64,000 nucleotides of DNA from an uncultured Bacteroidota bacterium. Its GTDB lineage: Bacteria > Bacteroidota > Bacteroidia > Bacteroidales > WCHB1-69. The notes below the pieces were generated by a model, which saw nothing but the letters and a program-made list of their open reading frames with translations, did no database searches and was not told the origin of the DNA. Location of the stretch: contig CADCNH010000008.1 of NCBI GenBank assembly GCA_902802755.1, forward strand, positions 1 to 64,000. The letters are read 5' to 3'. Below, piece by piece: positions 1 through 64,000 of the stretch (position 1 is the stretch's first letter; every line of letters starts with the position of its first letter). A program made the position numbers and the translations under genes.

Positions 1-129
1 CAGCGTATAGATGGCATTGGCGACAGCAACTACATTCTGAACATTAGCAATTTGTCACAAGCACTCTATTTTGTAAGAGTGATAGATGAAAACAACCAGC
101 CGATTATAAGCAAAATCATCAAAAAATAA
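1..129 (+). CDS. C-terminal end of a T9SS cargo protein (partial)
   Basis: An open frame runs from base 1 to a TAA at 127-129 and gives 42 residues ending LYFVRVIDENNQPIISKIIKK. The pattern (an N-I-S-N-L-S strand, then LYFVRV, then a lysine-rich ISKIIKK end) is that of the last strands of a type A T9SS sorting domain, which directs proteins across the outer membrane in Bacteroidota. The body of the protein lies outside the window, so the mature function cannot be told. The next gene starts 5 nt downstream, suggesting co-transcription. Confidence 0.7.
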   Translation, partial: QRIDGIGDSNYILNISNLSQALYFVRVIDENNQPIISKIIKK

Positions 130-134
130 AACTC

Positions 135-464
135 ATGGCAGACACCTCAGCTCAATTTGACGAAATCGCCAAACAGTGCACCGACCTGTTTTCCAAAAAG
201 GCCATTGACTATGGCACGGCTTGGCACATTCTGCGCTTGCCTTCGCTCACCGACCAGATTTATATCAAAGCCCAACGCATTCGCAGCCTGCAGGAGACTG
301 GCGTGAACAAAGTGGGTGAAGGTATCATTCCTGAGTTTATCGGCATCGTCAACTATTCGGTCATGGCCCTCATCCAGTTGGAGGTGGGCGTGGCCGAGAC
401 CATGGACGAAATGCTTCCCGCCGACGAGGCCATCAAGCTGACCTCAACCAAGCCAAAAAGTTGA
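135..464 (+). CDS. DUF1599 protein, N-terminal half (frame broken at ~435-464)
   Basis: The 109-residue frame contains one DUF1599 unit at about residues 20-85 (KAIDYGTAWHILRLPSLTDQ, then EFIGIVNYSVMALIQLE). DUF1599 is a small helical domain that I recall being linked to nucleotide modification, usually present as two units in one Bacteroidales protein of about 180 residues. The second unit is here in a different frame (461-679). Homology-like sequence in that other frame begins near base 437, upstream of this frame's stop, so the last dozen residues here look out of frame. This is most simply one gene with an indel between about 430 and 445, either real or a sequencing or assembly error. Confidence 0.65.
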   Translation: MADTSAQFDEIAKQCTDLFSKKAIDYGTAWHILRLPSLTDQIYIKAQRIRSLQETGVNKVGEGIIPEFIGIVNYSVMALIQLEVGVAETMDEMLPADEAIKLTSTKPKS

Positions 465-679
465 TGATGAACAAGAATCATGACTATGGCGAGGCATGGC
501 GCAAAATGCGCATCAGCTCGTTGACGGACATCATCTTGATGAAGCTTTTAAGGATTAAGCAAATTGAAGACAACCAGGGCAAAACCCTCGTTTCCGAAGG
601 CCTGGATGCCAACTATTACGACATGATTAACTATGCGATGTTTGCGTTGATTCGCTTAGTGATTGAAGGAGAAGAGTAA
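461..679 (+). CDS. DUF1599 protein, C-terminal half (second unit, other frame)
   Basis: The 72-residue frame is the second DUF1599 unit: HDYGEAWRKMRISSLTD, then EGLDANYYDMINYAMFALIRL. It parallels the first unit almost position by position (DYGTAWHILRLPSLTD). The annotated start is a TTG inside a 4-nt overlap with the preceding frame. The same frame stays open further upstream and reads ADLNQAKKL, which is plausible linker sequence, so translation as a separate protein is less likely than a single frameshifted gene. A strong terminator follows 21 nt after the stop. Confidence 0.6.
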   Translation: MMMNKNHDYGEAWRKMRISSLTDIILMKLLRIKQIEDNQGKTLVSEGLDANYYDMINYAMFALIRLVIEGEE

Positions 680-700
680 ACTAGACATTTTATTTGACAG

Positions 701-733
701 AAAAGGTCGGCAGATTTTGCCGACCTTTTTTTT
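701..733 (+). terminator. Rho-independent terminator
   Basis: The stem AAAAGGTCGGCA (701-712) pairs with TGCCGACCTTTT (718-729) around a five-base loop and runs into a T tract to 733. It closes the DUF1599 transcript and sits right before repeat A. Confidence 0.85.
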
Positions 734-741
734 GCATACAT

Positions 742-1091
742 ACTACCCTACCCTCATAGAGGGTTCAACATCAACAGGCATAGGTATAACTCCGTTATTT
801 CTGCCGCGGTGCGGGTATCGTTTGCACCGAGGCATTGGGCAAGGACACCGCGAAGGGGGGGCGTTTGAGACGAAACAGACACCCCAAAAACTCCCAAAAT
901 TTCTGCTGCCATTCTGAAGATTTCTGGAGCAGCAAAAAACACACAATATGCCTTTTTAGCATGTAATCGCTTTATTTCGTCCTCTTTTTGAACGAACGTT
1001 GCATTTTATACAATACTGATTTTAAGCAAATTAACAATACTTTCATACTTGATTTTATGATTTGGATAAGATAACTTTGCGGACAAAAAAA
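742..1091 (+). repeat. Direct repeat A (promoter-carrying cassette repeat)
   Basis: This is the first of three near-identical blocks (see B and C). It begins at a CCCTACCCTC motif and ends in GCGGACAAAAAAAC directly after a promoter. It lacks the first ~60 bp present in B and C (the GCGGCGGAGCCGC hairpin part). Inside is a GC-rich stem, CCGCGGTG at 804-811 with CACCGCGA at 846-853, around a loop with GCACCGAGGC. The last ~120 bp (TTTTAAGCAAATTAACAA onward) are shared with repeats D and E. It fills the gap before the PBECR gene. Confidence 0.85.
1049..1079 (+). promoter_or_regulatory. Promoter of cassette A
   Basis: A -33 TTG at 1049-1051 lies 20 nt before TAACTTTG at 1072-1079, matching the Bacteroidota primary sigma consensus. 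The predicted start of transcription is only about 8-10 nt before the ATG at 1095, so the message would be nearly leaderless. Confidence 0.75.
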
Positions 1092-1094
1092 CAA

Positions 1095-1520
1095 ATGAAC
1101 TTCACGAACAACAAAACTGGTGTCTTTGGACCCATATATAACCAATTTCAAAACCAGCCAAAACTGGCTATTAAGCATTTACTTAAAGTACAAAACGGAG
1201 AGTGTCCCAAAGCACTGTTTCGCGAAGATATCGGATTTATTGATATAGTATGGGGCAAAAATGATCCAAAAACCAACAAAGGATATGGTTTGAAACATAT
1301 TGTGGAAAAACATGGTCAAAACATAAAAGAATTGGGCTTTGAAGTTGAGGATTTTATTCCAATTGTGGTACAGTTTGGAAACTTATCCGTGAAGAAATCA
1401 GATGATAAGAAAATGATATTGGAAAGTGATACATTTAGAATAGTCATACAAACAAGGTGGGATAATCAGATCAAAATCTTTTTGCTAACAGCCTTTGATT
1501 TAAGAAAAAAGCCTGAATAA
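1095..1520 (+). CDS. PBECR-type nuclease/toxin (barnase-EndoU-ColicinE5-RelE-like)
   Basis: The ATG at 1095 was chosen over upstream in-frame codons because those lie inside the promoter. The product has 141 residues. The sequence TGVFGPIYNQFQ, followed by IDIVWGKND and GYGLKHIVEKHG, matches from memory the phage-barnase-EndoU-ColicinE5/D-RelE-like nuclease (PBECR) families found in phage head proteins and polymorphic toxins. The conserved histidines in KHIVEKHG would be catalytic candidates. The C-terminal part (FRIVIQTRWDNQIKIFLLTAF) is a beta hairpin, as in RelE-fold nucleases. No antitoxin gene follows; the next block is repeat B. A hairpin overlaps the stop. Confidence 0.65.
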   Translation: MNFTNNKTGVFGPIYNQFQNQPKLAIKHLLKVQNGECPKALFREDIGFIDIVWGKNDPKTNKGYGLKHIVEKHGQNIKELGFEVEDFIPIVVQFGNLSVKKSDDKKMILESDTFRIVIQTRWDNQIKIFLLTAFDLRKKPE

Positions 1521-1566
1521 ATCAGGCTAATTCTTGCAATTACCAGGACTGCACTCATTGGTAATT
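1510..1566 (+). terminator. Two hairpins after the PBECR gene
   Basis: AGCCTGA (1510-1516) pairs with TCAGGCT (1522-1528) across the stop codon. AATTACCA (1538-1545) then pairs with TGGTAATT (1559-1566), followed by a short TTTT-containing stretch. The T tract is weak, so termination may be incomplete. Nothing else gene-like is seen up to repeat B. Confidence 0.45.
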
Positions 1567-1706
1567 TTACGATAAAGATACTCCCTTTACCAACGAGGCA
1601 AAGATACAAAAAAAATCATACGAAGCAAAAAATTTCTTTTCATTTTTTTCACCATGATAGGAAAATAGGTAAAAGATCTTTACCGACATTTTCAGCCTTG
1701 CAAAAC

Positions 1707-2110
1707 TTGACGGAATTAGCGGCGGAGCCGCAATCACCGTATAGACCCAGGCAGAGCGCCTATACCACCCCACCCTCGTAGAGGGTTCAACATCAACAGG
1801 CATAGGTATAACTCCGTTATTTCTGCCGCGGTGCGGGTGTCGTGTGCGCCGAAGCATTGGGTAAGGACACCGCGGAGGGGGGGAGCGTTTGAGACGAAGA
1901 AGACACAATAAAAACTCCCAAAATTTCTGCTGCCATTCTGAAGATTTCTGGAGTAGCAAAAAAACACACAATATGCTTTTTAGCATGTTATCGTATTATT
2001 TCGTCCACTTTTTGAACGAACGTTGCATTTTATACAATACTGATTTTTAGCAAATTAACAATACTTTCATACTTGATTTTATGATTTGGATAAGATAACT
2101 TTGCAAATAA
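1707..2110 (+). repeat. Direct repeat B
   Basis: Full-length copy starting TTGACGGAATTAGCGGCGG. It contains a GCGGC/GCCGC mini-hairpin, the segment AGAGGGTTCAACATCAACAG, the GC-rich stem CCGCGGTG (1826-1833) with CACCGCGG (1868-1875), and the promoter end with TTG 2073-2075 and TAACTTTG 2096-2103 (20-nt spacer). It is nearly identical to C over its full length and to A from its CCCTACCCTC-type motif onward. Apparent short ORFs inside it on the minus strand recur in each copy and reflect the repeat, not genes. Confidence 0.85.
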
Positions 2111-2124
2111 AAAAATTCAAAAAC

Positions 2125-2157
2125 TTGATATATATATCAATTATTTTTATAATTTTG
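2125..2157 (+). promoter_or_regulatory. Second promoter with palindromic operator for the toxin-antitoxin pair
   Basis: A perfect 16-bp palindrome, TTGATATATATATCAA (2125-2140), begins at a candidate -33 TTG and is followed by TAATTTTG at 2150-2157 (22-nt spacer). The ATG of the toxin gene follows 8 nt after the -7 element. Placement between the two promoter elements is what is expected for repression by the HTH antitoxin encoded downstream. Confidence 0.6.
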
Positions 2158-2164
2158 CAACGTC

Positions 2165-2644
2165 ATGAAAAAGAAAAGCACATTGGATAAAATATCCGAA
2201 TCTCAAAAGGCTACACTCTACTCCATCTGCTTCGAGAAAGATGGCACAACTGAATTTGAGAAGTTTGTGTCAGAATTCGAGATGAATGCTCAGTACAACT
2301 ATGATTACCAAAGGATTATTGCAGCGCTACAAATCATTTTAAATAGAGGGGCACTGGAAAGATTTTTCCGTCCTGAAGGGAAAATAAATGACAATGTACA
2401 TGCGATACCCATAGAAGGGGGCAAACTAAGATTGTATTGTCTTCGCATTTCCGAACAAATCATCATTCTTGGAAATGGAGGGGTGAAAAGCACAAAGAAG
2501 TACCAGGATGATCCCAAACTCTATGGATATGTGATAGATTTACAACGGTTTGAAAAAATCTTAAAAGAAAACATTGAGAAAGGCTATATCAGCGTTCACG
2601 AAAAAGAACTTATAGGTACAGACAATATCATTTTCGAAATATGA
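2165..2644 (+). CDS. Putative RelE/HigB-like toxin
   Basis: The product has 159 residues. The C-terminal half (GGKLRLYCLRISEQIIILGNG, then KYQDDPKLYGYVIDLQRFEK) has the strand-rich RLYCLR...IIILGNGG pattern of RelE/HigB-type mRNA interferases related to phage Gp49. The N-terminal ~60 residues are helical and longer than in classical RelE. The stop overlaps the ATG of an XRE-type gene by 4 nt (ATGA), giving the toxin-first order of higBA systems. It lies directly behind repeat B and a second, operator-bearing promoter. The family assignment is by pattern only, and no catalytic residues are certain. Confidence 0.55.
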   Translation: MKKKSTLDKISESQKATLYSICFEKDGTTEFEKFVSEFEMNAQYNYDYQRIIAALQIILNRGALERFFRPEGKINDNVHAIPIEGGKLRLYCLRISEQIIILGNGGVKSTKKYQDDPKLYGYVIDLQRFEKILKENIEKGYISVHEKELIGTDNIIFEI

Positions 2645-2910
2645 AAAACAAACAAGAATGGTTCAAATCAAAAGTGAAGCAAGTCCCTCCGGAAATCATG
2701 ACGGAAGTACAGCTTTCCGCTGGCATTATTGCACGCATTGACAGAATTCTCAAAGAAAAAAACATGACCCAGCGCGATTTGGCGAAGAAATTAGGGAAAA
2801 ACGAAGCCATGGTATCACGATGGACCACAGGGTTCCCTAATTTCACACTTCGTACCTTAGCACAGATTTCCACCGCCTTGGGCGAACCTCTTATCAAATT
2901 GGCAGAGTAG
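2641..2910 (+). CDS. XRE-family HTH antitoxin
   Basis: The product has 89 residues and a classical Cro/C1 helix-turn-helix at about residues 40-75: NMTQRDLAKKLGKNEAMVSR, then TLAQISTALGEPL. Translationally coupled (ATGA) to the preceding toxin-like gene, it is the expected antitoxin and autorepressor, probably acting at the palindrome at 2125-2140. The ~35 residues before the HTH would be the toxin-neutralising part. Repeat C begins 12 nt after its stop. Confidence 0.75.
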   Translation: MKNKQEWFKSKVKQVPPEIMTEVQLSAGIIARIDRILKEKNMTQRDLAKKLGKNEAMVSRWTTGFPNFTLRTLAQISTALGEPLIKLAE

Positions 2911-2921
2911 CCTTCCTGAGT

Positions 2922-3330
2922 TTGACGGAATTAGCGGCGGAGCCGCAATCACCGTATAGACCCAGGCAGAGTGCCTATACCACCCTACCCTCGTAGAGGG
3001 TTCAACATCAACAGGCATAGGTATAACACCGTTATTTCTGCCGCGGTGCGGGTATCGTGTGCACCGAAGCATTGGGCAAGGACGCCGCGGAAGGAGGTCG
3101 ATTGAGCTGAAGAAGACACCCCAAAAACTCCCAAAATTTCTGCTGCCATTCCGAAGATTTCTGGAGTAGCAAAAAACACACAATATGCATTTTTAGCATG
3201 CTATCGTATTATTTCGTCCACTTTTTGAACGAACGATACATTTTTTCATAACACTGATTTTTAGCTAATTAACAATACTTTCACGCTTGATTTTAAGATT
3301 TGGATAAGATAACTTTGCGGACAAAAAAAC
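2922..3330 (+). repeat. Direct repeat C
   Basis: Third copy of the block, starting TTGACGGAATTAGCGGCGG. The GC-rich stem is CCGCGGTG (3041-3048) with CGCCGCGG (3083-3090). It ends with TTG 3287-3289 and TAACTTTG 3310-3317 (20-nt spacer), then GCGGACAAAAAAAC as in copy A. The gap 2911-3389 contains only this repeat and the operator region of the next toxin-antitoxin pair. Confidence 0.85.
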
Positions 3331-3349
3331 TTATAGTAAAAAAAACAGT

Positions 3350-3386
3350 AAGTTACAACATATTGCAACTTTTTTTTGTATTTTTG
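3350..3386 (+). promoter_or_regulatory. Operator-like inverted repeat and -7 element before the second toxin-antitoxin pair
   Basis: AAGTTACAA (3350-3358) and TTGCAACTT (3363-3371) form an inverted repeat with one mismatch and a 4-nt spacer. TATTTTTG at 3379-3386 is a good -7 element, and the ATG at 3390 follows at once. No -33 TTG sits at the ideal distance. The arms differ in sequence from the 2125 palindrome, as expected if each antitoxin recognises its own operator. Confidence 0.5.
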
Positions 3387-3389
3387 CCA

Positions 3390-3737
3390 ATGGAAAGAAA
3401 AATAATCACTTATGGAAATTATTTTAGTTCATTTTTAAAGACGCTATGTGAAAATGTTCGACGGAAATTGGATTATGTATTGGATATGTTGAAGACCCAA
3501 AAGCGGCTCAACTCGAGGTTCGTCAAACCAATAAGAGAAGGGATCTTTGAATTAAGAATAGAATGGGAAGGTGACATATATCGGGTTTTCTTCATTTTCG
3601 ACGAGGGTAACATTATCGTTCTTTTTAATGGATTCCAAAAAAAAACAAGAAGAACTCCGACTTCGGAGATAGAAAAAGCAATAACGATAAAAAAGGAATA
3701 CTATGAATACAAAAGAAAACAAAATTATGAGCTATGA
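3390..3737 (+). CDS. HigB/RelE-type toxin (phage Gp49-like)
   Basis: The ATG at 3390 was chosen because upstream in-frame codons fall in the promoter and operator. The product has 115 residues. The pattern RFVKPIREGIFELRIEWEGD, then IYRVFFIFDEGNIIVLFNGF, then QKKTRRTP, then EIEKAITIKKEYY is the standard signature of Gp49/HigB-like RelE-superfamily toxins: an arginine-rich strand, LFNGFQKKT, and an E-I-x-x-A helix. These cleave mRNA on the ribosome. The 3' end overlaps the antitoxin gene by 35 nt, and the order is toxin first. Confidence 0.85.
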   Translation: MERKIITYGNYFSSFLKTLCENVRRKLDYVLDMLKTQKRLNSRFVKPIREGIFELRIEWEGDIYRVFFIFDEGNIIVLFNGFQKKTRRTPTSEIEKAITIKKEYYEYKRKQNYEL

Positions 3738-4008
3738 CACTATACTTGACGAAAGGTATGGTGCCGTTGGCACTCCCGAAAGGGAAGCTTTCCGCAAAGA
3801 AGCATACGCCTACTATATGGGCCAAGTAATACGCGAAGCCCGTCGGGAGGAGAAGATAACTCAGTCAGAATTAGGCAAGCGGATTGGTGCCAACAAAAGC
3901 TACATATCAAGAGTCGAAAACGGACTCATTGACCCAACCATTTCAACCATTTATAGCATTATTACAGCTTTGGGATTGAGAATTGAGATTGTGCGCCCTG
4001 TAGGTTGA
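3703..4008 (+). CDS. XRE-family HTH antitoxin (HigA-like)
   Basis: The product has 101 residues, with an HTH at about residues 43-95: REEKITQSELGKRIGANKSY, then ISRVENGLIDPTISTIYSII. An N-terminal helical segment (ERYGAVGTPEREAFRKEAYA) is common in antitoxins that partner Gp49-like toxins. The start inside the toxin gene gives strong translational coupling. It probably binds the 3350-3371 inverted repeat. Confidence 0.8.
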   Translation: MNTKENKIMSYDTILDERYGAVGTPEREAFRKEAYAYYMGQVIREARREEKITQSELGKRIGANKSYISRVENGLIDPTISTIYSIITALGLRIEIVRPVG

Positions 4009-4061
4009 CATAAACAGCCACAGGTCATCGTTTTTGCAGTTATAATTAAAATGCCGTCCCT

Positions 4062-4409
4062 ATGACACGTGAACAGATGATATCCATCATTCATAATTAC
4101 AAGAAACGTGCTGCCGAAGAGCATCTGTTGCAACTTGATTTGGATGAACGCAACAGGCTTCTCAAGATAGTGCATGAATTGGAGGATAACTTTGAGGAAT
4201 ATCTTGAGTACGAATACGATCCTGAAGACCTTGATGCTTTTATGGATATCCATATTGAGAGCGACAAGCCTGCTACTTGGTGGCGACAATTATCCCACGA
4301 TCCCGACGATGACCTAAGCTTGGAAGATGAAATAGACCTACTCAACCTGGATAACTCCGACGCCCAGGAATACGACTTTAACGATGAGGATTGGGAAGAG
4401 GGGGAATGA
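4062..4409 (+). CDS. Small, strongly acidic protein of unknown function
   Basis: The product has 115 residues, of which by my count about 38 are Asp or Glu against 9 Lys or Arg. The acid is spread through the chain and densest at the C-terminus (EYDFNDEDWEEGE). The first ~45 residues look helical (TREQMISIIHNYKKRAAEEH). I recognise no family. Such charge is found in DNA-mimic anti-restriction proteins, and the gene faces a type I restriction operon, but acidic composition alone is weak evidence. It lies 53 nt after the second toxin-antitoxin pair on the same strand and could be read with it. Confidence 0.55.
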   Translation: MTREQMISIIHNYKKRAAEEHLLQLDLDERNRLLKIVHELEDNFEEYLEYEYDPEDLDAFMDIHIESDKPATWWRQLSHDPDDDLSLEDEIDLLNLDNSDAQEYDFNDEDWEEGE

Positions 4410-4518
4410 AATGGGGTATTACTATTTGGTGATATTCAAACAGGAAAAACAAAAGCAAAAAAAGCAACAACAAAACCGGCATCGCCGGCTTATATGGCAT
4501 TTTCAAGGGCCGGATTCA

Positions 4519-5640
4519 TTATAAGGATGATTCGATTTTCAATTTGGGGTTATGAGGCATTTCTATTACTTCTCTCACCTTCCCCAACGGTTCACACCGT
4601 TCCTTTTCTACAACTCGAGCACGCATCATACTCGGATCCTTGAAGTTTCGGGCTATGTTGAATACAATCTCCCTATAATTGTCTGTGCCGTCATCTTTCT
4701 TATGATAATATGGCTTGATGGAAACACAATTATCATGTTCAAAAAGAGTAGATAGTAATGTGCGGTCGGACACACCGCAAGAATGGCCCATTATACAGAG
4801 CTGATAAGGTGCTGATTCAATGAAAGCAAGCATTTTACGATAATTGGAAGCATCAAGATACCTAAATGATTTGATGTGACGCAAATATTCGTTGTCGTTT
4901 TTCTTCATTAAAACCTCATATTCATCATCTTTTTCGTCTCCATAGCCAAAAATCACACTTTCAGGATTTGAGATTGTTCCGTGAATATGATTTACGGTAT
5001 ATTTGTCCAATTTTGGCAAATACTTGTCAGCCGTATTTGTATAATTAAAATTCAGCAGCATAATGTTATCGGGCAAATTGACATCATCCCATTTACCCAT
5101 AGAACCGATTGCAACATCTTCTTTTTCTATTAGTCCCAAAATCTGATCTTTAATCTTATGATTAACAGGAACATCCTGTAAAGAAGTCAAATATTCAACA
5201 AGTTTATCCTTGATAAATTCCAAATCATCATTGATATGTTTGGGATTCTCGCTTAATTTCAAGAAATAATAATACACATCTTCAATGTCAACCCATTTCT
5301 TGTTTTCAGCTTCTTCACAAATTGTCTGAAAGAAGAGACTTTTGAGGGTAAAATCACACAATTCTCGATCTTGTTTAGCAATTTCCAACACTTCGGCTTC
5401 CTTCCAAAGCCCATATTTAAGGTCTTTCACATAGTAATAACGCCAAACATCATACCAATTGGCTAAACCAACATTACTCTTTAGCCTGAAAGAACAGATT
5501 CCATCATCAAGTAATTTGCCTCCGCTGCGTAATAAAGATTTCCCCCATTCCCGCCAATACCAATCAATAAAATCCGCATAGCTCGTCTTCAAGCCGTGCG
5601 CCAAATCAAAGCCGTTGCCGATGAGGATAATTCTATTCAC
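4519..5640 (-). CDS. abiH: AbiH-family abortive infection protein
   Basis: The product has 373 residues. The N-terminus MNRIILIGNGFDLAHGLKTS with the following YADFIDWYW is the hallmark of AbiH, a phage abortive-infection family of unknown mechanism. Later motifs fit too: LNFNYTNTADKYLP, NHIHGTISNPESVIFGYGDE, and CIMGHSCGVSDRTLL near residue 280. It is the last gene of the minus-strand restriction operon, 58 nt after the metallopeptidase gene. The product is probably a cytoplasmic phage-defence effector acting alongside the type I system. Confidence 0.85.
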   Translation of the reverse strand: MNRIILIGNGFDLAHGLKTSYADFIDWYWREWGKSLLRSGGKLLDDGICSFRLKSNVGLANWYDVWRYYYVKDLKYGLWKEAEVLEIAKQDRELCDFTLKSLFFQTICEEAENKKWVDIEDVYYYFLKLSENPKHINDDLEFIKDKLVEYLTSLQDVPVNHKIKDQILGLIEKEDVAIGSMGKWDDVNLPDNIMLLNFNYTNTADKYLPKLDKYTVNHIHGTISNPESVIFGYGDEKDDEYEVLMKKNDNEYLRHIKSFRYLDASNYRKMLAFIESAPYQLCIMGHSCGVSDRTLLSTLFEHDNCVSIKPYYHKKDDGTDNYREIVFNIARNFKDPSMMRARVVEKERCEPLGKVREVIEMPHNPKLKIESSL

Positions 5641-5698
5641 TACTATGTATTATTGAAAAATTTCATTCAAAAAACACACCACATTATCACCTTCTACA

Positions 5699-6433
5699 CT
5701 ATTTTTCTTTTGATTTCCCGCCCGCTGCATCTTCTGATATGGGCAAAGCAATAAAATCATTCAATTCCTTTCTCCTCAACTTCCATTGAGGGAGATAGTG
5801 CGTTAAAATAGCTTCAAACATTTTATTGTGATTCTTGACCTTCAAATGGGTTAATTCATGTGCCACAACATATTCAATACAGGAACGCGGAACCCTTGCA
5901 AGTTCCAAATTGAAGATCAGATGCCTTTTCTTGTTGATGCAACTCCCCCATTGTGAACGCATTAATTTGACCTCCCATGTGACATCGGGTTCTTCCATCT
6001 TGTTGGTCCATTCTGCAACCAACTCCGTCAGCAATGATTTTAATTCTCTCCTTTGCCATTCTCTTAGCACCTCTGCACGATGTTCAGTTGTCGTCCCTGG
6101 CTGGACTGTCATTATTAACCAATCACCTTGTTTGGCAATGGTATGACTGCTTCTTGATTTTTCCTCAACACGGAGACGATAACGTTGGCCAAAATGATAA
6201 TAGGTTTCGCCAGTCACATAATTTCTTTCGGTTTGTCTTGCTTGTTCAAGCACTTCCTTTCGCTTTTCTTCAATCCATTCCCATTTTGAGATAATAAACG
6301 AACGAATATCATTGTCATCAAGATATTCGGGTGAAGACACGTGAACACGAGCATCTGGAGGATAAACCGCCAAATGCAAGTTCTTTATTTTCTTGCGTTC
6401 TACTGCTATCTCTATTCCGTTCAGTTTCATCAA
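5699..6433 (-). CDS. YgjP/M48-type zinc metallopeptidase (DUF45) of the restriction operon
   Basis: The product has 244 residues. The zinc motif is HELTH at residues 192-196 with H202 as a likely third ligand (LKVKNHNKMF). It is preceded by MRSQWGSC (158-165) and a C-terminal LPQWKLRRKELN, all typical of YgjP-like SprT/wss-type peptidases. Its start overlaps the stop of hsdR by 4 nt (ATGA), so the two are translationally coupled. Genes of this family are frequently found next to type I restriction genes; the role there is not established, though restriction-subunit turnover is conceivable. Confidence 0.85.
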   Translation of the reverse strand: MMKLNGIEIAVERKKIKNLHLAVYPPDARVHVSSPEYLDDNDIRSFIISKWEWIEEKRKEVLEQARQTERNYVTGETYYHFGQRYRLRVEEKSRSSHTIAKQGDWLIMTVQPGTTTEHRAEVLREWQRRELKSLLTELVAEWTNKMEEPDVTWEVKLMRSQWGSCINKKRHLIFNLELARVPRSCIEYVVAHELTHLKVKNHNKMFEAILTHYLPQWKLRRKELNDFIALPISEDAAGGKSKEK

Positions 6434-9400
6434 TCAGGAAATTCTATAGTATGCGCGGTAATTATCCCTAAAATATTCTCTGCATCGAACTTCTCACCTC
6501 TCAAGGCTTTTTCTAGCTGTCTCAACAATTGCTTCTTGATTTGCTTGTTCTGCCTGAATCTGGGTTGAGCAAATTGTTTAGCTATCGCATATATTCTTAA
6601 AGTTAGTTCTATGTTCCCTCCCAAATTATCACACAGGTTTCTCTTTGCGTCAGTGTCGAGACGAGCATCTACAACATTGCCTTGCTTCAATTCTTCACCA
6701 ATCTTCTTAATCTGCTTCAAAAACTCCTTATACTCTATGACACCTTGTCGCAATTCTTCCAACAAACGATTGATACGGTCAGAAAAACGTCTGTATTCTT
6801 CAGGGTTTTGTTCACGTTTCCGATTAATAACACGACGGACATTCGCCGTCATAGTTTCAGCTACACCACGCTGACCGCCCAACTCTTGTTCTGCATCTAA
6901 ATCTACATCAACTTCTCCCGTCACTTCATTGATATTGATAATATCAAGGAACGAGAAATCATTCAATTCTGCCAATTTCTCACTTCTTGGAGCAACGATA
7001 TATCTATCAAGCAGACTACGCATTTGCGCATCGTACAGTTTCATATCCACATAGTCGCCACTACGTTGCATCAAAGCGTGTCGTAACTCATCATAATCTT
7101 TTACCTTCCGATAGATGCTTTCTGCTTCTTCTTTTGTATAGCCAGCTTCTCCCATCTCCATCGCAATGGCTGCATAGCGACGGGACAAACGATTAACAGC
7201 ATTATAGAAATCCTCACGCTTTGTCGCATTCTTAATCACCTCTGCGGACTGTTCATCGGCAGGTGTATCAGGGTTGAAGCAGAAATAGTCGAAGAAGTCA
7301 TCCAACTTCCGAGGCAACGCTATCGGTTCACACAATCTCTCAACATTTTGCAATGCCTTTTCCAGTTCTTCGCGTCCTTTCTTCAATCGGGACTGCAACA
7401 GTTCAGCTATTTCATTCTTTTGGAAGCCTTCTGTAGTTTCGCCTTTTGTGTAACTCTCAATGGCTCCTTCAATAAAGTTAAACAAGCCCCTGTAATCAAC
7501 GATATAGCCAAATTCCTTCTCTTCGCCATTCAGCCGGTTTACGCGGCAGATAGCTTGAAACAAGGTATGGTCTATCATCTTTCGGTCAAGATAGAGATAA
7601 GTTGCCGTAGGAGCATCGAACCCCGTCAGTAATTTATCTACCACGATGAGCAACTTCATCTCGGCAGGACGGTTGATGAACTGGTCTTTTGCCCACTCCT
7701 CAAATTGTTCAGGGGTTCGCTCGCCCATCATCTCCTTTGCCCACTTATATTTCAGTTCTTCCTCCGTTTTCTTTTCATCAGCAAAACCAGAGGCCAAATT
7801 AATATCGGGTTCATAGCTGGAAACAACTGCACAATGATTAGCAAAGCCCTCTTCTTTAAATAAAGACCAATACTTGTATGCCTCATAAATGCTTTCACAA
7901 ACCAACATCGCATTACCATAGCCGCCTGTTAGTGCTGGCTTCGTTTCCATATCAAACAAGATGTCGGCAACTACTCTTCTCATGGGTTGGTCACTGCTAT
8001 AGATATTCTGTAATTGCGCCCACCTGTCTTTTAGTGCCTCTTTGGCCTTTTGCGTAAGTTGCTGAGTGTGCACTTCAAAAAGCGCATTCAGTCTATCCTC
8101 ATCTTGCAGTTCCTTTTCTACATTTCTTGCTTCATAACGCAAATCAAGGATAACGCCATCTTTCACAGCCTCATCGAAACGGTAAGAATGAATATAGTGA
8201 CCTATGTTCTCCTCACTTGACTGTCGTTCGCCCTTTTTCAGCAGAGGTGTACCCGTAAAACCAACCATCATGACATTTCCACCCATAATCATCTTCATGG
8301 CCTGATGTAACAAACCGCCTTGCGTGCGATGACACTCGTCGATAAATACATACAGATTGCCCTTTGCCTTGAAATCCACAGGCAACTTCTCTGCCACTTC
8401 CTTTAGATATTGGTCTATTGAACGCTTTCCAGCCTTTTGATATTCCTCTAAATTTTCCTTATCCGACGATGCACCAAATTTATGAATAAGTGTAGTTATC
8501 AGCCACGGAGCAGTAGCATCCAACTTTGTCAATAGGTCATTGCCGCTCTTGGCATGGTAGAAACCAATGTCATGATTCTTCAAGTCAAGCAAGCCCGAAT
8601 TGCGTAAGCCATTGGTAATCTGCTTGTCAAGTTCGTCACGGTCTGTAATAATAACTACTCTTGCATTCTCTATATTCTGTTTAATCCATTTTGCCAGCCA
8701 CACCATCGTGAGACTCTTGCCCGAACCTTGTGAATGCCAGATAATACCGCTGTCCTTCCTCTCTATGCGAGGAATGGCTGCACGAAGGGCAAAGAATTGA
8801 TTGGGGCGAGCCACCTTCTTTGTACCGCCATCATAAATAACGCAATATTGAATGAAATGTATCAGCCGAGTAGGCTCCAACATCTGCAATACTGAACGAT
8901 CCAACTCGTTTTGAACATCAGCGAATGTTGGCACATCAAGGTTCTCATCATCACTGATACCTGTAGGTTCTTTCCAATGCAAATAGTATTTCTGTGGTGT
9001 GCATGTAGTTCCATAGAACAACCCCTCACTTGGATTGCCAGCCATGCAAAGTTGTGAGGTGGTAAAGAACTGTGGGATATAACCAGATTGCTGGTTGCGA
9101 TAGTTCTGACGTATGCCCTCGGCTACAGGAACACCTTGCCGTTTCAACTCAAGCACGACCATTGCGATGCCGTTGATATAAACCACAATGTCAGGACGAC
9201 GATGTTCTGTCACTGTCAGACCATCACATCTAACCGTTACCTCTTCGGCAATCTCAAAGATATTGTTCTTCGGATTCTTCCAGTCAACCAGATGCACGGT
9301 CAAGTCGGTTTCATTCAATCCCCTGCGGATACTGACGCCATAGCATAACCGTTCATAAACCTTTTCGCTGGTTTCCATCAGCGTTTCGAAGTTGGAACAC

Positions 9401-9633
9401 TGCGCTATCTCCTCTTTCAGTTTCCTAATAGCCGACTTTGCCTGCTCACTTGTCAATTTCTGCTCATTTCGCTTCGTCAAAAAAGCCATCAAGGACTCTT
9501 CCCGCAAATTGGTATTCTCCTCTTCTTTCAGATTGCCGATATATTGATAGTCCGGCAGTCTGTCTTTGATAAGCCTTAACACATGCTCCTGTGTCTTGCG
9601 CTCACTTTGGGTTATATAGTCGTCGTATGGCAT
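6430..9633 (-). CDS. hsdR: Type I restriction endonuclease subunit R
   Basis: The 1067-residue motor and nuclease subunit translocates DNA with ATP and cleaves it at a distance from the recognition site. The PD-(D/E)xK nuclease motif is visible as RPDIVV (D148) and VLELKR (E162, K164). The helicase has Walker A GSGKS with K306, motif II DECH at 432-435, and VGFTGTPL as motif III. Later LLTGFDAPTATYLYLD and AICRVNRL are RecA-like domain 2 motifs, followed by a helical C-terminus that docks on the methylase. It starts 12 nt after hsdS and overlaps the metallopeptidase gene. No disruption is seen. Confidence 0.97.
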   Translation of the reverse strand: MPYDDYITQSERKTQEHVLRLIKDRLPDYQYIGNLKEEENTNLREESLMAFLTKRNEQKLTSEQAKSAIRKLKEEIAQCSNFETLMETSEKVYERLCYGVSIRRGLNETDLTVHLVDWKNPKNNIFEIAEEVTVRCDGLTVTEHRRPDIVVYINGIAMVVLELKRQGVPVAEGIRQNYRNQQSGYIPQFFTTSQLCMAGNPSEGLFYGTTCTPQKYYLHWKEPTGISDDENLDVPTFADVQNELDRSVLQMLEPTRLIHFIQYCVIYDGGTKKVARPNQFFALRAAIPRIERKDSGIIWHSQGSGKSLTMVWLAKWIKQNIENARVVIITDRDELDKQITNGLRNSGLLDLKNHDIGFYHAKSGNDLLTKLDATAPWLITTLIHKFGASSDKENLEEYQKAGKRSIDQYLKEVAEKLPVDFKAKGNLYVFIDECHRTQGGLLHQAMKMIMGGNVMMVGFTGTPLLKKGERQSSEENIGHYIHSYRFDEAVKDGVILDLRYEARNVEKELQDEDRLNALFEVHTQQLTQKAKEALKDRWAQLQNIYSSDQPMRRVVADILFDMETKPALTGGYGNAMLVCESIYEAYKYWSLFKEEGFANHCAVVSSYEPDINLASGFADEKKTEEELKYKWAKEMMGERTPEQFEEWAKDQFINRPAEMKLLIVVDKLLTGFDAPTATYLYLDRKMIDHTLFQAICRVNRLNGEEKEFGYIVDYRGLFNFIEGAIESYTKGETTEGFQKNEIAELLQSRLKKGREELEKALQNVERLCEPIALPRKLDDFFDYFCFNPDTPADEQSAEVIKNATKREDFYNAVNRLSRRYAAIAMEMGEAGYTKEEAESIYRKVKDYDELRHALMQRSGDYVDMKLYDAQMRSLLDRYIVAPRSEKLAELNDFSFLDIININEVTGEVDVDLDAEQELGGQRGVAETMTANVRRVINRKREQNPEEYRRFSDRINRLLEELRQGVIEYKEFLKQIKKIGEELKQGNVVDARLDTDAKRNLCDNLGGNIELTLRIYAIAKQFAQPRFRQNKQIKKQLLRQLEKALRGEKFDAENILGIITAHTIEFPD

Positions 9634-9645
9634 AACAAATGGATT

Positions 9646-11391
9646 TTAGTTGTTCTCTGTTTGTGGCATAAAACCATTGGCACGCATCCAGTCGAGTTCT
9701 GTTTGCCAACGGTTACGGCTGATGCGTTTCTTTGATTCATGCCAGTTGTTCAGGACTTCGTTCAGTATATCGTCATCCGTAAATGACTTATGGCTTTGCA
9801 ACAAATCGTTCCATGCACTATAAAGTGTCGCAATAATCTCGCATTGCTCCGTCGTGCTGGATCTAAAAGTGTCGATTATCTTGTCAAACATAGGCATAAC
9901 ATCAGCATAGTATTTCTCAAAATACTTCTTGTGTCCGCCTCTATTCTGCATGGGCATATACCTATATCCCTTATCCTCTTTATTTGCCTCAAACCACTTT
10001 TGTTTCTTCATCTGGCTATCAATAGAGCGAAGGGCTCTGTTGTCGTATGGGCCAGCAGCATCCCTGTGATAATGGGAGTCTATGTCGATGTGGCAAAGAT
10101 GCTCTGTCAAAAATATCAGTTTTTCCATCTTCACATGTCCGAAGGTTCGTTCCTCGCAAAGGCGGTCAGCTATCTCTGCTGCCAAAACGCTTCTCCTAAA
10201 ATACACATTTGCCGCTTTTGCTTTCGGAAGGTCTTGCTGTTTCGTTTCTGCTTCTACCAATCTGATTTGCCCAGTCAGTAGTTTTTGCATCATTCCTTCT
10301 TTCAGTTGGATATATTTGTCTCGCTCTTCTTCAAGAGATTCGATTTCGTTATCCATTGTGGAAAGGATGTTGGCAATAGCTACTTGTTCTTCGTATAAAC
10401 AAGGAATATTGATTTTTAACGGAGCAATATCCTTGGGGTGAATATGAGGTTGAGCTCCTCCTGTTTGTAACCGGAAGATATCATTTTGTTTTAGTAGTAA
10501 AACATAGTATATAAAATCGATAAAGTAATCATTGCCTTCCGATATTGTTGAGCAGTCTGTCGCAAATATTGGTTCTTTATAGTATGAAATGTATCCAGCA
10601 TTTGCACCAGAGGCACTGATGGTAATTGTTCTACCATTACGATTAGCAACATTATGGAACCCAGCAGGGGTTATTCCTCCTGCAATTACAGGGATGCTAC
10701 CAAATTGATACTCTGACGATTTCAACATACTTCCACGTTGGATATTGACAATCGTTCCTAATTCACTCTCCACCCATTCCCCATCAAATCCAGGCAAGCG
10801 TTTCTTTCCAGTCAGTAGTTGCTGCATAGCACCTTGCTTTATCATGCGTTTCTTCTCTATTGTTTTTGAAAGAGAGGAAATCAGCTTATCCATGTTCGAT
10901 AAGGCTTCCGCGATTCTTTCTTGTTCTATTGTTGATGAAGGCAAACTAAAAAGACGTTCTTCCATATAACTTTTTGTTATATGTGACATTGTGCTACCTT
11001 GAGAAGATCTCTTTTGTTTGTCAACATCATTATTCAAAAGGTAGTACAAGAAAGCTTTATTAACGCCATCACATATTACTTTCCAAATGTGATAATGATA
11101 AATAGTACGGTAAGATGACCAAATGTATGCGCCATAAGTACATGACCAAGCATACAATAAATCACCTTGATTACAATACAGTTTTTCGTCTAGCTCTAAA
11201 TTTGAATAATACCATGCATCATTAGAGAAAAAATTACCCACTCTTAAAACCCGATATTTTCCAGAAGATAAAAGTTCTTCTTGTCTATATGCACGACCAT
11301 TAATTAGAGTCGCAAAACTTTTTAGTTGGCGAACTTCCCAGTCTTCAGGAATCAACCCTATCTCCGTCTGTTTGAATTTTGTTTCAATCAT
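9646..11391 (-). CDS. hsdS: Type I specificity subunit S with an added C-terminal domain
   Basis: The product has 581 residues; ordinary HsdS proteins have about 400. The first ~385 fit the family: target recognition domain 1 (about 10-160), a conserved helix (MDKLISSLSKTIEKKRMIKQ, then GAMQQLLTGKKRLPGF), target recognition domain 2 (about 205-345) and the second helix (STMDNEIESLEEERDKYIQL, then GMMQKLLTGQIRL). Residues ~390-581 are extra: VYFRRSVLAAEIADRLCEER, FGHVKMEKLIFLTEHLCHID, AAGPYDNRALRSID. This segment faintly recalls Panacea/SocA (DUF4065) domains in the KMEKLIFL...GPY pattern, but that is only a guess. The N6-methylation target cannot be read from sequence. Confidence 0.93.
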   Translation of the reverse strand: MIETKFKQTEIGLIPEDWEVRQLKSFATLINGRAYRQEELLSSGKYRVLRVGNFFSNDAWYYSNLELDEKLYCNQGDLLYAWSCTYGAYIWSSYRTIYHYHIWKVICDGVNKAFLYYLLNNDVDKQKRSSQGSTMSHITKSYMEERLFSLPSSTIEQERIAEALSNMDKLISSLSKTIEKKRMIKQGAMQQLLTGKKRLPGFDGEWVESELGTIVNIQRGSMLKSSEYQFGSIPVIAGGITPAGFHNVANRNGRTITISASGANAGYISYYKEPIFATDCSTISEGNDYFIDFIYYVLLLKQNDIFRLQTGGAQPHIHPKDIAPLKINIPCLYEEQVAIANILSTMDNEIESLEEERDKYIQLKEGMMQKLLTGQIRLVEAETKQQDLPKAKAANVYFRRSVLAAEIADRLCEERTFGHVKMEKLIFLTEHLCHIDIDSHYHRDAAGPYDNRALRSIDSQMKKQKWFEANKEDKGYRYMPMQNRGGHKKYFEKYYADVMPMFDKIIDTFRSSTTEQCEIIATLYSAWNDLLQSHKSFTDDDILNEVLNNWHESKKRISRNRWQTELDWMRANGFMPQTENN

Positions 11392-11401
11392 TGCAATCTA
11401 C

Positions 11402-13855
11402 TTAAAATTCAACACCCATTTCTTTTAGATAACCTTTCACGATATCGCGATAGCGATTTACGTCATCTTCCATCTCTGGTAGCGTCACCTTATATCGTTC
11501 GTTCAATGCCGTGATAGAGGTGATGATGTTTTGATGTTCGGCTGTCATCAAGGCTTGCTGACGACTCTGCATGTCGGGCATCCACTTGTCATCGAACACC
11601 ATCGTGCGTATTTCTTCTTCCGTCAAAATTTTATACTTCTTTAAGACATTTGCAGTTAGTCGGGCAACCTTTTCTTTCAATTCCTTCTTTAGTTGCTCTT
11701 GCTCCTTGAAGTGCTTCAAGAAGTCCTCCCAAACAGGTATGTAATCCGCATTATCAGCAGGATGTTTCTTGCCTTCCTTCAACAAAACGCCAACGGCTTT
11801 GCAAAACTTTGCATTCACCTTGTCACTCTCAATATCCTCAAAAGCATCAGCATATTCCTCTGTAATCGTCTCCATTGCCACCTGTTCTGCCTCCATCAAT
11901 TGCCGAGTATTGGTCACATCGGCTTGCTCCTTGGCAAAATAACGATTGACAAGGATTGAGGAAGGCACAAGATCGCAGGTCAAGTCCTCATAGCTGTAGG
12001 TTTTCTTTACTTCACCTTTCTTGTTGGTGGGCAACTCCACTGTTACCTTCCAACCATCGCGACTAATCAGATACAGGTCATCCTGCATCGTCACCTCATT
12101 CCAATAGGTCATCAATTCATCATAGACAGCGTATGCATCAACCAATGAACGACTGGACTTAAAGATGCGCAGTATTTCATCACTCCAACGTATGATGGCC
12201 TTGCGGGGCACACTGCCAACACCCAACGTTCTCAATTCCTCGCGCATAAACTGATGCCATTTCTCAAAGGCACTATTATAGTTGTCGGCTTGTTGTTTAT
12301 AGCTCTCATCTTGTTCTATAAGCTGAGCCAAATGACTATCGGCTTTTTGAGTTAGTTGCATATAGCCAACGTTCTCGTATGGCTCAAATATCTTGTCACG
12401 AAGCGACGGGCACACATTCCACAGCGTTTCCAAGGAATCAATATCAACCAACGGCAAGCCACCATGAATATGGGCATAGAGATTTTGCTCAACTTCTGTA
12501 GAACGGGGCGTGATGTAGCGTGGAATGTTCAAATTGTATTCGTTGCGTTCTATTTCTTCCCATTCCACCAAGCGGCAAAAGTGGTCTATCTTCTTTCCAA
12601 CTTCCCACGCATCACTGATACGTCGGATGTCCTGCTCACGAAGTCTGTTCTTTGCACCGTCTTTTTTGAATCCCTCTTTGGCATCCATCATAAAGATGCC
12701 TTTTGAGGTTGCCGCATTTTTCTTGTCAACAATGATGATGCAGGCAGGAATACCCGTGCCATAGAATAGGTTTGAGGGAAGTCCGATGATGCCACGTATC
12801 ACCTTTTTATCAATCAGGTGTTTTCTGATTTTGGCTTCAGCCTCACCCTTTTCTACCGAACCACGGAACAACACGCCATGAGGCAGGATGCAAGCACCCA
12901 TGCCGTCTGGTTTTATTGACTCGATGATATGCAACAAAAACGCATAGTCGCCTTTGGATGTTGGCGGTACGCCAATGTCCTTTTTCCACCGTCCATAAAT
13001 GTCATCTTCTTTAGCCGATTTCATCCACTTCTTCAGGGAAAATGGCGGATTGGCAACCACATAGTCAAACTGGTCAAGCTTGACACCATGAGTATGCAAT
13101 GGTGTGTTCAACGTATCACCCTGTTGCAGGTCTGCCGTCATCATGCCATGCAGAATCATGTTCATCTTTGCCATGCTTATAGTAGAAAGATCTTTTTCCT
13201 GACCATAGATGCCTACATTTACACCCTCTTTGGGAGCCTCGTCTCTGGCGCGAAGCAACAACGAACCCGAGCCGCAGGCAGGGTCGTAGATGTTTATTTG
13301 CGGACGATGGTCTTTGCTGATGCCAATAATGCGAGCCATTAAGCGACTCACCTCGGCAGGGGTATAGAACTGTCCTTTGGACTTTCCCGACTGCGATGCA
13401 AAATTGCGCATCAGATATTCGTAAGCATCACCTATCAAATCGTCATCACCAGCGCGATTGGTACCGAAGTCGAGGTTCTTGTTTTCAAAAACTTCAACGA
13501 GACCCGTGATGGTATCAACCTTGTCCTTCCCCTTGCCCAACTTGTCTTCATTGTCGAAGTCGGCATTGACGAACACATTGTCAAGGCCAAATGCGCTGGC
13601 GATTTTTGCTAGTTTCACATTAATTTGCTCACCAATATCATTCTTGTGCTTCAGTTTACGAATCTCATCGAAGGTGCAATCATCGGGTAAGTCTTCCATC
13701 ATGTCCTCATCCCCGGCTTTCTTCTTGTCGCTGATATACTTCAAGAACAGCATGACCAGCACATAATCCTTGTATAGACTTGCATCCATACCACCGCGGA
13801 GTGCATCGCAGCCCTCCCACAGCATACTATATAATTGTGATTTTTTGATTGCCAT
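11402..13855 (-). CDS. hsdM: Type I DNA methyltransferase subunit M
   Basis: This is an N6-adenine methyltransferase subunit of 817 residues; many HsdM proteins have 480-550. The N-terminal HsdM_N helical domain (SQLYSMLWEGCDALRGGMDA) is followed by GQFYTPAEVSRLMARIIG, the AdoMet-binding motif DPACGSG (from D191) and the catalytic NPPF (from N269). After the catalytic fold ends near 480 there is a ~330-residue mainly helical extension, partly coiled-coil-like (EQEQLKKELKEKVARL), which could make contacts otherwise supplied by HsdS helices. It begins 12 nt after the GIY-YIG gene stop and ends 10 nt before hsdS. Confidence 0.96.
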   Translation of the reverse strand: MAIKKSQLYSMLWEGCDALRGGMDASLYKDYVLVMLFLKYISDKKKAGDEDMMEDLPDDCTFDEIRKLKHKNDIGEQINVKLAKIASAFGLDNVFVNADFDNEDKLGKGKDKVDTITGLVEVFENKNLDFGTNRAGDDDLIGDAYEYLMRNFASQSGKSKGQFYTPAEVSRLMARIIGISKDHRPQINIYDPACGSGSLLLRARDEAPKEGVNVGIYGQEKDLSTISMAKMNMILHGMMTADLQQGDTLNTPLHTHGVKLDQFDYVVANPPFSLKKWMKSAKEDDIYGRWKKDIGVPPTSKGDYAFLLHIIESIKPDGMGACILPHGVLFRGSVEKGEAEAKIRKHLIDKKVIRGIIGLPSNLFYGTGIPACIIIVDKKNAATSKGIFMMDAKEGFKKDGAKNRLREQDIRRISDAWEVGKKIDHFCRLVEWEEIERNEYNLNIPRYITPRSTEVEQNLYAHIHGGLPLVDIDSLETLWNVCPSLRDKIFEPYENVGYMQLTQKADSHLAQLIEQDESYKQQADNYNSAFEKWHQFMREELRTLGVGSVPRKAIIRWSDEILRIFKSSRSLVDAYAVYDELMTYWNEVTMQDDLYLISRDGWKVTVELPTNKKGEVKKTYSYEDLTCDLVPSSILVNRYFAKEQADVTNTRQLMEAEQVAMETITEEYADAFEDIESDKVNAKFCKAVGVLLKEGKKHPADNADYIPVWEDFLKHFKEQEQLKKELKEKVARLTANVLKKYKILTEEEIRTMVFDDKWMPDMQSRQQALMTAEHQNIITSITALNERYKVTLPEMEDDVNRYRDIVKGYLKEMGVEF

Positions 13856-13867
13856 AATTTGTGTTGT

Positions 13868-14542
13868 TTATTTTTCTCTTTCCAACCTAATTTCCCACAA
13901 AGTTTTTCCCTGATAGCTAAAATACTTCGGACCTTGGTAAGATTCGCTGCTGTTGTGCATTTCTTCAGGAAGGTACGTACCGCAAAAAGCGGAAAGGCTC
14001 CACAAGCGGCCCTCATATTCCACCTTGTTTTTGTCTGCCACCTTTACAGGAAGATTCAGTGCATCAAAAATAACTGTGTCACCAATATTCAAGCCTACCA
14101 TGCTGAAATCAAAGGGAGCTCGTTGAGCTTTCTTTTCCTTTTTCTCCTTTGGAACTTCATTAACGGGGTATAACTGATGAGGCTTCCCGTCTTCATATTT
14201 CATCACCACAGCATCTTCAATAGCACGTGCCAAATCTGTCAGAATCTCAAGAGCCTGTGCCGGATGCACATTGAAGAACTCGCGGTTCTGACGAATCCGC
14301 AAATCGGTGAGTCTATCAATCTGCTTGTGAATAATGCGTTCCACCTCTGCATATTTGATGGTTTGCATCGTAGCATAAATCTCAAACGGCAACGGAACAG
14401 CGGTGTTGTCCAACTCTTTCGAGCGCACATTCACTGGTCGCGAACTCTTTCCAATCTTTACCCAATCCTCCTTGAAACTGGGATTGGTAAGGATATAGAC
14501 GTAGCCTTGGAGGGTGTCTTCTTTCATGATAAAATTTAGCAT
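13868..14542 (-). CDS. GIY-YIG (T5orf172/MUG113-type) protein, first gene of the restriction operon
   Basis: The 224-residue frame (219 if the second ATG at 14527 is used). The N-terminal GYVYILTNPSFKEDWVKIGK, then R-x-x-x-V-R-S-K-E-L, is the GIY-YIG nuclease core in its T5orf172 form, and NREFF supplies the likely metal-binding glutamate. The C-terminal ~65 residues (GLNIGDTVIFDALNLPVKVA, RLWSLSAFC, GPKYFSYQGKTLWEIR) resemble the DUF4357/RAMA domain found with modification enzymes. Both starts lie close behind the promoter at 14559-14589. The role in the operon is unknown; nuclease or DNA-modification reading are options. Confidence 0.8.
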   Translation of the reverse strand: MLNFIMKEDTLQGYVYILTNPSFKEDWVKIGKSSRPVNVRSKELDNTAVPLPFEIYATMQTIKYAEVERIIHKQIDRLTDLRIRQNREFFNVHPAQALEILTDLARAIEDAVVMKYEDGKPHQLYPVNEVPKEKKEKKAQRAPFDFSMVGLNIGDTVIFDALNLPVKVADKNKVEYEGRLWSLSAFCGTYLPEEMHNSSESYQGPKYFSYQGKTLWEIRLEREK

Positions 14543-14854
14543 TTACTCAATTAACCTGCAAAGATACAAAAAAGAGCATAAAAGCACAAGAAAAAGGTAA
14601 GAAATCGCAAAAAAACGACAAGAAATAGGCAAAAAGATGGGATTCTGACGGATTTTACTGTAAGGCAATGGTATTGGGCTTCAGCTTTAATGTGCCCCTT
14701 CCGCGGTGTGCCCTTTTTGTGCTTCGGGGCAGGCGACAACCGCACCGCGGGGTGGGTATGGGGCATTTTGTACCAGGGGTTTCACCCCTGGCTATGGTCT
14801 TTCCGGCCCTACGGGCCTTACTCCGCCCAGATGCCACGTCCCTATAATTGCACA
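14543..14854. repeat. Intergenic hairpin-rich stretch before repeat D
   Basis: No gene is seen here. It holds the GC-rich stem CCGCGGTG (14701-14708) with CACCGCGG (14743-14750) and loop GTGCTTCGGGGC, the same family as in repeats A-C. It also holds a CAGGGGT/ACCCCTG hairpin (from about 14773) and a GGCC/GGGCC hairpin near 14810. The segment from about 14779 (TTTCACCCCTGGCTATGGTC) recurs imperfectly at about 15876. Confidence 0.6.
14559..14589 (-). promoter_or_regulatory. Promoter of the GIY-YIG-hsdMSR-peptidase-abiH operon
   Basis: On the minus strand TATCTTTG (14566-14559) is preceded by TTG (14589-14587) with a 20-nt spacer, a good Bacteroidota promoter. It faces the six-gene operon, in which gene gaps are 12, 10, 12, -4 and 58 nt, so one transcript of about 10 kb is expected. 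Confidence 0.75.
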
Positions 14855-15229
14855 CCAACGGACGCATGCGATGCGTCCCTATATATCATATTTACATCAA
14901 AAATTTCCGCATGGAAATTTTTACCTTAATACCGCATTTGCGAATAGCTTGCGTGGAAAAACGAGGAGTATGGAGAGCTAAAAAGCCGACTGTTTGAGCT
15001 TGCTTTAGCAAGCGAGTTTCGGCTTTTTAGGCTACTTACTCGCTTACCGCAGTTTTCTTTTGTGGCTGCAAAAGAAAGGGGAAGAAAAATTTCACCATCT
15101 CTTTTTTGCAACTTTTCGCACAATTTTGTCCACTTTCTGACCAAAAAGTGCAACTTATTAAACTATTGATTTTTAGCAAATTAACAAAATTTCCACCCTT
15201 GATTTTCAGTTCAGTTATTGTAACTTTGC
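14855..15229 (+). repeat. Direct repeat D (second repeat class, same promoter module)
   Basis: It starts CCAACGGACGCATGCG and includes a GGACGCA/TGCGTCC hairpin at 14860-14878 and a terminator-like hairpin AAAAAGCCGA (14980-14989) with TCGGCTTTTT (15019-15028) enclosing GCTTGC/GCAAGC. It then runs into the ~120-bp module shared with A-C (TTTTGTCCACTTT, TGATTTTTAGCAAATTAACA). It ends in a promoter: TTG 15199-15201, a 19-nt spacer, TAACTTTG 15221-15228. Copy E lies 1.1 kb downstream in the same orientation. Confidence 0.85.
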
Positions 15230-15255
15230 GGAAATCAAAAACTAAATAAAAACTT

Positions 15256-15831
15256 ATGGAAAAGAATCGTCCTCAATTGGGGAGCGGGCCAACTTATTCG
15301 GACTCCCCATCAGACAATGCCAATTCTTCTATTACGAGTAGCCCTACCGATACCCTTCGTACCTCGAAGAATTCGGATGCAAAAATAATAAAAATTCTAA
15401 CACCAATAAAAGCAAACATTAAAAAATTCAAAAATAATGATTACCATATTGATTATTTTAGTGGCTGGAATGGTGCTTTGATTGGATTGCGAAAATTATT
15501 GCAATTGAACTATCGAGGAGGTTCTAACTACTCTAATTATGAAACACCAAGAGGCGTATTATCTTTACGACTATCAGGACATAATGCTAATGGCAACAAT
15601 TTTTCACCCGAAAACATCAATATAAGTGTCTTTGTCGCTTTATTCGAATACGAGCATATTAAATCAAGCGTGAAATATACAGAATATAGAATCACGAAAG
15701 AAACGTACGACAAATACCCCAAAAAAGTTGTATATGAAATTGTAACCGCGGTTGAACGAGCATTGAGTGGCGAAATATTTGAATTAAACAATGATATTGC
15801 CGATAAAACTCCTTATGAAATAGAAATCTAA
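15256..15831 (+). CDS. Accessory protein of unknown function behind repeat D
   Basis: The product has 191 residues. The first ~45 are low in complexity and rich in Ser, Asn, Asp and Thr (PSDNANSSITSSPTDTLRTS), like a linker of a secreted or phage-borne polymorphic protein. The rest is a folded-looking domain: IDYFSGWNGALIGLRKLLQL, then RGVLSLRLSGHNANGNNF, then ISVFVALFEYEHI. I do not recognise a family with confidence. It stands alone between repeats D and E and has its own promoter, the same layout as the toxin cassettes at 742-4008, so a toxin or phage-module role is a guess from context. Confidence 0.6.
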   Translation: MEKNRPQLGSGPTYSDSPSDNANSSITSSPTDTLRTSKNSDAKIIKILTPIKANIKKFKNNDYHIDYFSGWNGALIGLRKLLQLNYRGGSNYSNYETPRGVLSLRLSGHNANGNNFSPENINISVFVALFEYEHIKSSVKYTEYRITKETYDKYPKKVVYEIVTAVERALSGEIFELNNDIADKTPYEIEI

Positions 15832-15953
15832 GTGACAAACAAGCGTCCTGTGTGCCGCGAGAGGAGTGACAATGTCGCTTTCACCCCTGTCTATGGTCTT
15901 TTCTGCCCTACAAGCCTTACTCCACCCTGTCGATGCATACCAACAACCACCCT

Positions 15954-16335
15954 CCAACGGACGCATGCGATGCGTCCCTATATATCATATTTACATCAAA
16001 AATTTCCGCATGGAAATTTTTACCTTAATACCGCTTTTGCGAATAGCTTGCGTGGAAAAACGAGGAGTATGGAGAGCTAAAAAGCCGACTGTTTGAGCTT
16101 GCTTTAGCAAGCGAGTTTCGGCTTTTTAGGCTACGAAAAGCCACTTTTCTTTGCCCCTTTCTTTTGTGGCTGCAAAAGAAAGGGGAAGAAAAATTTCACC
16201 ATCTCTTTTTTGCAACTTTTCGCACAATTTTGTCCACTTTCCGACTAAGAAGTGCAATTTATTAAACTGTTGATTTTTAAGTAAATTAACCATTACTTCA
16301 CTATTGGTTTTATGATTTCAATATTGTAACTTTGT
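15954..16335 (+). repeat. Direct repeat E
   Basis: Second copy of D: GGACGCA/TGCGTCC hairpin (15959-15977), the AAAAAGCCGA/TCGGCTTTTT hairpin (16079-16127) and the shared promoter module. The promoter is TTG 16304-16306, a 20-nt spacer and TAACTTTG 16327-16334. It differs from D mostly in a short block after the hairpin. The gap 15832-15953 before it carries the imperfect upstream part of the repeat and no gene. Confidence 0.85.
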
Positions 16336-16346
16336 GAGCTAAAAAA

Positions 16347-16733
16347 ATGACAGAATATATCAAAATTGGCAGAATAAGTATGACAAGGGCCAAAGAGGCA
16401 CATATACCATCAGCAGATATAAAAATCAATAAACAACACATTGATCATGTTGCCGGAAAACATAAAAAAGAGCTTGAAAAACTTGGGTTCACCGCCTTGG
16501 ATTTTATCAGAGTGGTAATTAACGGATACAATGAGATTAGGGAGGCAAAAGACGGAACGTACTTTCTTGCTAATGTGATTGATGAAAGCAGCACATACAC
16601 CGCCATTATAGGATTAAATTACATTGAAAGCAAGAAGTTTTGGGAAATAAAAACAGCTATTCCCATAAGAACAGCTGTTATAAACAAGAAAAAGCTTATT
16701 TGGAAAAGGGAGCGAACCCCTTTAAAGATTTAA
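16347..16733 (+). CDS. PBECR-like accessory nuclease domain protein
   Basis: The product has 128 residues and begins 13 nt after the promoter of repeat E. INKQHIDHVAGKHKKELEKL, then FTALDFIRVVINGYNEIRE, then FWEIKTAIPIR has the helix-then-beta layout of PBECR/RelE-like nuclease domains seen at the C-termini of phage and mobile-element proteins, and is comparable in layout to the cassette A protein (KHIVEKHG, LGFEVEDFIPIVVQFG). H-x-x-H near residue 32 and a C-terminal KKKLIWKRE are notable. The assignment is by eye. No antitoxin partner is visible. Confidence 0.5.
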   Translation: MTEYIKIGRISMTRAKEAHIPSADIKINKQHIDHVAGKHKKELEKLGFTALDFIRVVINGYNEIREAKDGTYFLANVIDESSTYTAIIGLNYIESKKFWEIKTAIPIRTAVINKKKLIWKRERTPLKI

Positions 16734-17092
16734 CTCTTTGTGCCTTCTGCAATGCAATACGCTTACACTCCAAAAGCTTTTCACATTGCAAAAGTAGAAA
16801 AATTTCCAATACAAAATATAAAAAACAAAAAATTGTCAGTAAATTTTATGGACACCGTATGAGAAGCCCAGTGGCCTGCACAATGTTGCGACGCTGTTTG
16901 CATGGAAAAACGAGTCAAGAAAAAAGTGACGAAGAAGTTATCTATTTTTTGAGTATCTTTGCACCCTCAAAATTCAGACCTAAAAATATAATAAAGTTGT
17001 AATATTTCTATAGTTCATAAACTCAAAATTCCACACTCAAACTGACAAATCACCATCATTAATTCTTGTTTTTAATTCTTAACTCCAAAAAT
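16734..17092 (+). promoter_or_regulatory. Gene-free stretch with a promoter for the DoxX-like gene
   Basis: No ORF of merit is seen. TATCTTTG at 16954-16961 is a clear -7 element, giving a leader of about 125 nt before the ATG at 17093. This gap marks the right edge of the accessory island; coding sequence beyond it is visibly richer in GC. Confidence 0.5.
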
Positions 17093-18286
17093 ATGACCAA
17101 ACAAAAAGAACCCATCTGGCTGAAAATAGTCCGTATTGCGCTGGCCTGCGTATTTCTTTACTCCGGTTTCACCAAAGCCATCGACCCTGTGGCCACGGGC
17201 ATCACCTTCGACGAATACTTCACCTCCTTCGGCATGAGCTTCATGCACCCGCTGTCTCTGTTTTTCGCTTTCTGCATGACCGCCGCCGAATTCACCTTGG
17301 GCTTCATGATGCTCTTCCGCATCAAAATCCGCTTCACCGCATGGTGCTACCTGCTCTTCATGGTCTTCTTCTTCTTCCTGACCTTATGGCTCGCCATCGC
17401 CGAACACCTGGAAGTGAACTACGGCTACAACTTCGGTGTGGTGCGTGACTGCGGCTGCTTCGGACAGGCTGTACACCTCAGCAATAAAGAGACCTTCCTG
17501 AAGAATGTGGTCATCATGATCCCCACCCTGATTGTGTTCTTCAAACGCAAAAGCATCCCCGACATCCGCCTGACGGAACTGGGACAGTGGTGCTTCGCCG
17601 CCATCGGTGCCATGCTCGTATTCGGCTTACAAGCCTACTGCTTCCGCCACCTGCCTATCATCGACTATAGCAACTGGAAAGTAGGTGAAGATGTGGCCCA
17701 GAACTTCATTGACAAACCCGCTGTGCAAGATATCGCATTTATCTATCGGAACACCGCAGATGGCAACCTCGTCACCCTGTCGGAGGATGAACTGATGACC
17801 ATCGGCGATGAACAGCCTGACTTTTACGATACCTACGAGTATGTGGACCGCAAAGACAGCATTATCAGTGAATTTGAAAGAGCTCCTCATGAAGGTTTCA
17901 ATATGCTGGATTCCACTGGTTCGGATATGGCCATGGAAATCTTCCTCAGCGAAGAACCCGCCTATATCTTCTTCATGCATAATCTGGATGAAACTAATAT
18001 AAAGGGTATTCAGAGTGAAGAATTTAAGCACATCGTGAACCAATGTCTTGAAAACGGCATTACTGTGGTGGGTGTTTCCAACTCTGACGAGGAGACCATC
18101 CGGAATTTCCGCCAGAACAATAACATTCCTTTCCCCATCTATGAAAATCACATCGACCCCATTAAAGGTCCCTTCATGGTGCGTGATGCCGTCCGCTCAA
18201 ACCCCGGCCTTATCATCATCCAAGGCGGCGTTGTGAAAGGGAAGTATAATTGGAGAGACTTTGGGAAGGTGAAAACTGATAATTAG
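17093..18286 (+). CDS. DoxX/MauE-like membrane protein with C-terminal thioredoxin-like part (BT_3928 type)
   Basis: The ATG at 17093 (MTKQKEPIW) was chosen; an upstream codon adds only an unlikely tail. The product has 397 residues. Four or so membrane segments at about 10-190 follow the DoxX/MauE pattern (LACVFLYSGFTKAIDP, a classic start) and include a CGCFGQAV motif between helices, as in methylamine-utilisation MauE proteins that handle disulfides. The soluble C-terminal ~200 residues (EPAYIFFMHNLDETN, NIPFPIYENH, SNPGLIIIQGGVVKGKYNWR) look like a thioredoxin fold without CxxC. It resembles the Bacteroidales BT_3928 family. A prolyl oligopeptidase gene follows 56 nt later. Confidence 0.75.
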   Translation: MTKQKEPIWLKIVRIALACVFLYSGFTKAIDPVATGITFDEYFTSFGMSFMHPLSLFFAFCMTAAEFTLGFMMLFRIKIRFTAWCYLLFMVFFFFLTLWLAIAEHLEVNYGYNFGVVRDCGCFGQAVHLSNKETFLKNVVIMIPTLIVFFKRKSIPDIRLTELGQWCFAAIGAMLVFGLQAYCFRHLPIIDYSNWKVGEDVAQNFIDKPAVQDIAFIYRNTADGNLVTLSEDELMTIGDEQPDFYDTYEYVDRKDSIISEFERAPHEGFNMLDSTGSDMAMEIFLSEEPAYIFFMHNLDETNIKGIQSEEFKHIVNQCLENGITVVGVSNSDEETIRNFRQNNNIPFPIYENHIDPIKGPFMVRDAVRSNPGLIIIQGGVVKGKYNWRDFGKVKTDN

Positions 18287-18342
18287 CAAATTAGTTAATT
18301 AGCAAATGTGCAAATTAAATTAAGAATTAAGAACTTTTCATC

Positions 18343-20469
18343 ATGAAAAAACTCGGAACCATAACCTTACTAGCTTGTTTAGCGCTTATGTTTACCCATT
18401 GCAGTAACAAAAATGCCCCTATCCAGTATCCGGAAGCCGCTATGGGCAGCGACACAGATGTTTATTTCGGTGTAAAAGTGGCCGACCCCTATCGTTGGCT
18501 GGAGAACGATACCGCCCCGGAAGTGGAGGCATGGGTACAGCAGCAGAATGAAATCACCCAGAACTACTTGCAGAAGATTCCTTTCCGCGAGGACCTCAAC
18601 AAGCGGTTGACAGCAATTTCCAACTACGAAAAGATTGGAGCACCCTTCAAAAAACACGGCAAATACTATTTCTACCGCAACGACGGCTTGCAGAACCAAA
18701 GTGTTTTGTATGTCAAGGAGAGCTTGGACGGTGAAGCCGAAGTGTTACTGGACCCCAACACACTGTCAGACGATGGCACCGTGGCCCTCAACGGCATCAG
18801 CTTCTCACACGACGGCAAGTATCTGGCCTATACCATCTCCCGCAGCGGCAGCGACTGGGTTGAAATCTATGTGCTGGACTTAGCTACCCGCCAGCTGACT
18901 AACGACCACATCGAATGGGCCAAGTTCACCAGTGCGGCATGGCACGGCGATGGCTTCTACTACAGCTGCTACGACCGCCCCGAAGCTGGCAAGGAATACT
19001 CCAATATGAACGAAAACCACAAGATTTTCTATCATAAAATGGGTACTGCACAAGAAGAGGATGTGCTGATTTATGAGAACCCGAAATATCCACAGCGCTT
19101 CTATACCGCAAGCACCGACGAGGACGAAACGGTAATGTTTATTTCCGAAGACGGTTTTGGTGCAGGCAATAATCTGATGATGAAAGATTTACGCAGACCC
19201 AACGCTCCCGTAGTCGCCATCACCACCGATGCCGATTTCATCTACTCACCTATCGAAGTCATGGACAACAATATTTACGTTTATACCAACTACAAAGCTC
19301 CGAAATACCGTCTGATGAAGGCCAACATCGACAATCCGAGAATCGAGAACTGGACAGAAGTGATTCCGGAAGGAGAATATGCGATGAGCTCAGCGGAGAT
19401 TATCGATGGTAAATTCGTACTCTGCTACAACCAGGACTGCTCCGAGCACGCCTACGTCTATACTTTGGAGGGCCAAAAAATGCACGAGGTGGAACTGCCT
19501 ACCTTAGGAACAGTTTGGTTCAGCGGTGATAAAAAAGACAAAGAGGTCTTCTACGGATTCTCCTCTTTCACCTTCCCCTCCACCATCTACAAATATGACA
19601 TTGACAACAACAAATCAGAGTTATACATGGCTCCCAAGGTGGACTTCAAGAGCGACGACTACCTGACCGAGCAGATTTTCTTCACCAGCAAAGACGGCAC
19701 CAAGGTTCCCATGTTCATCACCTACAAACGCGGTTTGAACCTGAGGGGCAACAACCCCGTATTGCTCTATGGCTACGGCGGTTTCAACATCAGCCTGAAC
19801 CCCTCTTTCTCCACCATGCGTATTCCGTTCTTGGAGAATGGCGGCATCTATGCCCAAGTCAACCTCCGTGGTGGCAGCGAATACGGCGAGGAATGGCACC
19901 AAGCCGGCACCAAGATGAACAAGCAGAATGTGTTTGACGACTTCATCGCTGCCGCCGAATACCTCATCAGCGAGAACTACACCAATCCGCAGAAAGTGGC
20001 CATCATGGGCGGCTCCAACGGTGGTCTGTTGGTAGGTGCTTGTGTCAACCAGCGTCCCGACCTGTACCGTGTAGCCATCCCGCAAGTGGGTGTGATGGAC
20101 ATGCTGCGCTACCACCTCTTCACCATCGGCTGGAACTGGGCTCCCGACTACGGCACCAGTGCCGATAGCAAAGAGATGTTTGAGTACCTGTACAACTACT
20201 CACCGCTGCACAACATCAAGAACGACGGCACCCCCTACCCTGCCATCCTGGTGACTACTGCCGACCATGATGATCGTGTGGTACCCACCCACTCGTTCAA
20301 ATACACTGCCGCTTTGCAGGCTGCTAACACTGGCAATGCCCCGAAGCTCATCCGCATCGAAACCAAGGCCGGTCACGGTGGCGGCATGCCCCTCAGCAAG
20401 GTAATTGAGGAATATACCGACATCTATGCTTTCATCATGTATAACCTCGGCATGAAACCCAAATTCTAA
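18343..20469 (+). CDS. Prolyl oligopeptidase family serine peptidase (S9A), lipoprotein
   Basis: The product has 708 residues. The N-terminus has a signal peptide with lipobox-like LMFTHCSNKN, so it is probably membrane-anchored in the envelope. The S9A N-terminal motif DPYRWLEND is followed by a seven-bladed propeller (about 70-420) and an alpha/beta hydrolase domain. The catalytic triad is Ser558 in GGSNGGLLVG, an Asp in the DHDDRV motif (641-646), and His678 in AGHGGG. It cleaves short peptides after proline. Co-transcription with the DoxX-like gene upstream is likely. Confidence 0.93.
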   Translation: MKKLGTITLLACLALMFTHCSNKNAPIQYPEAAMGSDTDVYFGVKVADPYRWLENDTAPEVEAWVQQQNEITQNYLQKIPFREDLNKRLTAISNYEKIGAPFKKHGKYYFYRNDGLQNQSVLYVKESLDGEAEVLLDPNTLSDDGTVALNGISFSHDGKYLAYTISRSGSDWVEIYVLDLATRQLTNDHIEWAKFTSAAWHGDGFYYSCYDRPEAGKEYSNMNENHKIFYHKMGTAQEEDVLIYENPKYPQRFYTASTDEDETVMFISEDGFGAGNNLMMKDLRRPNAPVVAITTDADFIYSPIEVMDNNIYVYTNYKAPKYRLMKANIDNPRIENWTEVIPEGEYAMSSAEIIDGKFVLCYNQDCSEHAYVYTLEGQKMHEVELPTLGTVWFSGDKKDKEVFYGFSSFTFPSTIYKYDIDNNKSELYMAPKVDFKSDDYLTEQIFFTSKDGTKVPMFITYKRGLNLRGNNPVLLYGYGGFNISLNPSFSTMRIPFLENGGIYAQVNLRGGSEYGEEWHQAGTKMNKQNVFDDFIAAAEYLISENYTNPQKVAIMGGSNGGLLVGACVNQRPDLYRVAIPQVGVMDMLRYHLFTIGWNWAPDYGTSADSKEMFEYLYNYSPLHNIKNDGTPYPAILVTTADHDDRVVPTHSFKYTAALQAANTGNAPKLIRIETKAGHGGGMPLSKVIEEYTDIYAFIMYNLGMKPKF

Positions 20470-20477
20470 ACAAAGAG

Positions 20478-21014
20478 ATGACCCAAGTGCTGCTTCATTC
20501 TTGTTGTGCTCCATGCTCATCCGCTATCTTGGAGTGGATGCTCAACCATGACTATCAGCCGGTCATCTATTATTATAATCCCAATATTTTTCCTGCGGAA
20601 GAATATGAGATACGGAAAAGGGAATGCAGTCGCTATGCGCTGAAATTAGGTGTAAGCATGATTGATGGAGACTACGAACACCAGCAATGGTGCGAAGAAA
20701 TGAAAGGCTTGGAAGACCAGCCCGAACGCGGCCAACGATGCCTGCAATGTTTCAAGATGCGATTGATGTCAGCCGCAAAAAAAGCCAAAGAACTGAATAT
20801 CAGTTTATTCACCACCACTTTGGCTTCTTCAAGATGGAAAGACCTGAAACAAATCAATGAAGCAGGTTTTTGGGCCGCCGAGCAGGTGGAAGGTACCCAA
20901 TTCTGGGACAAAAACTGGCGCAAGGATGGCCTGCAGGAACGCAGAAATCAGCTGCTGAAAGAAAATAATTTCTACAATCAACAATATTGCGGCTGTGAAT
21001 TCAGCATGAGGTAA
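20478..21014 (+). CDS. queH: Epoxyqueuosine reductase QueH
   Basis: The product has 178 residues. LLHSCCAPCSSAIL near the N-terminus, RCLQCFKMR in the middle and QYCGCEFS at the end supply the cysteine sets of QueH, which reduces epoxyqueuosine to queuosine in tRNA using an iron-sulfur centre. It follows the peptidase gene by 8 nt. The tRNA-guanine transglycosylase at 36666 belongs to the same pathway. Length and motifs are normal for the family. Confidence 0.93.
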   Translation: MTQVLLHSCCAPCSSAILEWMLNHDYQPVIYYYNPNIFPAEEYEIRKRECSRYALKLGVSMIDGDYEHQQWCEEMKGLEDQPERGQRCLQCFKMRLMSAAKKAKELNISLFTTTLASSRWKDLKQINEAGFWAAEQVEGTQFWDKNWRKDGLQERRNQLLKENNFYNQQYCGCEFSMR

Positions 21015-21020
21015 TTTTAT

Positions 21021-21056
21021 GTATGTAGAGACGTGGTGCACCGCGTCTCTACATAC
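21021..21056. terminator. Palindromic hairpin between converging genes
   Basis: GTATGTAGAGACG (21021-21033) pairs perfectly with CGTCTCTACATAC (21044-21056), with a GGTGCACC inner palindrome. It lies between queH and the convergent T9SS gene and could end both transcripts. Its arms resemble the GTAGAGACGC palindromes elsewhere in the window. Confidence 0.55.
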
Positions 21057-21082
21057 AATTTAATATCATTTATTTTCAATTA

Positions 21083-24000
21083 TCAGTTCTTAACCACCTT
21101 CCGTACCGCCAGCACATTGCCGTCGGCCACGGCTTTGATGAAATACACCCCGTTAGCGTAGGGGAACATATCAATTTTCGTGGTCTGTAGAGACGCAAAA
21201 TTTTGCGTCTCTACAATGTCCAACAATTTTCCAAACACATCAAACACCTGAATTTCAACGTTGTTTAATTGTTCATTATTCATTGTTAATTGAACATTGA
21301 CAAAGTTGGAGGTGGGGTTTGGATAAACCTTCAATGAAGCGTTCAAATCATGGTTGTTAATACCCGTAACAATGGTACTGCCGTTTACAAAATTACTCTC
21401 TCCAAAAGAACAGACAGATTTCACTCTCCAGAAATAGTTGCTATTTTGCAGGTTATGTATCACCAGCTGATGATTGCTGGTGTTTTCCGAATGCACATCA
21501 CTTCCGCTTGTGCCATATTCCACGATATAATAGCTGGCGTTCTCTCCACCGTTCCAACTCAATGCAGCCGAATTGCCGCTGACGGAAGCTGACAAGTTGC
21601 CAGGAGCATCGCAAGATTCCACATCGGAATACTGCCAAATCAGGATCGGGAAACCGCTGTTGATGGGCACGGTGTAATCAGATTTCCAAACGGGTACCAC
21701 AAGGCCTTGGTTCAGCGTGGCGACAAAAGCAGGATCTTGCATTTGCTCGTTGGTCAGTCCTTCATTATCCTTGAAATTGTTTTCGCCAATGGCACTGGTT
21801 TGTCCCGTGATGGAAGAGCTGAAATAACAGTTGTACATCAGCACTTCGTTGGCACCTCCGATGATGGCTCCGATGCCGTCGCCTTGTCCCGTGACACTGG
21901 CGGCCACATAGCTGTTGCGCACTGTAGAATAGTTGCTAAAACCAACCAAGCCACCTACATAATGATTGCCACTAACGGTACATGTGTTATAACAGCCTGA
22001 AATGATGGAATTTGTTCCTTCATCCTGATACCCCACCAAGCCACCACAATAACTCAAAGCAAAGAGTGATCCTCCATTTACATAACAATCACGCATATAA
22101 GTGTTTTCTGCGTAGGCCACCATACCACCCGTATAGTTGCGTCCGCTGGCAGTGATATTCACCAATCCTACCTCATACAAGTTGGCACTCAAAGTATAAC
22201 CGAAGAAACCCTGATAGGGTGTATTGGGTTGGTCTATATACAGGTTGGTGATAGTCATACCGTTGCCGTCGAAGGTACCTCCAAATGGATAGTAAGGATA
22301 ACTACCTATGGAGGTCATGTTGTTAGGCTGGTTTAGAGGTAAAACAATGTTATTCATCAGTTTGATATACTTGCCATAGAAAGTGGTGCCGCTATTACAG
22401 CGGTCGGCCACCCACTGCAACATATCCGCATCGTATATGAGGATAGTGTCCGCATTCAGCCAGGAAACCTCGAAGGTTTGCGTGTTGCCGTAATAGGTTT
22501 CTGTGTTCTCTGCAATATTTACAAAAGCCCGATATTCGTAATCTGTATTGACAGGAAGGCCATACAATGAAGCTGAGAAGATGTCAGTTCCGCTTGTTGC
22601 ATTTATGGTGGTGTATGTGTTATCCCCTACAGCTCGATATTCAAATCCTTTGTTTGTGACGGTGGCATCTCCCATAATCATTGAGCCGTTTAGCGTAGCT
22701 GAAGATTCTGTTAAGGATGTTGCAGGATTGGTGGTGACGGAAACATTAGATGTGGTAAAATATTTCATTGCACCATAGACAGTTTCACATCCGATAGCTG
22801 TGCAGAATGACCTATATACATATTGAGTGTTAGGAGTTAGCCCCGTAATAGTTTCAGTGATACTTCCTTCCCCACTAACATTCACTATTTGATAAGCGGT
22901 GTCTACAGTTTTTTTGTATTCGAAACCTTGTGCAGAGATACTTGCATCGCCAATAGTAAAAGAACCGTTAAGCGTAGCATGTGTTTGGGTGACGTTGGTG
23001 GCGTTGTTAGTCGTTGCAGAGACAGAAGAAGTGGTGAATGAACGTATTTGCCCATAAATTGTGCCACATTCATTTGCAGTTGCAAAAGTTCTATAAGAAT
23101 ATTGTGTGTTGGGAGTGAGATTAATCAACGTATGTGAAATACTGTTGTTGTAAGGAACAATTACTTGTATCCAATCGCCCCCAGATTGCATATATTCAAA
23201 ACCTTGGCTGGTTACAGTCGCATCTCCGGTTGACAGAGTCCCATTCATCGTTGCTTGGGATTGAGTAACACTTGTTGGATTATTTGTGGTTACACTAACC
23301 GCTAAAGTGGAAAATGATTTATCTGTGCCAAAAGTTGTGTCGCAGCCTGCAGTAACCAAATACGTTCTATAAGAATAACTTGTTGATGGTGTGAGTCCTG
23401 ATAATGTATAGGCAATAGTATCAGATACGTTATTGCAAGAAACAAACGTATAGTCGGTCGCATTTGACGCTTTATACATAAAACCAGCAGACAGAATATT
23501 ATCGTTTTCAATAGATATTGTTCCTTTTAAAGTACCATGTGTTTGGGTAACATTGATAGCGTCCAATGTTTTGGCATCAAGAATAATCATAGTTAAAACT
23601 GGATAGCCGTCATTGGTGTAAGGAGTTACATCTTGCTCCCAAGCACAAGAATTATTGTTCAACAGGTTTACAAACTCAGCGGTTTGCATAGCCGAAGATG
23701 ACATGGGAGAGCCTCCGTATACGTTGCCGCCACCACAGTTGTCAAGATAATAACAATTTATGACATTGTTGCCTGATGTGTAAAGCCGATTCCCAACAAT
23801 TCCACCATCGCTATAATCATTTTCGAAATTTCCGACATTATAGCAATTAGTAATAGCACTGTTGCTTCCTTTCCCCCCTATTATACCACCTGAATACACT
23901 GAGTGTTGGGTTATATTGCCTTTGTTATAGCAATTAGAAATTGGGCAGACGCCATTACTACACCCGATTATTCCGCCAGTATAATAAGCCCCTGATAGGG

Positions 24001-24652
24001 TTCCTTCATTATAGCAGTTTACGATTGTACATCCTGCTCCATATCCAATGATGCCACCCAAGTATGAATAATTATTATAGGTATGATAGTATGTTGTTGA
24101 AATGTTATTACCATTATTGCAACCCAGAAAGCTTGTACCAATGGCATATCCAACTACTCCTCCAACATACCTTTCCGATGACGCAACCTGATTTCCCCTC
24201 ACACTCAAATTTTTTATTGTAGCCCCATCTACATATCCAAAGAATCCCACACGGTTGGCAGAACTATTGATATACAAGCCCAAAACGGTGTGGTTGTTTC
24301 CATCAAAATGGCCACCAAAAGAGTAGTAGTTAGTCTCGGAAATCCAATATCCGATTGGTGTCCACTGGAAACTTTGACTGCCGTTGAGGTTTACGTCAGT
24401 CATTAACTTGTAGTGGAGATTGTGGTTGGAAACATGACCTCCAGCGGCATCAAGTCCGTTGTTCACACGGTAAGCGAGGTAGGCCAGTTGCTGGGCGTTC
24501 TCAATCAGGAATGGGTCGGCTTCGGTGCCTGTGCCGTTGGTCCAGGGGGCGTAGGTGCCGTCCCATACGGAAACCTGCGCGGTTAAATGGTGCGGCAGTA
24601 TAGCCGCGATAACGAGGAGCATCATTGTGCTCAAAAGGTATAACTTTTTCAT
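21083..24652 (-). CDS. Large T9SS-secreted surface protein with GLUG and fibronectin-like repeats
   Basis: The product has 1189 residues. After a signal peptide (MKKLYLLSTMMLLVIAAILP, cleavage near LTAQ) come GLUG-type repeats (GGIIGYGAGCTIVNCYNEGT and similar) at about 120-310. Then come about four ~90-residue modules sharing ATLNGS...GDA...GFEY...LTPNTQYSYR (about 360-730), a second GLUG block (about 760-950), a fibronectin III-like domain, and a type A T9SS sorting domain (VYPNPTSNF, VYFIKAVADGN). A perfect 30-bp palindrome is embedded in the sorting-domain coding region and supplies the residues around VETQNFASLQ. It is probably an adhesin. The gene is 39 nt behind the 923-residue protein gene. 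Confidence 0.88.
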   Translation of the reverse strand: MKKLYLLSTMMLLVIAAILPHHLTAQVSVWDGTYAPWTNGTGTEADPFLIENAQQLAYLAYRVNNGLDAAGGHVSNHNLHYKLMTDVNLNGSQSFQWTPIGYWISETNYYSFGGHFDGNNHTVLGLYINSSANRVGFFGYVDGATIKNLSVRGNQVASSERYVGGVVGYAIGTSFLGCNNGNNISTTYYHTYNNYSYLGGIIGYGAGCTIVNCYNEGTLSGAYYTGGIIGCSNGVCPISNCYNKGNITQHSVYSGGIIGGKGSNSAITNCYNVGNFENDYSDGGIVGNRLYTSGNNVINCYYLDNCGGGNVYGGSPMSSSAMQTAEFVNLLNNNSCAWEQDVTPYTNDGYPVLTMIILDAKTLDAINVTQTHGTLKGTISIENDNILSAGFMYKASNATDYTFVSCNNVSDTIAYTLSGLTPSTSYSYRTYLVTAGCDTTFGTDKSFSTLAVSVTTNNPTSVTQSQATMNGTLSTGDATVTSQGFEYMQSGGDWIQVIVPYNNSISHTLINLTPNTQYSYRTFATANECGTIYGQIRSFTTSSVSATTNNATNVTQTHATLNGSFTIGDASISAQGFEYKKTVDTAYQIVNVSGEGSITETITGLTPNTQYVYRSFCTAIGCETVYGAMKYFTTSNVSVTTNPATSLTESSATLNGSMIMGDATVTNKGFEYRAVGDNTYTTINATSGTDIFSASLYGLPVNTDYEYRAFVNIAENTETYYGNTQTFEVSWLNADTILIYDADMLQWVADRCNSGTTFYGKYIKLMNNIVLPLNQPNNMTSIGSYPYYPFGGTFDGNGMTITNLYIDQPNTPYQGFFGYTLSANLYEVGLVNITASGRNYTGGMVAYAENTYMRDCYVNGGSLFALSYCGGLVGYQDEGTNSIISGCYNTCTVSGNHYVGGLVGFSNYSTVRNSYVAASVTGQGDGIGAIIGGANEVLMYNCYFSSSITGQTSAIGENNFKDNEGLTNEQMQDPAFVATLNQGLVVPVWKSDYTVPINSGFPILIWQYSDVESCDAPGNLSASVSGNSAALSWNGGENASYYIVEYGTSGSDVHSENTSNHQLVIHNLQNSNYFWRVKSVCSFGESNFVNGSTIVTGINNHDLNASLKVYPNPTSNFVNVQLTMNNEQLNNVEIQVFDVFGKLLDIVETQNFASLQTTKIDMFPYANGVYFIKAVADGNVLAVRKVVKN
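21186..21215. repeat. 30-bp perfect palindrome inside a coding region
   Basis: TGTAGAGACGCAAAA is followed at once by its reverse complement, with no loop. It sits in frame inside the T9SS sorting domain of the gene at 21083-24652. Related palindromes lie at 27897-27918 and 28228-28257. Confidence 0.85.
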
Positions 24653-24691
24653 AAAAAATGTGATTTTGTATTTCGAAAAATAAATTTACGT

Positions 24692-27463
24692 TTAATAGCG
24701 TTTTTTTCTCTGTTTGTTGATGATTCTATTACCAGAATCACTTTTCATATTATTAAAGACCTCGTGTCCAAGCGCTCCTGTGAAATTCCCTGCATAGTGT
24801 TGGCCATTTGCAAGCGTAAAGATGAAATTAAAAATATCAATATTATTGACCCGTGTATAGATAATTTCGCCAGCGACCAAATCTGCTGAACCATTATTAA
24901 TAGTTTCCAAATATGAAATATCGAGATAAAAATGATTTGCGCTAAGAGGAACAAAGGTCCAATCGCATCCAGAGGATGTATAGATTCCTGAATACACTCC
25001 TTGATTGAACAATTGTGACGGATTATACAAATCTCCCAAATATAAAGTAAGGTATCCATTCGGGCCTTTAAAGTCAAGCCAACGGGCATAAAAATCATCG
25101 TCATCTGTATAATGGCCAAAAATATCAACAACTTTGCACTCAGTTAATGAAATAGTCTCATTGTTGTCAAGGCAAATAATCTCATTATAAGGACTTGAAT
25201 GAGAGTATGTGGCAGTTGTCACACAATTCTGCGCATCTTTGACATAAAAGGTATATTCAGTTCCTATTTCTGGAACAAAGCGAGTAAACATTTCTTCATA
25301 CGTTAGACCATCATTTGAATACAGATAGGGGGGGACACCTCCGGACACCAATATGTCAACAAAGTATTCGTCAAGGTATGCTTGTGCAGTGAGGGTAGAA
25401 TTGATGCAATCTTCCCCTGCGGTAGTAATAACAATCGGAGATCCTTCTAAATGATGGTTATCGCAATCATAAGCACTGACCCTTAGTTTGCTATCAGAGG
25501 TTGCCGGAGACCATATAACTTCTGCGATTCCCTCTTCGTTCGTAGTGACACGATTTTCCGCACAATTCACCATTCCTCCGTTTTCAGGCTCAAAATACAC
25601 AATGTTATTTGTGCTTGGATTGTTGAAATAAGTGTAACTTTTGATTCGGATAGGTTGAGGTAACGCACTAAAGCTTCCTGTAAACAATTGGTTATTGCCC
25701 GAAAGGTATCCTATTCTGTTGGGTTGTCGCATGTCTTTTTTCAGAAATTCAAAAGGAAAATTATAATCATCATCGTCGAAACCAAAATACTGTAACAAAT
25801 CTCCATCCCTGAGACCAATCCTTCCCAAACCATTAACTGTAACACCATTTTTGCCTCCAAAATGTCCATCTTCATGATTCGTACAAATACTCCAATGGGC
25901 TTGGGGACCTATTGTGAAGTAGGCAGAAAGTGATTCGTATATGGAAAAATAAACCTCTCCTGCTAAATACAAATTTATATCCACACTGCCGTCGCCTAAA
26001 ACATCAGGGTTGAAAGTCAGATCTCCTGTCAAATCCCCATCAAAGAAAAAATCCTTGCTGGGAACCCAATTGTCTATGGTAACTCTTGCATCATAATCGG
26101 TATGTAAATTTAATTCAGCTCCAAAAGGCGATGAAAAAGAGATGGAAGCACTGGGTTCAACAAAGAAATCAAACTTCAGCGAATAAAGCACGGGCAAATA
26201 TCCAGCCATATACACGTAATATTTGCTGGCTTGCCATAGTTTTTTCTTAAATAACGTGAGTTCTATGGAAGGGGATAATATCTGTAATTTCAACAGTGCA
26301 TCCAAGGTCCCATTATAAGAGCCAAAATGAAGAGATAGCGGTTCATTCCACTTACTTGTAATCTCAAAATCTATATGAGGATTGAGATCGTATTGCAAAT
26401 CTGTGATCTTAATGGCTCCGCCAACGGAGAGATTTAAAGGGTTTGTAAGAGGAGGATAGGTTATGTGCCATCCGTTACTTCTTGTTTGTTCAATCTGAAA
26501 ATCACTAGAAACATGTTCCCCCATTGGATAATAAATCATCTTGTTGGAATGAAATAGGGAATCGGATAATATCTCTGCTCTTGTTGGACAATGGTCCAAA
26601 ACCACAGTGTTTGGCAGATTGGAACCACGTGTATGAATCATAGAGGCGAAATCATCTATGTGTATTGTGCCTTCTACCAGAAGTTCGGCTGGACTTGCCT
26701 GTGTGGTATTCATGCAGCAGGTATCGCCTATATAGATAACAGTCTGTACTTTACGAAGAAACCCGCCGTTTTGAAGTCCTACCAAAATAGTTGCATAGCT
26801 AATGGTAGGTACAGGGTCGTTGAAGACAATCCGATAAATACCTTCCGACAAATCCGCTGAATCGCTTACAATCAAATCGGTGGTATCCACAATCACAATC
26901 CTATCATTATAAACATTGGTGACATACTCGATAGTGATGGTATCTGAACTCGTTCCACATGCATCTGTCAATGTCCAGCATAACGAATATAGCGAATCCG
27001 TACCGTAAAAGATCGTGTTACCAGCGTTCAAATCTTCGATATAGGCGCTGTCCCCACTTAACACTGTCCACTGACCGTATATACCATCGTATTCGTTGCC
27101 AAATAACAGAGTAGGGCATCCCGTATTCAGCACCTTGTCCGGACCCGCGTTCGCCTGAACTTTCCGTTGCAGAAACGAGACTTGGGAAGAATCCGGCGGA
27201 CAGGTCTGGTAGCTAATCCAGGCACGGTAGTAGGTGGACTTTTCGGGCAGACAGGTATAGTGGTGGAAGAGAGCCCCTTCAATGTTTTCCCAGTTCATAT
27301 TGTCGGTGGATTGTTGCCACTGGATATTGCCGAACTGGTAGTTGTCCAACGTCAGCGTGACCGAATCGTTTTCCACACAAATGTTGAGTATTTGCGCATT
27401 CAGTCCCTGCATCAGCATCAGCAGAATGCAGCCAAGAACAAAAAAAGCGAGGTGATTTTTCAT
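24692..27463 (-). CDS. Large secreted protein with PKD-like region, no sorting domain seen
   Basis: The product has 923 residues. Signal peptide MKNHLAFFVLGCILLMLMQG with LNAQ cleavage. Residues ~20-85 and ~85-185 look like Ig/PKD modules (VTLTLDNYQFGNIQWQQSTD; ANAGPDKVLNTGCPTLLFGN). A long beta-rich middle follows, and the C-terminal region has LTLYLGDLYNPSQLF. The chain ends in QRKKRY and lacks the conserved PNPT...G.Y...K pattern of T9SS type A sorting domains that the neighbours have. The preceding gene, 7 nt upstream in the same operon, is almost only a sorting domain. I do not recognise the function; surface exposure is inferred. Confidence 0.7.
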   Translation of the reverse strand: MKNHLAFFVLGCILLMLMQGLNAQILNICVENDSVTLTLDNYQFGNIQWQQSTDNMNWENIEGALFHHYTCLPEKSTYYRAWISYQTCPPDSSQVSFLQRKVQANAGPDKVLNTGCPTLLFGNEYDGIYGQWTVLSGDSAYIEDLNAGNTIFYGTDSLYSLCWTLTDACGTSSDTITIEYVTNVYNDRIVIVDTTDLIVSDSADLSEGIYRIVFNDPVPTISYATILVGLQNGGFLRKVQTVIYIGDTCCMNTTQASPAELLVEGTIHIDDFASMIHTRGSNLPNTVVLDHCPTRAEILSDSLFHSNKMIYYPMGEHVSSDFQIEQTRSNGWHITYPPLTNPLNLSVGGAIKITDLQYDLNPHIDFEITSKWNEPLSLHFGSYNGTLDALLKLQILSPSIELTLFKKKLWQASKYYVYMAGYLPVLYSLKFDFFVEPSASISFSSPFGAELNLHTDYDARVTIDNWVPSKDFFFDGDLTGDLTFNPDVLGDGSVDINLYLAGEVYFSIYESLSAYFTIGPQAHWSICTNHEDGHFGGKNGVTVNGLGRIGLRDGDLLQYFGFDDDDYNFPFEFLKKDMRQPNRIGYLSGNNQLFTGSFSALPQPIRIKSYTYFNNPSTNNIVYFEPENGGMVNCAENRVTTNEEGIAEVIWSPATSDSKLRVSAYDCDNHHLEGSPIVITTAGEDCINSTLTAQAYLDEYFVDILVSGGVPPYLYSNDGLTYEEMFTRFVPEIGTEYTFYVKDAQNCVTTATYSHSSPYNEIICLDNNETISLTECKVVDIFGHYTDDDDFYARWLDFKGPNGYLTLYLGDLYNPSQLFNQGVYSGIYTSSGCDWTFVPLSANHFYLDISYLETINNGSADLVAGEIIYTRVNNIDIFNFIFTLANGQHYAGNFTGALGHEVFNNMKSDSGNRIINKQRKKRY

Positions 27464-27470
27464 GCTGATG

Positions 27471-27857
27471 TTATTTTTTTAGAATTAATTTTTTTGATGC
27501 TATTTTCTGTTTGTTGGACAAGGAAACAATATAATGTCCATTAGACAACTTTGACAGATTTACAGAGGTCTGCAACTCTTTCCCGGAGGCATAAAACTGT
27601 GTCTGATACACCAATGCCCCATGAATGGATGTCACTGTCAGATTCATCAAACCAAGCTCTTCGGAGTCTTTTATCTGTAAATGGAAAACACCAGTTGACG
27701 GATTTGGGAAAATAGAGAATCCAAAATCTGTGTCAAGTCGTGTGTCAATGAATGATGGAGAAGAACAAGGTGCTGGTACTTGCAACCGTATGGTATCTTG
27801 CCCATGAGTACATACATATAGGGCAAAAAACAGCACTAATAATGGTAATCTTTTCAT
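27471..27857 (-). CDS. Minimal T9SS protein: signal peptide plus sorting domain
   Basis: The product has 128 residues: a signal peptide (MKRLPLLVLFFALYVCTHGQ), about 28 residues of linker, and then a complete type A sorting domain from FSIFPNPSTGVFHLQI to NGHYIVSLSNKQKIASKKLI. There is hardly any cargo. It is the first gene of a run with the 923- and 1189-residue secreted proteins on the minus strand. It could be a remnant of a larger gene, or a stand-alone sorting module working with the CTD-less protein encoded next to it. Confidence 0.75.
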   Translation of the reverse strand: MKRLPLLVLFFALYVCTHGQDTIRLQVPAPCSSPSFIDTRLDTDFGFSIFPNPSTGVFHLQIKDSEELGLMNLTVTSIHGALVYQTQFYASGKELQTSVNLSKLSNGHYIVSLSNKQKIASKKLILKK

Positions 27858-28371
27858 TTTTTATGTTCATAATTCCTAATTGTTCCGATGTTCCCGAAGA
27901 CGCAAAATTTTGCGTCTTTACAAACCGTTTCCGCTCTTCCGTCACAAACACAAAAAAAATCGTGAACCCTTTTTATCCGTATCTGAGGCTCTCGACAATC
28001 TTGACTCCGAATAAAGGAAAGTCCACGATTTATACGTGAACATTTCCGTTTTTCTTACCGGGAGTCAATTTTGAAATTGTCGAGATTTCAGATACTCATA
28101 AGAAAAGCGAAAACGCTTTTATGTCAATATGTTATAATATCAGTTTTATATTTCGATAATGTTTGATTTTTGGTAAATACCCGATGAATTGTTCTGCAAA
28201 AATACAAAAATTCTTTTATAATGACGATGTATAGACGCAAAATTTTGCGTCTATACAATTCTGTTAGTAATTCAAGAATTTTCTGTACCTTTGCAGCCGC
28301 AAATTTTTGGCACCTATACAATATTTATCAAGGGTTTTCGTTTAGCCTTTGATATAGATTTAAACAGAAAC
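27858..28371. repeat. Divergent intergenic region with large inverted repeat and two palindromes
   Basis: No gene is seen. An imperfect inverted repeat has arms 27979-28008 (GTATCTGAGG..CTCGACAAT..TTGACTCC) and 28060-28095 (the complement with a few gaps). Perfect or near-perfect palindromes with AGACGCAAAA arms lie at 27897-27918 and 28228-28257. On the minus strand TATTTTTG (28204-28197) could start a transcript whose long leader would contain the inverted repeat. Confidence 0.6.
28286..28293 (+). promoter_or_regulatory. -7 element of the porT-glyS direction
   Basis: TACCTTTG at 28286-28293, followed by GCAGCC, is a typical Bacteroidota -7 element about 80 nt before the PorT ATG. No -33 TTG at the ideal distance was found. 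Confidence 0.5.
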
Positions 28372-29103
28372 ATGCCGCAAAGAAAAAATATATACAGAAA
28401 ATTACTAATCCTGCTCTTGCTGGTGACCTTCAGCACAGCCGCCTTTCCTCAGAAAGGCGGGAAAGGAGTACCTAACTTGCAGAAATACGACAAGAAAGTT
28501 TTCCATTTCGGTTTCAGCATCGGCTATAACCTCTTCGATTTCAACCTGAAAAACAACGCCTATTACCCGATGAGCGACTCGTTGCTGGTCATCAATACCA
28601 AGGCCGTCAGCGGTTTCAGCTTGGGCATTGTCACCGATTTGCGAATCTGGAAGTATTTCGACTTGCGTTTCATTCCCGGATTATCCTTTGGTGAGCGTGT
28701 CCTTAACTACGAATTCGCCAACCGCGTAAGAGAAAACGACAAACAACGGCGTGTCGAATCCGTTTACCTGGATTTGCCCCTGCTGTTCAAAATCAAATCC
28801 TCCCGAATGCATAATGTCCGCATTTATGTCATCGGTGGTTTGCAATATAGTCTAGACTTGATTTCCAACCAGAAAAAACAGTCCAAGCGTCCCAACGAGA
28901 TGTTAGTCAAGCTCAACAAGAACGATTTGCAGGGACAAGTGGGCTTCGGCCTGGACTTTTACTGCACTTACTTCAAACTTACCACTGAGGTCAAAATGGG
29001 CTTCGGCATGCTAAACCTGTTAGTACCCGAAAACCATATTTATACCAGCAATATCACATCTGTAAAATCAAAAACATTACAAGTATCTATAATATTCGAA
29101 TAA
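28372..29103 (+). CDS. porT: PorT-family outer membrane beta-barrel protein
   Basis: The ATG at 28372 was chosen because an earlier in-frame codon lies in the promoter. The product has 243 residues with a signal peptide (ILLLLVTFSTAAFPQ). The remainder is a beta-barrel with VFHFGFSIGYNLFDFNLKNN, the KYFDLRFIPGLSFGER strand and a terminal aromatic TLQVSIIFE, as in PorT, a periplasm-facing outer-membrane part of the type IX secretion system needed for gingipain-type export. The next gene (glycyl-tRNA synthetase) starts 2 nt later. The presence of several T9SS cargo proteins in the window supports the assignment. Confidence 0.8.
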   Translation: MPQRKNIYRKLLILLLLVTFSTAAFPQKGGKGVPNLQKYDKKVFHFGFSIGYNLFDFNLKNNAYYPMSDSLLVINTKAVSGFSLGIVTDLRIWKYFDLRFIPGLSFGERVLNYEFANRVRENDKQRRVESVYLDLPLLFKIKSSRMHNVRIYVIGGLQYSLDLISNQKKQSKRPNEMLVKLNKNDLQGQVGFGLDFYCTYFKLTTEVKMGFGMLNLLVPENHIYTSNITSVKSKTLQVSIIFE

Positions 29104-29105
29104 TC

Positions 29106-30611
29106 ATGGCAAACAACGAAGAACTTTTTAAACAAATCATTTCCCACGCGAAAGAATACGGATTCATTTTCCCATCCAGTGAAATATACGACGGACTCAG
29201 TGCCGTTTACGACTATGGCGAATATGGTGTAGAACTGAAAAACAACATCAAACAATACTGGTGGAAAGCCATGGTGCAGTACCACGAGAACATTGTCGGT
29301 ATCGACAGTGCCATCTTCATGCACCCCACCATCTGGAAGGCTTCCGGCCACGTGGATGCTTTCAACGACCCGCTCATCGACAACAAGGACTCCAAAAAGA
29401 GATACCGCGCCGATGTGCTGATTGAAGACCACATCCAGAAAATCGAGGATAAAATCAACAAAGAAGTTGAAAAAGCCAAGAAACGCTTCGAGAACTTCGA
29501 CGAAGACCTGTACCGTAAAACCAACCAGCGTGTGGTGGAATATCAGCAGAAAATCGACGATATCACAGCCCGTTATGCCGACTTGATGAATAGAACCGAC
29601 TTAGCCGGCTTGAAGGCGCTGATTGAGGAATTAGGCATTGTCTGCCCGATTTCCGGTACCAAGAACTGGACCGACGTGCGCCAGTTTAACCTGATGTTCG
29701 CCACCCAGATGGGCTCTGTGGCTGAGGGTGCCGACACCATCTACCTGCGTCCCGAGACCGCCCAGGGTATCTTCGTCAACTTCCTGAATGTCTATAAGAC
29801 AGGAAGAATGAAGATTCCGTTTGGCATCGCCCAGATTGGCAAGGCCTTCCGTAACGAGATTGTCGCCCGCCAGTTTATCTTCAGAATGAGAGAGTTTGAG
29901 CAGATGGAAATGCAGTTCTTCGTTCGCCCAGGTGAAGAGCTCAAATGGTTCGACTACTGGAAACAGACTCGTATCAAATGGCATCAGGATTTGGGCATCG
30001 CTCCCGAAAACTACCGCTTCCACGACCACGAAAAGCTGGCACATTACGCCAATGCCGCTACCGACATCGAATTCAAATTCCCCTTCGGCTTCAAGGAATT
30101 GGAAGGTATTCACTCACGTACCGACTTCGACCTTAGCCAGCACGAGAAATATTCCGGCAAGAAACTCCGTTTCTTCGACCCCGAGACCAACGAAAGCTAT
30201 GTACCCTACGTCATCGAGACCTCTATTGGTGTGGACCGTATGTTCTTAGCTGTTTTCAGCCATGCTTACACCGAAGAGAAGCTGGAAGATGGCTCCACCC
30301 GCGTGGTACTGCGTCTGCCCGCCAAATTGGCTCCTATCAAGGCTGCTGTATTACCATTGGTGAAGAAAGACGGTCTGCCCGAAAAAGCCCGCGAGGTCAT
30401 GGATATGCTGAAGCCTTACATGATGTGCCAGTACGACGAGAAAGACGCCATCGGCCGCCGCTACCGCCGTCAGGACGCCATCGGTACACCTTATTGCATC
30501 ACCATCGACAACCAGACGATGGAAGACAATACCGTCACCATCCGTGAGCGCGACAGCATGGAGCAGAAACGCGTGCCCATCAAAGAACTGCTTGCTGACA
30601 TCAAATTCTAA
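29106..30611 (+). CDS. glyQS: Glycyl-tRNA synthetase (dimeric type)
   Basis: The product has 501 residues, normal for the single-chain alpha2 glycyl-tRNA synthetase. Class II motifs are visible: YLRPETAQGIFVNFLNVYKT, PFGIAQIGKAFRNEI (motif 2), and IETSIGVDRMFLAVF (motif 3). The anticodon-binding domain is C-terminal (PIKAAVLPLVKKDGL). HDHEKLAHYANAATDIEF is typical. It charges tRNA-Gly in the cytoplasm. It is packed between porT and an M16 peptidase gene on the same strand. Confidence 0.97.
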   Translation: MANNEELFKQIISHAKEYGFIFPSSEIYDGLSAVYDYGEYGVELKNNIKQYWWKAMVQYHENIVGIDSAIFMHPTIWKASGHVDAFNDPLIDNKDSKKRYRADVLIEDHIQKIEDKINKEVEKAKKRFENFDEDLYRKTNQRVVEYQQKIDDITARYADLMNRTDLAGLKALIEELGIVCPISGTKNWTDVRQFNLMFATQMGSVAEGADTIYLRPETAQGIFVNFLNVYKTGRMKIPFGIAQIGKAFRNEIVARQFIFRMREFEQMEMQFFVRPGEELKWFDYWKQTRIKWHQDLGIAPENYRFHDHEKLAHYANAATDIEFKFPFGFKELEGIHSRTDFDLSQHEKYSGKKLRFFDPETNESYVPYVIETSIGVDRMFLAVFSHAYTEEKLEDGSTRVVLRLPAKLAPIKAAVLPLVKKDGLPEKAREVMDMLKPYMMCQYDEKDAIGRRYRRQDAIGTPYCITIDNQTMEDNTVTIRERDSMEQKRVPIKELLADIKF

Positions 30612-30625
30612 AGCATTTTGCCCTC

Positions 30626-31852
30626 ATGCCGCAACCTATACTGCTGTTAAAAAACGGCATTCGACTCATACATAAAGAGATAAATTCGCCAATATCCCAT
30701 TTCGGCATATTGGTGAATGCTGGTACACGCGACGAAGACCCTGACAAAATGGGCATCGCGCATTTTGTGGAGCATACCATCTTCAAAGGCACCCAAAAGC
30801 GCAGTGCCCACCAGGTTATCCGACGCATGGAGGATGTGGGCGGCGACCTGAATGCTAGCACCTCCAAAGAGGAAACCTATTTCCACGCCTCTTTCCTCTC
30901 ACCCGACTATCCACGGGCGGTGGAATTGCTGGCCGATATCTTCAGCCACTCCACTTTCCCCGAGCAAGAAATTGAGAAAGAGAAGGATGTGATCATTGAG
31001 GAAATCAACTACTACAAAGACACCCCTGCCGAACTGATCGTGGATGATTTCGAGACCTTGGTGTTCCAAAATCATCCTATGGGGCGCAATATTTTAGGCA
31101 CACGCAAGGATGTGAAACATTTCAAGCGTGAGGACATCCTGAATTTCATCCGCAAAAATTATGCGCAAAACAACCTTGTCTTAGCCTCTGTAGGAAACAT
31201 CTCTACCAAAAAACTGCTCCAGCTCTGCGAACGCTATTTCGCTGATGTACAATTGGTTGACAAACCCACTCCCAGAACTGCTTTCAACAACTATCAGCCT
31301 CAACATCAAAGAATTAACAAGCACAGCAACCAATCCCACATCATGATGGGTAACCTCGCGTACGCCATCACCCGTGATGAACGAACCGCATTCCAACTGC
31401 TCACCAATATTTTAGGTGGTCCGGGCATGAACACCCGACTGAACATGGCCATCCGCGAAAGCAAGGGATTGGCCTACGGGGTGGAAGCCGTGTATTCCCC
31501 TTTCTCAGACACAGGTCTATTCACCATATATATCGGGTGTGAGCATGATACCATTGATCAATGTATCGATTTAAGTTATAAAGAACTTAAAAAACTGTGT
31601 CAAAACAAGTTGGGAACCATGCAGCTGCACTATGCCAAGAAACAATTCCTGGGACAGCTTGCCATTGCCAACGAAGCCAAGCTCAACGAAATGATAGCCT
31701 TAGGCCGTACTGCCCTCTTTTTCGAGGAGGTGGAAAGCACCGAGGAATCTATTGAAAAGCTGAATGCGGTCACCGCAGAGGAGCTGCTTCATGCCGCCAA
31801 TGAAATACTCATTCCCGATCAGATGTCCACATTAATATACGGAAAGCCATGA
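30626..31852 (+). CDS. M16 zinc peptidase (insulinase/MPP-like)
   Basis: The product has 408 residues. The inverted zinc motif HFVEH spans residues 46-50, with the third ligand in the EEINYYKDTPAE region about 75 residues on. The second half-domain carries LNMAIRESKGLAYGVEAVYS, the conserved R..GLAY motif. This is the bacterial processing-peptidase-like form of M16. No signal peptide is seen, so the location is probably cytoplasmic or periplasmic by other routes. The stop overlaps the following lipoprotein gene (ATGA). Confidence 0.95.
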   Translation: MPQPILLLKNGIRLIHKEINSPISHFGILVNAGTRDEDPDKMGIAHFVEHTIFKGTQKRSAHQVIRRMEDVGGDLNASTSKEETYFHASFLSPDYPRAVELLADIFSHSTFPEQEIEKEKDVIIEEINYYKDTPAELIVDDFETLVFQNHPMGRNILGTRKDVKHFKREDILNFIRKNYAQNNLVLASVGNISTKKLLQLCERYFADVQLVDKPTPRTAFNNYQPQHQRINKHSNQSHIMMGNLAYAITRDERTAFQLLTNILGGPGMNTRLNMAIRESKGLAYGVEAVYSPFSDTGLFTIYIGCEHDTIDQCIDLSYKELKKLCQNKLGTMQLHYAKKQFLGQLAIANEAKLNEMIALGRTALFFEEVESTEESIEKLNAVTAEELLHAANEILIPDQMSTLIYGKP

Positions 31853-32955
31853 GAACCATCAGAGATATTTTCATAGCCTGCACCCTGCTGTTCCTCGTTG
31901 GAGCCTGCCATCACCAGCAAAGCACAGAGGATAGCATAATCATTGACGAGGAGTCCATCACGGCCTTTGCCATGCAAATCGAGCAAAGCGTTGTAAATGG
32001 TAACCCCAAGGTATATAATGATGCATTCGACAAGGATTACCTCAAGTCTATCATTCGGGATAACTCCATTGTCAACAGCAGTTTGGATGCCGATTTTGGG
32101 CAGGAATACTTTGAAAGCAACTTCCATCTCGGTGATGAGGCTGTACAGGTGGTGGACAATGGGGGTGACTTTAGATTTGTACGCTATTATTTAAATGTCG
32201 AAGACAGCACACATCACATTGTCTTTCGCAGCTACAATGATTTCACGCTCAATTTTTTCGACTATATAATTGATACAGCTAAAGGCCAACTGGCCATTAA
32301 AGACGGTTTCATTTACAATACTGGCAGTCATTTTTCGGATATCATACGCGAGAATGTTTTGCTAAACGTTTTGTATAAAACTAATCCTGAATGCATTACA
32401 TCTACACTCAGCACCATCAAAGAGCTTGGAGGCTCAGGCAAGCACAAGGAGGCCTTGCAACAGTTGCGTCAACATGAAATGGAACTCCGTGACTTGTCGT
32501 ACTACTGGCAACTGTATATCATCAACCTGTACCAAACCTGTCCGAAAGAGCACTACATTGATTCACTCAAGCAACTGGAAACAAAGGGATTAGATCCACG
32601 TATGAGTTTATTGCACCAGATGTTGTTTTACCTCAACGAAGGAATGGCAGAAGCCAATGACAGCACCATTAACCAGTTGATAGAATATGCGGGAGATGAT
32701 CCTATTTTCCTCTTAATTTTCGGCAAGACCAATTATTACGCCAAGAGCTATGAAACTGCTATAGGCTGTTACGAAACGGCCGAGCAATATTTGCCACCTT
32801 TGTGGGATTTATGGTTTGGAAAATTGGAGTGTTATTATGCGATGAACGATCAGGAACATTTCGACCAATGTTTGGAGACGGCCAAGAAGAATTACGGCAT
32901 GACCGATGAAGAGCTTTCCGAGCTGAAGAAAAAGCATTTTTTCAAACAAAAATAG
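31849..32955 (+). CDS. TPR-like lipoprotein of unknown function
   Basis: The product has 368 residues. The signal sequence ends in a lipobox (FLVGAC, Cys near 20). The first half is a mixed domain with ESITAFAMQIEQSVVNGNPK; the second half is helical with TPR-like spacing (KHKEALQQLRQHEMELRDL, SYETAIGCYETAEQYLPPLW). It overlaps the M16 gene by 4 nt, so the two are coupled and may act together. The exact function is not known to me. Confidence 0.75.
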   Translation: MRTIRDIFIACTLLFLVGACHHQQSTEDSIIIDEESITAFAMQIEQSVVNGNPKVYNDAFDKDYLKSIIRDNSIVNSSLDADFGQEYFESNFHLGDEAVQVVDNGGDFRFVRYYLNVEDSTHHIVFRSYNDFTLNFFDYIIDTAKGQLAIKDGFIYNTGSHFSDIIRENVLLNVLYKTNPECITSTLSTIKELGGSGKHKEALQQLRQHEMELRDLSYYWQLYIINLYQTCPKEHYIDSLKQLETKGLDPRMSLLHQMLFYLNEGMAEANDSTINQLIEYAGDDPIFLLIFGKTNYYAKSYETAIGCYETAEQYLPPLWDLWFGKLECYYAMNDQEHFDQCLETAKKNYGMTDEELSELKKKHFFKQK

Positions 32956-33100
32956 CCAAACAAATTACCTTTATATTGCCCACAAAGCAGAATATTGCAG
33001 TAGCATACTCTAAAATTTAATATTAAATAAAAATACAAATAACTATATATCAACAAGATACATTTAATAAAATCATTTCAACAAAATTTTATCGTACCTG

Positions 33101-33130
33101 TTGCTTATATTATAATTTTTTGTATTTTTG
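33101..33130 (+). promoter_or_regulatory. Promoter of rpsT
   Basis: TTG 33101-33103, a 19-nt spacer and TATTTTTG 33123-33130 match the Bacteroidota consensus very well. The leader to the ATG at 33177 is about 40 nt. Confidence 0.75.
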
Positions 33131-33176
33131 CAACCCGATTTTGAAAGTACAAAAAAACAACAAAGAAAGATAAGAA

Positions 33177-33428
33177 ATGGCAAATCACAAGTCAGCATTA
33201 AAAAGAATCAGAGCTAACAACAGAAAAAGATTGGAAAACAGATATTACGCTAAGACTATGCGTAATTCTCTCAGAGACATAAGATTAGTTTCAGACAAAG
33301 CTGAAGCACAGAAGAGACTGCCTTTAGTGGTTTCTTTGATTGACAAATTGGCAAAGAAAGGCATTATTCACAAGAACAAAGCTGCCAACTTGAAATCCGG
33401 TTTAATGAAAAAGGTGAACCAATTATAA
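33177..33428 (+). CDS. rpsT: 30S ribosomal protein S20
   Basis: The product has 83 residues, strongly basic. MANHKSALKRIRANNRKRLE is the diagnostic S20 start and HKNKAANLKSGLMKKVNQL the end. S20 binds 16S rRNA early in 30S assembly. It is a single gene with its own promoter and a terminator overlapping the stop. Confidence 0.97.
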   Translation: MANHKSALKRIRANNRKRLENRYYAKTMRNSLRDIRLVSDKAEAQKRLPLVVSLIDKLAKKGIIHKNKAANLKSGLMKKVNQL

Positions 33429-33447
33429 GGGTTGATTGGTTTTTTTT
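33417..33447 (+). terminator. Terminator of rpsT
   Basis: AACCAAT (33417-33423) pairs with ATTGGTT (33435-33441) and leads into a run of eight T. The left arm lies in the last codons of rpsT. Confidence 0.75.
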
Positions 33448-33577
33448 CATATTTTTGTGTTGCGCAATATACAAGCAATTGTATATTGCGTTTTGCTTTT
33501 AAAAATAGAATATTATAGAATATAACAATGGTTCAATAGAAAAATTTCAACCACCGCAATTTCATTATGTTTTTTTG

Positions 33578-33585
33578 TATATTTG
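33578..33585 (+). promoter_or_regulatory. -7 element of the FISUMP lipoprotein gene
   Basis: TATATTTG at 33578-33585, 26 nt before the ATG, with no clear -33 element. Confidence 0.5.
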
Positions 33586-33611
33586 CACATTATTAATTAA
33601 TAAAAAAAATC

Positions 33612-34439
33612 ATGAAGAAACTATTTATTTTAGGTATTTTCCTATTAGTATCATTAACAATGATGACCGCTTGTAAAAAGGATACTCCTACACCTAACAA
33701 CAGTAATAACAACACTGAGAATCCTGGCGAAGACCCTGGAACCAACAATCCAAATTATCCTTCCACAGCAGTAGTAATTTCTAATGCAGTTACGGATTAT
33801 GATGGCAATACTTACGATGCAGTAAAAATCGGCAACCAAGTTTGGATGGCAAAAAACCTGCGCACCAAACACTATGCTGATGGAACGCTCATACCAGCGG
33901 GTGCGAATGGGATGATAAACTATCGTTTTGCGCCTAACAACAATGAAGAGAACGTCCCCGAATACGGTTACTTGTATAGTTGGTCAGTCGCTATGAATAA
34001 TGCAAATAGCAGTAACGCAAATCCTAGTGGAGTTCAAGGAGTTTGTCCTAATGGATGGCATTTGCCAAGCGAGGCAGAATGGACACAATTGATTAATTAT
34101 ATGGAAAGTCAGTCTATTTACCATCCTGATGGTCATCCTGATTTCATTGCAAAAGCGTTGGCAGCCACATGGGGTTGGAACGAGGGTTATAACACGTATG
34201 CAGTGGGCAATGATCAAAGCGCAAATAACGCTTCAGGGTTTTCAGCTCTTCCTGCAGGTGCATGTAATTTGGGAGTATGCATCGGCTTTGGCGAACATGC
34301 AGATTTTTGGAGTTCTACATCATATCCCGACCTCGACAACTACGCATATTTCCTTAATATCCATTGCTATAATGAAAAAGCAGCATTAGGCAATGGTAAT
34401 AAGTCTATCGCAAACTCAGTTCGTTGTGTGCGTGATTAA
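33612..34439 (+). CDS. FISUMP-domain lipoprotein
   Basis: The product has 275 residues. Signal peptide with lipobox TMMTACKKD, a Asn/Pro/Thr-rich linker (about 20-50), then the Fibrobacter succinogenes major paralogous domain: KIGNQVWMAKNLRTKHYADG, GYLYSWSVAM, CPNGWHLPSEAEWTQLINYM, FWSSTSYPD, SIANSVRCVRD. These are surface or periplasmic lipoproteins of unknown exact role, widespread in Fibrobacter and Bacteroidales. It converges on kdsA. Confidence 0.9.
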   Translation: MKKLFILGIFLLVSLTMMTACKKDTPTPNNSNNNTENPGEDPGTNNPNYPSTAVVISNAVTDYDGNTYDAVKIGNQVWMAKNLRTKHYADGTLIPAGANGMINYRFAPNNNEENVPEYGYLYSWSVAMNNANSSNANPSGVQGVCPNGWHLPSEAEWTQLINYMESQSIYHPDGHPDFIAKALAATWGWNEGYNTYAVGNDQSANNASGFSALPAGACNLGVCIGFGEHADFWSSTSYPDLDNYAYFLNIHCYNEKAALGNGNKSIANSVRCVRD

Positions 34440-34462
34440 CCATCCTATCATACCCTGCATAC

Positions 34463-35239
34463 TTATAAGGCTTGGCGGAGGCGGAGGAGTTTCACCAACA
34501 AATCGTGTAATTGATTCAAAGGCAGCATATTGGCTCCATCGGACAGAGCCTTGGCAGGTTCGGGATGGGTTTCAAGGAACAAGCCATCGTAACCGACAGC
34601 TACAGCTGCTTTGGCTAAGGTTTCTATCAGGTCTGGGCGGCCACCGGTAACCCCTTTCGGCTGGTTGGGTTGCTGCAAGGAATGGGTGGCATCGAAGACC
34701 ACAGGACAAGCATTACTTTTCAGTTCTTTAATACCACGGAAATCCACCACCAAATCGGTATAGCCGAAAGTGGTGCCTCGTTCCGTAATTAACACTTGCT
34801 TATTGCCGGCTTCACGAACTTTCTCCACGGCAAATCGCATCGCCTCGGGCGACATGAACTGTCCCTTCTTAATATTGATAATTTTGCCCGTTTTCGCTGC
34901 TGCCACCAGCAAATCGGTCTGTCGGCAGAGGAAGGCCGGAATCTGCAGCACATCGGCCACCTGGGCCGCCCATGCCGCTTCCTGCTCCGTGTGGATATCT
35001 GTCACTATGGGCAGATCCAAATCAGCCTTCACCTTGGCCAACACCGCCAGTGCTTGCTCATTGCCAATGCCAGTAAACGAATGCAGCGAAGAACGGTTCG
35101 CTTTTTTATAGGAAGCCTTGAAATAGTAAGGAATTTCAAGTTCCACGCATATTTTTTTGATTTCGCGGGCAATCAGGAGAGTGATTTCTTCTCCTTCCAC
35201 CACACAAGGGCCAGCGATTAAAAAGAAGGGGGTGTTCAT
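34463..35239 (-). CDS. kdsA: 3-deoxy-8-phosphooctulonate synthase
   Basis: The product has 258 residues. It condenses arabinose-5-phosphate with phosphoenolpyruvate to KDO-8-phosphate for lipopolysaccharide. Motifs: IAGPCVVEGEE, YFKASYKKANRSSLHSFTGI, DIHTEQEAAWAAQVADVLQI, KKGQFMSPEAM, FDATHSLQQPNQPKGVTGGR, FLETHPEPAKALSDGANMLP. Length is slightly under the usual 270-280. It follows the glycosyltransferase gene at 35451 on the same strand, with a microsatellite in between. Confidence 0.97.
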   Translation of the reverse strand: MNTPFFLIAGPCVVEGEEITLLIAREIKKICVELEIPYYFKASYKKANRSSLHSFTGIGNEQALAVLAKVKADLDLPIVTDIHTEQEAAWAAQVADVLQIPAFLCRQTDLLVAAAKTGKIINIKKGQFMSPEAMRFAVEKVREAGNKQVLITERGTTFGYTDLVVDFRGIKELKSNACPVVFDATHSLQQPNQPKGVTGGRPDLIETLAKAAVAVGYDGLFLETHPEPAKALSDGANMLPLNQLHDLLVKLLRLRQAL

Positions 35240-35240
35240 T

Positions 35241-35450
35241 GCAGGTTACAGGTTACAGGTTGCAGGTTACAGGTTACAGGTTGCAGGTTACAGGTTACAG
35301 GTTGCAGGTTGCGGAATTTAAAGTTCAGGGTTAGAAAGGTTAGGAAGGTTACAAGATTACAGGATTACAAGATTACAGGATTAAAGGATTACAGGATTTT
35401 GGATTATCAATTGTCAATTGTCAACTGTCAATTATCAATTATCAATTGTT
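35241..35450. repeat. GGTTACAG/GGTTGCAG microsatellite and other simple repeats
   Basis: Tandem units of GGTTACAG(G) and GGTTGCAGG run over about 35243-35311, followed by GATTACAGGATTACAAG units to about 35400 and CAATTATCAATTGTCAA units to about 35450. Copy-number variation is expected. No gene is seen. Confidence 0.85.
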
Positions 35451-36584
35451 CTAGCCTCGGCGGGAGAATTTGGCAGCGATATAGATAAAGATGCTTATCA
35501 GTGCATAGAGCAGATCGATGAAGAAGATATATGGAATAATGTCTTTTTCTTTCAGTTTAGCGGCGGAAAAGCCGAAAACAAGGTACTGACACAGTGTTTT
35601 GAAAACAAACACCGACAGGGTAGCTATCAAGAAAGGCAATATATACACGGAAAAGCCAATACTCAGTCCCAAAAACACGAAAAACAGCAGATTCAGAACG
35701 CTATAGAAACCCAAGAGGAAACGCACTCCAGGCTTGTAAAACGGACGAGTGCTCAGATATCCTTTCTTTTCCTTGAACCAACGACGGAAATTCACCTTGG
35801 GACGAGCGATGGTATAAGATTCGCTAAAATATTCAATATCAACATTTTTATCTGTAGCGGCACGACCAATGAAGATGTCATCATCGCCATACGCGATATG
35901 ATTATGGGAGGCAAAACCACGCTGTTTCATAAACAGGTCTTTGGTATAAGCCAGGTTCTGTCCCCTGCCCATATACGTCATCTTGGCCAATGAATACGAG
36001 AAATACTGTATTGCGGTTTGCAGGGAATCAAAGCGCAGCAAGCGGTTAAAGAGACCCGGCTGCTTTTCGATAGAGCAATAACCCAGCACAATCTGCTTGC
36101 CGTTCACAAAATGTTTGGCCATATTCTGAAGCCAATAAGGCGAGGCGGGCATGCAATTGGCATCTGTCAACACTATCAACTTATGTTTTGCCTCCTTAAT
36201 GCCGATAGCCAAAGGAAACTTTTTTCCTTTAATAGTTGTGACAGAGGAGTTTAAATCAACAAACACCAAATGAGGGTACTGCTTTTGGTAATCCTCCACC
36301 ACCTGTGCCGTCTCGTCGTGAGAATTATCACTAACCACGATAACCTCATAATCATTGTACTGTTGTGTAAGGATGGCAGGCAGTGTTCTGCTCAGATGAT
36401 GCGCCTGATCGCACGAAGTTATGACAATTGAGATGGGGTCCTGACGGTAATCTTTAATCTTTTTAGGTTTATGAAACGCAAATCGGACAAAGATAAATCC
36501 ATAATATAATAAGAGGAAAAATGCTATTACAGAAAAGCATATCAGGAAAATAAGGGGCAGATTCAAAGGTAAGTCAGTTGTCAT
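35451..36584 (-). CDS. Membrane-bound family 2 glycosyltransferase
   Basis: The product has 377 residues. An N-terminal membrane helix (LIFLICFSVIAFFLLLYYGF) precedes a GT-A domain with SIVITSCDQAHHLSRTLPAI, VIVVSDNSHDETAQVVEDYQ, VLTDANCMP (the DxD-like position), GRGQNLAYTKDLF and YGDDDIFIGRA. Two or three helices near the C-terminus (FLLGFYSVLNLLFFVFLGLS) complete it. It is probably involved in surface polysaccharide or LPS synthesis; the donor and acceptor cannot be told. It is upstream of kdsA on the same strand. Confidence 0.88.
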   Translation of the reverse strand: MTTDLPLNLPLIFLICFSVIAFFLLLYYGFIFVRFAFHKPKKIKDYRQDPISIVITSCDQAHHLSRTLPAILTQQYNDYEVIVVSDNSHDETAQVVEDYQKQYPHLVFVDLNSSVTTIKGKKFPLAIGIKEAKHKLIVLTDANCMPASPYWLQNMAKHFVNGKQIVLGYCSIEKQPGLFNRLLRFDSLQTAIQYFSYSLAKMTYMGRGQNLAYTKDLFMKQRGFASHNHIAYGDDDIFIGRAATDKNVDIEYFSESYTIARPKVNFRRWFKEKKGYLSTRPFYKPGVRFLLGFYSVLNLLFFVFLGLSIGFSVYILPFLIATLSVFVFKTLCQYLVFGFSAAKLKEKDIIPYIFFIDLLYALISIFIYIAAKFSRRG

Positions 36585-36639
36585 ATATTAGATGTTAATA
36601 TTAAATACAAAAATATTTTAAAGTTTAGGATTTTTGATG

Positions 36640-36647
36640 TATTTTTG
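36640..36647 (+). promoter_or_regulatory. -7 element of tgt
   Basis: TATTTTTG at 36640-36647 followed by CC; the ATG at 36666 is 18 nt downstream. Confidence 0.55.
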
Positions 36648-36665
36648 CCGAAATTTACTAACAAA

Positions 36666-37799
36666 ATGCAGTTTATAATTCAACATACTGACCCCAAAAG
36701 CTCTGCCCGTGCTGGTTTAATCCATACCGACCATGGTGACATTGAAACCCCCATTTTCATGCCCGTAGGCACCGTAGGAGCTGTTAAAGCCGTACACATC
36801 AAGAATGTACGGGAAGACATCAAAGCCCAAATCATTCTTGGCAACACTTATCACTTATACTTACGTCCCGGACTTGAGGTGCTTGAAGCCGCCGGCGGCC
36901 TGCACCGTTTCAACGGCTGGGACAGACCGATACTGACTGACAGTGGCGGTTATCAGGTTTTTTCATTGAGTGCCCGACGCAAAATCAACGCCGAGGAAGG
37001 GGTGTGGTTCCAGTCACACATCGATGGCTCACGACACCTGTTCAGTCCCGAGAAAGTGATGGACATTGAGCGCAGCATTGGTGCTGACATCGTCATGTCG
37101 TTTGACGAATGCACCCCCTACCCCTGCGATTACGCTTACGCAGAGCAGTCGATGAAAATCACCCACGGCTGGTTGGAGCGTTGCTGCAAGCGTTTTGACG
37201 AGACCGAGCCGAAATACGGCTATTCCCAGACCCTGTTTCCCATTGTGCAGGGCAGCGTATTCCCCGAACTGCGCAAACGCTCGGCGGAGTTCATCAGCTC
37301 GATGAACCGTGAGGGCAACGCCATTGGAGGCGTGTCCGTCGGTGAGCCCACCGACCTGATGTACGAAATCACGGAGTTGTGCTGCCAGCTGCTACCCAAG
37401 GACAAGCCCCGTTACCTGATGGGCGTAGGTACTCCCGCCAATATCATTGAGGGCATATCCATGGGCGTGGATATGTTCGACTGCGTGATGCCCACCCGCA
37501 ACGGCCGCAATGGCATGATTTTCACCTGGGATGGCATCATGAACATGCGCAACGAAAAGTGGAAGAACGACTTTACCCCGATAGACGCCAACAGCGACCT
37601 ATTCGCCGACCGTGAGTACACCCGCGCCTACCTGCGCCACATGTACGTAGCCGACGAGATTTTAGGTCCAATGATTGGCAGCATCCACAACCTGCATTTC
37701 TATCTGGACTTGGTGAAGACCGCCCGCAAACACATCGCGGACGGCACTTTTGCCAGCTGGAAGAATGAGATTTTACCGAGAATTTCGCAAAGACTGTAA
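36666..37799 (+). CDS. tgt: tRNA-guanine transglycosylase without the usual zinc cysteines
   Basis: The start at 36666 (MQFIIQHTDPKSSARAG) was chosen because the longer frame begins with a TTG inside the promoter. The product has 377 residues. It exchanges guanine-34 for preQ1 in tRNAs. The active-site motifs are present: LTDSGGYQVFSL, MSFDECTPYP, VGEPTDLMYEI, DMFDCVMPTRNGRNG. The C-terminal zinc site normally reads CxCxxC with a later His; the aligned stretch here is ANSDLFADREYTRAYLRH, so all three cysteines are replaced, while the His in IHNLHFYL remains. QueH at 20478 is in the same pathway. Confidence 0.95.
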   Translation: MQFIIQHTDPKSSARAGLIHTDHGDIETPIFMPVGTVGAVKAVHIKNVREDIKAQIILGNTYHLYLRPGLEVLEAAGGLHRFNGWDRPILTDSGGYQVFSLSARRKINAEEGVWFQSHIDGSRHLFSPEKVMDIERSIGADIVMSFDECTPYPCDYAYAEQSMKITHGWLERCCKRFDETEPKYGYSQTLFPIVQGSVFPELRKRSAEFISSMNREGNAIGGVSVGEPTDLMYEITELCCQLLPKDKPRYLMGVGTPANIIEGISMGVDMFDCVMPTRNGRNGMIFTWDGIMNMRNEKWKNDFTPIDANSDLFADREYTRAYLRHMYVADEILGPMIGSIHNLHFYLDLVKTARKHIADGTFASWKNEILPRISQRL

Positions 37800-37910
37800 T
37801 TCCAGTGATCAGGATTCAGGGGTCAGGATTCAGGGGTCAGGGGTCAGGATTCAGGGGTCAGGATTCAGGGGTCAGGATTCAGGGGTCAGGGGTCAGGGAT
37901 TAGTAATTAA
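37800..37910. repeat. CAGGGGT/CAGGATT tandem repeat
   Basis: Alternating CAGGATT and CAGGGGT heptamers cover about 37807-37900, right after tgt. A similar block lies at about 43795-43838, right after topB. Confidence 0.8.
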
Positions 37911-38038
37911 GAATATGGGATGTCAATGTAGGCAACTGCGTCTCGCAGTCGCGAGAAATAGAGACAACCCTCATTTTTCAATCTGCAAGAATACACCTTA
38001 GAGCCGGTGATGCGGCAACACATCTTGCCACACCATAA

Positions 38039-41000
38039 TTATCGTTTGATGAACTTGGAAACGGAAAAATGCTGATCAGTAGTGAGGATGCGTACGAAGT
38101 ATAGTCCGCTGGTCAGGTGGTTGACGTTAAGGGTACTCAGTTGCTCGTTCTGTCCATTATAGCTTATGACTTGGCGACCGCTCATGTCGTAGATCACGAT
38201 TTGCTGTACTGGTTCGGAGCATTGAACATGGAGTATGCCCGTGGTAGGATTAGGAAACACACTGAAAAGTATCTCCTCGCGGGTCGCAACACCTACATTG
38301 TCGTCCATGTCCTCCACACATAGGGTGCCCATGCCGGGGAGTACAATGTTGTCCACCCAAGCACAGTCGCTACCATCGATGACACCAGAGTCCTTCCGAT
38401 AGCTAAATCTGAAGGTGTGTGTGCCTGAACTGACCGGAAAAGAAGCCTGTGACCAATCGGTGGAACCCGTTTGGCTATCCATCTCAGTATTGTCAATATA
38501 AAATTTGAAGAAGTCATAGCCATCCTCAGAAGAAACTTTGCGGAAATAGGAGATGTTTGCAGAGGGGGAACAGTTGACTGTGATGAAGAATTCAGATTGG
38601 TCGTTGTCGGCCAAGTCCTGTTTGGAACGGATGCAGTAGTTGCCGGCATAGGCTTGCTCATTGGTAACAAACCAAGGGTTATTGTTGGTTTGCCATGGGA
38701 AAGCGGTCAGATTACCTGTCTCGAAGGTTTCCATAACAGTACCAACAGTCAAGTAGATGGTGTCCACGATGATGTCCTGTCCTACCACACATTTCACGTA
38801 GAGTGGTACAGTTGTCATGTCCGGAACAGAGGCACCGATTGACACTTGATACTGGGCAGTTGCAGAGGTGCCAGCAGGCAATACCGAGATATTCTGGGCT
38901 GGGGTGTTCACGGTCACCAAGCTGTAATGGCTGGTGAGGTGCAGAGCGGCATTGGTCAATGGGCAATGGCCGATGTTGGAGTAGGTCACTGTCACATTGG
39001 CCATGTCACCTGGAGCGAATGATGCAGTGCCATTCGTGTTTTGAAGGGCCACATTCGCAATGGAAAATATCGGAGTCACAACCATTATCGTGAAATACTT
39101 GGTGGTGGTCTCATTGCCGAAGGTGGTAGTAATGACAAAAGGAATCTCGTCGCCATCCCGGGCATCCGCAGGCAACACGATGGTGAAAGCATTATTGTGC
39201 GTGCTGGTGGCGTCAGCAGCGATGCTGTTGTCGCTCACGCTGTTTTGAGGGATGACGACGCCCGGATAGCTGCTGCTGAGCGTGGTGGTGACATTGGAGG
39301 CTGTAGCTACACCGTAGTTAGTCAAGGCCACATCCATATAAACAGTGGAGCCAGGTTGCGGGACGCTCTGCTCCGACAAGGAGTAGGAGGAGACGGCCAC
39401 AAAGGGTCCCGTCGGGGCGATGACCTGCACGGTCTTGAAGAATTGGATGTGGTTTTGTGCCGAAACTGCCAACTCATAATCCCCCAGAATGTTGACGGCG
39501 CTGAAGGTGAGGCTGGCATAACCGGAGGCATCCGTGAAGGCGGCCGCTATCAACTCGTTGTTGTAGGTCAGGGCCACGTAGGCGTAGGGCACCGTCTGCA
39601 CGTCATAGCTGGTGCTTCCCACCAAGAGAAACTCGTCGGAGTTGACGGTCAAGTTGGATGGAATGCCCAAATAGGGTTTCAGGGAAGGGTCGCCCATCAG
39701 GTGGTAAACCTCCCAGTAGTAAAGCTTTAGATCTGAGCTTGAGCCTTCCACCGCCAGATCTCCGGCAGTCATGTAGCCCGCGATGCTGGTGACCCAAGCA
39801 TCGTGATTCTCGCCGTGCGTGTGGAAGATTCTGTCGTAGGCACCCAGATGGTTGGCATTGTACGTCGGGGTGGAGTCGATGGTGCTGCGGAAGCCGACAG
39901 ACCAGTAAAAGTCCTCATCCCAATAGGTGATGTCGGAACCGCCGATATAGCCGACAGCTCCTTTGTCGGGGACACGCAAGAGCATTTCGGCAAAACACTC
40001 AGGGTCTCCAAAGGTGCAGGACAGACAGCAGTTCCCGATCATAAAACCGTATTTGTCGGCATTGTTCATATATGGCACGTGGTCACAGGTGAACGCGGGC
40101 TCGTTCCAGCCGTATCCAGAGCCGTGTGCCGTGTAGTTGATCCAACCACATCCTGAGCTGATCTCCTGACGGATGATCGAAGCCTGGCCGGAGCAGTCAT
40201 ACAAATGCTTGTACACCGTGGTGTAGTTGTACGTGGCGGAGGTGGTGTTGACGTAATTGTCAAAGATGTAGTTGATCTGACCGTTGAGATGGGTGGGGGC
40301 CCAGATATCGTCGTTGCCGGCAATCAACACCGCCTTGCCCAGATAGGACGGATCCGGCATCGTATATTGCTCGTACATCAATGTCTTCTCAATTTGCGGA
40401 AGCAGTTGGTTGATGTTCTGGGCCGAGAAACGACCGTAGTAGCAGTCCGGCAGATGGTCGCCGCTGGTCCAAGTGGCATAGTGCAAATCCGTCTTGTGGT
40501 TCTGAGTGCCCGTGAAAGCGGGTATCTGTCCCACATCGCCGACGAGCAGGACAAAGGTGGGCGCCGGGTTCGCGGCCGTGGCATTGGTGTACTCGGACAG
40601 GATATAGTTCCTGATGGCCGTGGTCGTGGTGCCGGTGGCGCTCGTGTAAGCGACTTCCACAAGGTAGCCGATACGCTTTTTCCAGTTGACGAAAGCCATC
40701 AGTTGCTCGTTGTTGGCGAACATATCGTGGGCGATGATCAGATACTTGACGGGGGTGATGTTGAACTCGTTGCGCGTGTCCATCGGGTTGATGACGGCCT
40801 CCTTGGCGGCGTGGAACAGCGGGCTGTAGTACTTGTCCTTCATCTCCATGGTGGCCAGAATATTGGCATTCTCGTAAGTAATCTCAACATCAATACGGCT
40901 ATATATCCTAATCTTGTTCGTAACAGGATTATAGGCCACTGGACTCACCACCACACTGGCCAGGTTCACGTCACGCATGGTGCCGATCTTGTGGGCAGTG

Positions 41001-41440
41001 ACCACCTCCGGCTGCGAAGTATAGAACGCATCGGTGCGATAGACAGCTTCGTTCTTGTTGAAGGGACGTTTTCCCGTGTCGGACTTGGAACAGCTCTCTT
41101 GGCAGGGCATCACCGGATAGAGCACATTCAAGGCAGCAGCATCGTATTCCACATAGTCTGCCGACACAATATGGACGTTAACCTCTTCGCACAAGGGAAT
41201 CTCAATCAACTTGGTGAGTTCCGGCAATGACGGGAAACCCACTTTCGTGGAGTTGTCGTAGCCATCCATGATGAGGGAAGAATAGCGGGCGTCTCCGGCT
41301 TTCACCGCACTGCTCTGTAATTTGGGAGTATTGAACACAATGGAAAGATTGTTTATCGTATTCTGCCGGATGGTGTAGTTCTGTGCGCCCAGAAAGAGAA
41401 CGCTAACCAGTAAAATACAGAATAATAATATTTTTTTCAT
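38039..41440 (-). CDS. Gingipain-like C25 cysteine peptidase with T9SS sorting domain
   Basis: The ATG at 41440 gives a clean signal peptide (MKKILLFCILLVSVLFLGAQ); an in-frame codon 48 nt upstream adds only polar residues. The product has 1133 residues. The propeptide is followed by the C25 domain: LIIAHDMFANNEQLMAFVNW, VLLVGDVGQIPA, then catalytic His439 in YTAHGSGYGW and the Cys471-Cys472 pair in GNCCLSC, a 32-33 residue spacing like that in Arg-gingipains. Ig-like domains and a jelly-roll-like segment (METFETGNLTAFPWQ) follow, then a type A sorting domain (FSVFPNPTTGILHVQ, GLYFVRIL). It is a secreted protease; substrate specificity is not predictable. Confidence 0.93.
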   Translation of the reverse strand: MKKILLFCILLVSVLFLGAQNYTIRQNTINNLSIVFNTPKLQSSAVKAGDARYSSLIMDGYDNSTKVGFPSLPELTKLIEIPLCEEVNVHIVSADYVEYDAAALNVLYPVMPCQESCSKSDTGKRPFNKNEAVYRTDAFYTSQPEVVTAHKIGTMRDVNLASVVVSPVAYNPVTNKIRIYSRIDVEITYENANILATMEMKDKYYSPLFHAAKEAVINPMDTRNEFNITPVKYLIIAHDMFANNEQLMAFVNWKKRIGYLVEVAYTSATGTTTTAIRNYILSEYTNATAANPAPTFVLLVGDVGQIPAFTGTQNHKTDLHYATWTSGDHLPDCYYGRFSAQNINQLLPQIEKTLMYEQYTMPDPSYLGKAVLIAGNDDIWAPTHLNGQINYIFDNYVNTTSATYNYTTVYKHLYDCSGQASIIRQEISSGCGWINYTAHGSGYGWNEPAFTCDHVPYMNNADKYGFMIGNCCLSCTFGDPECFAEMLLRVPDKGAVGYIGGSDITYWDEDFYWSVGFRSTIDSTPTYNANHLGAYDRIFHTHGENHDAWVTSIAGYMTAGDLAVEGSSSDLKLYYWEVYHLMGDPSLKPYLGIPSNLTVNSDEFLLVGSTSYDVQTVPYAYVALTYNNELIAAAFTDASGYASLTFSAVNILGDYELAVSAQNHIQFFKTVQVIAPTGPFVAVSSYSLSEQSVPQPGSTVYMDVALTNYGVATASNVTTTLSSSYPGVVIPQNSVSDNSIAADATSTHNNAFTIVLPADARDGDEIPFVITTTFGNETTTKYFTIMVVTPIFSIANVALQNTNGTASFAPGDMANVTVTYSNIGHCPLTNAALHLTSHYSLVTVNTPAQNISVLPAGTSATAQYQVSIGASVPDMTTVPLYVKCVVGQDIIVDTIYLTVGTVMETFETGNLTAFPWQTNNNPWFVTNEQAYAGNYCIRSKQDLADNDQSEFFITVNCSPSANISYFRKVSSEDGYDFFKFYIDNTEMDSQTGSTDWSQASFPVSSGTHTFRFSYRKDSGVIDGSDCAWVDNIVLPGMGTLCVEDMDDNVGVATREEILFSVFPNPTTGILHVQCSEPVQQIVIYDMSGRQVISYNGQNEQLSTLNVNHLTSGLYFVRILTTDQHFSVSKFIKR

Positions 41441-41746
41441 TTTACAATTTTCTTTAATATGGCAATAATTTTGAGAAATAATATCCATTATGTCTGCAAA
41501 AGTAACAAATTATCCAACACATTGGGCTTTTTTTGAAAATTTTCCAGCAGCATAAGTACAACTAATTTTTCTTTTTACAATGTTTCAAAGAAAAAAATTC
41601 TAAAACTTACCTCCTTCAATTCGGCAGAAATGACTAATTTTGCCACCGCAAAAAAACACAGAAAACACACCGTGATTTTGCAAAATCAAAACACTAAATT
41701 AACCCTGTTAAACTATTAATTGTTAACTATCAATTATCAACTATAA
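41441..41746. promoter_or_regulatory. Divergent intergenic region between the C25 protease and topB
   Basis: On the minus strand TACTTTTG (41504-41497) is a candidate -7 element for the protease gene. The rest is AT-rich, ending in TTAACTATCAATTATCAAC simple repeats just before the topB ATG. No gene is seen. Confidence 0.4.
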
Positions 41747-43774
41747 ATGATCGTTTGTATCGCTGAAAAACCAAGTGTCGCCAGAGAAATCGCCAATGTG
41801 CTCGGTGCCAAGCAGTCGCACGACGGCTACATCGAGGGCAATGGCTATCAGGTGACCTGGACCTTTGGACACTTGTGCACGCTGAAAGAGCCCCACGACT
41901 ATACCACGATGTGGAAGCAGTGGTCGCTCAGCAGTCTGCCCATGGTGCCTCCCAAATTCGGCATCAAACTGATTGACAGTCCCTCCATCAAAAAACAGTT
42001 CGGCATTATTGAAGGATTGATGCAGAAAGCCGACCGCATCGTCAACTGCGGTGATGCCGGCCAGGAAGGCGAGCTGATACAGCGCTGGGTGATGCAGAAA
42101 GCCCGTGCCAATTGTCCTGTTGACCGCCTTTGGATATCCTCATTGACAGAAGAATCTATCCGTGAAGGATTTAAGCAGCTCAAAGAGCAGTCCAACTACC
42201 AGCCGTTGTATGAGGCGGGACTGTCGCGTGCCATCGGTGACTGGCTTTTGGGCATGAACGCCACCAGACTCTATACCCTCAAATACGGCAAAGACCGGCA
42301 GGTGCTATCCATCGGCAGGGTGCAGACCCCTACCCTCGCCCTTATCGTGAAGCGCTACCATGAAATACAGAATTTCAAGCCCACCGCCTATTGGGTGCTG
42401 TCCACCATATATCGCGACACCACCTTCACCGCCACCAAGGGCAAGTACCAGTCGGTGGAAGAAGGCCAAGAAGATTTGCAACGCATTATCGGTAAAGAGT
42501 TTACCATTACCGACATCAGCACCAAGAAAGGCAAGGAAGCCCCTCCAAGGCTTTACGACCTGACCTCATTGCAGGTGGAGTGCAACAAGAAATACGGTTT
42601 CTCGGCAGAACAGACCCTGCAGCTGATTCAGAGTTTGTATGAGAAAAAACTGACCACCTATCCCCGTGTGGACACCACCTACCTTAGCGACGACATCTAC
42701 CCCAAGTGTCCCGGAATTCTGAAAGGCATCACAAACTACAGCGCCTTGACAGCGCCTTTGTTGGGCAAGAAGCTGCCCAAAAGCAAGAAAGTGTTCGACA
42801 ACAGCAAGGTCAGCGACCACCATGCCATCATTCCCACGGGACTGAACCCAAAATCGCCGCTGCCGGCTCAGGAAGCTTGTGTTTACGACGAGGTTTGCCG
42901 CCATTTTATCGCCGTTTTCTATCCCGATTGTGTGTTTTCCAACACCAATGTGACTGGTATCGTGGAAGAAGTGCAGTTCAAGACCACGGGCAAGCAGATT
43001 CTCGACCCAGGATGGAGGGTGGTCATCAAGGCAGAAGCCCCTTCGGGCAAGGACAAAAGCGAAGCCAAGGCCGACAGCAAGAGCAAAGCCAAGAGCAGTG
43101 ACGACGAGGATGAGGAAAACAAGAACGAGGAACGGGTATTGCCTTTGTTTGTCAAGGGAGAGCATGGTCCCCACGAACCGACCCTGAGCGAGAAATGGAC
43201 CAAGCCGCCCAAGCCATACACCGAAGCCACCTTGCTGCGGGCCATGGAAACGGCTGGCAAGACCGTAGACGACGAGAGTCTGCGCGAGGTGATGAAAGAG
43301 AACGGCATTGGCCGTCCCTCTACCCGTGCCGCCATCATTGAGACGCTATTCAAACGCAACTATATCAAGAAGATACGCAAAAGTCTGGAACCCACCCCAA
43401 CGGGCATTGAACTGATTAGCCTGATTCGTGAGGAACTGCTCAAAAGTGCTGAATTGACGGGCATTTGGGAAAAGAAGCTGCGACAGATTGAGCAGAAGCA
43501 ATACTCCGCCCAGCAGTTCATTGATGAGCTCAAGCAGATGGTGAACGACATTGTGCTGCAGGTGTTGCGCGATGACAGTGACCGCCGTAAGATTGCCGCC
43601 CCATCCTCTGCCGCCGTCAACAGCAACAACAGCGACAGCAACAATGCCTCCGCCGCCGACAGTATTATCGGCCAACCCTGTCCGCTGTGTGGCAAGGGTC
43701 GCATTATCAAAGGCCGTACCGCTTACGGATGCTCGGAGTGGAAGAGCGGATGCGGGTGGAGGAAAGCTTTTTAG
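41747..43774 (+). CDS. topB: DNA topoisomerase III (type IA)
   Basis: The product has 675 residues. TOPRIM motifs IVCIAEKPSVAREIANVLG and NCGDAGQEGELIQRW; LSIGRVQTPTLALIVKRYHE; catalytic Tyr305 in TYPRVDTTYLS; GIGRPSTRAAIIETLFKRNY. It relaxes and decatenates DNA. Two additions are noteworthy: a highly charged low-complexity insert at about 430-460 (DKSEAKADSKSKAKSSDDED) and a Ser/Asn-rich linker before one C-terminal zinc-finger-like motif (PCPLCGKGRIIKG, CSEWKSGCGW). Confidence 0.95.
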   Translation: MIVCIAEKPSVAREIANVLGAKQSHDGYIEGNGYQVTWTFGHLCTLKEPHDYTTMWKQWSLSSLPMVPPKFGIKLIDSPSIKKQFGIIEGLMQKADRIVNCGDAGQEGELIQRWVMQKARANCPVDRLWISSLTEESIREGFKQLKEQSNYQPLYEAGLSRAIGDWLLGMNATRLYTLKYGKDRQVLSIGRVQTPTLALIVKRYHEIQNFKPTAYWVLSTIYRDTTFTATKGKYQSVEEGQEDLQRIIGKEFTITDISTKKGKEAPPRLYDLTSLQVECNKKYGFSAEQTLQLIQSLYEKKLTTYPRVDTTYLSDDIYPKCPGILKGITNYSALTAPLLGKKLPKSKKVFDNSKVSDHHAIIPTGLNPKSPLPAQEACVYDEVCRHFIAVFYPDCVFSNTNVTGIVEEVQFKTTGKQILDPGWRVVIKAEAPSGKDKSEAKADSKSKAKSSDDEDEENKNEERVLPLFVKGEHGPHEPTLSEKWTKPPKPYTEATLLRAMETAGKTVDDESLREVMKENGIGRPSTRAAIIETLFKRNYIKKIRKSLEPTPTGIELISLIREELLKSAELTGIWEKKLRQIEQKQYSAQQFIDELKQMVNDIVLQVLRDDSDRRKIAAPSSAAVNSNNSDSNNASAADSIIGQPCPLCGKGRIIKGRTAYGCSEWKSGCGWRKAF

Positions 43775-43779
43775 GGGTT

Positions 43780-43964
43780 AGGTATTAGGGGCTAGGTTTT
43801 AGGGGTCAGGGGCCAGGGGTCAGGGGCCAGGGATCAGTTGAAAGTTAAAAACTAAAAATGAAAGTTATAACTATTAATACTAAATTCTAAAATCAATTAG
43901 CACATTGTCTTATTAGCACACTAACTAATTAACTAATTTGCTATTTTACTAATTAAAACGCATT
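43780..43964. repeat. Simple repeats after topB
   Basis: TTAGGGGTTAGG and GGGGTCAGGGGCCA units at about 43774-43838 are followed by AACTAATTAACTAATTTGC-type units to 43964. No gene is seen. Confidence 0.7.
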
Positions 43965-45167
43965 ATGGAATCGATCAAGAAGATTTATAAGAAAGGTTAT
44001 GGGCCGTCGAGCAGCCATACGTTGGGGCCGAATCGGGCAGCCATCAGTTTCAGGGAGAAGAACCCCACCGCTGCCAAATTCCGTGTCACCCTGCATGGCA
44101 GTCTCGCCGCCACGGGCAAAGGCCACCACACCGACAAAGCCATCATTGACGGGTCAGCTCCCATCCCTGTGGAACTCATCTGGAAACCCGAAGTGGTGCT
44201 TCCTTTCCATACCAACGGCATGTTTTTCGAGGCCTTGGATGCCAGCGGGAAAGTATATGACAGCTGGACCATTTATAGTGTGGGCGGTGGCAGCTTAGCC
44301 AACGAAGATACCCAGGAAAGCGTGGAGCACATCTACGAGCATCAGTTCATGAGCGACATTCTGGCATACATTGAGAAAGAAGGACTGACCTACTGGGAGT
44401 ATGTGGCCATGCATGAGGACAAGGACATTTGGGAGTACCTTGGGCAGATGTGGGAATCAATGCAGCATACCATTGAGGAGGGCTTGCAAGCCGAGGGCGT
44501 TATTCCTGGAGGCTTGCACTTGCGTAGTAAGGCACGACAGTACTTTGTCAGAGCCAGCTCTTACAAACCCTCACTGCAAAGCCGCGCATTAGTCATTGCT
44601 TACGCATTGGCCACTTCCGAGCGAAATGCCATGGGCAGCACCATTGTCACCGCCCCCACCTGCGGAGCTTCGGGTGTATTGCCGGCAGTGTTGTATCATT
44701 TGAAGAAAAACCATGGATTCAGTGACATCGAGATATTGCGAGCTTTGGCCACTGCCGGACTTTTCGCCAACATCATCAAGACCAATGCCTCCATTTCAGG
44801 AGCGGAGGTAGGCTGTCAGGGCGAGGTGGGCAGTGCCTGTGTGATGGCCGCCGTAGCCGCCAACCAACTCTTCGGGGGCAGTCCGCAGCAGATTGAATAT
44901 GCCGCCGAGATGGCCATGGAACACAACCTCGGCCTCACCTGTGACCCCATGTGTGGACTTGTGCAAGTACCCTGCATCGAGCGCAATGCCATGGCCGCCC
45001 TCCGCGCTCTCGACATTAACATCTACGCCATGATGAGCGACGGCAACCACCTGATCAGCTTCGACAAAGTGGTGAAAACCATGAACCTTACGGGCAAAGA
45101 CCTTCCCTCTTTGTACAAAGAAACCGCTCAAGGAGGATTGGCGTTGCTGACAGAGGAGAACAATTAG
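43965..45167 (+). CDS. sdaA: L-serine dehydratase, single chain, iron-sulfur type
   Basis: The product has 400 residues. It deaminates serine to pyruvate and ammonia. The beta domain begins SIKKIYKKGYGPSSSHTLGP and the alpha domain begins near 165 (EGLQAEGVIPGGLHLRSKAR). Cysteines for the [4Fe-4S] cluster lie in TAPTCGASGVLP, GCQGEVGSACVMAA and CDPMCGLVQVPCIERNA. Alpha and beta parts are fused, as usual in Bacteroidota and Gammaproteobacteria. The start is supported by MESIKKIYKKG matching the family start. Confidence 0.95.
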   Translation: MESIKKIYKKGYGPSSSHTLGPNRAAISFREKNPTAAKFRVTLHGSLAATGKGHHTDKAIIDGSAPIPVELIWKPEVVLPFHTNGMFFEALDASGKVYDSWTIYSVGGGSLANEDTQESVEHIYEHQFMSDILAYIEKEGLTYWEYVAMHEDKDIWEYLGQMWESMQHTIEEGLQAEGVIPGGLHLRSKARQYFVRASSYKPSLQSRALVIAYALATSERNAMGSTIVTAPTCGASGVLPAVLYHLKKNHGFSDIEILRALATAGLFANIIKTNASISGAEVGCQGEVGSACVMAAVAANQLFGGSPQQIEYAAEMAMEHNLGLTCDPMCGLVQVPCIERNAMAALRALDINIYAMMSDGNHLISFDKVVKTMNLTGKDLPSLYKETAQGGLALLTEENN

Positions 45168-45500
45168 TTAATGTGTTAATTAGTAAATTAGCAAATTAGC
45201 AAATTAGTTAATGTGCTAATTAATTATGGGTGAACAAAAAAATGATGTTTGGAATTAGAAACAAGCTATTGACAATGGAAGTTTTGAGGGAGTGGATTTC
45301 CAACAACAGTGGGTTAATCAGAGCTATTTCAGGTTGTTTTATTCATTATCATCGAAAAGAATACATTATAAATATCTCATAGTCAATATTATACACAAAA
45401 CAAACTTCCAAAAACAAAATTTCTGTTCTATCGGTTTTTGTATTGATTTTTTTTGTATTTTTGCACTCCAATTTTGATTAACTATTAAAACCAAATCATA
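45168..45500 (+). promoter_or_regulatory. Gene-free stretch with TTAGCAAATTAG run and rpmE2 promoter
   Basis: TTAGCAAATTAGCAAATTAG units occupy about 45168-45222. TATTTTTG at 45456-45463 is the probable -7 element of the L31 gene, about 40 nt before its ATG. A 61-codon open frame here (45292-45477) runs through the promoter and is not supported. Confidence 0.55.
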
Positions 45501-45761
45501 ATGAAAAAAGGTATTCATCCAAAAGAGTATAGAACAGTGGTTTTCAAAGACATGTCTAATGAAATCGCTTTCATAACCAAGTCAACTGTTGCGACGAAGG
45601 ACACCATTGTTTGGGAAGACGGCAAGGAATATCCCTTGGTAAAATTAGAAATCTCCAACACTTCACACCCCTTCTTCACAGGTAAGATGAAGTTGGTTGA
45701 CACCGCCGGTCGTGTGGATAAATTCCGCAGCAAATACGGCAACTTCGGCAAGAAGAACTAA
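45501..45761 (+). CDS. rpmE2: 50S ribosomal protein L31, type B
   Basis: The product has 86 residues. [20 protein letters not shown], then [20 protein letters not shown] and FRSKYG are diagnostic of type B L31. There are no cysteines, so this is the zinc-free form; whether a zinc-binding L31 exists elsewhere in the genome is unknown. It is a single gene with its own promoter and terminator. Confidence 0.97.
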
Positions 45762-45783
45762 GGAAATTTCTTTTTCCGACACC

Positions 45784-45816
45784 AAAGCACCTCCTTTTTC
45801 GGAGGTGTTTTTTTTT
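45784..45816 (+). terminator. Terminator of rpmE2
   Basis: CACCTCC (45788-45794) pairs with GGAGGTG (45801-45807) around a six-base loop, followed by nine T. Confidence 0.85.
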
Positions 45817-45910
45817 GCCCAATGAGTGGTTCGTCAATTAAGAATTAAGAATTAAAAGTTAAAAATCTTCAATTATTTACCATATATCAAAGTATTTCAA
45901 GAAATTTATG

Positions 45911-45918
45911 TAACTTTG
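45911..45918 (+). promoter_or_regulatory. -7 element of the tandem lipoprotein genes
   Basis: TAACTTTG at 45911-45918, about 50 nt before the first lipoprotein ATG. The following leader TTTCAAGTAAATTCATCAAA recurs before the second gene. Confidence 0.55.
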
Positions 45919-45968
45919 CACTTTCAAGTAAATTCATCAAAATAACCATATAAAAAAATAAAAAAACT

Positions 45969-46889
45969 ATGAAAAAAATCTTTTCAATTTTGGCTATTGC
46001 ATGCATCGCCATGCTGTTCTCCGCATGTCACAAAGATGGCATCTTCAACCCCAAGAAAAAAATCCACAAAATCTACGGTTCCAGTTCCTATACCGTAGAT
46101 GGCAACACCCACAATTTCAGCAAGGAACTTCAAGAAGTATGGACATGGAACAAGAACAATACCCTTGCAAAAATTGAGACCTACTCCGGAAGTGACATTT
46201 ATTCCACAGAGACTTTCTCCTACAATAATAAAAAACAGATTTTGAAAGCAGAAGGAACAGTCCCATCAGAAAACTCCACTTTTTCCATAGAATTCAAATA
46301 CAAGAATAACAAACTAATTGAAGCATCCTATTATTATGACAATAATTTAACCGGAACTTATAAATTCACCCATAACAAAAACCAAATCACAAAAATCGAA
46401 GAATACTATGATATGAGTAAGGGAAGCGTAACCAACCACATCAGAGCACTGAGATTTATTTTACCTGACCAGCTATACCAAACCATTGAAGAACAAGAGA
46501 AAAAAATGCCGGCACGCGGCAGCAAAGGTTATTTAGCCACTGTCTATGAATTCACTTGGGACAAAGATAACATTGTCAAAATGGTAACGACAGAACCAGA
46601 AGAAATGGGTGATGGTGAAGGATATTCTTTTACCACAGAATTTCAATATGACAATTACAACAACCCATACAATGGTTTTTGGGATGCCGAGGGTGTAGAA
46701 ATTTTTGGGGGATTCTGCTCCTCTAAAAACAACATCGTAAAGAAAAACATCATTTATAAAGAAGGTGATTTCAATGAATCATACACCTATGATTACACCT
46801 ACATTGACAAATTCCCTCTTACGGCCAGCCATACACAAGCGGAAGCAAATTACTCCTATACTAATACCCTCGAGTACGAGTACAAATAG
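45969..46889 (+). CDS. Lipoprotein of unknown function, paralogue 1
   Basis: The product has 306 residues. The signal peptide ends in lipobox MLFSACHKDG. The rest is rich in short beta repeats of the type EFKYKNNKLIEASYYYDNN and EFTWDKDNIVKMVT, resembling YD/RHS-like strand pairs common in Bacteroidales lipoproteins, and ends NTLEYEYK. It is a tandem paralogue of the next gene, with which it shares the signal peptide, NPKKKI, the WTWNKNNTLAK motif and the end. Probably on the cell surface or the inner leaflet of the outer membrane. Confidence 0.8.
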   Translation: MKKIFSILAIACIAMLFSACHKDGIFNPKKKIHKIYGSSSYTVDGNTHNFSKELQEVWTWNKNNTLAKIETYSGSDIYSTETFSYNNKKQILKAEGTVPSENSTFSIEFKYKNNKLIEASYYYDNNLTGTYKFTHNKNQITKIEEYYDMSKGSVTNHIRALRFILPDQLYQTIEEQEKKMPARGSKGYLATVYEFTWDKDNIVKMVTTEPEEMGDGEGYSFTTEFQYDNYNNPYNGFWDAEGVEIFGGFCSSKNNIVKKNIIYKEGDFNESYTYDYTYIDKFPLTASHTQAEANYSYTNTLEYEYK

Positions 46890-46929
46890 AATTTCAAGTA
46901 AATTCATCAAAATAAACATATCAAAAAAA

Positions 46930-47862
46930 ATGAAAAAATTCTTTTCAATTTTGGCTGTCGCATGCATTGCCATGTTGTTTTCATCCTGTCACAAGGAAGG
47001 GGTCTTCAATCCCAAGAAAAAAATCAGCAAAATTTATACTTCCTCCTCTTATACGGTCGATGGAAACACGACGACTTCCAATAGAACACTAACTGAGGAA
47101 TGGACGTGGAACAAAAACAACACCCTGGCCAAAACAGACCATCATTTCGGGCTATACGAAAGCACCGAAACCTATACATACGACAAGAAAAGAGTTGTTC
47201 GCATAGACGGCACCACTACTGACATCAATTTTGGCCATAGTTACACCTATCGTATTGAATTCAAATACAATGGCAAAGAGTTGTCGGAAGCGGCCTATTA
47301 CGACGGTGATGAATTGCAAACCAAGCTCGTATTTACCCATCAGAATGGTAAAATCAGCAAGATAGAACTCCTCGGAATGGGCATGGAATATATGGATAAA
47401 CAACTCACATCCATGCACTCCTTGCTTCCGGAGCATTTGTATTCAAGTTTAGAAAAAATGTATAAGAGACGTCTTTCTAAGTCCAACGCCAAAGGCGAGG
47501 CCACCTTCAGTTGGGAACTTACCTGGGATAAGAACAACGTAAGCAAGGCTATTTGTACAGCAAAATATGCAGAAGAAGTTGAAAAAGAAATCATGGAGTA
47601 TAAATACGACAGCTACAACAATCCTTTCTATGGTTATCTCTCTCCAGAAATGGCCGAGTATTCAGGTGCCGACTATTTTTCCCAAAACAATATTATCCAG
47701 ATAACAACGCAATATCTAAGCAGTGATCCTGAGGATGAAGGCAGCACTGATATTGACAACTACTCGTACACCTACGAAGGGAAATACCCTGTAACCTGCA
47801 CTCATACTGAAACTATCAGTAAAGACAGCTATACAGACATCACCGAATACGAATACAAATAG
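46930..47862 (+). CDS. Lipoprotein of unknown function, paralogue 2
   Basis: The ATG at 46930 was chosen (MKKFFSILAVACIAMLFSSC); the longer frame runs back into the previous gene in another frame. The product has 310 residues. Same layout as its neighbour: lipobox LFSSCHKEG, NPKKKISKIYTSSSYTVDGN, EEWTWNKNNTLAK, EFKYNGKELSEAAYYDG, and the end ITEYEYK. The leader and the gene were duplicated together, after which the middle parts diverged. Confidence 0.8.
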   Translation: MKKFFSILAVACIAMLFSSCHKEGVFNPKKKISKIYTSSSYTVDGNTTTSNRTLTEEWTWNKNNTLAKTDHHFGLYESTETYTYDKKRVVRIDGTTTDINFGHSYTYRIEFKYNGKELSEAAYYDGDELQTKLVFTHQNGKISKIELLGMGMEYMDKQLTSMHSLLPEHLYSSLEKMYKRRLSKSNAKGEATFSWELTWDKNNVSKAICTAKYAEEVEKEIMEYKYDSYNNPFYGYLSPEMAEYSGADYFSQNNIIQITTQYLSSDPEDEGSTDIDNYSYTYEGKYPVTCTHTETISKDSYTDITEYEYK

Positions 47863-47954
47863 CGTAAGAAAAGCTCATAGTCAAGTATAAAGAACTAAGA
47901 GTGAAAAGCAACAATTAGCAAATTGGCACATTTACTGATTTGCTAATTTTTTTG

Positions 47955-47962
47955 TATCTTTG
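47955..47962 (+). promoter_or_regulatory. -7 element of lon
   Basis: TATCTTTG at 47955-47962, 18 nt before the chosen ATG. No heat-shock-type CIRCE inverted repeat was seen nearby. A TTAGCAAATTGGCAC run lies just upstream. Confidence 0.55.
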
Positions 47963-47980
47963 CCGTTCAATTTTTTTAGC

Positions 47981-50395
47981 ATGGACGATTTATCACTCAT
48001 CAACGATTTTATCAATAACGAAGCTAATTTCATACCCTTGTTCTCCTCAGATGATGAAGACGCGTTGAAAAACGAACAAGTGCCGGATTTGCTGCCGATA
48101 CTGCCCTTACGCAACACTGTTTTGTTTCCCGGCATGGTGATTCCCATCACCGTGGGCCGCAACAAGTCCATACGCTTGGCACAGGAATACAGCCGCAGCA
48201 ACGAGCCCATCGGGGTGGTGGCGCAAAAGGACAATGATGTGGAAGAACCGCAAATGGAGGACATGTACCCTGTAGGTACCCTTGCCCATATCCTGCGTTT
48301 TCTCTCCATGCCCGATGGCAGTGTCACCATCATTGTACGCGGACTCAAACGCTTTGAAATCAAGCAATTGGTTCAGACAGAGCCCTATTACAAGGCCTAC
48401 GTTTCCGAATACATCACCAACGACTTTGACCCGGCCATCAAGAGCAAACGCACTTTCAATGCCCTTATCGGTTCCATCAGAGACACGGCCATTTCGATGA
48501 TCAAGAAATCGCCACAAATTCCGCAAGAGAGTGCCATCGCCCTCCGCAATATCGAAAGCTCTACCTTCCTGTTAAATTTCGTCGCATCAAACCTGTCGGT
48601 CAGCGTTGACGAAAAACAGAAAATCCTGGAAATAGCAGATATTGAGGAACGTGCCAAATTGGTACTGAAACTGCTCAACAACGACTTGCAGATGCTGGAG
48701 CTGAAAAACCAGATTCAGTACAAGTCGAAACAGGAATTAGACAAGCAGCAACGCGAGTATTTCCTGAACCAGCAGATGAAGACCATCCAGCAGGAATTAG
48801 GCGGCTCACCAAGCGAGAAAGACTACAATGAACTGAAAGAGAAGGCAGCCAAAAAGAAATGGAATCAGGAGACTAAAGAGCTGTTTGAAAAAGAGTTAGA
48901 GAAGCTGCGCCGCACCAATGCCATGTCGCCCGACTACTCGGTACAGCTCAACTACTTGGAGCTGTTGGTAGAACTGCCATGGAATGAATATAGCGAAGAC
49001 AACTTCGACCTAGAGCGTGCCCACAAGATTCTGGACCGCGACCATTTCGGTTTGGACAAGGTGAAAGAGCGCATCATTGAATATTTGGCCGTGCTGAAGC
49101 TGAAAGGCGATATGAAATCGCCCATCTTGTGTTTGGCAGGCCCTCCGGGCGTAGGTAAAACCTCTTTAGGCCACTCCATCGCTGATGCCCTCGGCCGTAA
49201 GTACATCCGCATGTCGTTAGGCGGTTTGCACGACGAGTCGGAAATCCGTGGACACCGCAAGACCTATATCGGTGCCATGCCTGGCCGTGTCATCCAGAAC
49301 ATGCGCAAGGCCGGCTGCTCCAACCCTGTTTTTGTCCTCGACGAAATCGACAAGGTGACGGGCATGACCGTACAAGGCGACCCCTCCGCAGCCTTACTCG
49401 AAGTTCTTGACCCAGAACAAAATAGTGCTTTCTACGACAACTATTTGGAGACCACCTTCGACTTGTCGAAGGTACTCTTCATTGCCACAGCAAACAACTT
49501 GGGCAACATCCACCCTGCCCTGCTCGACCGTATGGAAATCATTGACATACCTGGCTACTTGCTGGAAGAGAAGGTTCAGATTGCCAAGAAACATCTCATT
49601 CCCAAGCAGTTGAAAGAGCACGGCATCAAGAAGAGCGAATTATCATTTTCCGATAAAGTTATTGAACAGATTATCACGGAATACACCCGCGAATCGGGTG
49701 TGCGTCTGTTGGAGAAGACCATCGCCCGCATCATCCGCAAGAGAGCGGCCCAGCTGGTAAAAACTGGTGAGATGGAGAAGAAAGTCCATTCCGAAGACCT
49801 GCAAGAATTACTGGGTTCACCCATCTTCCAAAAGGAGAAATCCTTCAACAACGACTGTCCCGGTGTGGCCACTGGCTTGGCTTGGACTGCCGTCGGCGGG
49901 GAAATACTCTTTGTGGAGGCCATCACCAGTCCCGGCAAAGGCGGTTTGACCATGACCGGCAACTTGGGCGATGTGATGAAGGAGTCGGCCACCATCGCAT
50001 ACGAGTACCTCAAAGCCCATGCCTCAGAGTATGGCATTAGCGACGAGACTTTTGAGAAGCAGAAGATACATGTACATGTGCCCGAAGGTGCCACCCCAAA
50101 AGACGGCCCCTCCGCTGGCATCACCCTGCTCACCGCCATGATTTCTGCCTATACTGGTCGCTTGGTGCGTAACAAGATTGCCATGACCGGCGAGATTACC
50201 CTTCGTGGCAAGTTACTGCCAGTGGGCGGTATCAAGGAGAAAATCCTCGCCGCCAAACGCTCCGGCATCTATGATATTGTGCTGTCCTCCGACAACAAGA
50301 AAGACATCGATGACATCAAGGAGAACTTTATCGAAGGCATGAGGTTCCATTATTTTGACTCCATGAAGGAGGCGCTGGAATACACTGTTAATTAG
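47981..50395 (+). CDS. lon: ATP-dependent protease Lon
   Basis: The ATG at 47981 was chosen because the longer frame starts inside the promoter. The product has 804 residues. N-terminal LON substrate domain ([20 protein letters not shown]), coiled-coil linker ([20 protein letters not shown]), AAA+ domain with Walker A K393 in GPPGVGKTS and Walker [11 protein letters not shown], and the S16 protease domain with the catalytic dyad Ser711 ([10 protein letters not shown]) and Lys752 ([12 protein letters not shown]). It degrades misfolded and regulatory proteins, classically including antitoxins; whether it acts on the antitoxins of this window is unknown. Confidence 0.97.
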
Positions 50396-50872
50396 CAAAT
50401 TAGCAAATGTGATAATTAGTTAATTATACTTTGAATTTAGAATTCAGAATTCACAACTATCAACTTAAATAATTGGTTAATCAAAGCTACCGCACGAGAG
50501 TTTCCATCGGCTACAACAATACCGTTTCGCGGCGGTCACATTTTCTGCTTCGGTGCATATATAACCCACGCCGCGACCGTGATGTATGACAATTCCAATT
50601 TCTATTGACATGGAATTCCTGACGGGATTCGGTGACGGTGTGCCCATCTATTGATATTAATCTCCCTAAAGGGAGAATTAAGGAATGTCTATGCAATTCC
50701 GCTCTGTGCGTAGACAATGCCAACATACAAGACGGACGCGATTCATCGCGTCCCTACAATGAAATCGGACACAACAAATTGCATTCCTACAGTAAATTTC
50801 ATATAGCTGTGAATAGTTTTGGAATTTTATGTAAATTTGTCCTTTCAAATTAAGAACAATAAACAACTGATT
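50396..50872. repeat. Gene-free stretch with dispersed hairpins
   Basis: TTAGCAAATTAGCAAATG at the left. A GC-rich stem TCGCGGCG (50527-50534) with CGCCGCGA (50569-50576) has the loop motif GCTTCGGTGCAT. A perfect hairpin GGACGCGAT (50734-50742) pairs with ATCGCGTCC (50745-50753). TAAATTTG at 50832-50839 is a plausible -7 element for the next gene. No gene is seen. Confidence 0.65.
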
Positions 50873-52036
50873 GTGAAAAAGTTACAATTATACACAGGAC
50901 TATTTTTGCTGATTATTCTGCCATTTTTTGTCCAAGCTCAGGATACAGACACGACAAAAAAGAAAATAAGTCACCGTTTTACCACCTTAAGTTTCGAGGC
51001 AAGGGCTGAGTTGGAATACTTAGGCACTTACCAATGGGGGAACACCAATGACCCCATCACCTACCATTTGGACGAAACTGGCTGGAAGAACAATTACGGC
51101 TTTCACGGCCAATATTTCAACTTTCTGATAGGCGGAGATATCGGCAACCACATCTCCTATTTCTTCCGCCAGCGCATCATTCCCAAAGCCGGTTCGGTCA
51201 GCTTTTTCGACAACACCGACTTTCTGTACATCCAATACAAATTCAATGACCGCTGGGCGATTCGGATGGGCAAAGAAGCCCTCTATGTTGGTGGTTTTGA
51301 GTATGATGCAGCACCCATTGACGTTTATTATTACACCCATTTCTGGGGCATCATCCACTGTTTCCAACTTGGTATCTCCGCATCCTATACTGACAAAGAA
51401 AAGAAAAACAAGATAGTCTTCCAGTTTGCCAACTCACCATACATTTATTATGAGGGCACGGGTAGCGAATGGAAAAAAGGTCTATTTTCCTACAACCTGT
51501 ACTGGAATGGCAATTACGGTCCCTTCACTGCTTTGTATTCTATCAACCTGATGGAGTATGAGCGTGGTTCTTTCGTGAATTACATCGCATTGGGCAACAA
51601 ACTCTCGTTCGACAAATGGTCGATTTATATTGACTACCAGAACCGAGCTGCCAGCTTCAAACACTTTTTCCGCGACTTCACCGTGGTGGGCCGTTTGGAC
51701 TGGCATGTTAGTCCGAGCGTAAACCTATTTGCCAAAGGAGGTTACGACCAAAACTTCGCCGAAGATTTCTATACTGAGAAACCGATGGATGTGATGATAC
51801 CCGCGGGACACAACTATCATTTCTATGGTCTTGGTATCGAGTTCAGACCCGCGACCTACCGTGACTTACGTATCCACGCTTTTGTGGCCAACAGCGTACT
51901 TTACCATCCCGAGATACTTCCCAACGAAACTGTTTCATACAGGATTCCAGATGAAGGACATGGCACATTGCAGGTCAACGTAGGTGCGACATGGAAAGTC
52001 AACTTTTTAAAATATTTACCTGACAGATTAAAATAA
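50873..52036 (+). CDS. Outer membrane porin-like beta-barrel protein
   Basis: The GTG at 50873 was chosen: it gives a normal signal peptide (KKLQLYTGLFLLIILPFFVQ, then AQ), while the longer frame starts within the -7 region. The product has 387 residues. It has alternating aromatic strands such as NYGFHGQYFNFLIGGDIGNH, ISYFFRQRIIPKAGS and RWAIRMGKEALYVGGFEYDA, in the manner of phosphate-selective-porin (OprP/O) proteins, and ends VNVGATWKVNFLKYL. The substrate is unknown. A GATE-domain permease gene follows 7 nt later, so the two may form an uptake pair. Confidence 0.75.
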   Translation: MKKLQLYTGLFLLIILPFFVQAQDTDTTKKKISHRFTTLSFEARAELEYLGTYQWGNTNDPITYHLDETGWKNNYGFHGQYFNFLIGGDIGNHISYFFRQRIIPKAGSVSFFDNTDFLYIQYKFNDRWAIRMGKEALYVGGFEYDAAPIDVYYYTHFWGIIHCFQLGISASYTDKEKKNKIVFQFANSPYIYYEGTGSEWKKGLFSYNLYWNGNYGPFTALYSINLMEYERGSFVNYIALGNKLSFDKWSIYIDYQNRAASFKHFFRDFTVVGRLDWHVSPSVNLFAKGGYDQNFAEDFYTEKPMDVMIPAGHNYHFYGLGIEFRPATYRDLRIHAFVANSVLYHPEILPNETVSYRIPDEGHGTLQVNVGATWKVNFLKYLPDRLK

Positions 52037-52043
52037 AAGCTAT

Positions 52044-53282
52044 ATGGCTCCTTTCAATTTCAGAAACAACAATATCCTGCATCAGATATACAGGGTTTCC
52101 AGAAATAATGTCATGCATTATTTGGTGAGGGCATACCGCCGCACCCACGAGCTGGTTATCTTTCTGGTCATCTTTTTCGGTTTTTTCATCGGATTATCCA
52201 TACCGATGGGCTTGCCGAACATGCTGAACACCTTCATGAACACGGCGTACAAGTTGCTGCTTGACACTGTCTTTTACATCATGGCCATCACGGTGATGAC
52301 GGGAGCCATTAGCAAACTGTTTGTGGAGTTCGGTGTGGTAGTGTTGTTGGAGAAGATGCTGAAACCGCTGATGAAGCCACTATACAACCTCCCTGGAGTA
52401 GCCTCATTGGGTGCGGTAATGACCTTCCTGAGCGACAACCCCGCCATCATCACCTTGTCGAAGGACAAGACCTTCAGTCAATACTTCAAGCAATATCAGA
52501 TTGCCTCCTTGACCAATTTCGGCACTTCTTTTGGTATGGGTTTGGTGGTGGTGGCCTTCATGACAGGTCGCGGCTACGGTAGCGGAGCATTGGTTGGTTT
52601 GGCAGGAGCCTTTATCGGCAGTATTGTCACCACTCGAATGATGCAGTTTTTAACGCTCAGAGCCTATCCCGAGTTGGATTCTCCCATGCCTGGCACGCAT
52701 TTGGACCAGGAATTCGAGCCCGAACTCAAGCCCGCACAAGGCACCTTGGAAGAAGAGAAAAAAGGACCGTTTTTGCGCACCTTGAACGCCATGTTGGATG
52801 GTGGCAAAAGTGGTGTGGAGATTGGTTTGTCCATCATCCCCGGCGTGCTGATTATCTCTACCATTGTGATGATGACCACTTTTGGTGCCCCTGCTGACGG
52901 CGTATATACAGGTTCTGCTTACGAAGGTGTTCCTGTGTTGCCGTGGTTAGCCTCCAAGATTGACTTTATTTTCCAGTGGCTTTTTGGTTTTGACCATCCC
53001 GAGTTGATAGCCTTCCCAATTACCGCTTTAGGAGCTGTAGGCGCTGCCATCGGTCTGATTCCTGCCTTTGATGCTTCCGGTCTGATTACTGCCAATGCCA
53101 TCGCCGTATTCACCGCCATGGGCATGTGCTGGAGCGGCTTCCTGAGCACCCACACTGGCATGTTGGACTCTCTCGGCTATCGCCAGCTGATTTCCAAGGC
53201 CATTGCCTCTCACACCGTCGGCGGCCTCATCGCCGGCATCTCAGCCCACTGGCTGTTTGTGCTCGTGTCGCTGATCAGATAA
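52044..53282 (+). CDS. Nucleoside-recognition (GATE) domain membrane protein, CD0519/CD1768-like
   Basis: The product has 412 residues with about 8-10 membrane segments. FLSDNPAIITLSKDKTFSQY, then SLTNFGTSFGMGLVVVAFM and the related second repeat at SGLITANAIAVFTAMGMCWS are the GATE/nucleoside-recognition half-sites. It resembles the CD0519/CD1768 family. The transported compound is unknown; nucleosides or small organic solutes are possibilities. Position right after a porin-like gene suggests joint transport across both membranes. Confidence 0.75.
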   Translation: MAPFNFRNNNILHQIYRVSRNNVMHYLVRAYRRTHELVIFLVIFFGFFIGLSIPMGLPNMLNTFMNTAYKLLLDTVFYIMAITVMTGAISKLFVEFGVVVLLEKMLKPLMKPLYNLPGVASLGAVMTFLSDNPAIITLSKDKTFSQYFKQYQIASLTNFGTSFGMGLVVVAFMTGRGYGSGALVGLAGAFIGSIVTTRMMQFLTLRAYPELDSPMPGTHLDQEFEPELKPAQGTLEEEKKGPFLRTLNAMLDGGKSGVEIGLSIIPGVLIISTIVMMTTFGAPADGVYTGSAYEGVPVLPWLASKIDFIFQWLFGFDHPELIAFPITALGAVGAAIGLIPAFDASGLITANAIAVFTAMGMCWSGFLSTHTGMLDSLGYRQLISKAIASHTVGGLIAGISAHWLFVLVSLIR

Positions 53283-53636
53283 CAGATAACAGGTTACAGG
53301 GGATAGGTTACAGGTTACAGATATTGTAGGGCTGTCACATTGTGGCAGCCTTATGTCTAATTTAATACGGCTGCCGTAATACGATAGCCCTACATTATTG
53401 TGATAACCCTATATAATTGCGATAATCCTACATTATACAGACGCATGCGATGCGTCCCTACAATTAATCCATCATCCTATAATCAATCTCCCCTCGAACG
53501 AAGTGAGACTCCCCTGACGCGAAGCGTCACTCCCCTTGAGCACGAAGTGCGAAACTCCCCTCGAGTGCGTAGCACGAGACTCCCCTAATTCATTAGCACA
53601 TTAACTAATTAACTAATTAACTAATTTGCTAATTTG
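53283..53636. repeat. Gene-free stretch between tail-to-tail genes, packed with repeats
   Basis: GGTTACAG units at about 53289-53320. A nested inverted repeat at 53325-53394 has outer arms TGTAGGGCTGTC and GATAGCCCTACA and inner arms GGCAGCC and GGCTGCC. A GACGCA/TGCGTC hairpin lies at 53440-53456, the GNA-loop hairpin array at 53488-53586, and TTAGCAAATTAG-type units from 53587 onward. Confidence 0.75.
53488..53586. repeat. Tandem array of four GNA-triloop mini-hairpins on a CTCCCCT linker
   Basis: CTCCCCT recurs at 53488, 53509, 53530, 53555 and 53580 (spacing 21, 21, 25, 25). Each interval folds into a hairpin closed by C-G with a GAA, GAA, GAA or GTA loop. Stems differ in sequence but keep pairing: T-C-x-x-A-C, T-G-A-C-G-C, T-T-x-x-G-C-A-C, T-C-x-x-G-T-G-C. 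In units 1, 3 and 4 the x-x positions form the same tandem G.A/A.G mismatch. Confidence 0.85.
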
Positions 53637-54722
53637 CTAATTAACTAATTTGCTAATTTTCTCCATGATTCGTTCTGGCGAAATATTCGTCAGGCAGCGG
53701 TAGTCCCCATAGCGGCAGGGCTTGTTGCCGTAAATGCTGCATGGGCGGCAGGGAAGGTCCTCCTGTATCACATTGTCTATTGACTGCCCCCAACCCAGGA
53801 AACCCGACAAAGGATGCGTGGCACCCCAGACACTTACCACAGGAACACCTGCCAATGAAGCCAGGTGCATGTTGCCGCTGTCCATCGACAGCACCAGACG
53901 CAAGCAGCTCATCAGTCGCAGTTCCTCGCCCATGTCGGCCAAGCGGCCCACCACAGACTCCACATTGTCATATTTCTGTTCCCATTGTTCCATTAAAGCC
54001 CTCTCTTCCGCACCAGCGCCAAACAAATATACATGCATTTGCTTGGAAAGTTCTGCCACCACCTGCTCCATTTTGTCCAAAGGATAAATCTTTCCTCTGT
54101 GTGCAGCGAAAGGTGCCACGCCTATGGCATTCTCTTTGGCGAAAACAGCTTCTCCTTGCCGTGAATTGCTGCCGGACTGAGTATTGGTTTCAGCTGGAGT
54201 ATTAGTTTCAGCTGATATGTCCATTCCAGGTCGGGATATATTTCCGAACAGCGAAAACGGCTGATGCCAGTCTATCCGCACTGGATAGCCCAACTCCGCC
54301 AGCACCTGCTGATAACCCTCGAATGATGTACGCTGCTGAGTCTTCACCTTCGCCTTGATAAAGTTTTTCCGTTGGCGGCGATTCTTGTCAAAATAAGCTG
54401 TTGGTATTCCATCCAGCTTAAAGAAACCTCTTAAAACAATTGTTCTCAACACATTATGAAAATCCGCAAGAGCTGTCGGCTGCAAGGTTTTCAGCTCTTT
54501 ATACAAACGATAAATTCCTTGAAGACCCTTGTAATTCTTCAGGTTCACCCCGACAAAAGACACATTTTGCGGTAGCATCCGCATTATGGGCCCGACGTAG
54601 GGACGGCTCACCACCGTAATCCGCAATTCAGGGTATTGCCGTGCCAGGGCGTCAATCACGGGCACCGACATCAGGATATCGCCCAAGGCGGAGAAACGGA
54701 AAATGAGCAGATGCGGTTTCAC
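53637..54722 (-). CDS. Family 9 glycosyltransferase (heptosyltransferase-like)
   Basis: The GTG start at 54722 (reading VKPHLLIFRFSALGDILMSV) overlaps the TGA of the upstream DUF4254 gene in a GTGA arrangement and fits the family start; a longer frame reaching to 54887 is just that neighbour read in another frame. The product has 361 residues. RFSALGDILMSVPVIDAL, IGVAPFAAHRGKIYPLDKM, LVLSMDSGNMHLASLAGVPV and VWGATHPLSGFLGWGQ are the GT9 sugar-nucleotide and acceptor motifs. It probably adds heptose or a related sugar to the LPS core. Confidence 0.92.
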   Translation of the reverse strand: MKPHLLIFRFSALGDILMSVPVIDALARQYPELRITVVSRPYVGPIMRMLPQNVSFVGVNLKNYKGLQGIYRLYKELKTLQPTALADFHNVLRTIVLRGFFKLDGIPTAYFDKNRRQRKNFIKAKVKTQQRTSFEGYQQVLAELGYPVRIDWHQPFSLFGNISRPGMDISAETNTPAETNTQSGSNSRQGEAVFAKENAIGVAPFAAHRGKIYPLDKMEQVVAELSKQMHVYLFGAGAEERALMEQWEQKYDNVESVVGRLADMGEELRLMSCLRLVLSMDSGNMHLASLAGVPVVSVWGATHPLSGFLGWGQSIDNVIQEDLPCRPCSIYGNKPCRYGDYRCLTNISPERIMEKISKLVN

Positions 54723-55324
54723 TTTTGGCCGTATAAAATCGGATTGGTACTGGGATCGTTGTACATTTTCATCTGCTTGTACACCCGCATATACTTGCGT
54801 CCTGCCTCGAAATCCGCCAACAGCTGGTCGATGGCGGTACTCAGGTCCACCTGCTGCTGCAACAATACATCCAGTTTCTGCTGACAAAGCTGCCGATGTT
54901 CCTCGCTGGCATCCTGGCGTTCCACCTGCTCGCGCATGTGATATATTTTCAGTGCCAGAATACTCAGACGGTCAACCGCCCAGGCAGGACTTTCGGTATT
55001 GATAGTGGCATTCTCCAATGCTCTCACTTCGTGATATTTCGTGTAAAAATAGCTGTCGATAGTCTCCACCAAATCGGTGCGTTCCTGATTGCTGCGGTCG
55101 ATACGACGCTTCAGTGCCAAGGCCTCCACAGGGTCGATATTCGGGTCACGGATAATATCTTCCAGATGCCACTGCACCGTATCGATCCAGCACTTCAGAT
55201 ACAAATCGGCCTCAATACTGCCTGTGGTATAGGGGTTATGGATCGGAGCATCCACATCATTCGTCTGATGATAATCCTTAATGACCTGTTCAAAGATCGG
55301 GTTCGCCAAAGCTGTAAATGTCAT
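54719..55324 (-). CDS. DUF4254 protein
   Basis: The product has 201 residues, nearly all helical: DYHQTNDVDAPIHNPYTTGS, LYLKCWIDTVQWHLEDIIRD, ALALKRRIDRSNQERTDLVE, then a coiled-coil-like C-terminal half. This is the DUF4254 family, which regularly sits directly beside GT9 genes in Bacteroidota as it does here (4-nt overlap). The function is unknown, but linkage suggests LPS core synthesis. Confidence 0.88.
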   Translation of the reverse strand: MTFTALANPIFEQVIKDYHQTNDVDAPIHNPYTTGSIEADLYLKCWIDTVQWHLEDIIRDPNIDPVEALALKRRIDRSNQERTDLVETIDSYFYTKYHEVRALENATINTESPAWAVDRLSILALKIYHMREQVERQDASEEHRQLCQQKLDVLLQQQVDLSTAIDQLLADFEAGRKYMRVYKQMKMYNDPSTNPILYGQK

Positions 55325-55402
55325 AATCTCTGATTTCTTTCGTTATGAATATAAAAAAGCAAAATTACAAATAAAAACGACATCTAATAAAAAAAATTGC
55401 CG

Positions 55403-55410
55403 TACCTTTG
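55403..55410 (+). promoter_or_regulatory. -7 element of the uridine kinase-like gene
   Basis: TACCTTTG at 55403-55410 followed by CAAC, about 20 nt before the ATG at 55430. Confidence 0.55.
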
Positions 55411-55429
55411 CAACAAATTTTTTCAACTC

Positions 55430-57085
55430 ATGATTACTGTACATATCCAAAACACCAATAAAACCCTCACCATTCCTTTCGGAATGACAGTGCAGGAACT
55501 GGCAAAACAAGAGAATATCCGTTTGGAATACCCTGTTATGGGAGCTCTCATCAACAACAAAGTTCGCGAATGTGCCTACCGCATCCACAAACCCTGTACG
55601 GTGCAGTTTTTCGACATGACCTCTTCCTACGGACATCTTATGTACACCCGTTCGGTCTATTTTATCTTGTATAAAGCCGTCAAAGAGACCCTGCCTAAAC
55701 ATGTGAGACTTAAGATTTTACATTCCATTTCGGGTGGAAAATACTGCGAATTGGACAATTTGGACCAAGCGTTAGACCATGCTCTGGTCAGCCGACTGTA
55801 TAAACGCATGCGGGAAATCGTGGAAAGCAATATTCCTTTCGAAAGAATGGAACTCCCCTCCAAAGAAGCTGTTCAACTATTTAAGGATGAAGGACTTGAG
55901 GACAAATACGAGCTATTACGCAACCGCACCCGCATCTACACATCCATTTATAAGTTAGGAGATACCGTCAACTATTATTTCGGCAACTTAGCGCCTTCGA
56001 CAGGTGTTATCCATTTATTTGGACTTGAACTGTATGAGTCGGGCTTGCTGTTGAAAGTACCTCAACCCCAGCATCCTACCACTTTGTCGCATACTCACCA
56101 GGTCCCCAAGCTGTTCTCTGTTTATCAGGATTACAAAAAATGGGCCAACACCATCGGCATTCCTTACGTTTATAACCTGAACAAGACCATTGCTGAAGGA
56201 AAAATCCAAGACATGATACTCATCACCGAAGCCTATCACGAGAAACTATTGGCAAAAATCGCCGACCAGATTCACGAACGACAGTCCAAGGTGGTGCTCA
56301 TCAGCGGTCCGTCCAGTTCGGGAAAGACCACGACCTGCAAGCGTTTGTCGGTGCAATTGGGCATTTTAGGCTACGACCCTGTGCAAATCTCCGTGGACGA
56401 CTTCTTTGTGGAACGCGAAGAAACTCCCAAGGATGAAAACGGAGAATACGACTTCGAGTCTGTGGATGCCATTGATCTGAAGCTGTTTAACGACACGCTG
56501 AACCGCCTGCTGCAAGGCGAGGAGGTGCCGCTGCCCACTTTCGATTTTTCCGCTGGCAGAAAAATTTGGAAAGGCAATACCATACAGCTGCGTCCCAACT
56601 CCATATTGGTGATAGAAGGCATCCACTGCCTGAACCCGCGTCTGACCGAACAAATTGACGACAGCATCAAATTCAAACTGTTCGTGTCGGCCCTCACTTG
56701 TATCTCCATTGACCGGCAGAACCCCATTCCCACAACAGACAACCGACTGATACGCAGAATTATACGAGACTACAACTATCGTGGTTATTCGGCTCAGCAA
56801 ACCATCAGTCGCTGGCCCAGTGTGCGTCGCGGCGAAAACCGCAACATTTTCCCCTTCCAGGAGAATGCCGACGCCATGTTCAACACCTCGCTGATGTGCG
56901 AAATGGGTGTGCTAAAAAAATACGCCATCCCCATTTTGCTGGCTGTTCCCGAGAATAGTGTGGAATTCGCCGAAGCCTACCGACTGCTGAAATTCCTGTC
57001 GTATTTCAAGGTGATTCAAGAAGAAAACATCCCCGGCACCTCCATTTTGCGTGAGTTCGTCGGCGGTAGTAAATTCAAATACTAA
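55430..57085 (+). CDS. Nucleoside (uridine) kinase-like protein with N-terminal TGS-like domain
   Basis: The ATG at 55430 was chosen as the longer frame starts near the promoter. The product has 551 residues. The first ~60 residues (IQNTNKTLTIPFGMTVQELA) resemble a TGS/ubiquitin-like domain, followed by a threonyl-tRNA-synthetase-like second domain (AVYFILYKAV region and HTHQVPKLFSVYQDYKKWAN). The kinase part has a P-loop with K299 in SGPSSSGKTT, DDFFVEREETP, LPTFDFSAGRK and VIEGIHCLNPRL, like uridine kinase/phosphoribulokinase. This fused architecture is common in Bacteroidota and Firmicutes. Phosphorylation of a nucleoside is likely, with substrate unproven. Confidence 0.88.
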   Translation: MITVHIQNTNKTLTIPFGMTVQELAKQENIRLEYPVMGALINNKVRECAYRIHKPCTVQFFDMTSSYGHLMYTRSVYFILYKAVKETLPKHVRLKILHSISGGKYCELDNLDQALDHALVSRLYKRMREIVESNIPFERMELPSKEAVQLFKDEGLEDKYELLRNRTRIYTSIYKLGDTVNYYFGNLAPSTGVIHLFGLELYESGLLLKVPQPQHPTTLSHTHQVPKLFSVYQDYKKWANTIGIPYVYNLNKTIAEGKIQDMILITEAYHEKLLAKIADQIHERQSKVVLISGPSSSGKTTTCKRLSVQLGILGYDPVQISVDDFFVEREETPKDENGEYDFESVDAIDLKLFNDTLNRLLQGEEVPLPTFDFSAGRKIWKGNTIQLRPNSILVIEGIHCLNPRLTEQIDDSIKFKLFVSALTCISIDRQNPIPTTDNRLIRRIIRDYNYRGYSAQQTISRWPSVRRGENRNIFPFQENADAMFNTSLMCEMGVLKKYAIPILLAVPENSVEFAEAYRLLKFLSYFKVIQEENIPGTSILREFVGGSKFKY

Positions 57086-57103
57086 ACTGAGAAAAACTAT
57101 TCG

Positions 57104-58525
57104 ATGCTCTTTAATTCGATAGAATTTCTGATTTTCTTCCCGATAGTCACTCTGCTGTTCTATCTGCTGCCGCATAAGTTCCGCTGGTTTCTCCTTTTAG
57201 CCGCCAGCTGCTTCTTCTATATGTGGTTCATTCCCAAGTACATACTCATCCTTCTGATTACCATCGTCATAGATTATCTGGCAGGAATTCTGATTTTCAA
57301 ATGGAAAGACTCACCTTCTAAAAAGAAAACCTGCCTGATTGTCAGCATCATATCCACATGCTCGGTTTTATTTATTTTCAAGTATCTGAATTTCTGCAGT
57401 GCCAATTTGGTGGCCTTGGCCCAACATTTCGGCTGGGCACATCCGCAACAGGTACTCAATATCGCCCTGCCCATCGGTCTATCATTCCATACCTTCCAGA
57501 GCTTAAGCTATGTTATTGAGGTATATCGCGGACATCAAAAAGCGGAACGTCATTTCGGCTACTACGCCCTGTACGTCATGTTCTACCCGCAATTGGTCAC
57601 CGGTCCCATTGAGCGCCCGCAGAACCTGCTCACCCAGCTGCACCGTGAGAAAAAACTGCAATACGACAATATCGCTAACGGACTGAGACTCATTCTTTTC
57701 GGTCTCTTTCTGAAGATGGTGGTGGCCGACAATTTGGGCACCTATGTGGACCAGATTTATGAAAATCCTCATGCTTTCAGCAGTGGAGACATACTGTTGG
57801 GCATGGTGTTCTATTCTTTCCAGATTTATGGCGACTTCTTCGGCTATTCCTCCATAGCCTTGGGTTGCGCTCTGGCCATGGGATTCACACTCATTGACAA
57901 CTTCAAAACTCCCTATCTGTCAGACAGCATTCAGGAATTCTGGCGCAGATGGCACATTTCCCTCTCCACCTGGTTCCGCGACTACCTTTACATTCCCCTG
58001 GGTGGCAATCGCGTCAGCATTCCCCGTTGGGCACTCAACACGCTGATTGTGTTCACCGTATGCGGCATCTGGCATGGTGCCAACTGGACCTTCATGATCT
58101 GGGGCTTCGCCTACGGGGTGCTACTCTGTCTGGAAAGGCCACTCCGCAGTCTTCATATCTTTGATAAAATCAGCAGTAAAAGCGGGAAAAGCATCCTCAA
58201 AGGACTCAACATCCTCAAAACATTCATCATTGTCACCTTGCTCTGGAGTATTTTCCGAGCTCCCTCTTTCGACAGTCTCCACCAGCTGTTTTCCGCCCTC
58301 AGCCATAACTTTTCCTTACCCGCCCAGTTGCATGTGAATTCCATTGTATGGATAGCCCTCGCTTTTTTCATCATGATTGACCTCCTGATCCGGCGAAGTC
58401 GTTTTGATGTTTGGTGCGGACAACAGAAAAGTGCCGTACGCTGGACCATTTATGCCCTGATGATCTTCGCTATTATCGTTTTTTCGTCCGTCCAACAATA
58501 TCCGTTTATTTATTTCCAATTCTAA
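57104..58525 (+). CDS. MBOAT-family O-acyltransferase (AlgI/DltB-like)
   Basis: The product has 473 residues and about 10-12 membrane segments. It starts MLFNSIEFLIFFPIVTLLFY, typical of AlgI-like proteins. Conserved MBOAT signatures: QFWRRWHISLSTWFRDYLYI-like stretch (here EFWRRWHISLSTWFRDYLYI), PLGGNRVSIPR, and catalytic His324 in GIWHGANWTFMIWG. It moves acyl groups, usually acetyl, across the membrane onto an extracellular glycan. The SGNH-like gene starts within its stop codon (1-nt overlap), so the two act as a unit. Confidence 0.93.
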   Translation: MLFNSIEFLIFFPIVTLLFYLLPHKFRWFLLLAASCFFYMWFIPKYILILLITIVIDYLAGILIFKWKDSPSKKKTCLIVSIISTCSVLFIFKYLNFCSANLVALAQHFGWAHPQQVLNIALPIGLSFHTFQSLSYVIEVYRGHQKAERHFGYYALYVMFYPQLVTGPIERPQNLLTQLHREKKLQYDNIANGLRLILFGLFLKMVVADNLGTYVDQIYENPHAFSSGDILLGMVFYSFQIYGDFFGYSSIALGCALAMGFTLIDNFKTPYLSDSIQEFWRRWHISLSTWFRDYLYIPLGGNRVSIPRWALNTLIVFTVCGIWHGANWTFMIWGFAYGVLLCLERPLRSLHIFDKISSKSGKSILKGLNILKTFIIVTLLWSIFRAPSFDSLHQLFSALSHNFSLPAQLHVNSIVWIALAFFIMIDLLIRRSRFDVWCGQQKSAVRWTIYALMIFAIIVFSSVQQYPFIYFQF

Positions 58526-59556
58526 TGAAAGAAAACACCAAATATACCCTTCGTAAAATTGGCATGAAGTTGTTGCTGCTGATAGCGGTATTGGCGGTTT
58601 TGGACGTGCTGTATTATTACACCTATTATCCCAAAGACCTGAAAGAGCAATGCCCGTTGATGAACTTATCGCAAAAGCCAGTTCTTGAAGGCGGTGATAT
58701 CATTTATTTAGGAGAATCCTCCAACCATTCATTCAGCGAAGCCGACAGCGACCAACGCTATATCTGCATGATGTTGGACGACCTCCTACCCGACCACAAA
58801 GTTTGCAATTTGGCCAAGGATGCCTGCCATGCCGGCGTTTTCTACGACATCATGCGCAATATCCCACAGAAAAGTGCTGTCAAGACCGCGGTTGTCACCG
58901 TCAACATGCGCTCCTTCTCCAGCGAATGGATCAACTCCGATTTGGAGACAGCTTTGCAGAAAGAGCAGGTGATGATGAAACAAGCCCCAGCCCTGTACAA
59001 GCGTCTGTTGCTGGCATTCAAGGGATATACCCACTGGACCGAGGAAGAGCGAGAACATAAAGTAAAGAAAGATCTGAAAAAACAACAATTCAACATACCT
59101 GATTCCCCTTATCACAACGCCTCTGAATGGGATCAAGCCATCGGGCAAAGCGGCATGTTGTTTGATGGCACCTACCCTTCTTGGGACACCGTCGCCTTGG
59201 CATGCCACTACATCAAGGATTTCGCCTATCAACTGGATGACAAGAACCCTCGTATCAAGGACTTTGACAGAATTGTAAAGCTGTGCCAAGAAAGAGGTTG
59301 GAAACTGGTTTTCAATATTTTAGCCGACAATATGGATCAGATAAAAGCTTTGGTGGGACCAGAATTGCCTTGGCTGATGAAACAAAACAACCAATATATT
59401 TTGGATCGTTATCAGTCACAGGGTGTTACCGTAATCGACAACTACAATGTAATTCGTGATGAGGAATTCTTTGAACGCGATTTCCCGACAGAGCACTACA
59501 CCCAGACTGGACGGTTGACTATCGCCCGCAATATCGCGGAGAAATTAGCAAATTAG
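58525..59556 (+). CDS. SGNH/DltD-like partner of the MBOAT acyltransferase
   Basis: The ATG at 58525 was chosen (MKENTKYTLRKIGMKLLLLI), overlapping the previous stop by one base. The product has 343 residues: one N-terminal membrane anchor, then an extracytoplasmic domain. IIYLGESSNHSF is the block I-like GxS position and PTEHYTQTGR near the C-terminus supplies the His of an SGNH-type site. Such proteins complete acyl transfer begun by MBOAT partners (AlgJ/X, DltD, PatB). No other biosynthetic genes are adjacent, so the acceptor glycan is unknown. Confidence 0.75.
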   Translation: MKENTKYTLRKIGMKLLLLIAVLAVLDVLYYYTYYPKDLKEQCPLMNLSQKPVLEGGDIIYLGESSNHSFSEADSDQRYICMMLDDLLPDHKVCNLAKDACHAGVFYDIMRNIPQKSAVKTAVVTVNMRSFSSEWINSDLETALQKEQVMMKQAPALYKRLLLAFKGYTHWTEEEREHKVKKDLKKQQFNIPDSPYHNASEWDQAIGQSGMLFDGTYPSWDTVALACHYIKDFAYQLDDKNPRIKDFDRIVKLCQERGWKLVFNILADNMDQIKALVGPELPWLMKQNNQYILDRYQSQGVTVIDNYNVIRDEEFFERDFPTEHYTQTGRLTIARNIAEKLAN

Positions 59557-59924
59557 TTAATTAGCAAATTAGTTAATTAGTTGATGGAACAATTATATCT
59601 GTATTATCCCTTTTAGTCTTGTTGAAATTTCTATTTTTGGCCAGAGAATTTTAGCATCAACTATGGTCTCTCCCTTTCGCGGCGGTTGGCAATACGCTTC
59701 GGTGCACACGAGCCACTCGCCGCGACCAAATAAACAATCCATAACTCGTCCTATGCGTCGGTTGCGGTTACACCGCAATTTCGGCCGCATCGCGGCACGC
59801 GCCGCATAGCAAATGATGAACAGAAATGTATAACAGCGTGCCAGAGGTACGCTCCTACTACAATCAAATTATCTGGTATGAAATCAAAGGTTAGAAGAGA
59901 TTTTGAATTCTTAGCTTTCAGTTC
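59557..59924. repeat. Gene-free stretch with dispersed hairpins
   Basis: TTAGCAAATTAG units at about 59545-59585. A GC-rich stem TCGCGGCG (59677-59684) with CGCCGCGA (59718-59725) has the loop motif CGCTTCGGTGCACACGAG. A perfect hairpin TTGCGGT (59762-59768) pairs with ACCGCAA (59772-59778), flanked by TATGCG/CGCATA. No gene is seen. Confidence 0.65.
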
Positions 59925-61478
59925 TTAATTCATCTCGATATCCCAGACGATAATTTTGCGTTGGAGGATGGCTTGGCGACCGTGAACGGCATCGCCTTGT
60001 ATTGTTTCTGCTTTGGTACTGCCGTATGGTAATTCTTTAATAACCAGTTGTTTTCGTTCAATATAACGTCTTAAAACCCCACCATTGTAAGCCTTTAGCT
60101 CATTGAGCAGAGAGACAATGCGGCGCTGCGACAAATGTCTATTATAGTCGGAACTGTGGAGAGAACTGGCGTAGCCTTCAATGCTCAAGGTGACACGTTG
60201 TCCCTGTGCCAAACGCTCCTCGACAAACGAGAGCAACTGCTGTACCTTTGAATGACAAGCCTCTAATGAATCTTCGAAGAAACTTTCCAACCACAGTTTT
60301 TCTTCCGCATTAGCCGCCGCCGCAAGATACTGTGATTTCCGATTTCCATATTCCGACTGCAAGGCAGCATATTGGGCTTTGGTAGTGTCATTTAAGGTTT
60401 TAGGGTCGGGTTGGTCATTGTCGAAGTAAAGATTGAGTGGAAAAAAGTCTTTAATGACCATGAAGACAGAATCTTGACTGACTTCCAACGTGTCTTTTTC
60501 TTTTAACAAACTTTCCCAACGGTAAATATCATTACAGCAGGTATCTTCCCAATGCGTAGCGTCATAAGGCCGGTTGGACGACAAATATCCAGACTTACCA
60601 TTCTGATTTACAGCAAAATAAATATCATTCTCCTCAGAATTAAGTGGAACACCCATATTCACAGGGGTCGTCCAGCTGCACAAACCTCCCTGACTGCGGA
60701 AAATATCATAACCTCCAACTCCCAGCCACTCGTCGGAGCTGAAATACAAGGTGTTAGTTTTCACATCGTAGAAAGGAGTTACTTCATTGCCCGCTGTGTT
60801 TATACCACTACCTGCATTAATGGGAATTTCATATTTCCCATTCTTATAGATAGAAAACCAGATGTCCATATCTCCCTGTCCATTAGGGCGGTTCGACACG
60901 AAATAAAGCACCGCATAATCTTCCAGTTCCGCCAGAAAAGGCTGGGTGCTGCTGAAATCTTTGCCATTGATATCACTGCCCAGCAATTCCGCTTTGCCCC
61001 ACTTACCCTTTTGCTTGTGACTTTCGTACAAATCGCATACAAGTTCCTCATTCACAGTTCTATAGCAACGAGAAAACACCATATAATCCTGTGCCTTATT
61101 GAAACAGAAATTCGGATGATAATACTTTCCTTTATTTATCACCGAAGATAAAGCTCTAACGTTCAGATAGTTATCACCTTCATAGTCGGCCTGATAAATC
61201 TTGCTGGACCAATGCGTATCGAAGAACAGCTCGTTGTCATCATCCACTTCTGAGCGCATGGAGGAGAAGAAAAAGAGAGAATCGGAGAGCAAAAGCGGGT
61301 TGTATTCAGAGAAAGGGCTATTTATGTGGTCGGGAAGGCGGGTGATGGCATAGGGCAAGGGATTATTTTTGATGCTATCCACCAATGCTTTGCGTTCCGC
61401 CAACGACAAGCCATTCTGGGCCGACATCGTTCCGATGCAGAACACACAGAGCAGAAGCGTGCAAACCAAAAATTTCAT
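59925..61478 (-). CDS. OmpA-family outer membrane protein with PD40-like repeats
   Basis: The ATG at 61478 was chosen for the signal peptide (MKFLVCTLLLCVFCIGTMSA); the longer frame runs through simple repeats. The product has 517 residues. The middle has PD40/WD40-like strands (YMVFSRCYRTVNEELVCDLY, VLYFVSNRPNGQGDMDIWFS, TLYFSSDEWLGVGGYDIFRS, GYLSSNRPYDATHWEDTCCN). The C-terminus is an OmpA-like peptidoglycan-binding domain (LSIEGYASSLHSSDYNRHLS, QRRIVSLLNEL). This domain pair resembles PorE-type T9SS parts, consistent with the PorP domain encoded upstream, though PorE also has a carboxypeptidase-like domain not obvious here. Confidence 0.85.
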   Translation of the reverse strand: MKFLVCTLLLCVFCIGTMSAQNGLSLAERKALVDSIKNNPLPYAITRLPDHINSPFSEYNPLLLSDSLFFFSSMRSEVDDDNELFFDTHWSSKIYQADYEGDNYLNVRALSSVINKGKYYHPNFCFNKAQDYMVFSRCYRTVNEELVCDLYESHKQKGKWGKAELLGSDINGKDFSSTQPFLAELEDYAVLYFVSNRPNGQGDMDIWFSIYKNGKYEIPINAGSGINTAGNEVTPFYDVKTNTLYFSSDEWLGVGGYDIFRSQGGLCSWTTPVNMGVPLNSEENDIYFAVNQNGKSGYLSSNRPYDATHWEDTCCNDIYRWESLLKEKDTLEVSQDSVFMVIKDFFPLNLYFDNDQPDPKTLNDTTKAQYAALQSEYGNRKSQYLAAAANAEEKLWLESFFEDSLEACHSKVQQLLSFVEERLAQGQRVTLSIEGYASSLHSSDYNRHLSQRRIVSLLNELKAYNGGVLRRYIERKQLVIKELPYGSTKAETIQGDAVHGRQAILQRKIIVWDIEMN

Positions 61479-61590
61479 CCGATAATACATCAATTTATAC
61501 AATTCACAATGCACAATGCACAATTCACAATCCCTATCCACTATTCCCTTATCTCTATCCCCCTGATCACTGACCACTGACCACTGGCCA

Positions 61591-63867
61591 CTACATAATA
61601 TCAAACGGGCAGGGTTCCTTGCCCAGTTTGGTGACACGCTTGCGCTTAAAAATATAATTCAGAGATAGTTCCAATCCACCACGAGCTTTATTTGCAGGTA
61701 CCAGACTTGACAGGGTGATATCGTAACTAACTCCTAAACGCAGTCGTTGCCATTCGAAAAAAAAATCCAAAATCAGTGCGTCATTCCAACGGTAAAAAGC
61801 ACCTCCACCTATAGAAAACACTGTAGTATAACTATTCTTCATCTGAAAATACTCCACATTGGTGCCGAAAACAACCTCATAGAACTGCTTCTGCACCTCA
61901 GCATAAACAGCAGGCTGTAAGGCCACATCATCCACAATGCGGATAGTCGATAAAAAATAGGCATTGATATTAAGTGGCAAACGTGTCGCACGGTCATTAA
62001 AAGCCTGATTAGGCTGTGTCAAATGCTTGACATTCACGCCAACCGTATAACGGTCGGTCTTGTTGGGCGAGAAGTTCCACAACGCCCCTATCCCACAATC
62101 AAAAAAAAAGACTTTCTCTTTACCAAAACTCTCTGACACAGGATTTTCGGAGCTGAAAATATTGCTCACATACTGCTCATCGAAAGTCATGGCACTATAG
62201 TTAATGCTACGCTGAATAAAGCCGAAATACATGCCCAAGCCCAATTTATGCCGGCTTCTGCGACCTATCGCTTTCAGGTAGGACAAACTCACGTAGGGTT
62301 GCACACTGTTGTAGCGCGAGTCGCCCGTGTAATCACAATTGACATTCACACCGACACTGAACTGCTGCCGATGTGCCTGGTCACGAAAAAAAGGGACATC
62401 CCCATATACACTGAAATGGACGTATGGCTTTGTGACAGAGAGCCATTGTGTCTTCTGGTTGGCCCCAAAACGGAATAAACCGTCATAGCAACCTGTCTGG
62501 GCAGGACTCAGCTCCAAGGGAGCCTGATAGAATTGCGAATAGTGCATATCCTGAGCAAAGCAGAAGCGCAGGCTAAACAAAGAAATCAGTAACAGGATGA
62601 TATACTTATACTTATCTTTCCAGCAATTTTTCAGATAGCGGCGCAACTCATTCTCGCGGGTATTGTTACCTGGCTCATAAAATTTCTTTCCGCTGATAGA
62701 TTCCGGCAGGAATTCCAAGTCAGCGAAGTTACCTGCATATTCGTGTGCATACTTGTAGCCATCGTGATAGCCCAACTCCTTCATCAGCTTGGTAGGCGCA
62801 TTGCGCAAGTGCAAAGGGACAGGCAGGTCGCCTGTCTTCTTCACCCATGCAATCGCCTCATCAATAGCCATATAGGAAGCGTTACTCTTGGGCGAGCAGG
62901 CCAGATATACAGCCGTTTGCGACAAAACAATGCGAGCCTCGGGCATTCCGATATGATGCACCGCCTGAAAGCAATTGTTCGCAAGAAGCAAGGCATTGGG
63001 GTTGGCATTGCCAATATCCTCGGAGGCAAGGATAATCATACGGCGGGCGATAAACAAGGGGTCTTCGCCAGCCACCAGCATACGTGCCATCCAATACACC
63101 GCCGCATTCGGGTCACTACCGCGCAAGGACTTGATAAAGGCCGAGATGATATCGTAATGTTGTTCGCCTTTCTTGTCGTAAATGGCTAAATTTTTCTGTA
63201 TAACCCTTGTTACCAAGTCATTGGTAATCACCAGCAAGCCATCTGTTGGTGCTGTGGCCATCGTTACCAACTCGATGGCATTGATGAGTTTGCGGGCATC
63301 GCCACCGGAATAGCGCATCAGAGCCTCCACCTCTTGAAAATCGATACGGCAGGACAGATGTTCCTCCAGATAACTTTTTGCCGACTGTATAATCTTCTCC
63401 AAATGAGATTTTTCCAGTGATTTCAGCGTATAGACCTGACAACGGGACAACAAGGGAGAGATAACCTCGAACGATGGATTTTCGGTGGTGGCACCTATCA
63501 AAGTCACCACACCACGCTCCACAGCCCCCAGCAGGGAATCCTGCTGCGACTTGCTGAAACGGTGGATTTCATCAATAAACAGAATGGATTTCTTCTCGGA
63601 TTTCTCCGCCTTGTCCAAGATCTCACGAATATCTTTCACCCCGGAACTGATGGCACTCAGCATATAGAAATCGGCTCCAGTCACCTCAGCAATCAGCAGG
63701 GCCAGCGTGGTTTTACCCACTCCGGGAGGTCCCCACAGAATCATCGAGTAGATGGTGTCATTCTCCAACGCCTGCCGCAACACACCTCCGGGCCCCATCA
63801 GGTGTTCCTGCCCGATGTAGGCATCCAAGGTCTTAGGTCTTAATATTTCAGCAAGGGGTTGGTTCAT
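61591..63867 (-). CDS. RarA (AAA+) fused in frame to a PorP/SprF T9SS membrane protein
   Basis: One open frame of 758 residues. Residues 1-421 are a complete RarA/MgsA/WRNIP1-type ATPase: ILRPKTLDAYIGQEHLMGPG, Walker [58 protein letters not shown], ending RENELRRYLKNCWKDKYKY, which is where RarA proteins normally stop. With no stop codon the frame continues as a signal-peptide-like IILLLISLFSLRFCFAQ and a PorP/SprF protein (DMHYSQFYQAPLELSPAQTG, IYGDVPFF-type strands, AGGLELSLNYIF-like end). The junction is at about 62600-62610. There is no ATG near the junction. Either a true fusion, or two genes joined by a deletion or sequence error. Confidence 0.9.
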   Translation of the reverse strand: MNQPLAEILRPKTLDAYIGQEHLMGPGGVLRQALENDTIYSMILWGPPGVGKTTLALLIAEVTGADFYMLSAISSGVKDIREILDKAEKSEKKSILFIDEIHRFSKSQQDSLLGAVERGVVTLIGATTENPSFEVISPLLSRCQVYTLKSLEKSHLEKIIQSAKSYLEEHLSCRIDFQEVEALMRYSGGDARKLINAIELVTMATAPTDGLLVITNDLVTRVIQKNLAIYDKKGEQHYDIISAFIKSLRGSDPNAAVYWMARMLVAGEDPLFIARRMIILASEDIGNANPNALLLANNCFQAVHHIGMPEARIVLSQTAVYLACSPKSNASYMAIDEAIAWVKKTGDLPVPLHLRNAPTKLMKELGYHDGYKYAHEYAGNFADLEFLPESISGKKFYEPGNNTRENELRRYLKNCWKDKYKYIILLLISLFSLRFCFAQDMHYSQFYQAPLELSPAQTGCYDGLFRFGANQKTQWLSVTKPYVHFSVYGDVPFFRDQAHRQQFSVGVNVNCDYTGDSRYNSVQPYVSLSYLKAIGRRSRHKLGLGMYFGFIQRSINYSAMTFDEQYVSNIFSSENPVSESFGKEKVFFFDCGIGALWNFSPNKTDRYTVGVNVKHLTQPNQAFNDRATRLPLNINAYFLSTIRIVDDVALQPAVYAEVQKQFYEVVFGTNVEYFQMKNSYTTVFSIGGGAFYRWNDALILDFFFEWQRLRLGVSYDITLSSLVPANKARGGLELSLNYIFKRKRVTKLGKEPCPFDIM

Positions 63868-64000
63868 TTATTTTTCTTTTTCAGTTTTGAGAAAGAATTG
63901 ATACCTATTCTTAAGGAAAAGATATGAGAATACAAGGCGATGGACACATCGCCGATATCCGTAAAAGCGTAATCAATAGCGACAATATCCTTGATATTGA
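63864..64000 (-). CDS. C-terminal end of an outer membrane barrel protein, possibly PorV/PorQ-like (partial)
   Basis: The frame enters from the right edge and ends at a TGA overlapping the ATG of the RarA fusion gene. The visible 44 residues read NIKDIVAIDYAFTDIGDVSI, then ALYSHIFSLRIGINSFSKLK. The DYAFTDIGD...SHIFSLRIGI pattern is that of the last strands of PorV/PorQ (UPF0164)-type barrels of the type IX secretion system. With a PorP domain next door this is attractive, but only the tail is visible. Confidence 0.5.
   Translation of the reverse strand, partial: NIKDIVAIDYAFTDIGDVSIALYSHIFSLRIGINSFSKLKKKNK

Follow-up and report, generated by a model that had tools for sequence, protein, structure and literature searches.

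The stretch of DNA analysed here, 64,000 nucleotides long and called the window below, carries between two convergent genes a short tandem array of hairpins set between C-rich linkers. The locus raises the question of what such an array is: whether selection acts on its fold, on which strand and in which nucleic acid that fold would form, and what kind of protein might read it. A first-pass annotation of the window had proposed selection at the level of single-stranded DNA, for example as a recognition site for a Y1-type transposase.

A hairpin array between convergent genes

The features of the locus are listed here in order of position, with the basis for each in brackets; the two gene assignments come from open reading frames and a reading of the sequence, not from profile searches.

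52044..53282, + strand: flanking gene for a predicted multi-pass membrane protein, likely of the nucleoside-recognition/spore-maturation type
53283..53322, + strand: left neighbour module, degenerate CAGGTTA heptamer repeats directly after the upstream stop codon (sequence; polarity counts)
53283-53322, 53382-53436, 53587-53660: stretches of short tandem repeats in the window
53488..53586, + strand: whole array, five CTCCCC boxes and four hairpins (sequence, motif positions, recurrence)
53488..53493, 53509-53514, 53530-53535, 53555-53560, 53580-53585, + strand: CTCCCC boxes 1-5 (motif positions)
53494..53508, + strand: hairpin 1, short class with G.A/A.G step, loop GAA, T CGAACGAAGTGAG A (sequence; class statistics)
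53515..53529, + strand: hairpin 2, perfect class, loop GAA, exact GCGAAGC inside, T GACGCGAAGCGTC A (sequence; class order)
53536..53554, + strand: hairpin 3, long class with G.A/A.G step, outer T-A, loop GAA, T TGAGCACGAAGTGCGAA A (sequence; class statistics)
53561..53579, + strand: hairpin 4, long class with G.A/A.G step, outer C-G, loop GTA, exact GCGTAGC inside (sequence; class statistics)
53587..53660, + strand: right neighbour module, ATTAGCAC / ATTAACTA octamer repeats (sequence; polarity counts)
53637..54887, - strand: flanking convergent gene, likely a family-9 glycosyltransferase

The layout described in the first-pass annotation agrees with the sequence: CTCCCCT occurs five times on the + strand, at 53488, 53509, 53530, 53555 and 53580 (spacings 21, 21, 25 and 25), the four loops are GAA, GAA, GAA and GTA, each closed by C-G, GCGAAGC in unit 2 and GCGTAGC in unit 4 are both exact, and units 1, 3 and 4 have a G.A/A.G step two pairs in from the base. 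The linker is better defined as CTCCCC, and the unit as T-hairpin-A, because the seventh base, T, pairs with the A preceding the next box; in arrays of the family a base other than T often follows the last CTCCCC. The class order of the four hairpins in the window copy is G.A, perfect, G.A, G.A.

Folding energy is unexceptional for the 99 nt of the array (DNA z -1.1 for the + strand and -0.2 for the - strand), and whole-array thermodynamic z-scores, uninformative on either strand, were dropped as a signal. The heptamer by itself is about as common in the window as expected (6 observed, 4.8 expected). Neither measure alone flags the array; its significance comes from genome-wide recurrence.

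A dispersed family essentially confined to one genus

A search of this 2.56 Mb genome for CTCCCCT-N11-28-CTCCCCT gives 63 matches, against 4 for a reversed-pattern control; six of eight sister genomes have 14 to 186 matches each, so that seven of the nine genus members examined carry arrays (of the other two, G005 has no match and G006 a single, non-hairpin one). In 95 further genomes of the same taxonomic family, belonging to other genera, the matches are scattered and mostly non-hairpin, and a pattern search over the order finds the same hairpin core in other contexts but not the array itself. The plasmids, phages and viral contigs searched carry no arrays, and spread by way of them is rejected on that ground. 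An Rfam covariance-model search returns weak matches only, all outside 53488-53586 and none over the array. The search for CTCCCCT-spaced hairpins in Bacteroidales genomes that the first-pass annotation had suggested thus yields a large family: the window array is a single member of a dispersed repeat specific to the genus, and CTCCCC-box hairpin arrays are essentially absent outside one rumen Bacteroidales genus (the named carriers are ruminant-gut Bacteroidales MAGs).

Hairpin anatomy and covariation

The units of the family fall into three classes, long G.A, short G.A and perfect. Among 95 distinct 18-mers (the linker T left out), the outer pair is C-G or T-A and is followed by G.A in 85 and A.G in 81. 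Inside this step lie three freely covarying pairs (pair 4 is C-G in 41, G-C in 28 and T-A in 17), and an innermost C-G closes a loop that reads GNA or ANA and varies freely in the middle (A 34, T 31, C 26, G 4). Of 462 units, 171 contain GCGNAGC exactly, and a unit of 9 nt, TGCGNAGCA, is also found between boxes. The DNA heptamers GCGAAGC and GCGTAGC are unusually stable mini-hairpins with a sheared G.A loop pair, and in DNA both GNA loops and tandem sheared G.A have particularly high stability.

Taking one array per orthologous group, 376 of 420 cells in long units are Watson-Crick, against a mean of 236 in 1000 shuffles (sd 8, maximum 263), and 94 of 108 in short units, against a shuffle figure of 70; because the rows are related copies the test overstates independence, and these comparisons are not to be read as probabilities. 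What had been noticed in one array, stem letters that differ yet keep their complementarity, recurs as covariation across many arrays and within orthologous loci, and over many arrays the tandem G.A/A.G step is retained as a mismatch and the GNA loops are kept. Selection very probably acts on the hairpin fold. Most bacterial palindromic repeats are conserved in sequence; stems that drift while the loop, the closing pair and the G.A step stay, with paired bases changing together at fixed loci, are rare evidence for selection on a folded genomic single strand.

Array architecture

Three is the commonest number of hairpins: 68 of the 148 independent loci have exactly this many, against 22 expected from a geometric size distribution. 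The perfect class is in the middle at 42 of these 68, and the outer hairpins are mostly of the G.A class; most often, then, an array consists of a G.A-hairpin, a perfect hairpin and a G.A-hairpin, in that order.

The boxes are nearly constant (about 18 changed bases among 314 internal boxes), although the chaining rule, which favours intact boxes, overstates this constancy. Such constancy, and a modal box number of four, the minimum for an intramolecular quadruplex, would suit an element driven by its boxes, in which four G4/C4 tracts together form a G-quadruplex or i-motif whose loops contain the hairpins as structured spacers. Spacers, however, do not need GNA loops or G.A steps, and arrays of two to three boxes exist too; we consider a box-driven element very improbable.

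Change at orthologous loci

At the window locus, G007 (96% identical) carries the same array, while between the two corresponding genes G003 has five hairpins, G004 one and G008 two, most of them with a different sequence. At the orthologous site in G001 (G001:C75:75970-77068, L258) a gene fills the intergenic region and no array is left; from its sequence only, we take this gene to be ORF6N-like.

Comparison of orthologous arrays gives 50 identical unit pairs, 27 with substitutions and 20 with swaps or other changes. The commonest single class of change is at the middle base of the loop (8), and four within-locus double changes between species preserve pairing, one of them at a weakly orthologous site:

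L187 v L236: A-T<>G-C
L122 v L156: C-G<>T-A
L200 v L125: T-A<>C-G
L098 v L176: pair-keeping double change, weak orthology

If the last hairpin of the window is orthologous to those of G003, G004 and G008, it would supply a further double change, from T-A to G-C. Within a locus, many of the changes replace a whole unit, and hairpins are gained, lost and exchanged at orthologous sites. Alignments of filled with array-less sites show the array exchanged for other intergenic repeat modules, with no clean target duplication.

This turnover of units, in intergenic regions full of other short tandem repeats, is what might be expected of a functionless neutral repeat, minisatellite-like, made palindromic by template switching (arm copied onto arm) and spread by recombination between boxes. 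Arm correction would, however, erase the G.A/A.G mismatches, which are kept in about 85-90% of distinct long units; the loop is free at its middle base only, array sizes peak at three and class order is fixed. A neutral origin seems to us distinctly unlikely.

Genomic setting, strand and nucleic acid

In a gene-context sample from three genomes, 87% of the DNA is coding, yet none of the 88 located arrays lies within a predicted gene, and an origin as a coding remnant is rejected on that count. Neither of the two outcomes that the first-pass annotation had set against its own reading, a remnant of coding sequence or relatives' arrays without compensatory changes or loop conservation, is seen. 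The median distance from an array to the upstream stop is 52 nt, and convergent gaps are over-represented and divergent gaps under-represented (18 v 7 for array gaps, 55 v 88 for background gaps). In co-directional gaps the CTCCCC strand runs with the genes 31 times and against them 27 times, which is no transcription bias, and orientation relative to GC skew (41:46) shows no replication bias. No consistent gene neighbour, such as the annotation had suggested looking for, accompanies the arrays.

An ATTCAAA repeat stands left of the array in the same orientation 24 times and right of it never, and a TTAGCACATT-type repeat stands right in the same orientation 42 times and right in reverse never. 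Throughout the genus, intergenic DNA is a mosaic of short tandem repeats (CAGGTTA, ATTCAAA, TTAGCACA and others) with a fixed polar order around arrays.

Positions close behind stop codons and a preference for convergent gaps would also fit structured RNA, the transcribed hairpins acting as 3'-UTR stabilisers, as protein-binding sponges or as a three-stem-loop small RNA. Both GNA-type loops and tandem sheared G.A in a CGAG/CGAG context also work well as RNA motifs. At an orientation ratio of 31:27, though, half of the arrays would be read as the wrong strand, the G.A step becoming C.T, and the array itself matches no Rfam family; an RNA role of this kind is unlikely in our estimate.

The folding strand is probably the CTCCCC strand, because the other strand would have T.C/C.T in place of the conserved G.A/A.G. 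Among cells that are not Watson-Crick, read on the CTCCCC strand, G.T outnumbers A.C in both of two classes (22 v 13 and 11 v 3, 33 v 16 pooled), which points weakly the same way. A strand-specific mRNA role is unlikely, because arrays have no orientation bias to transcription or replication. As for the nucleic acid, the lack of transcription polarity, the stability of GNA loops and sheared G.A in DNA, and the single-stranded DNA telomeres of Streptomyces (PMC7205883) make DNA the better inference, and on balance we lean towards DNA rather than RNA. The earlier claim of selection on single-stranded DNA is therefore sustained for selection, by covariation, GNA loops and the retained mismatch, while its choice of DNA over RNA is a matter that we infer.

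Candidate readers of the fold

The E. coli TnpAREP protein binds one strand of the folded REP, requires its conserved stem mismatch and cleaves at CT (PMC8266576). Y1 enzymes of subclass 1.2, with the signature Y---Q--HH, are generally without typical terminal hairpins, and the paper that defines them does not describe their DNA substrates (PMC6006769). Genomes of the genus encode one to six Y1 proteins each, and the Y---Q--HH signature is found in 25 of 28 Y1 loci across nine genomes.

No Y1 locus among these 28 is flanked by CTCCCC hairpins, and on this point the proposed Y1-type recognition site fails to find support; it gains some from the enrichment of C(GNA)G hairpins near Y---Q--HH genes. 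Among triloop hairpins, C(GNA)G makes up 31 of 80 near such genes in the genus and 6 of 58 far from them (p 2e-4), and in other Bacteroidales 26 of 81 near them, 9 of 61 far (p 0.02) and 7 of 61 near other Y1 classes (p 0.005), all for stems of 5 or more, a threshold chosen after a first result with 6 or more, at which GNA hairpins near Y1 genes are too thin outside the genus. (The Y1 loci behind this comparison are L001-L006, L046-L067, L277-L291 and L295-L323.) The enrichment is only a lead, and what it connects with Y1 enzymes is the type of loop and not the array. One Y1 gene near an array, at L052, has its own different hairpins and is rejected as a chance neighbour.

Several observations weigh against a Y1 reader. 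The Y1 clade that all array-bearing genomes share is also present in array-less G006, and the hairpins have no GTAG foot on either strand (CCCC or CCCT precedes on +, GGAG on -). IS608-type enzymes prefer one replication strand, a bias that the arrays do not show. We regard a Y1 enzyme as a possible but doubtful reader of the fold. A reverse-transcriptase origin (retron, group II or DGR products) is rejected because the RVT_1 profile has no match in six of the seven array-bearing genomes.

The fold could instead mark sites at which folded or cruciform DNA is recognised, independently of any transposase, by a chromosome protein (gyrase, a nucleoid protein or an end-protecting factor). Host proteins bind E. 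coli REPs, as PMC2817692 reports, the multi-hairpin Streptomyces telomeres with their GNA loops and compensatory changes (PMC7205883) offer a parallel, and the arrays have no orientation bias. Yet no protein candidate presents itself, and a repeat family in one genus sits poorly with widespread proteins, which leaves such sites improbable.

The reading that we put forward, tentatively and at somewhat less than an even chance, is that the arrays are a genus-specific, dispersed, REP-like, non-autonomous composite repeat, selected for the single-stranded fold of the CTCCCC strand and perhaps copied by a Y1/HUH enzyme. What is conserved would be the fold and not the sequence: usually three C(GNA)G hairpins, the outer ones with G.A/A.G, and single-stranded CTCCCC boxes between them. 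Its functional form would be single-stranded DNA, exposed in replication, repair or transposition. In the least secure of these steps, a Y1/HUH enzyme would bind the fold and copy it in trans, or would once have done so; the Y---Q--HH (subclass 1.2) proteins of these genomes are the best candidates, and the arrays would then behave as non-autonomous mobile hairpins. The full proposition is doubtful, namely that what is inherited is not a sequence but a fold of single-stranded DNA with three hairpins (GNA triloops, tandem sheared G.A, C4 boxes), read and copied by Y---Q--HH HUH enzymes. The arrays point to a type of substrate for HUH subclass 1.2, and their more than 200 natural variants form a library for testing which protein reads the fold.

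Comparison with known systems

REP/BIME elements with their RAYT (TnpAREP) resemble the arrays in being short imperfect intergenic hairpins with a conserved stem mismatch, near 3' ends, in many copies, composite and strand-asymmetric. The arrays share with REPs the high copy number of short intergenic palindromes (63 to 186 units per richer genome, 0 of 88 in genes) and a stem mismatch that specifies the strand (G.A in 85 and A.G in 81 of the 95 distinct long units). They lack the unpaired 5' GTAG foot, no Y1 gene at the 28 loci of nine genomes is a cognate one flanked by the same repeat, and they differ further in their free stem letters, single orientation per array and, usually, three hairpins in fixed class order. 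Because the tests of foot and cognate gene fail, we treat the arrays as a variant and not as members of the REP/RAYT system. Nor do they correspond to IS200/IS605 ends, since they carry no gene and the Y1 genes are not bounded by them.

Parvovirus termini are packed hairpins with GNA triloops and sheared G.A that function as single-stranded DNA. The palindromes of Streptomyces telomeres are likewise packed hairpins, GNA-capped, with sheared G.A pairing and compensatory changes, and function as single-stranded DNA (PMC7205883), but they lie at replicon ends, whereas the arrays are internal, dispersed and split by C4 boxes. Y1 HUH enzymes of subclass 1.2 (PMC6006769) are encoded in the array genomes by genes enriched for flanking C(GNA)G hairpins, but those hairpins belong to other families and have no CTCCCC boxes. 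The short tandem heptamer repeats of cyanobacteria and Beggiatoaceae (PMC4679880) resemble the heptamer and octamer modules that neighbour arrays in this genus; they are direct repeats without a covarying hairpin family, and the array is not a simple repeat.

Related repeats

At L265, L275 and L266, in another Bacteroidales family, the repeat GTCATTC-CGAGC..GNA..GCGAG-GAATCTC holds the same tandem G.A/GNA core within a longer stem; it is also present in genome G203, which has no Y1 gene. Just left of the window array (53322-53463), the imperfect inverted repeats TGTAGGGCT...AGCCCTACA and GACGCATGCGATGCGTC CCTACA look like GTAG-tagged REP-like palindromes. A second array type has the same G.A/GNA hairpin design with another linker, GTCTCCACGA / GTCTTCACGA, and is found at L235 (1115 and 18448-18548), L205 (4538), L214 (11869) and L182 (3653).
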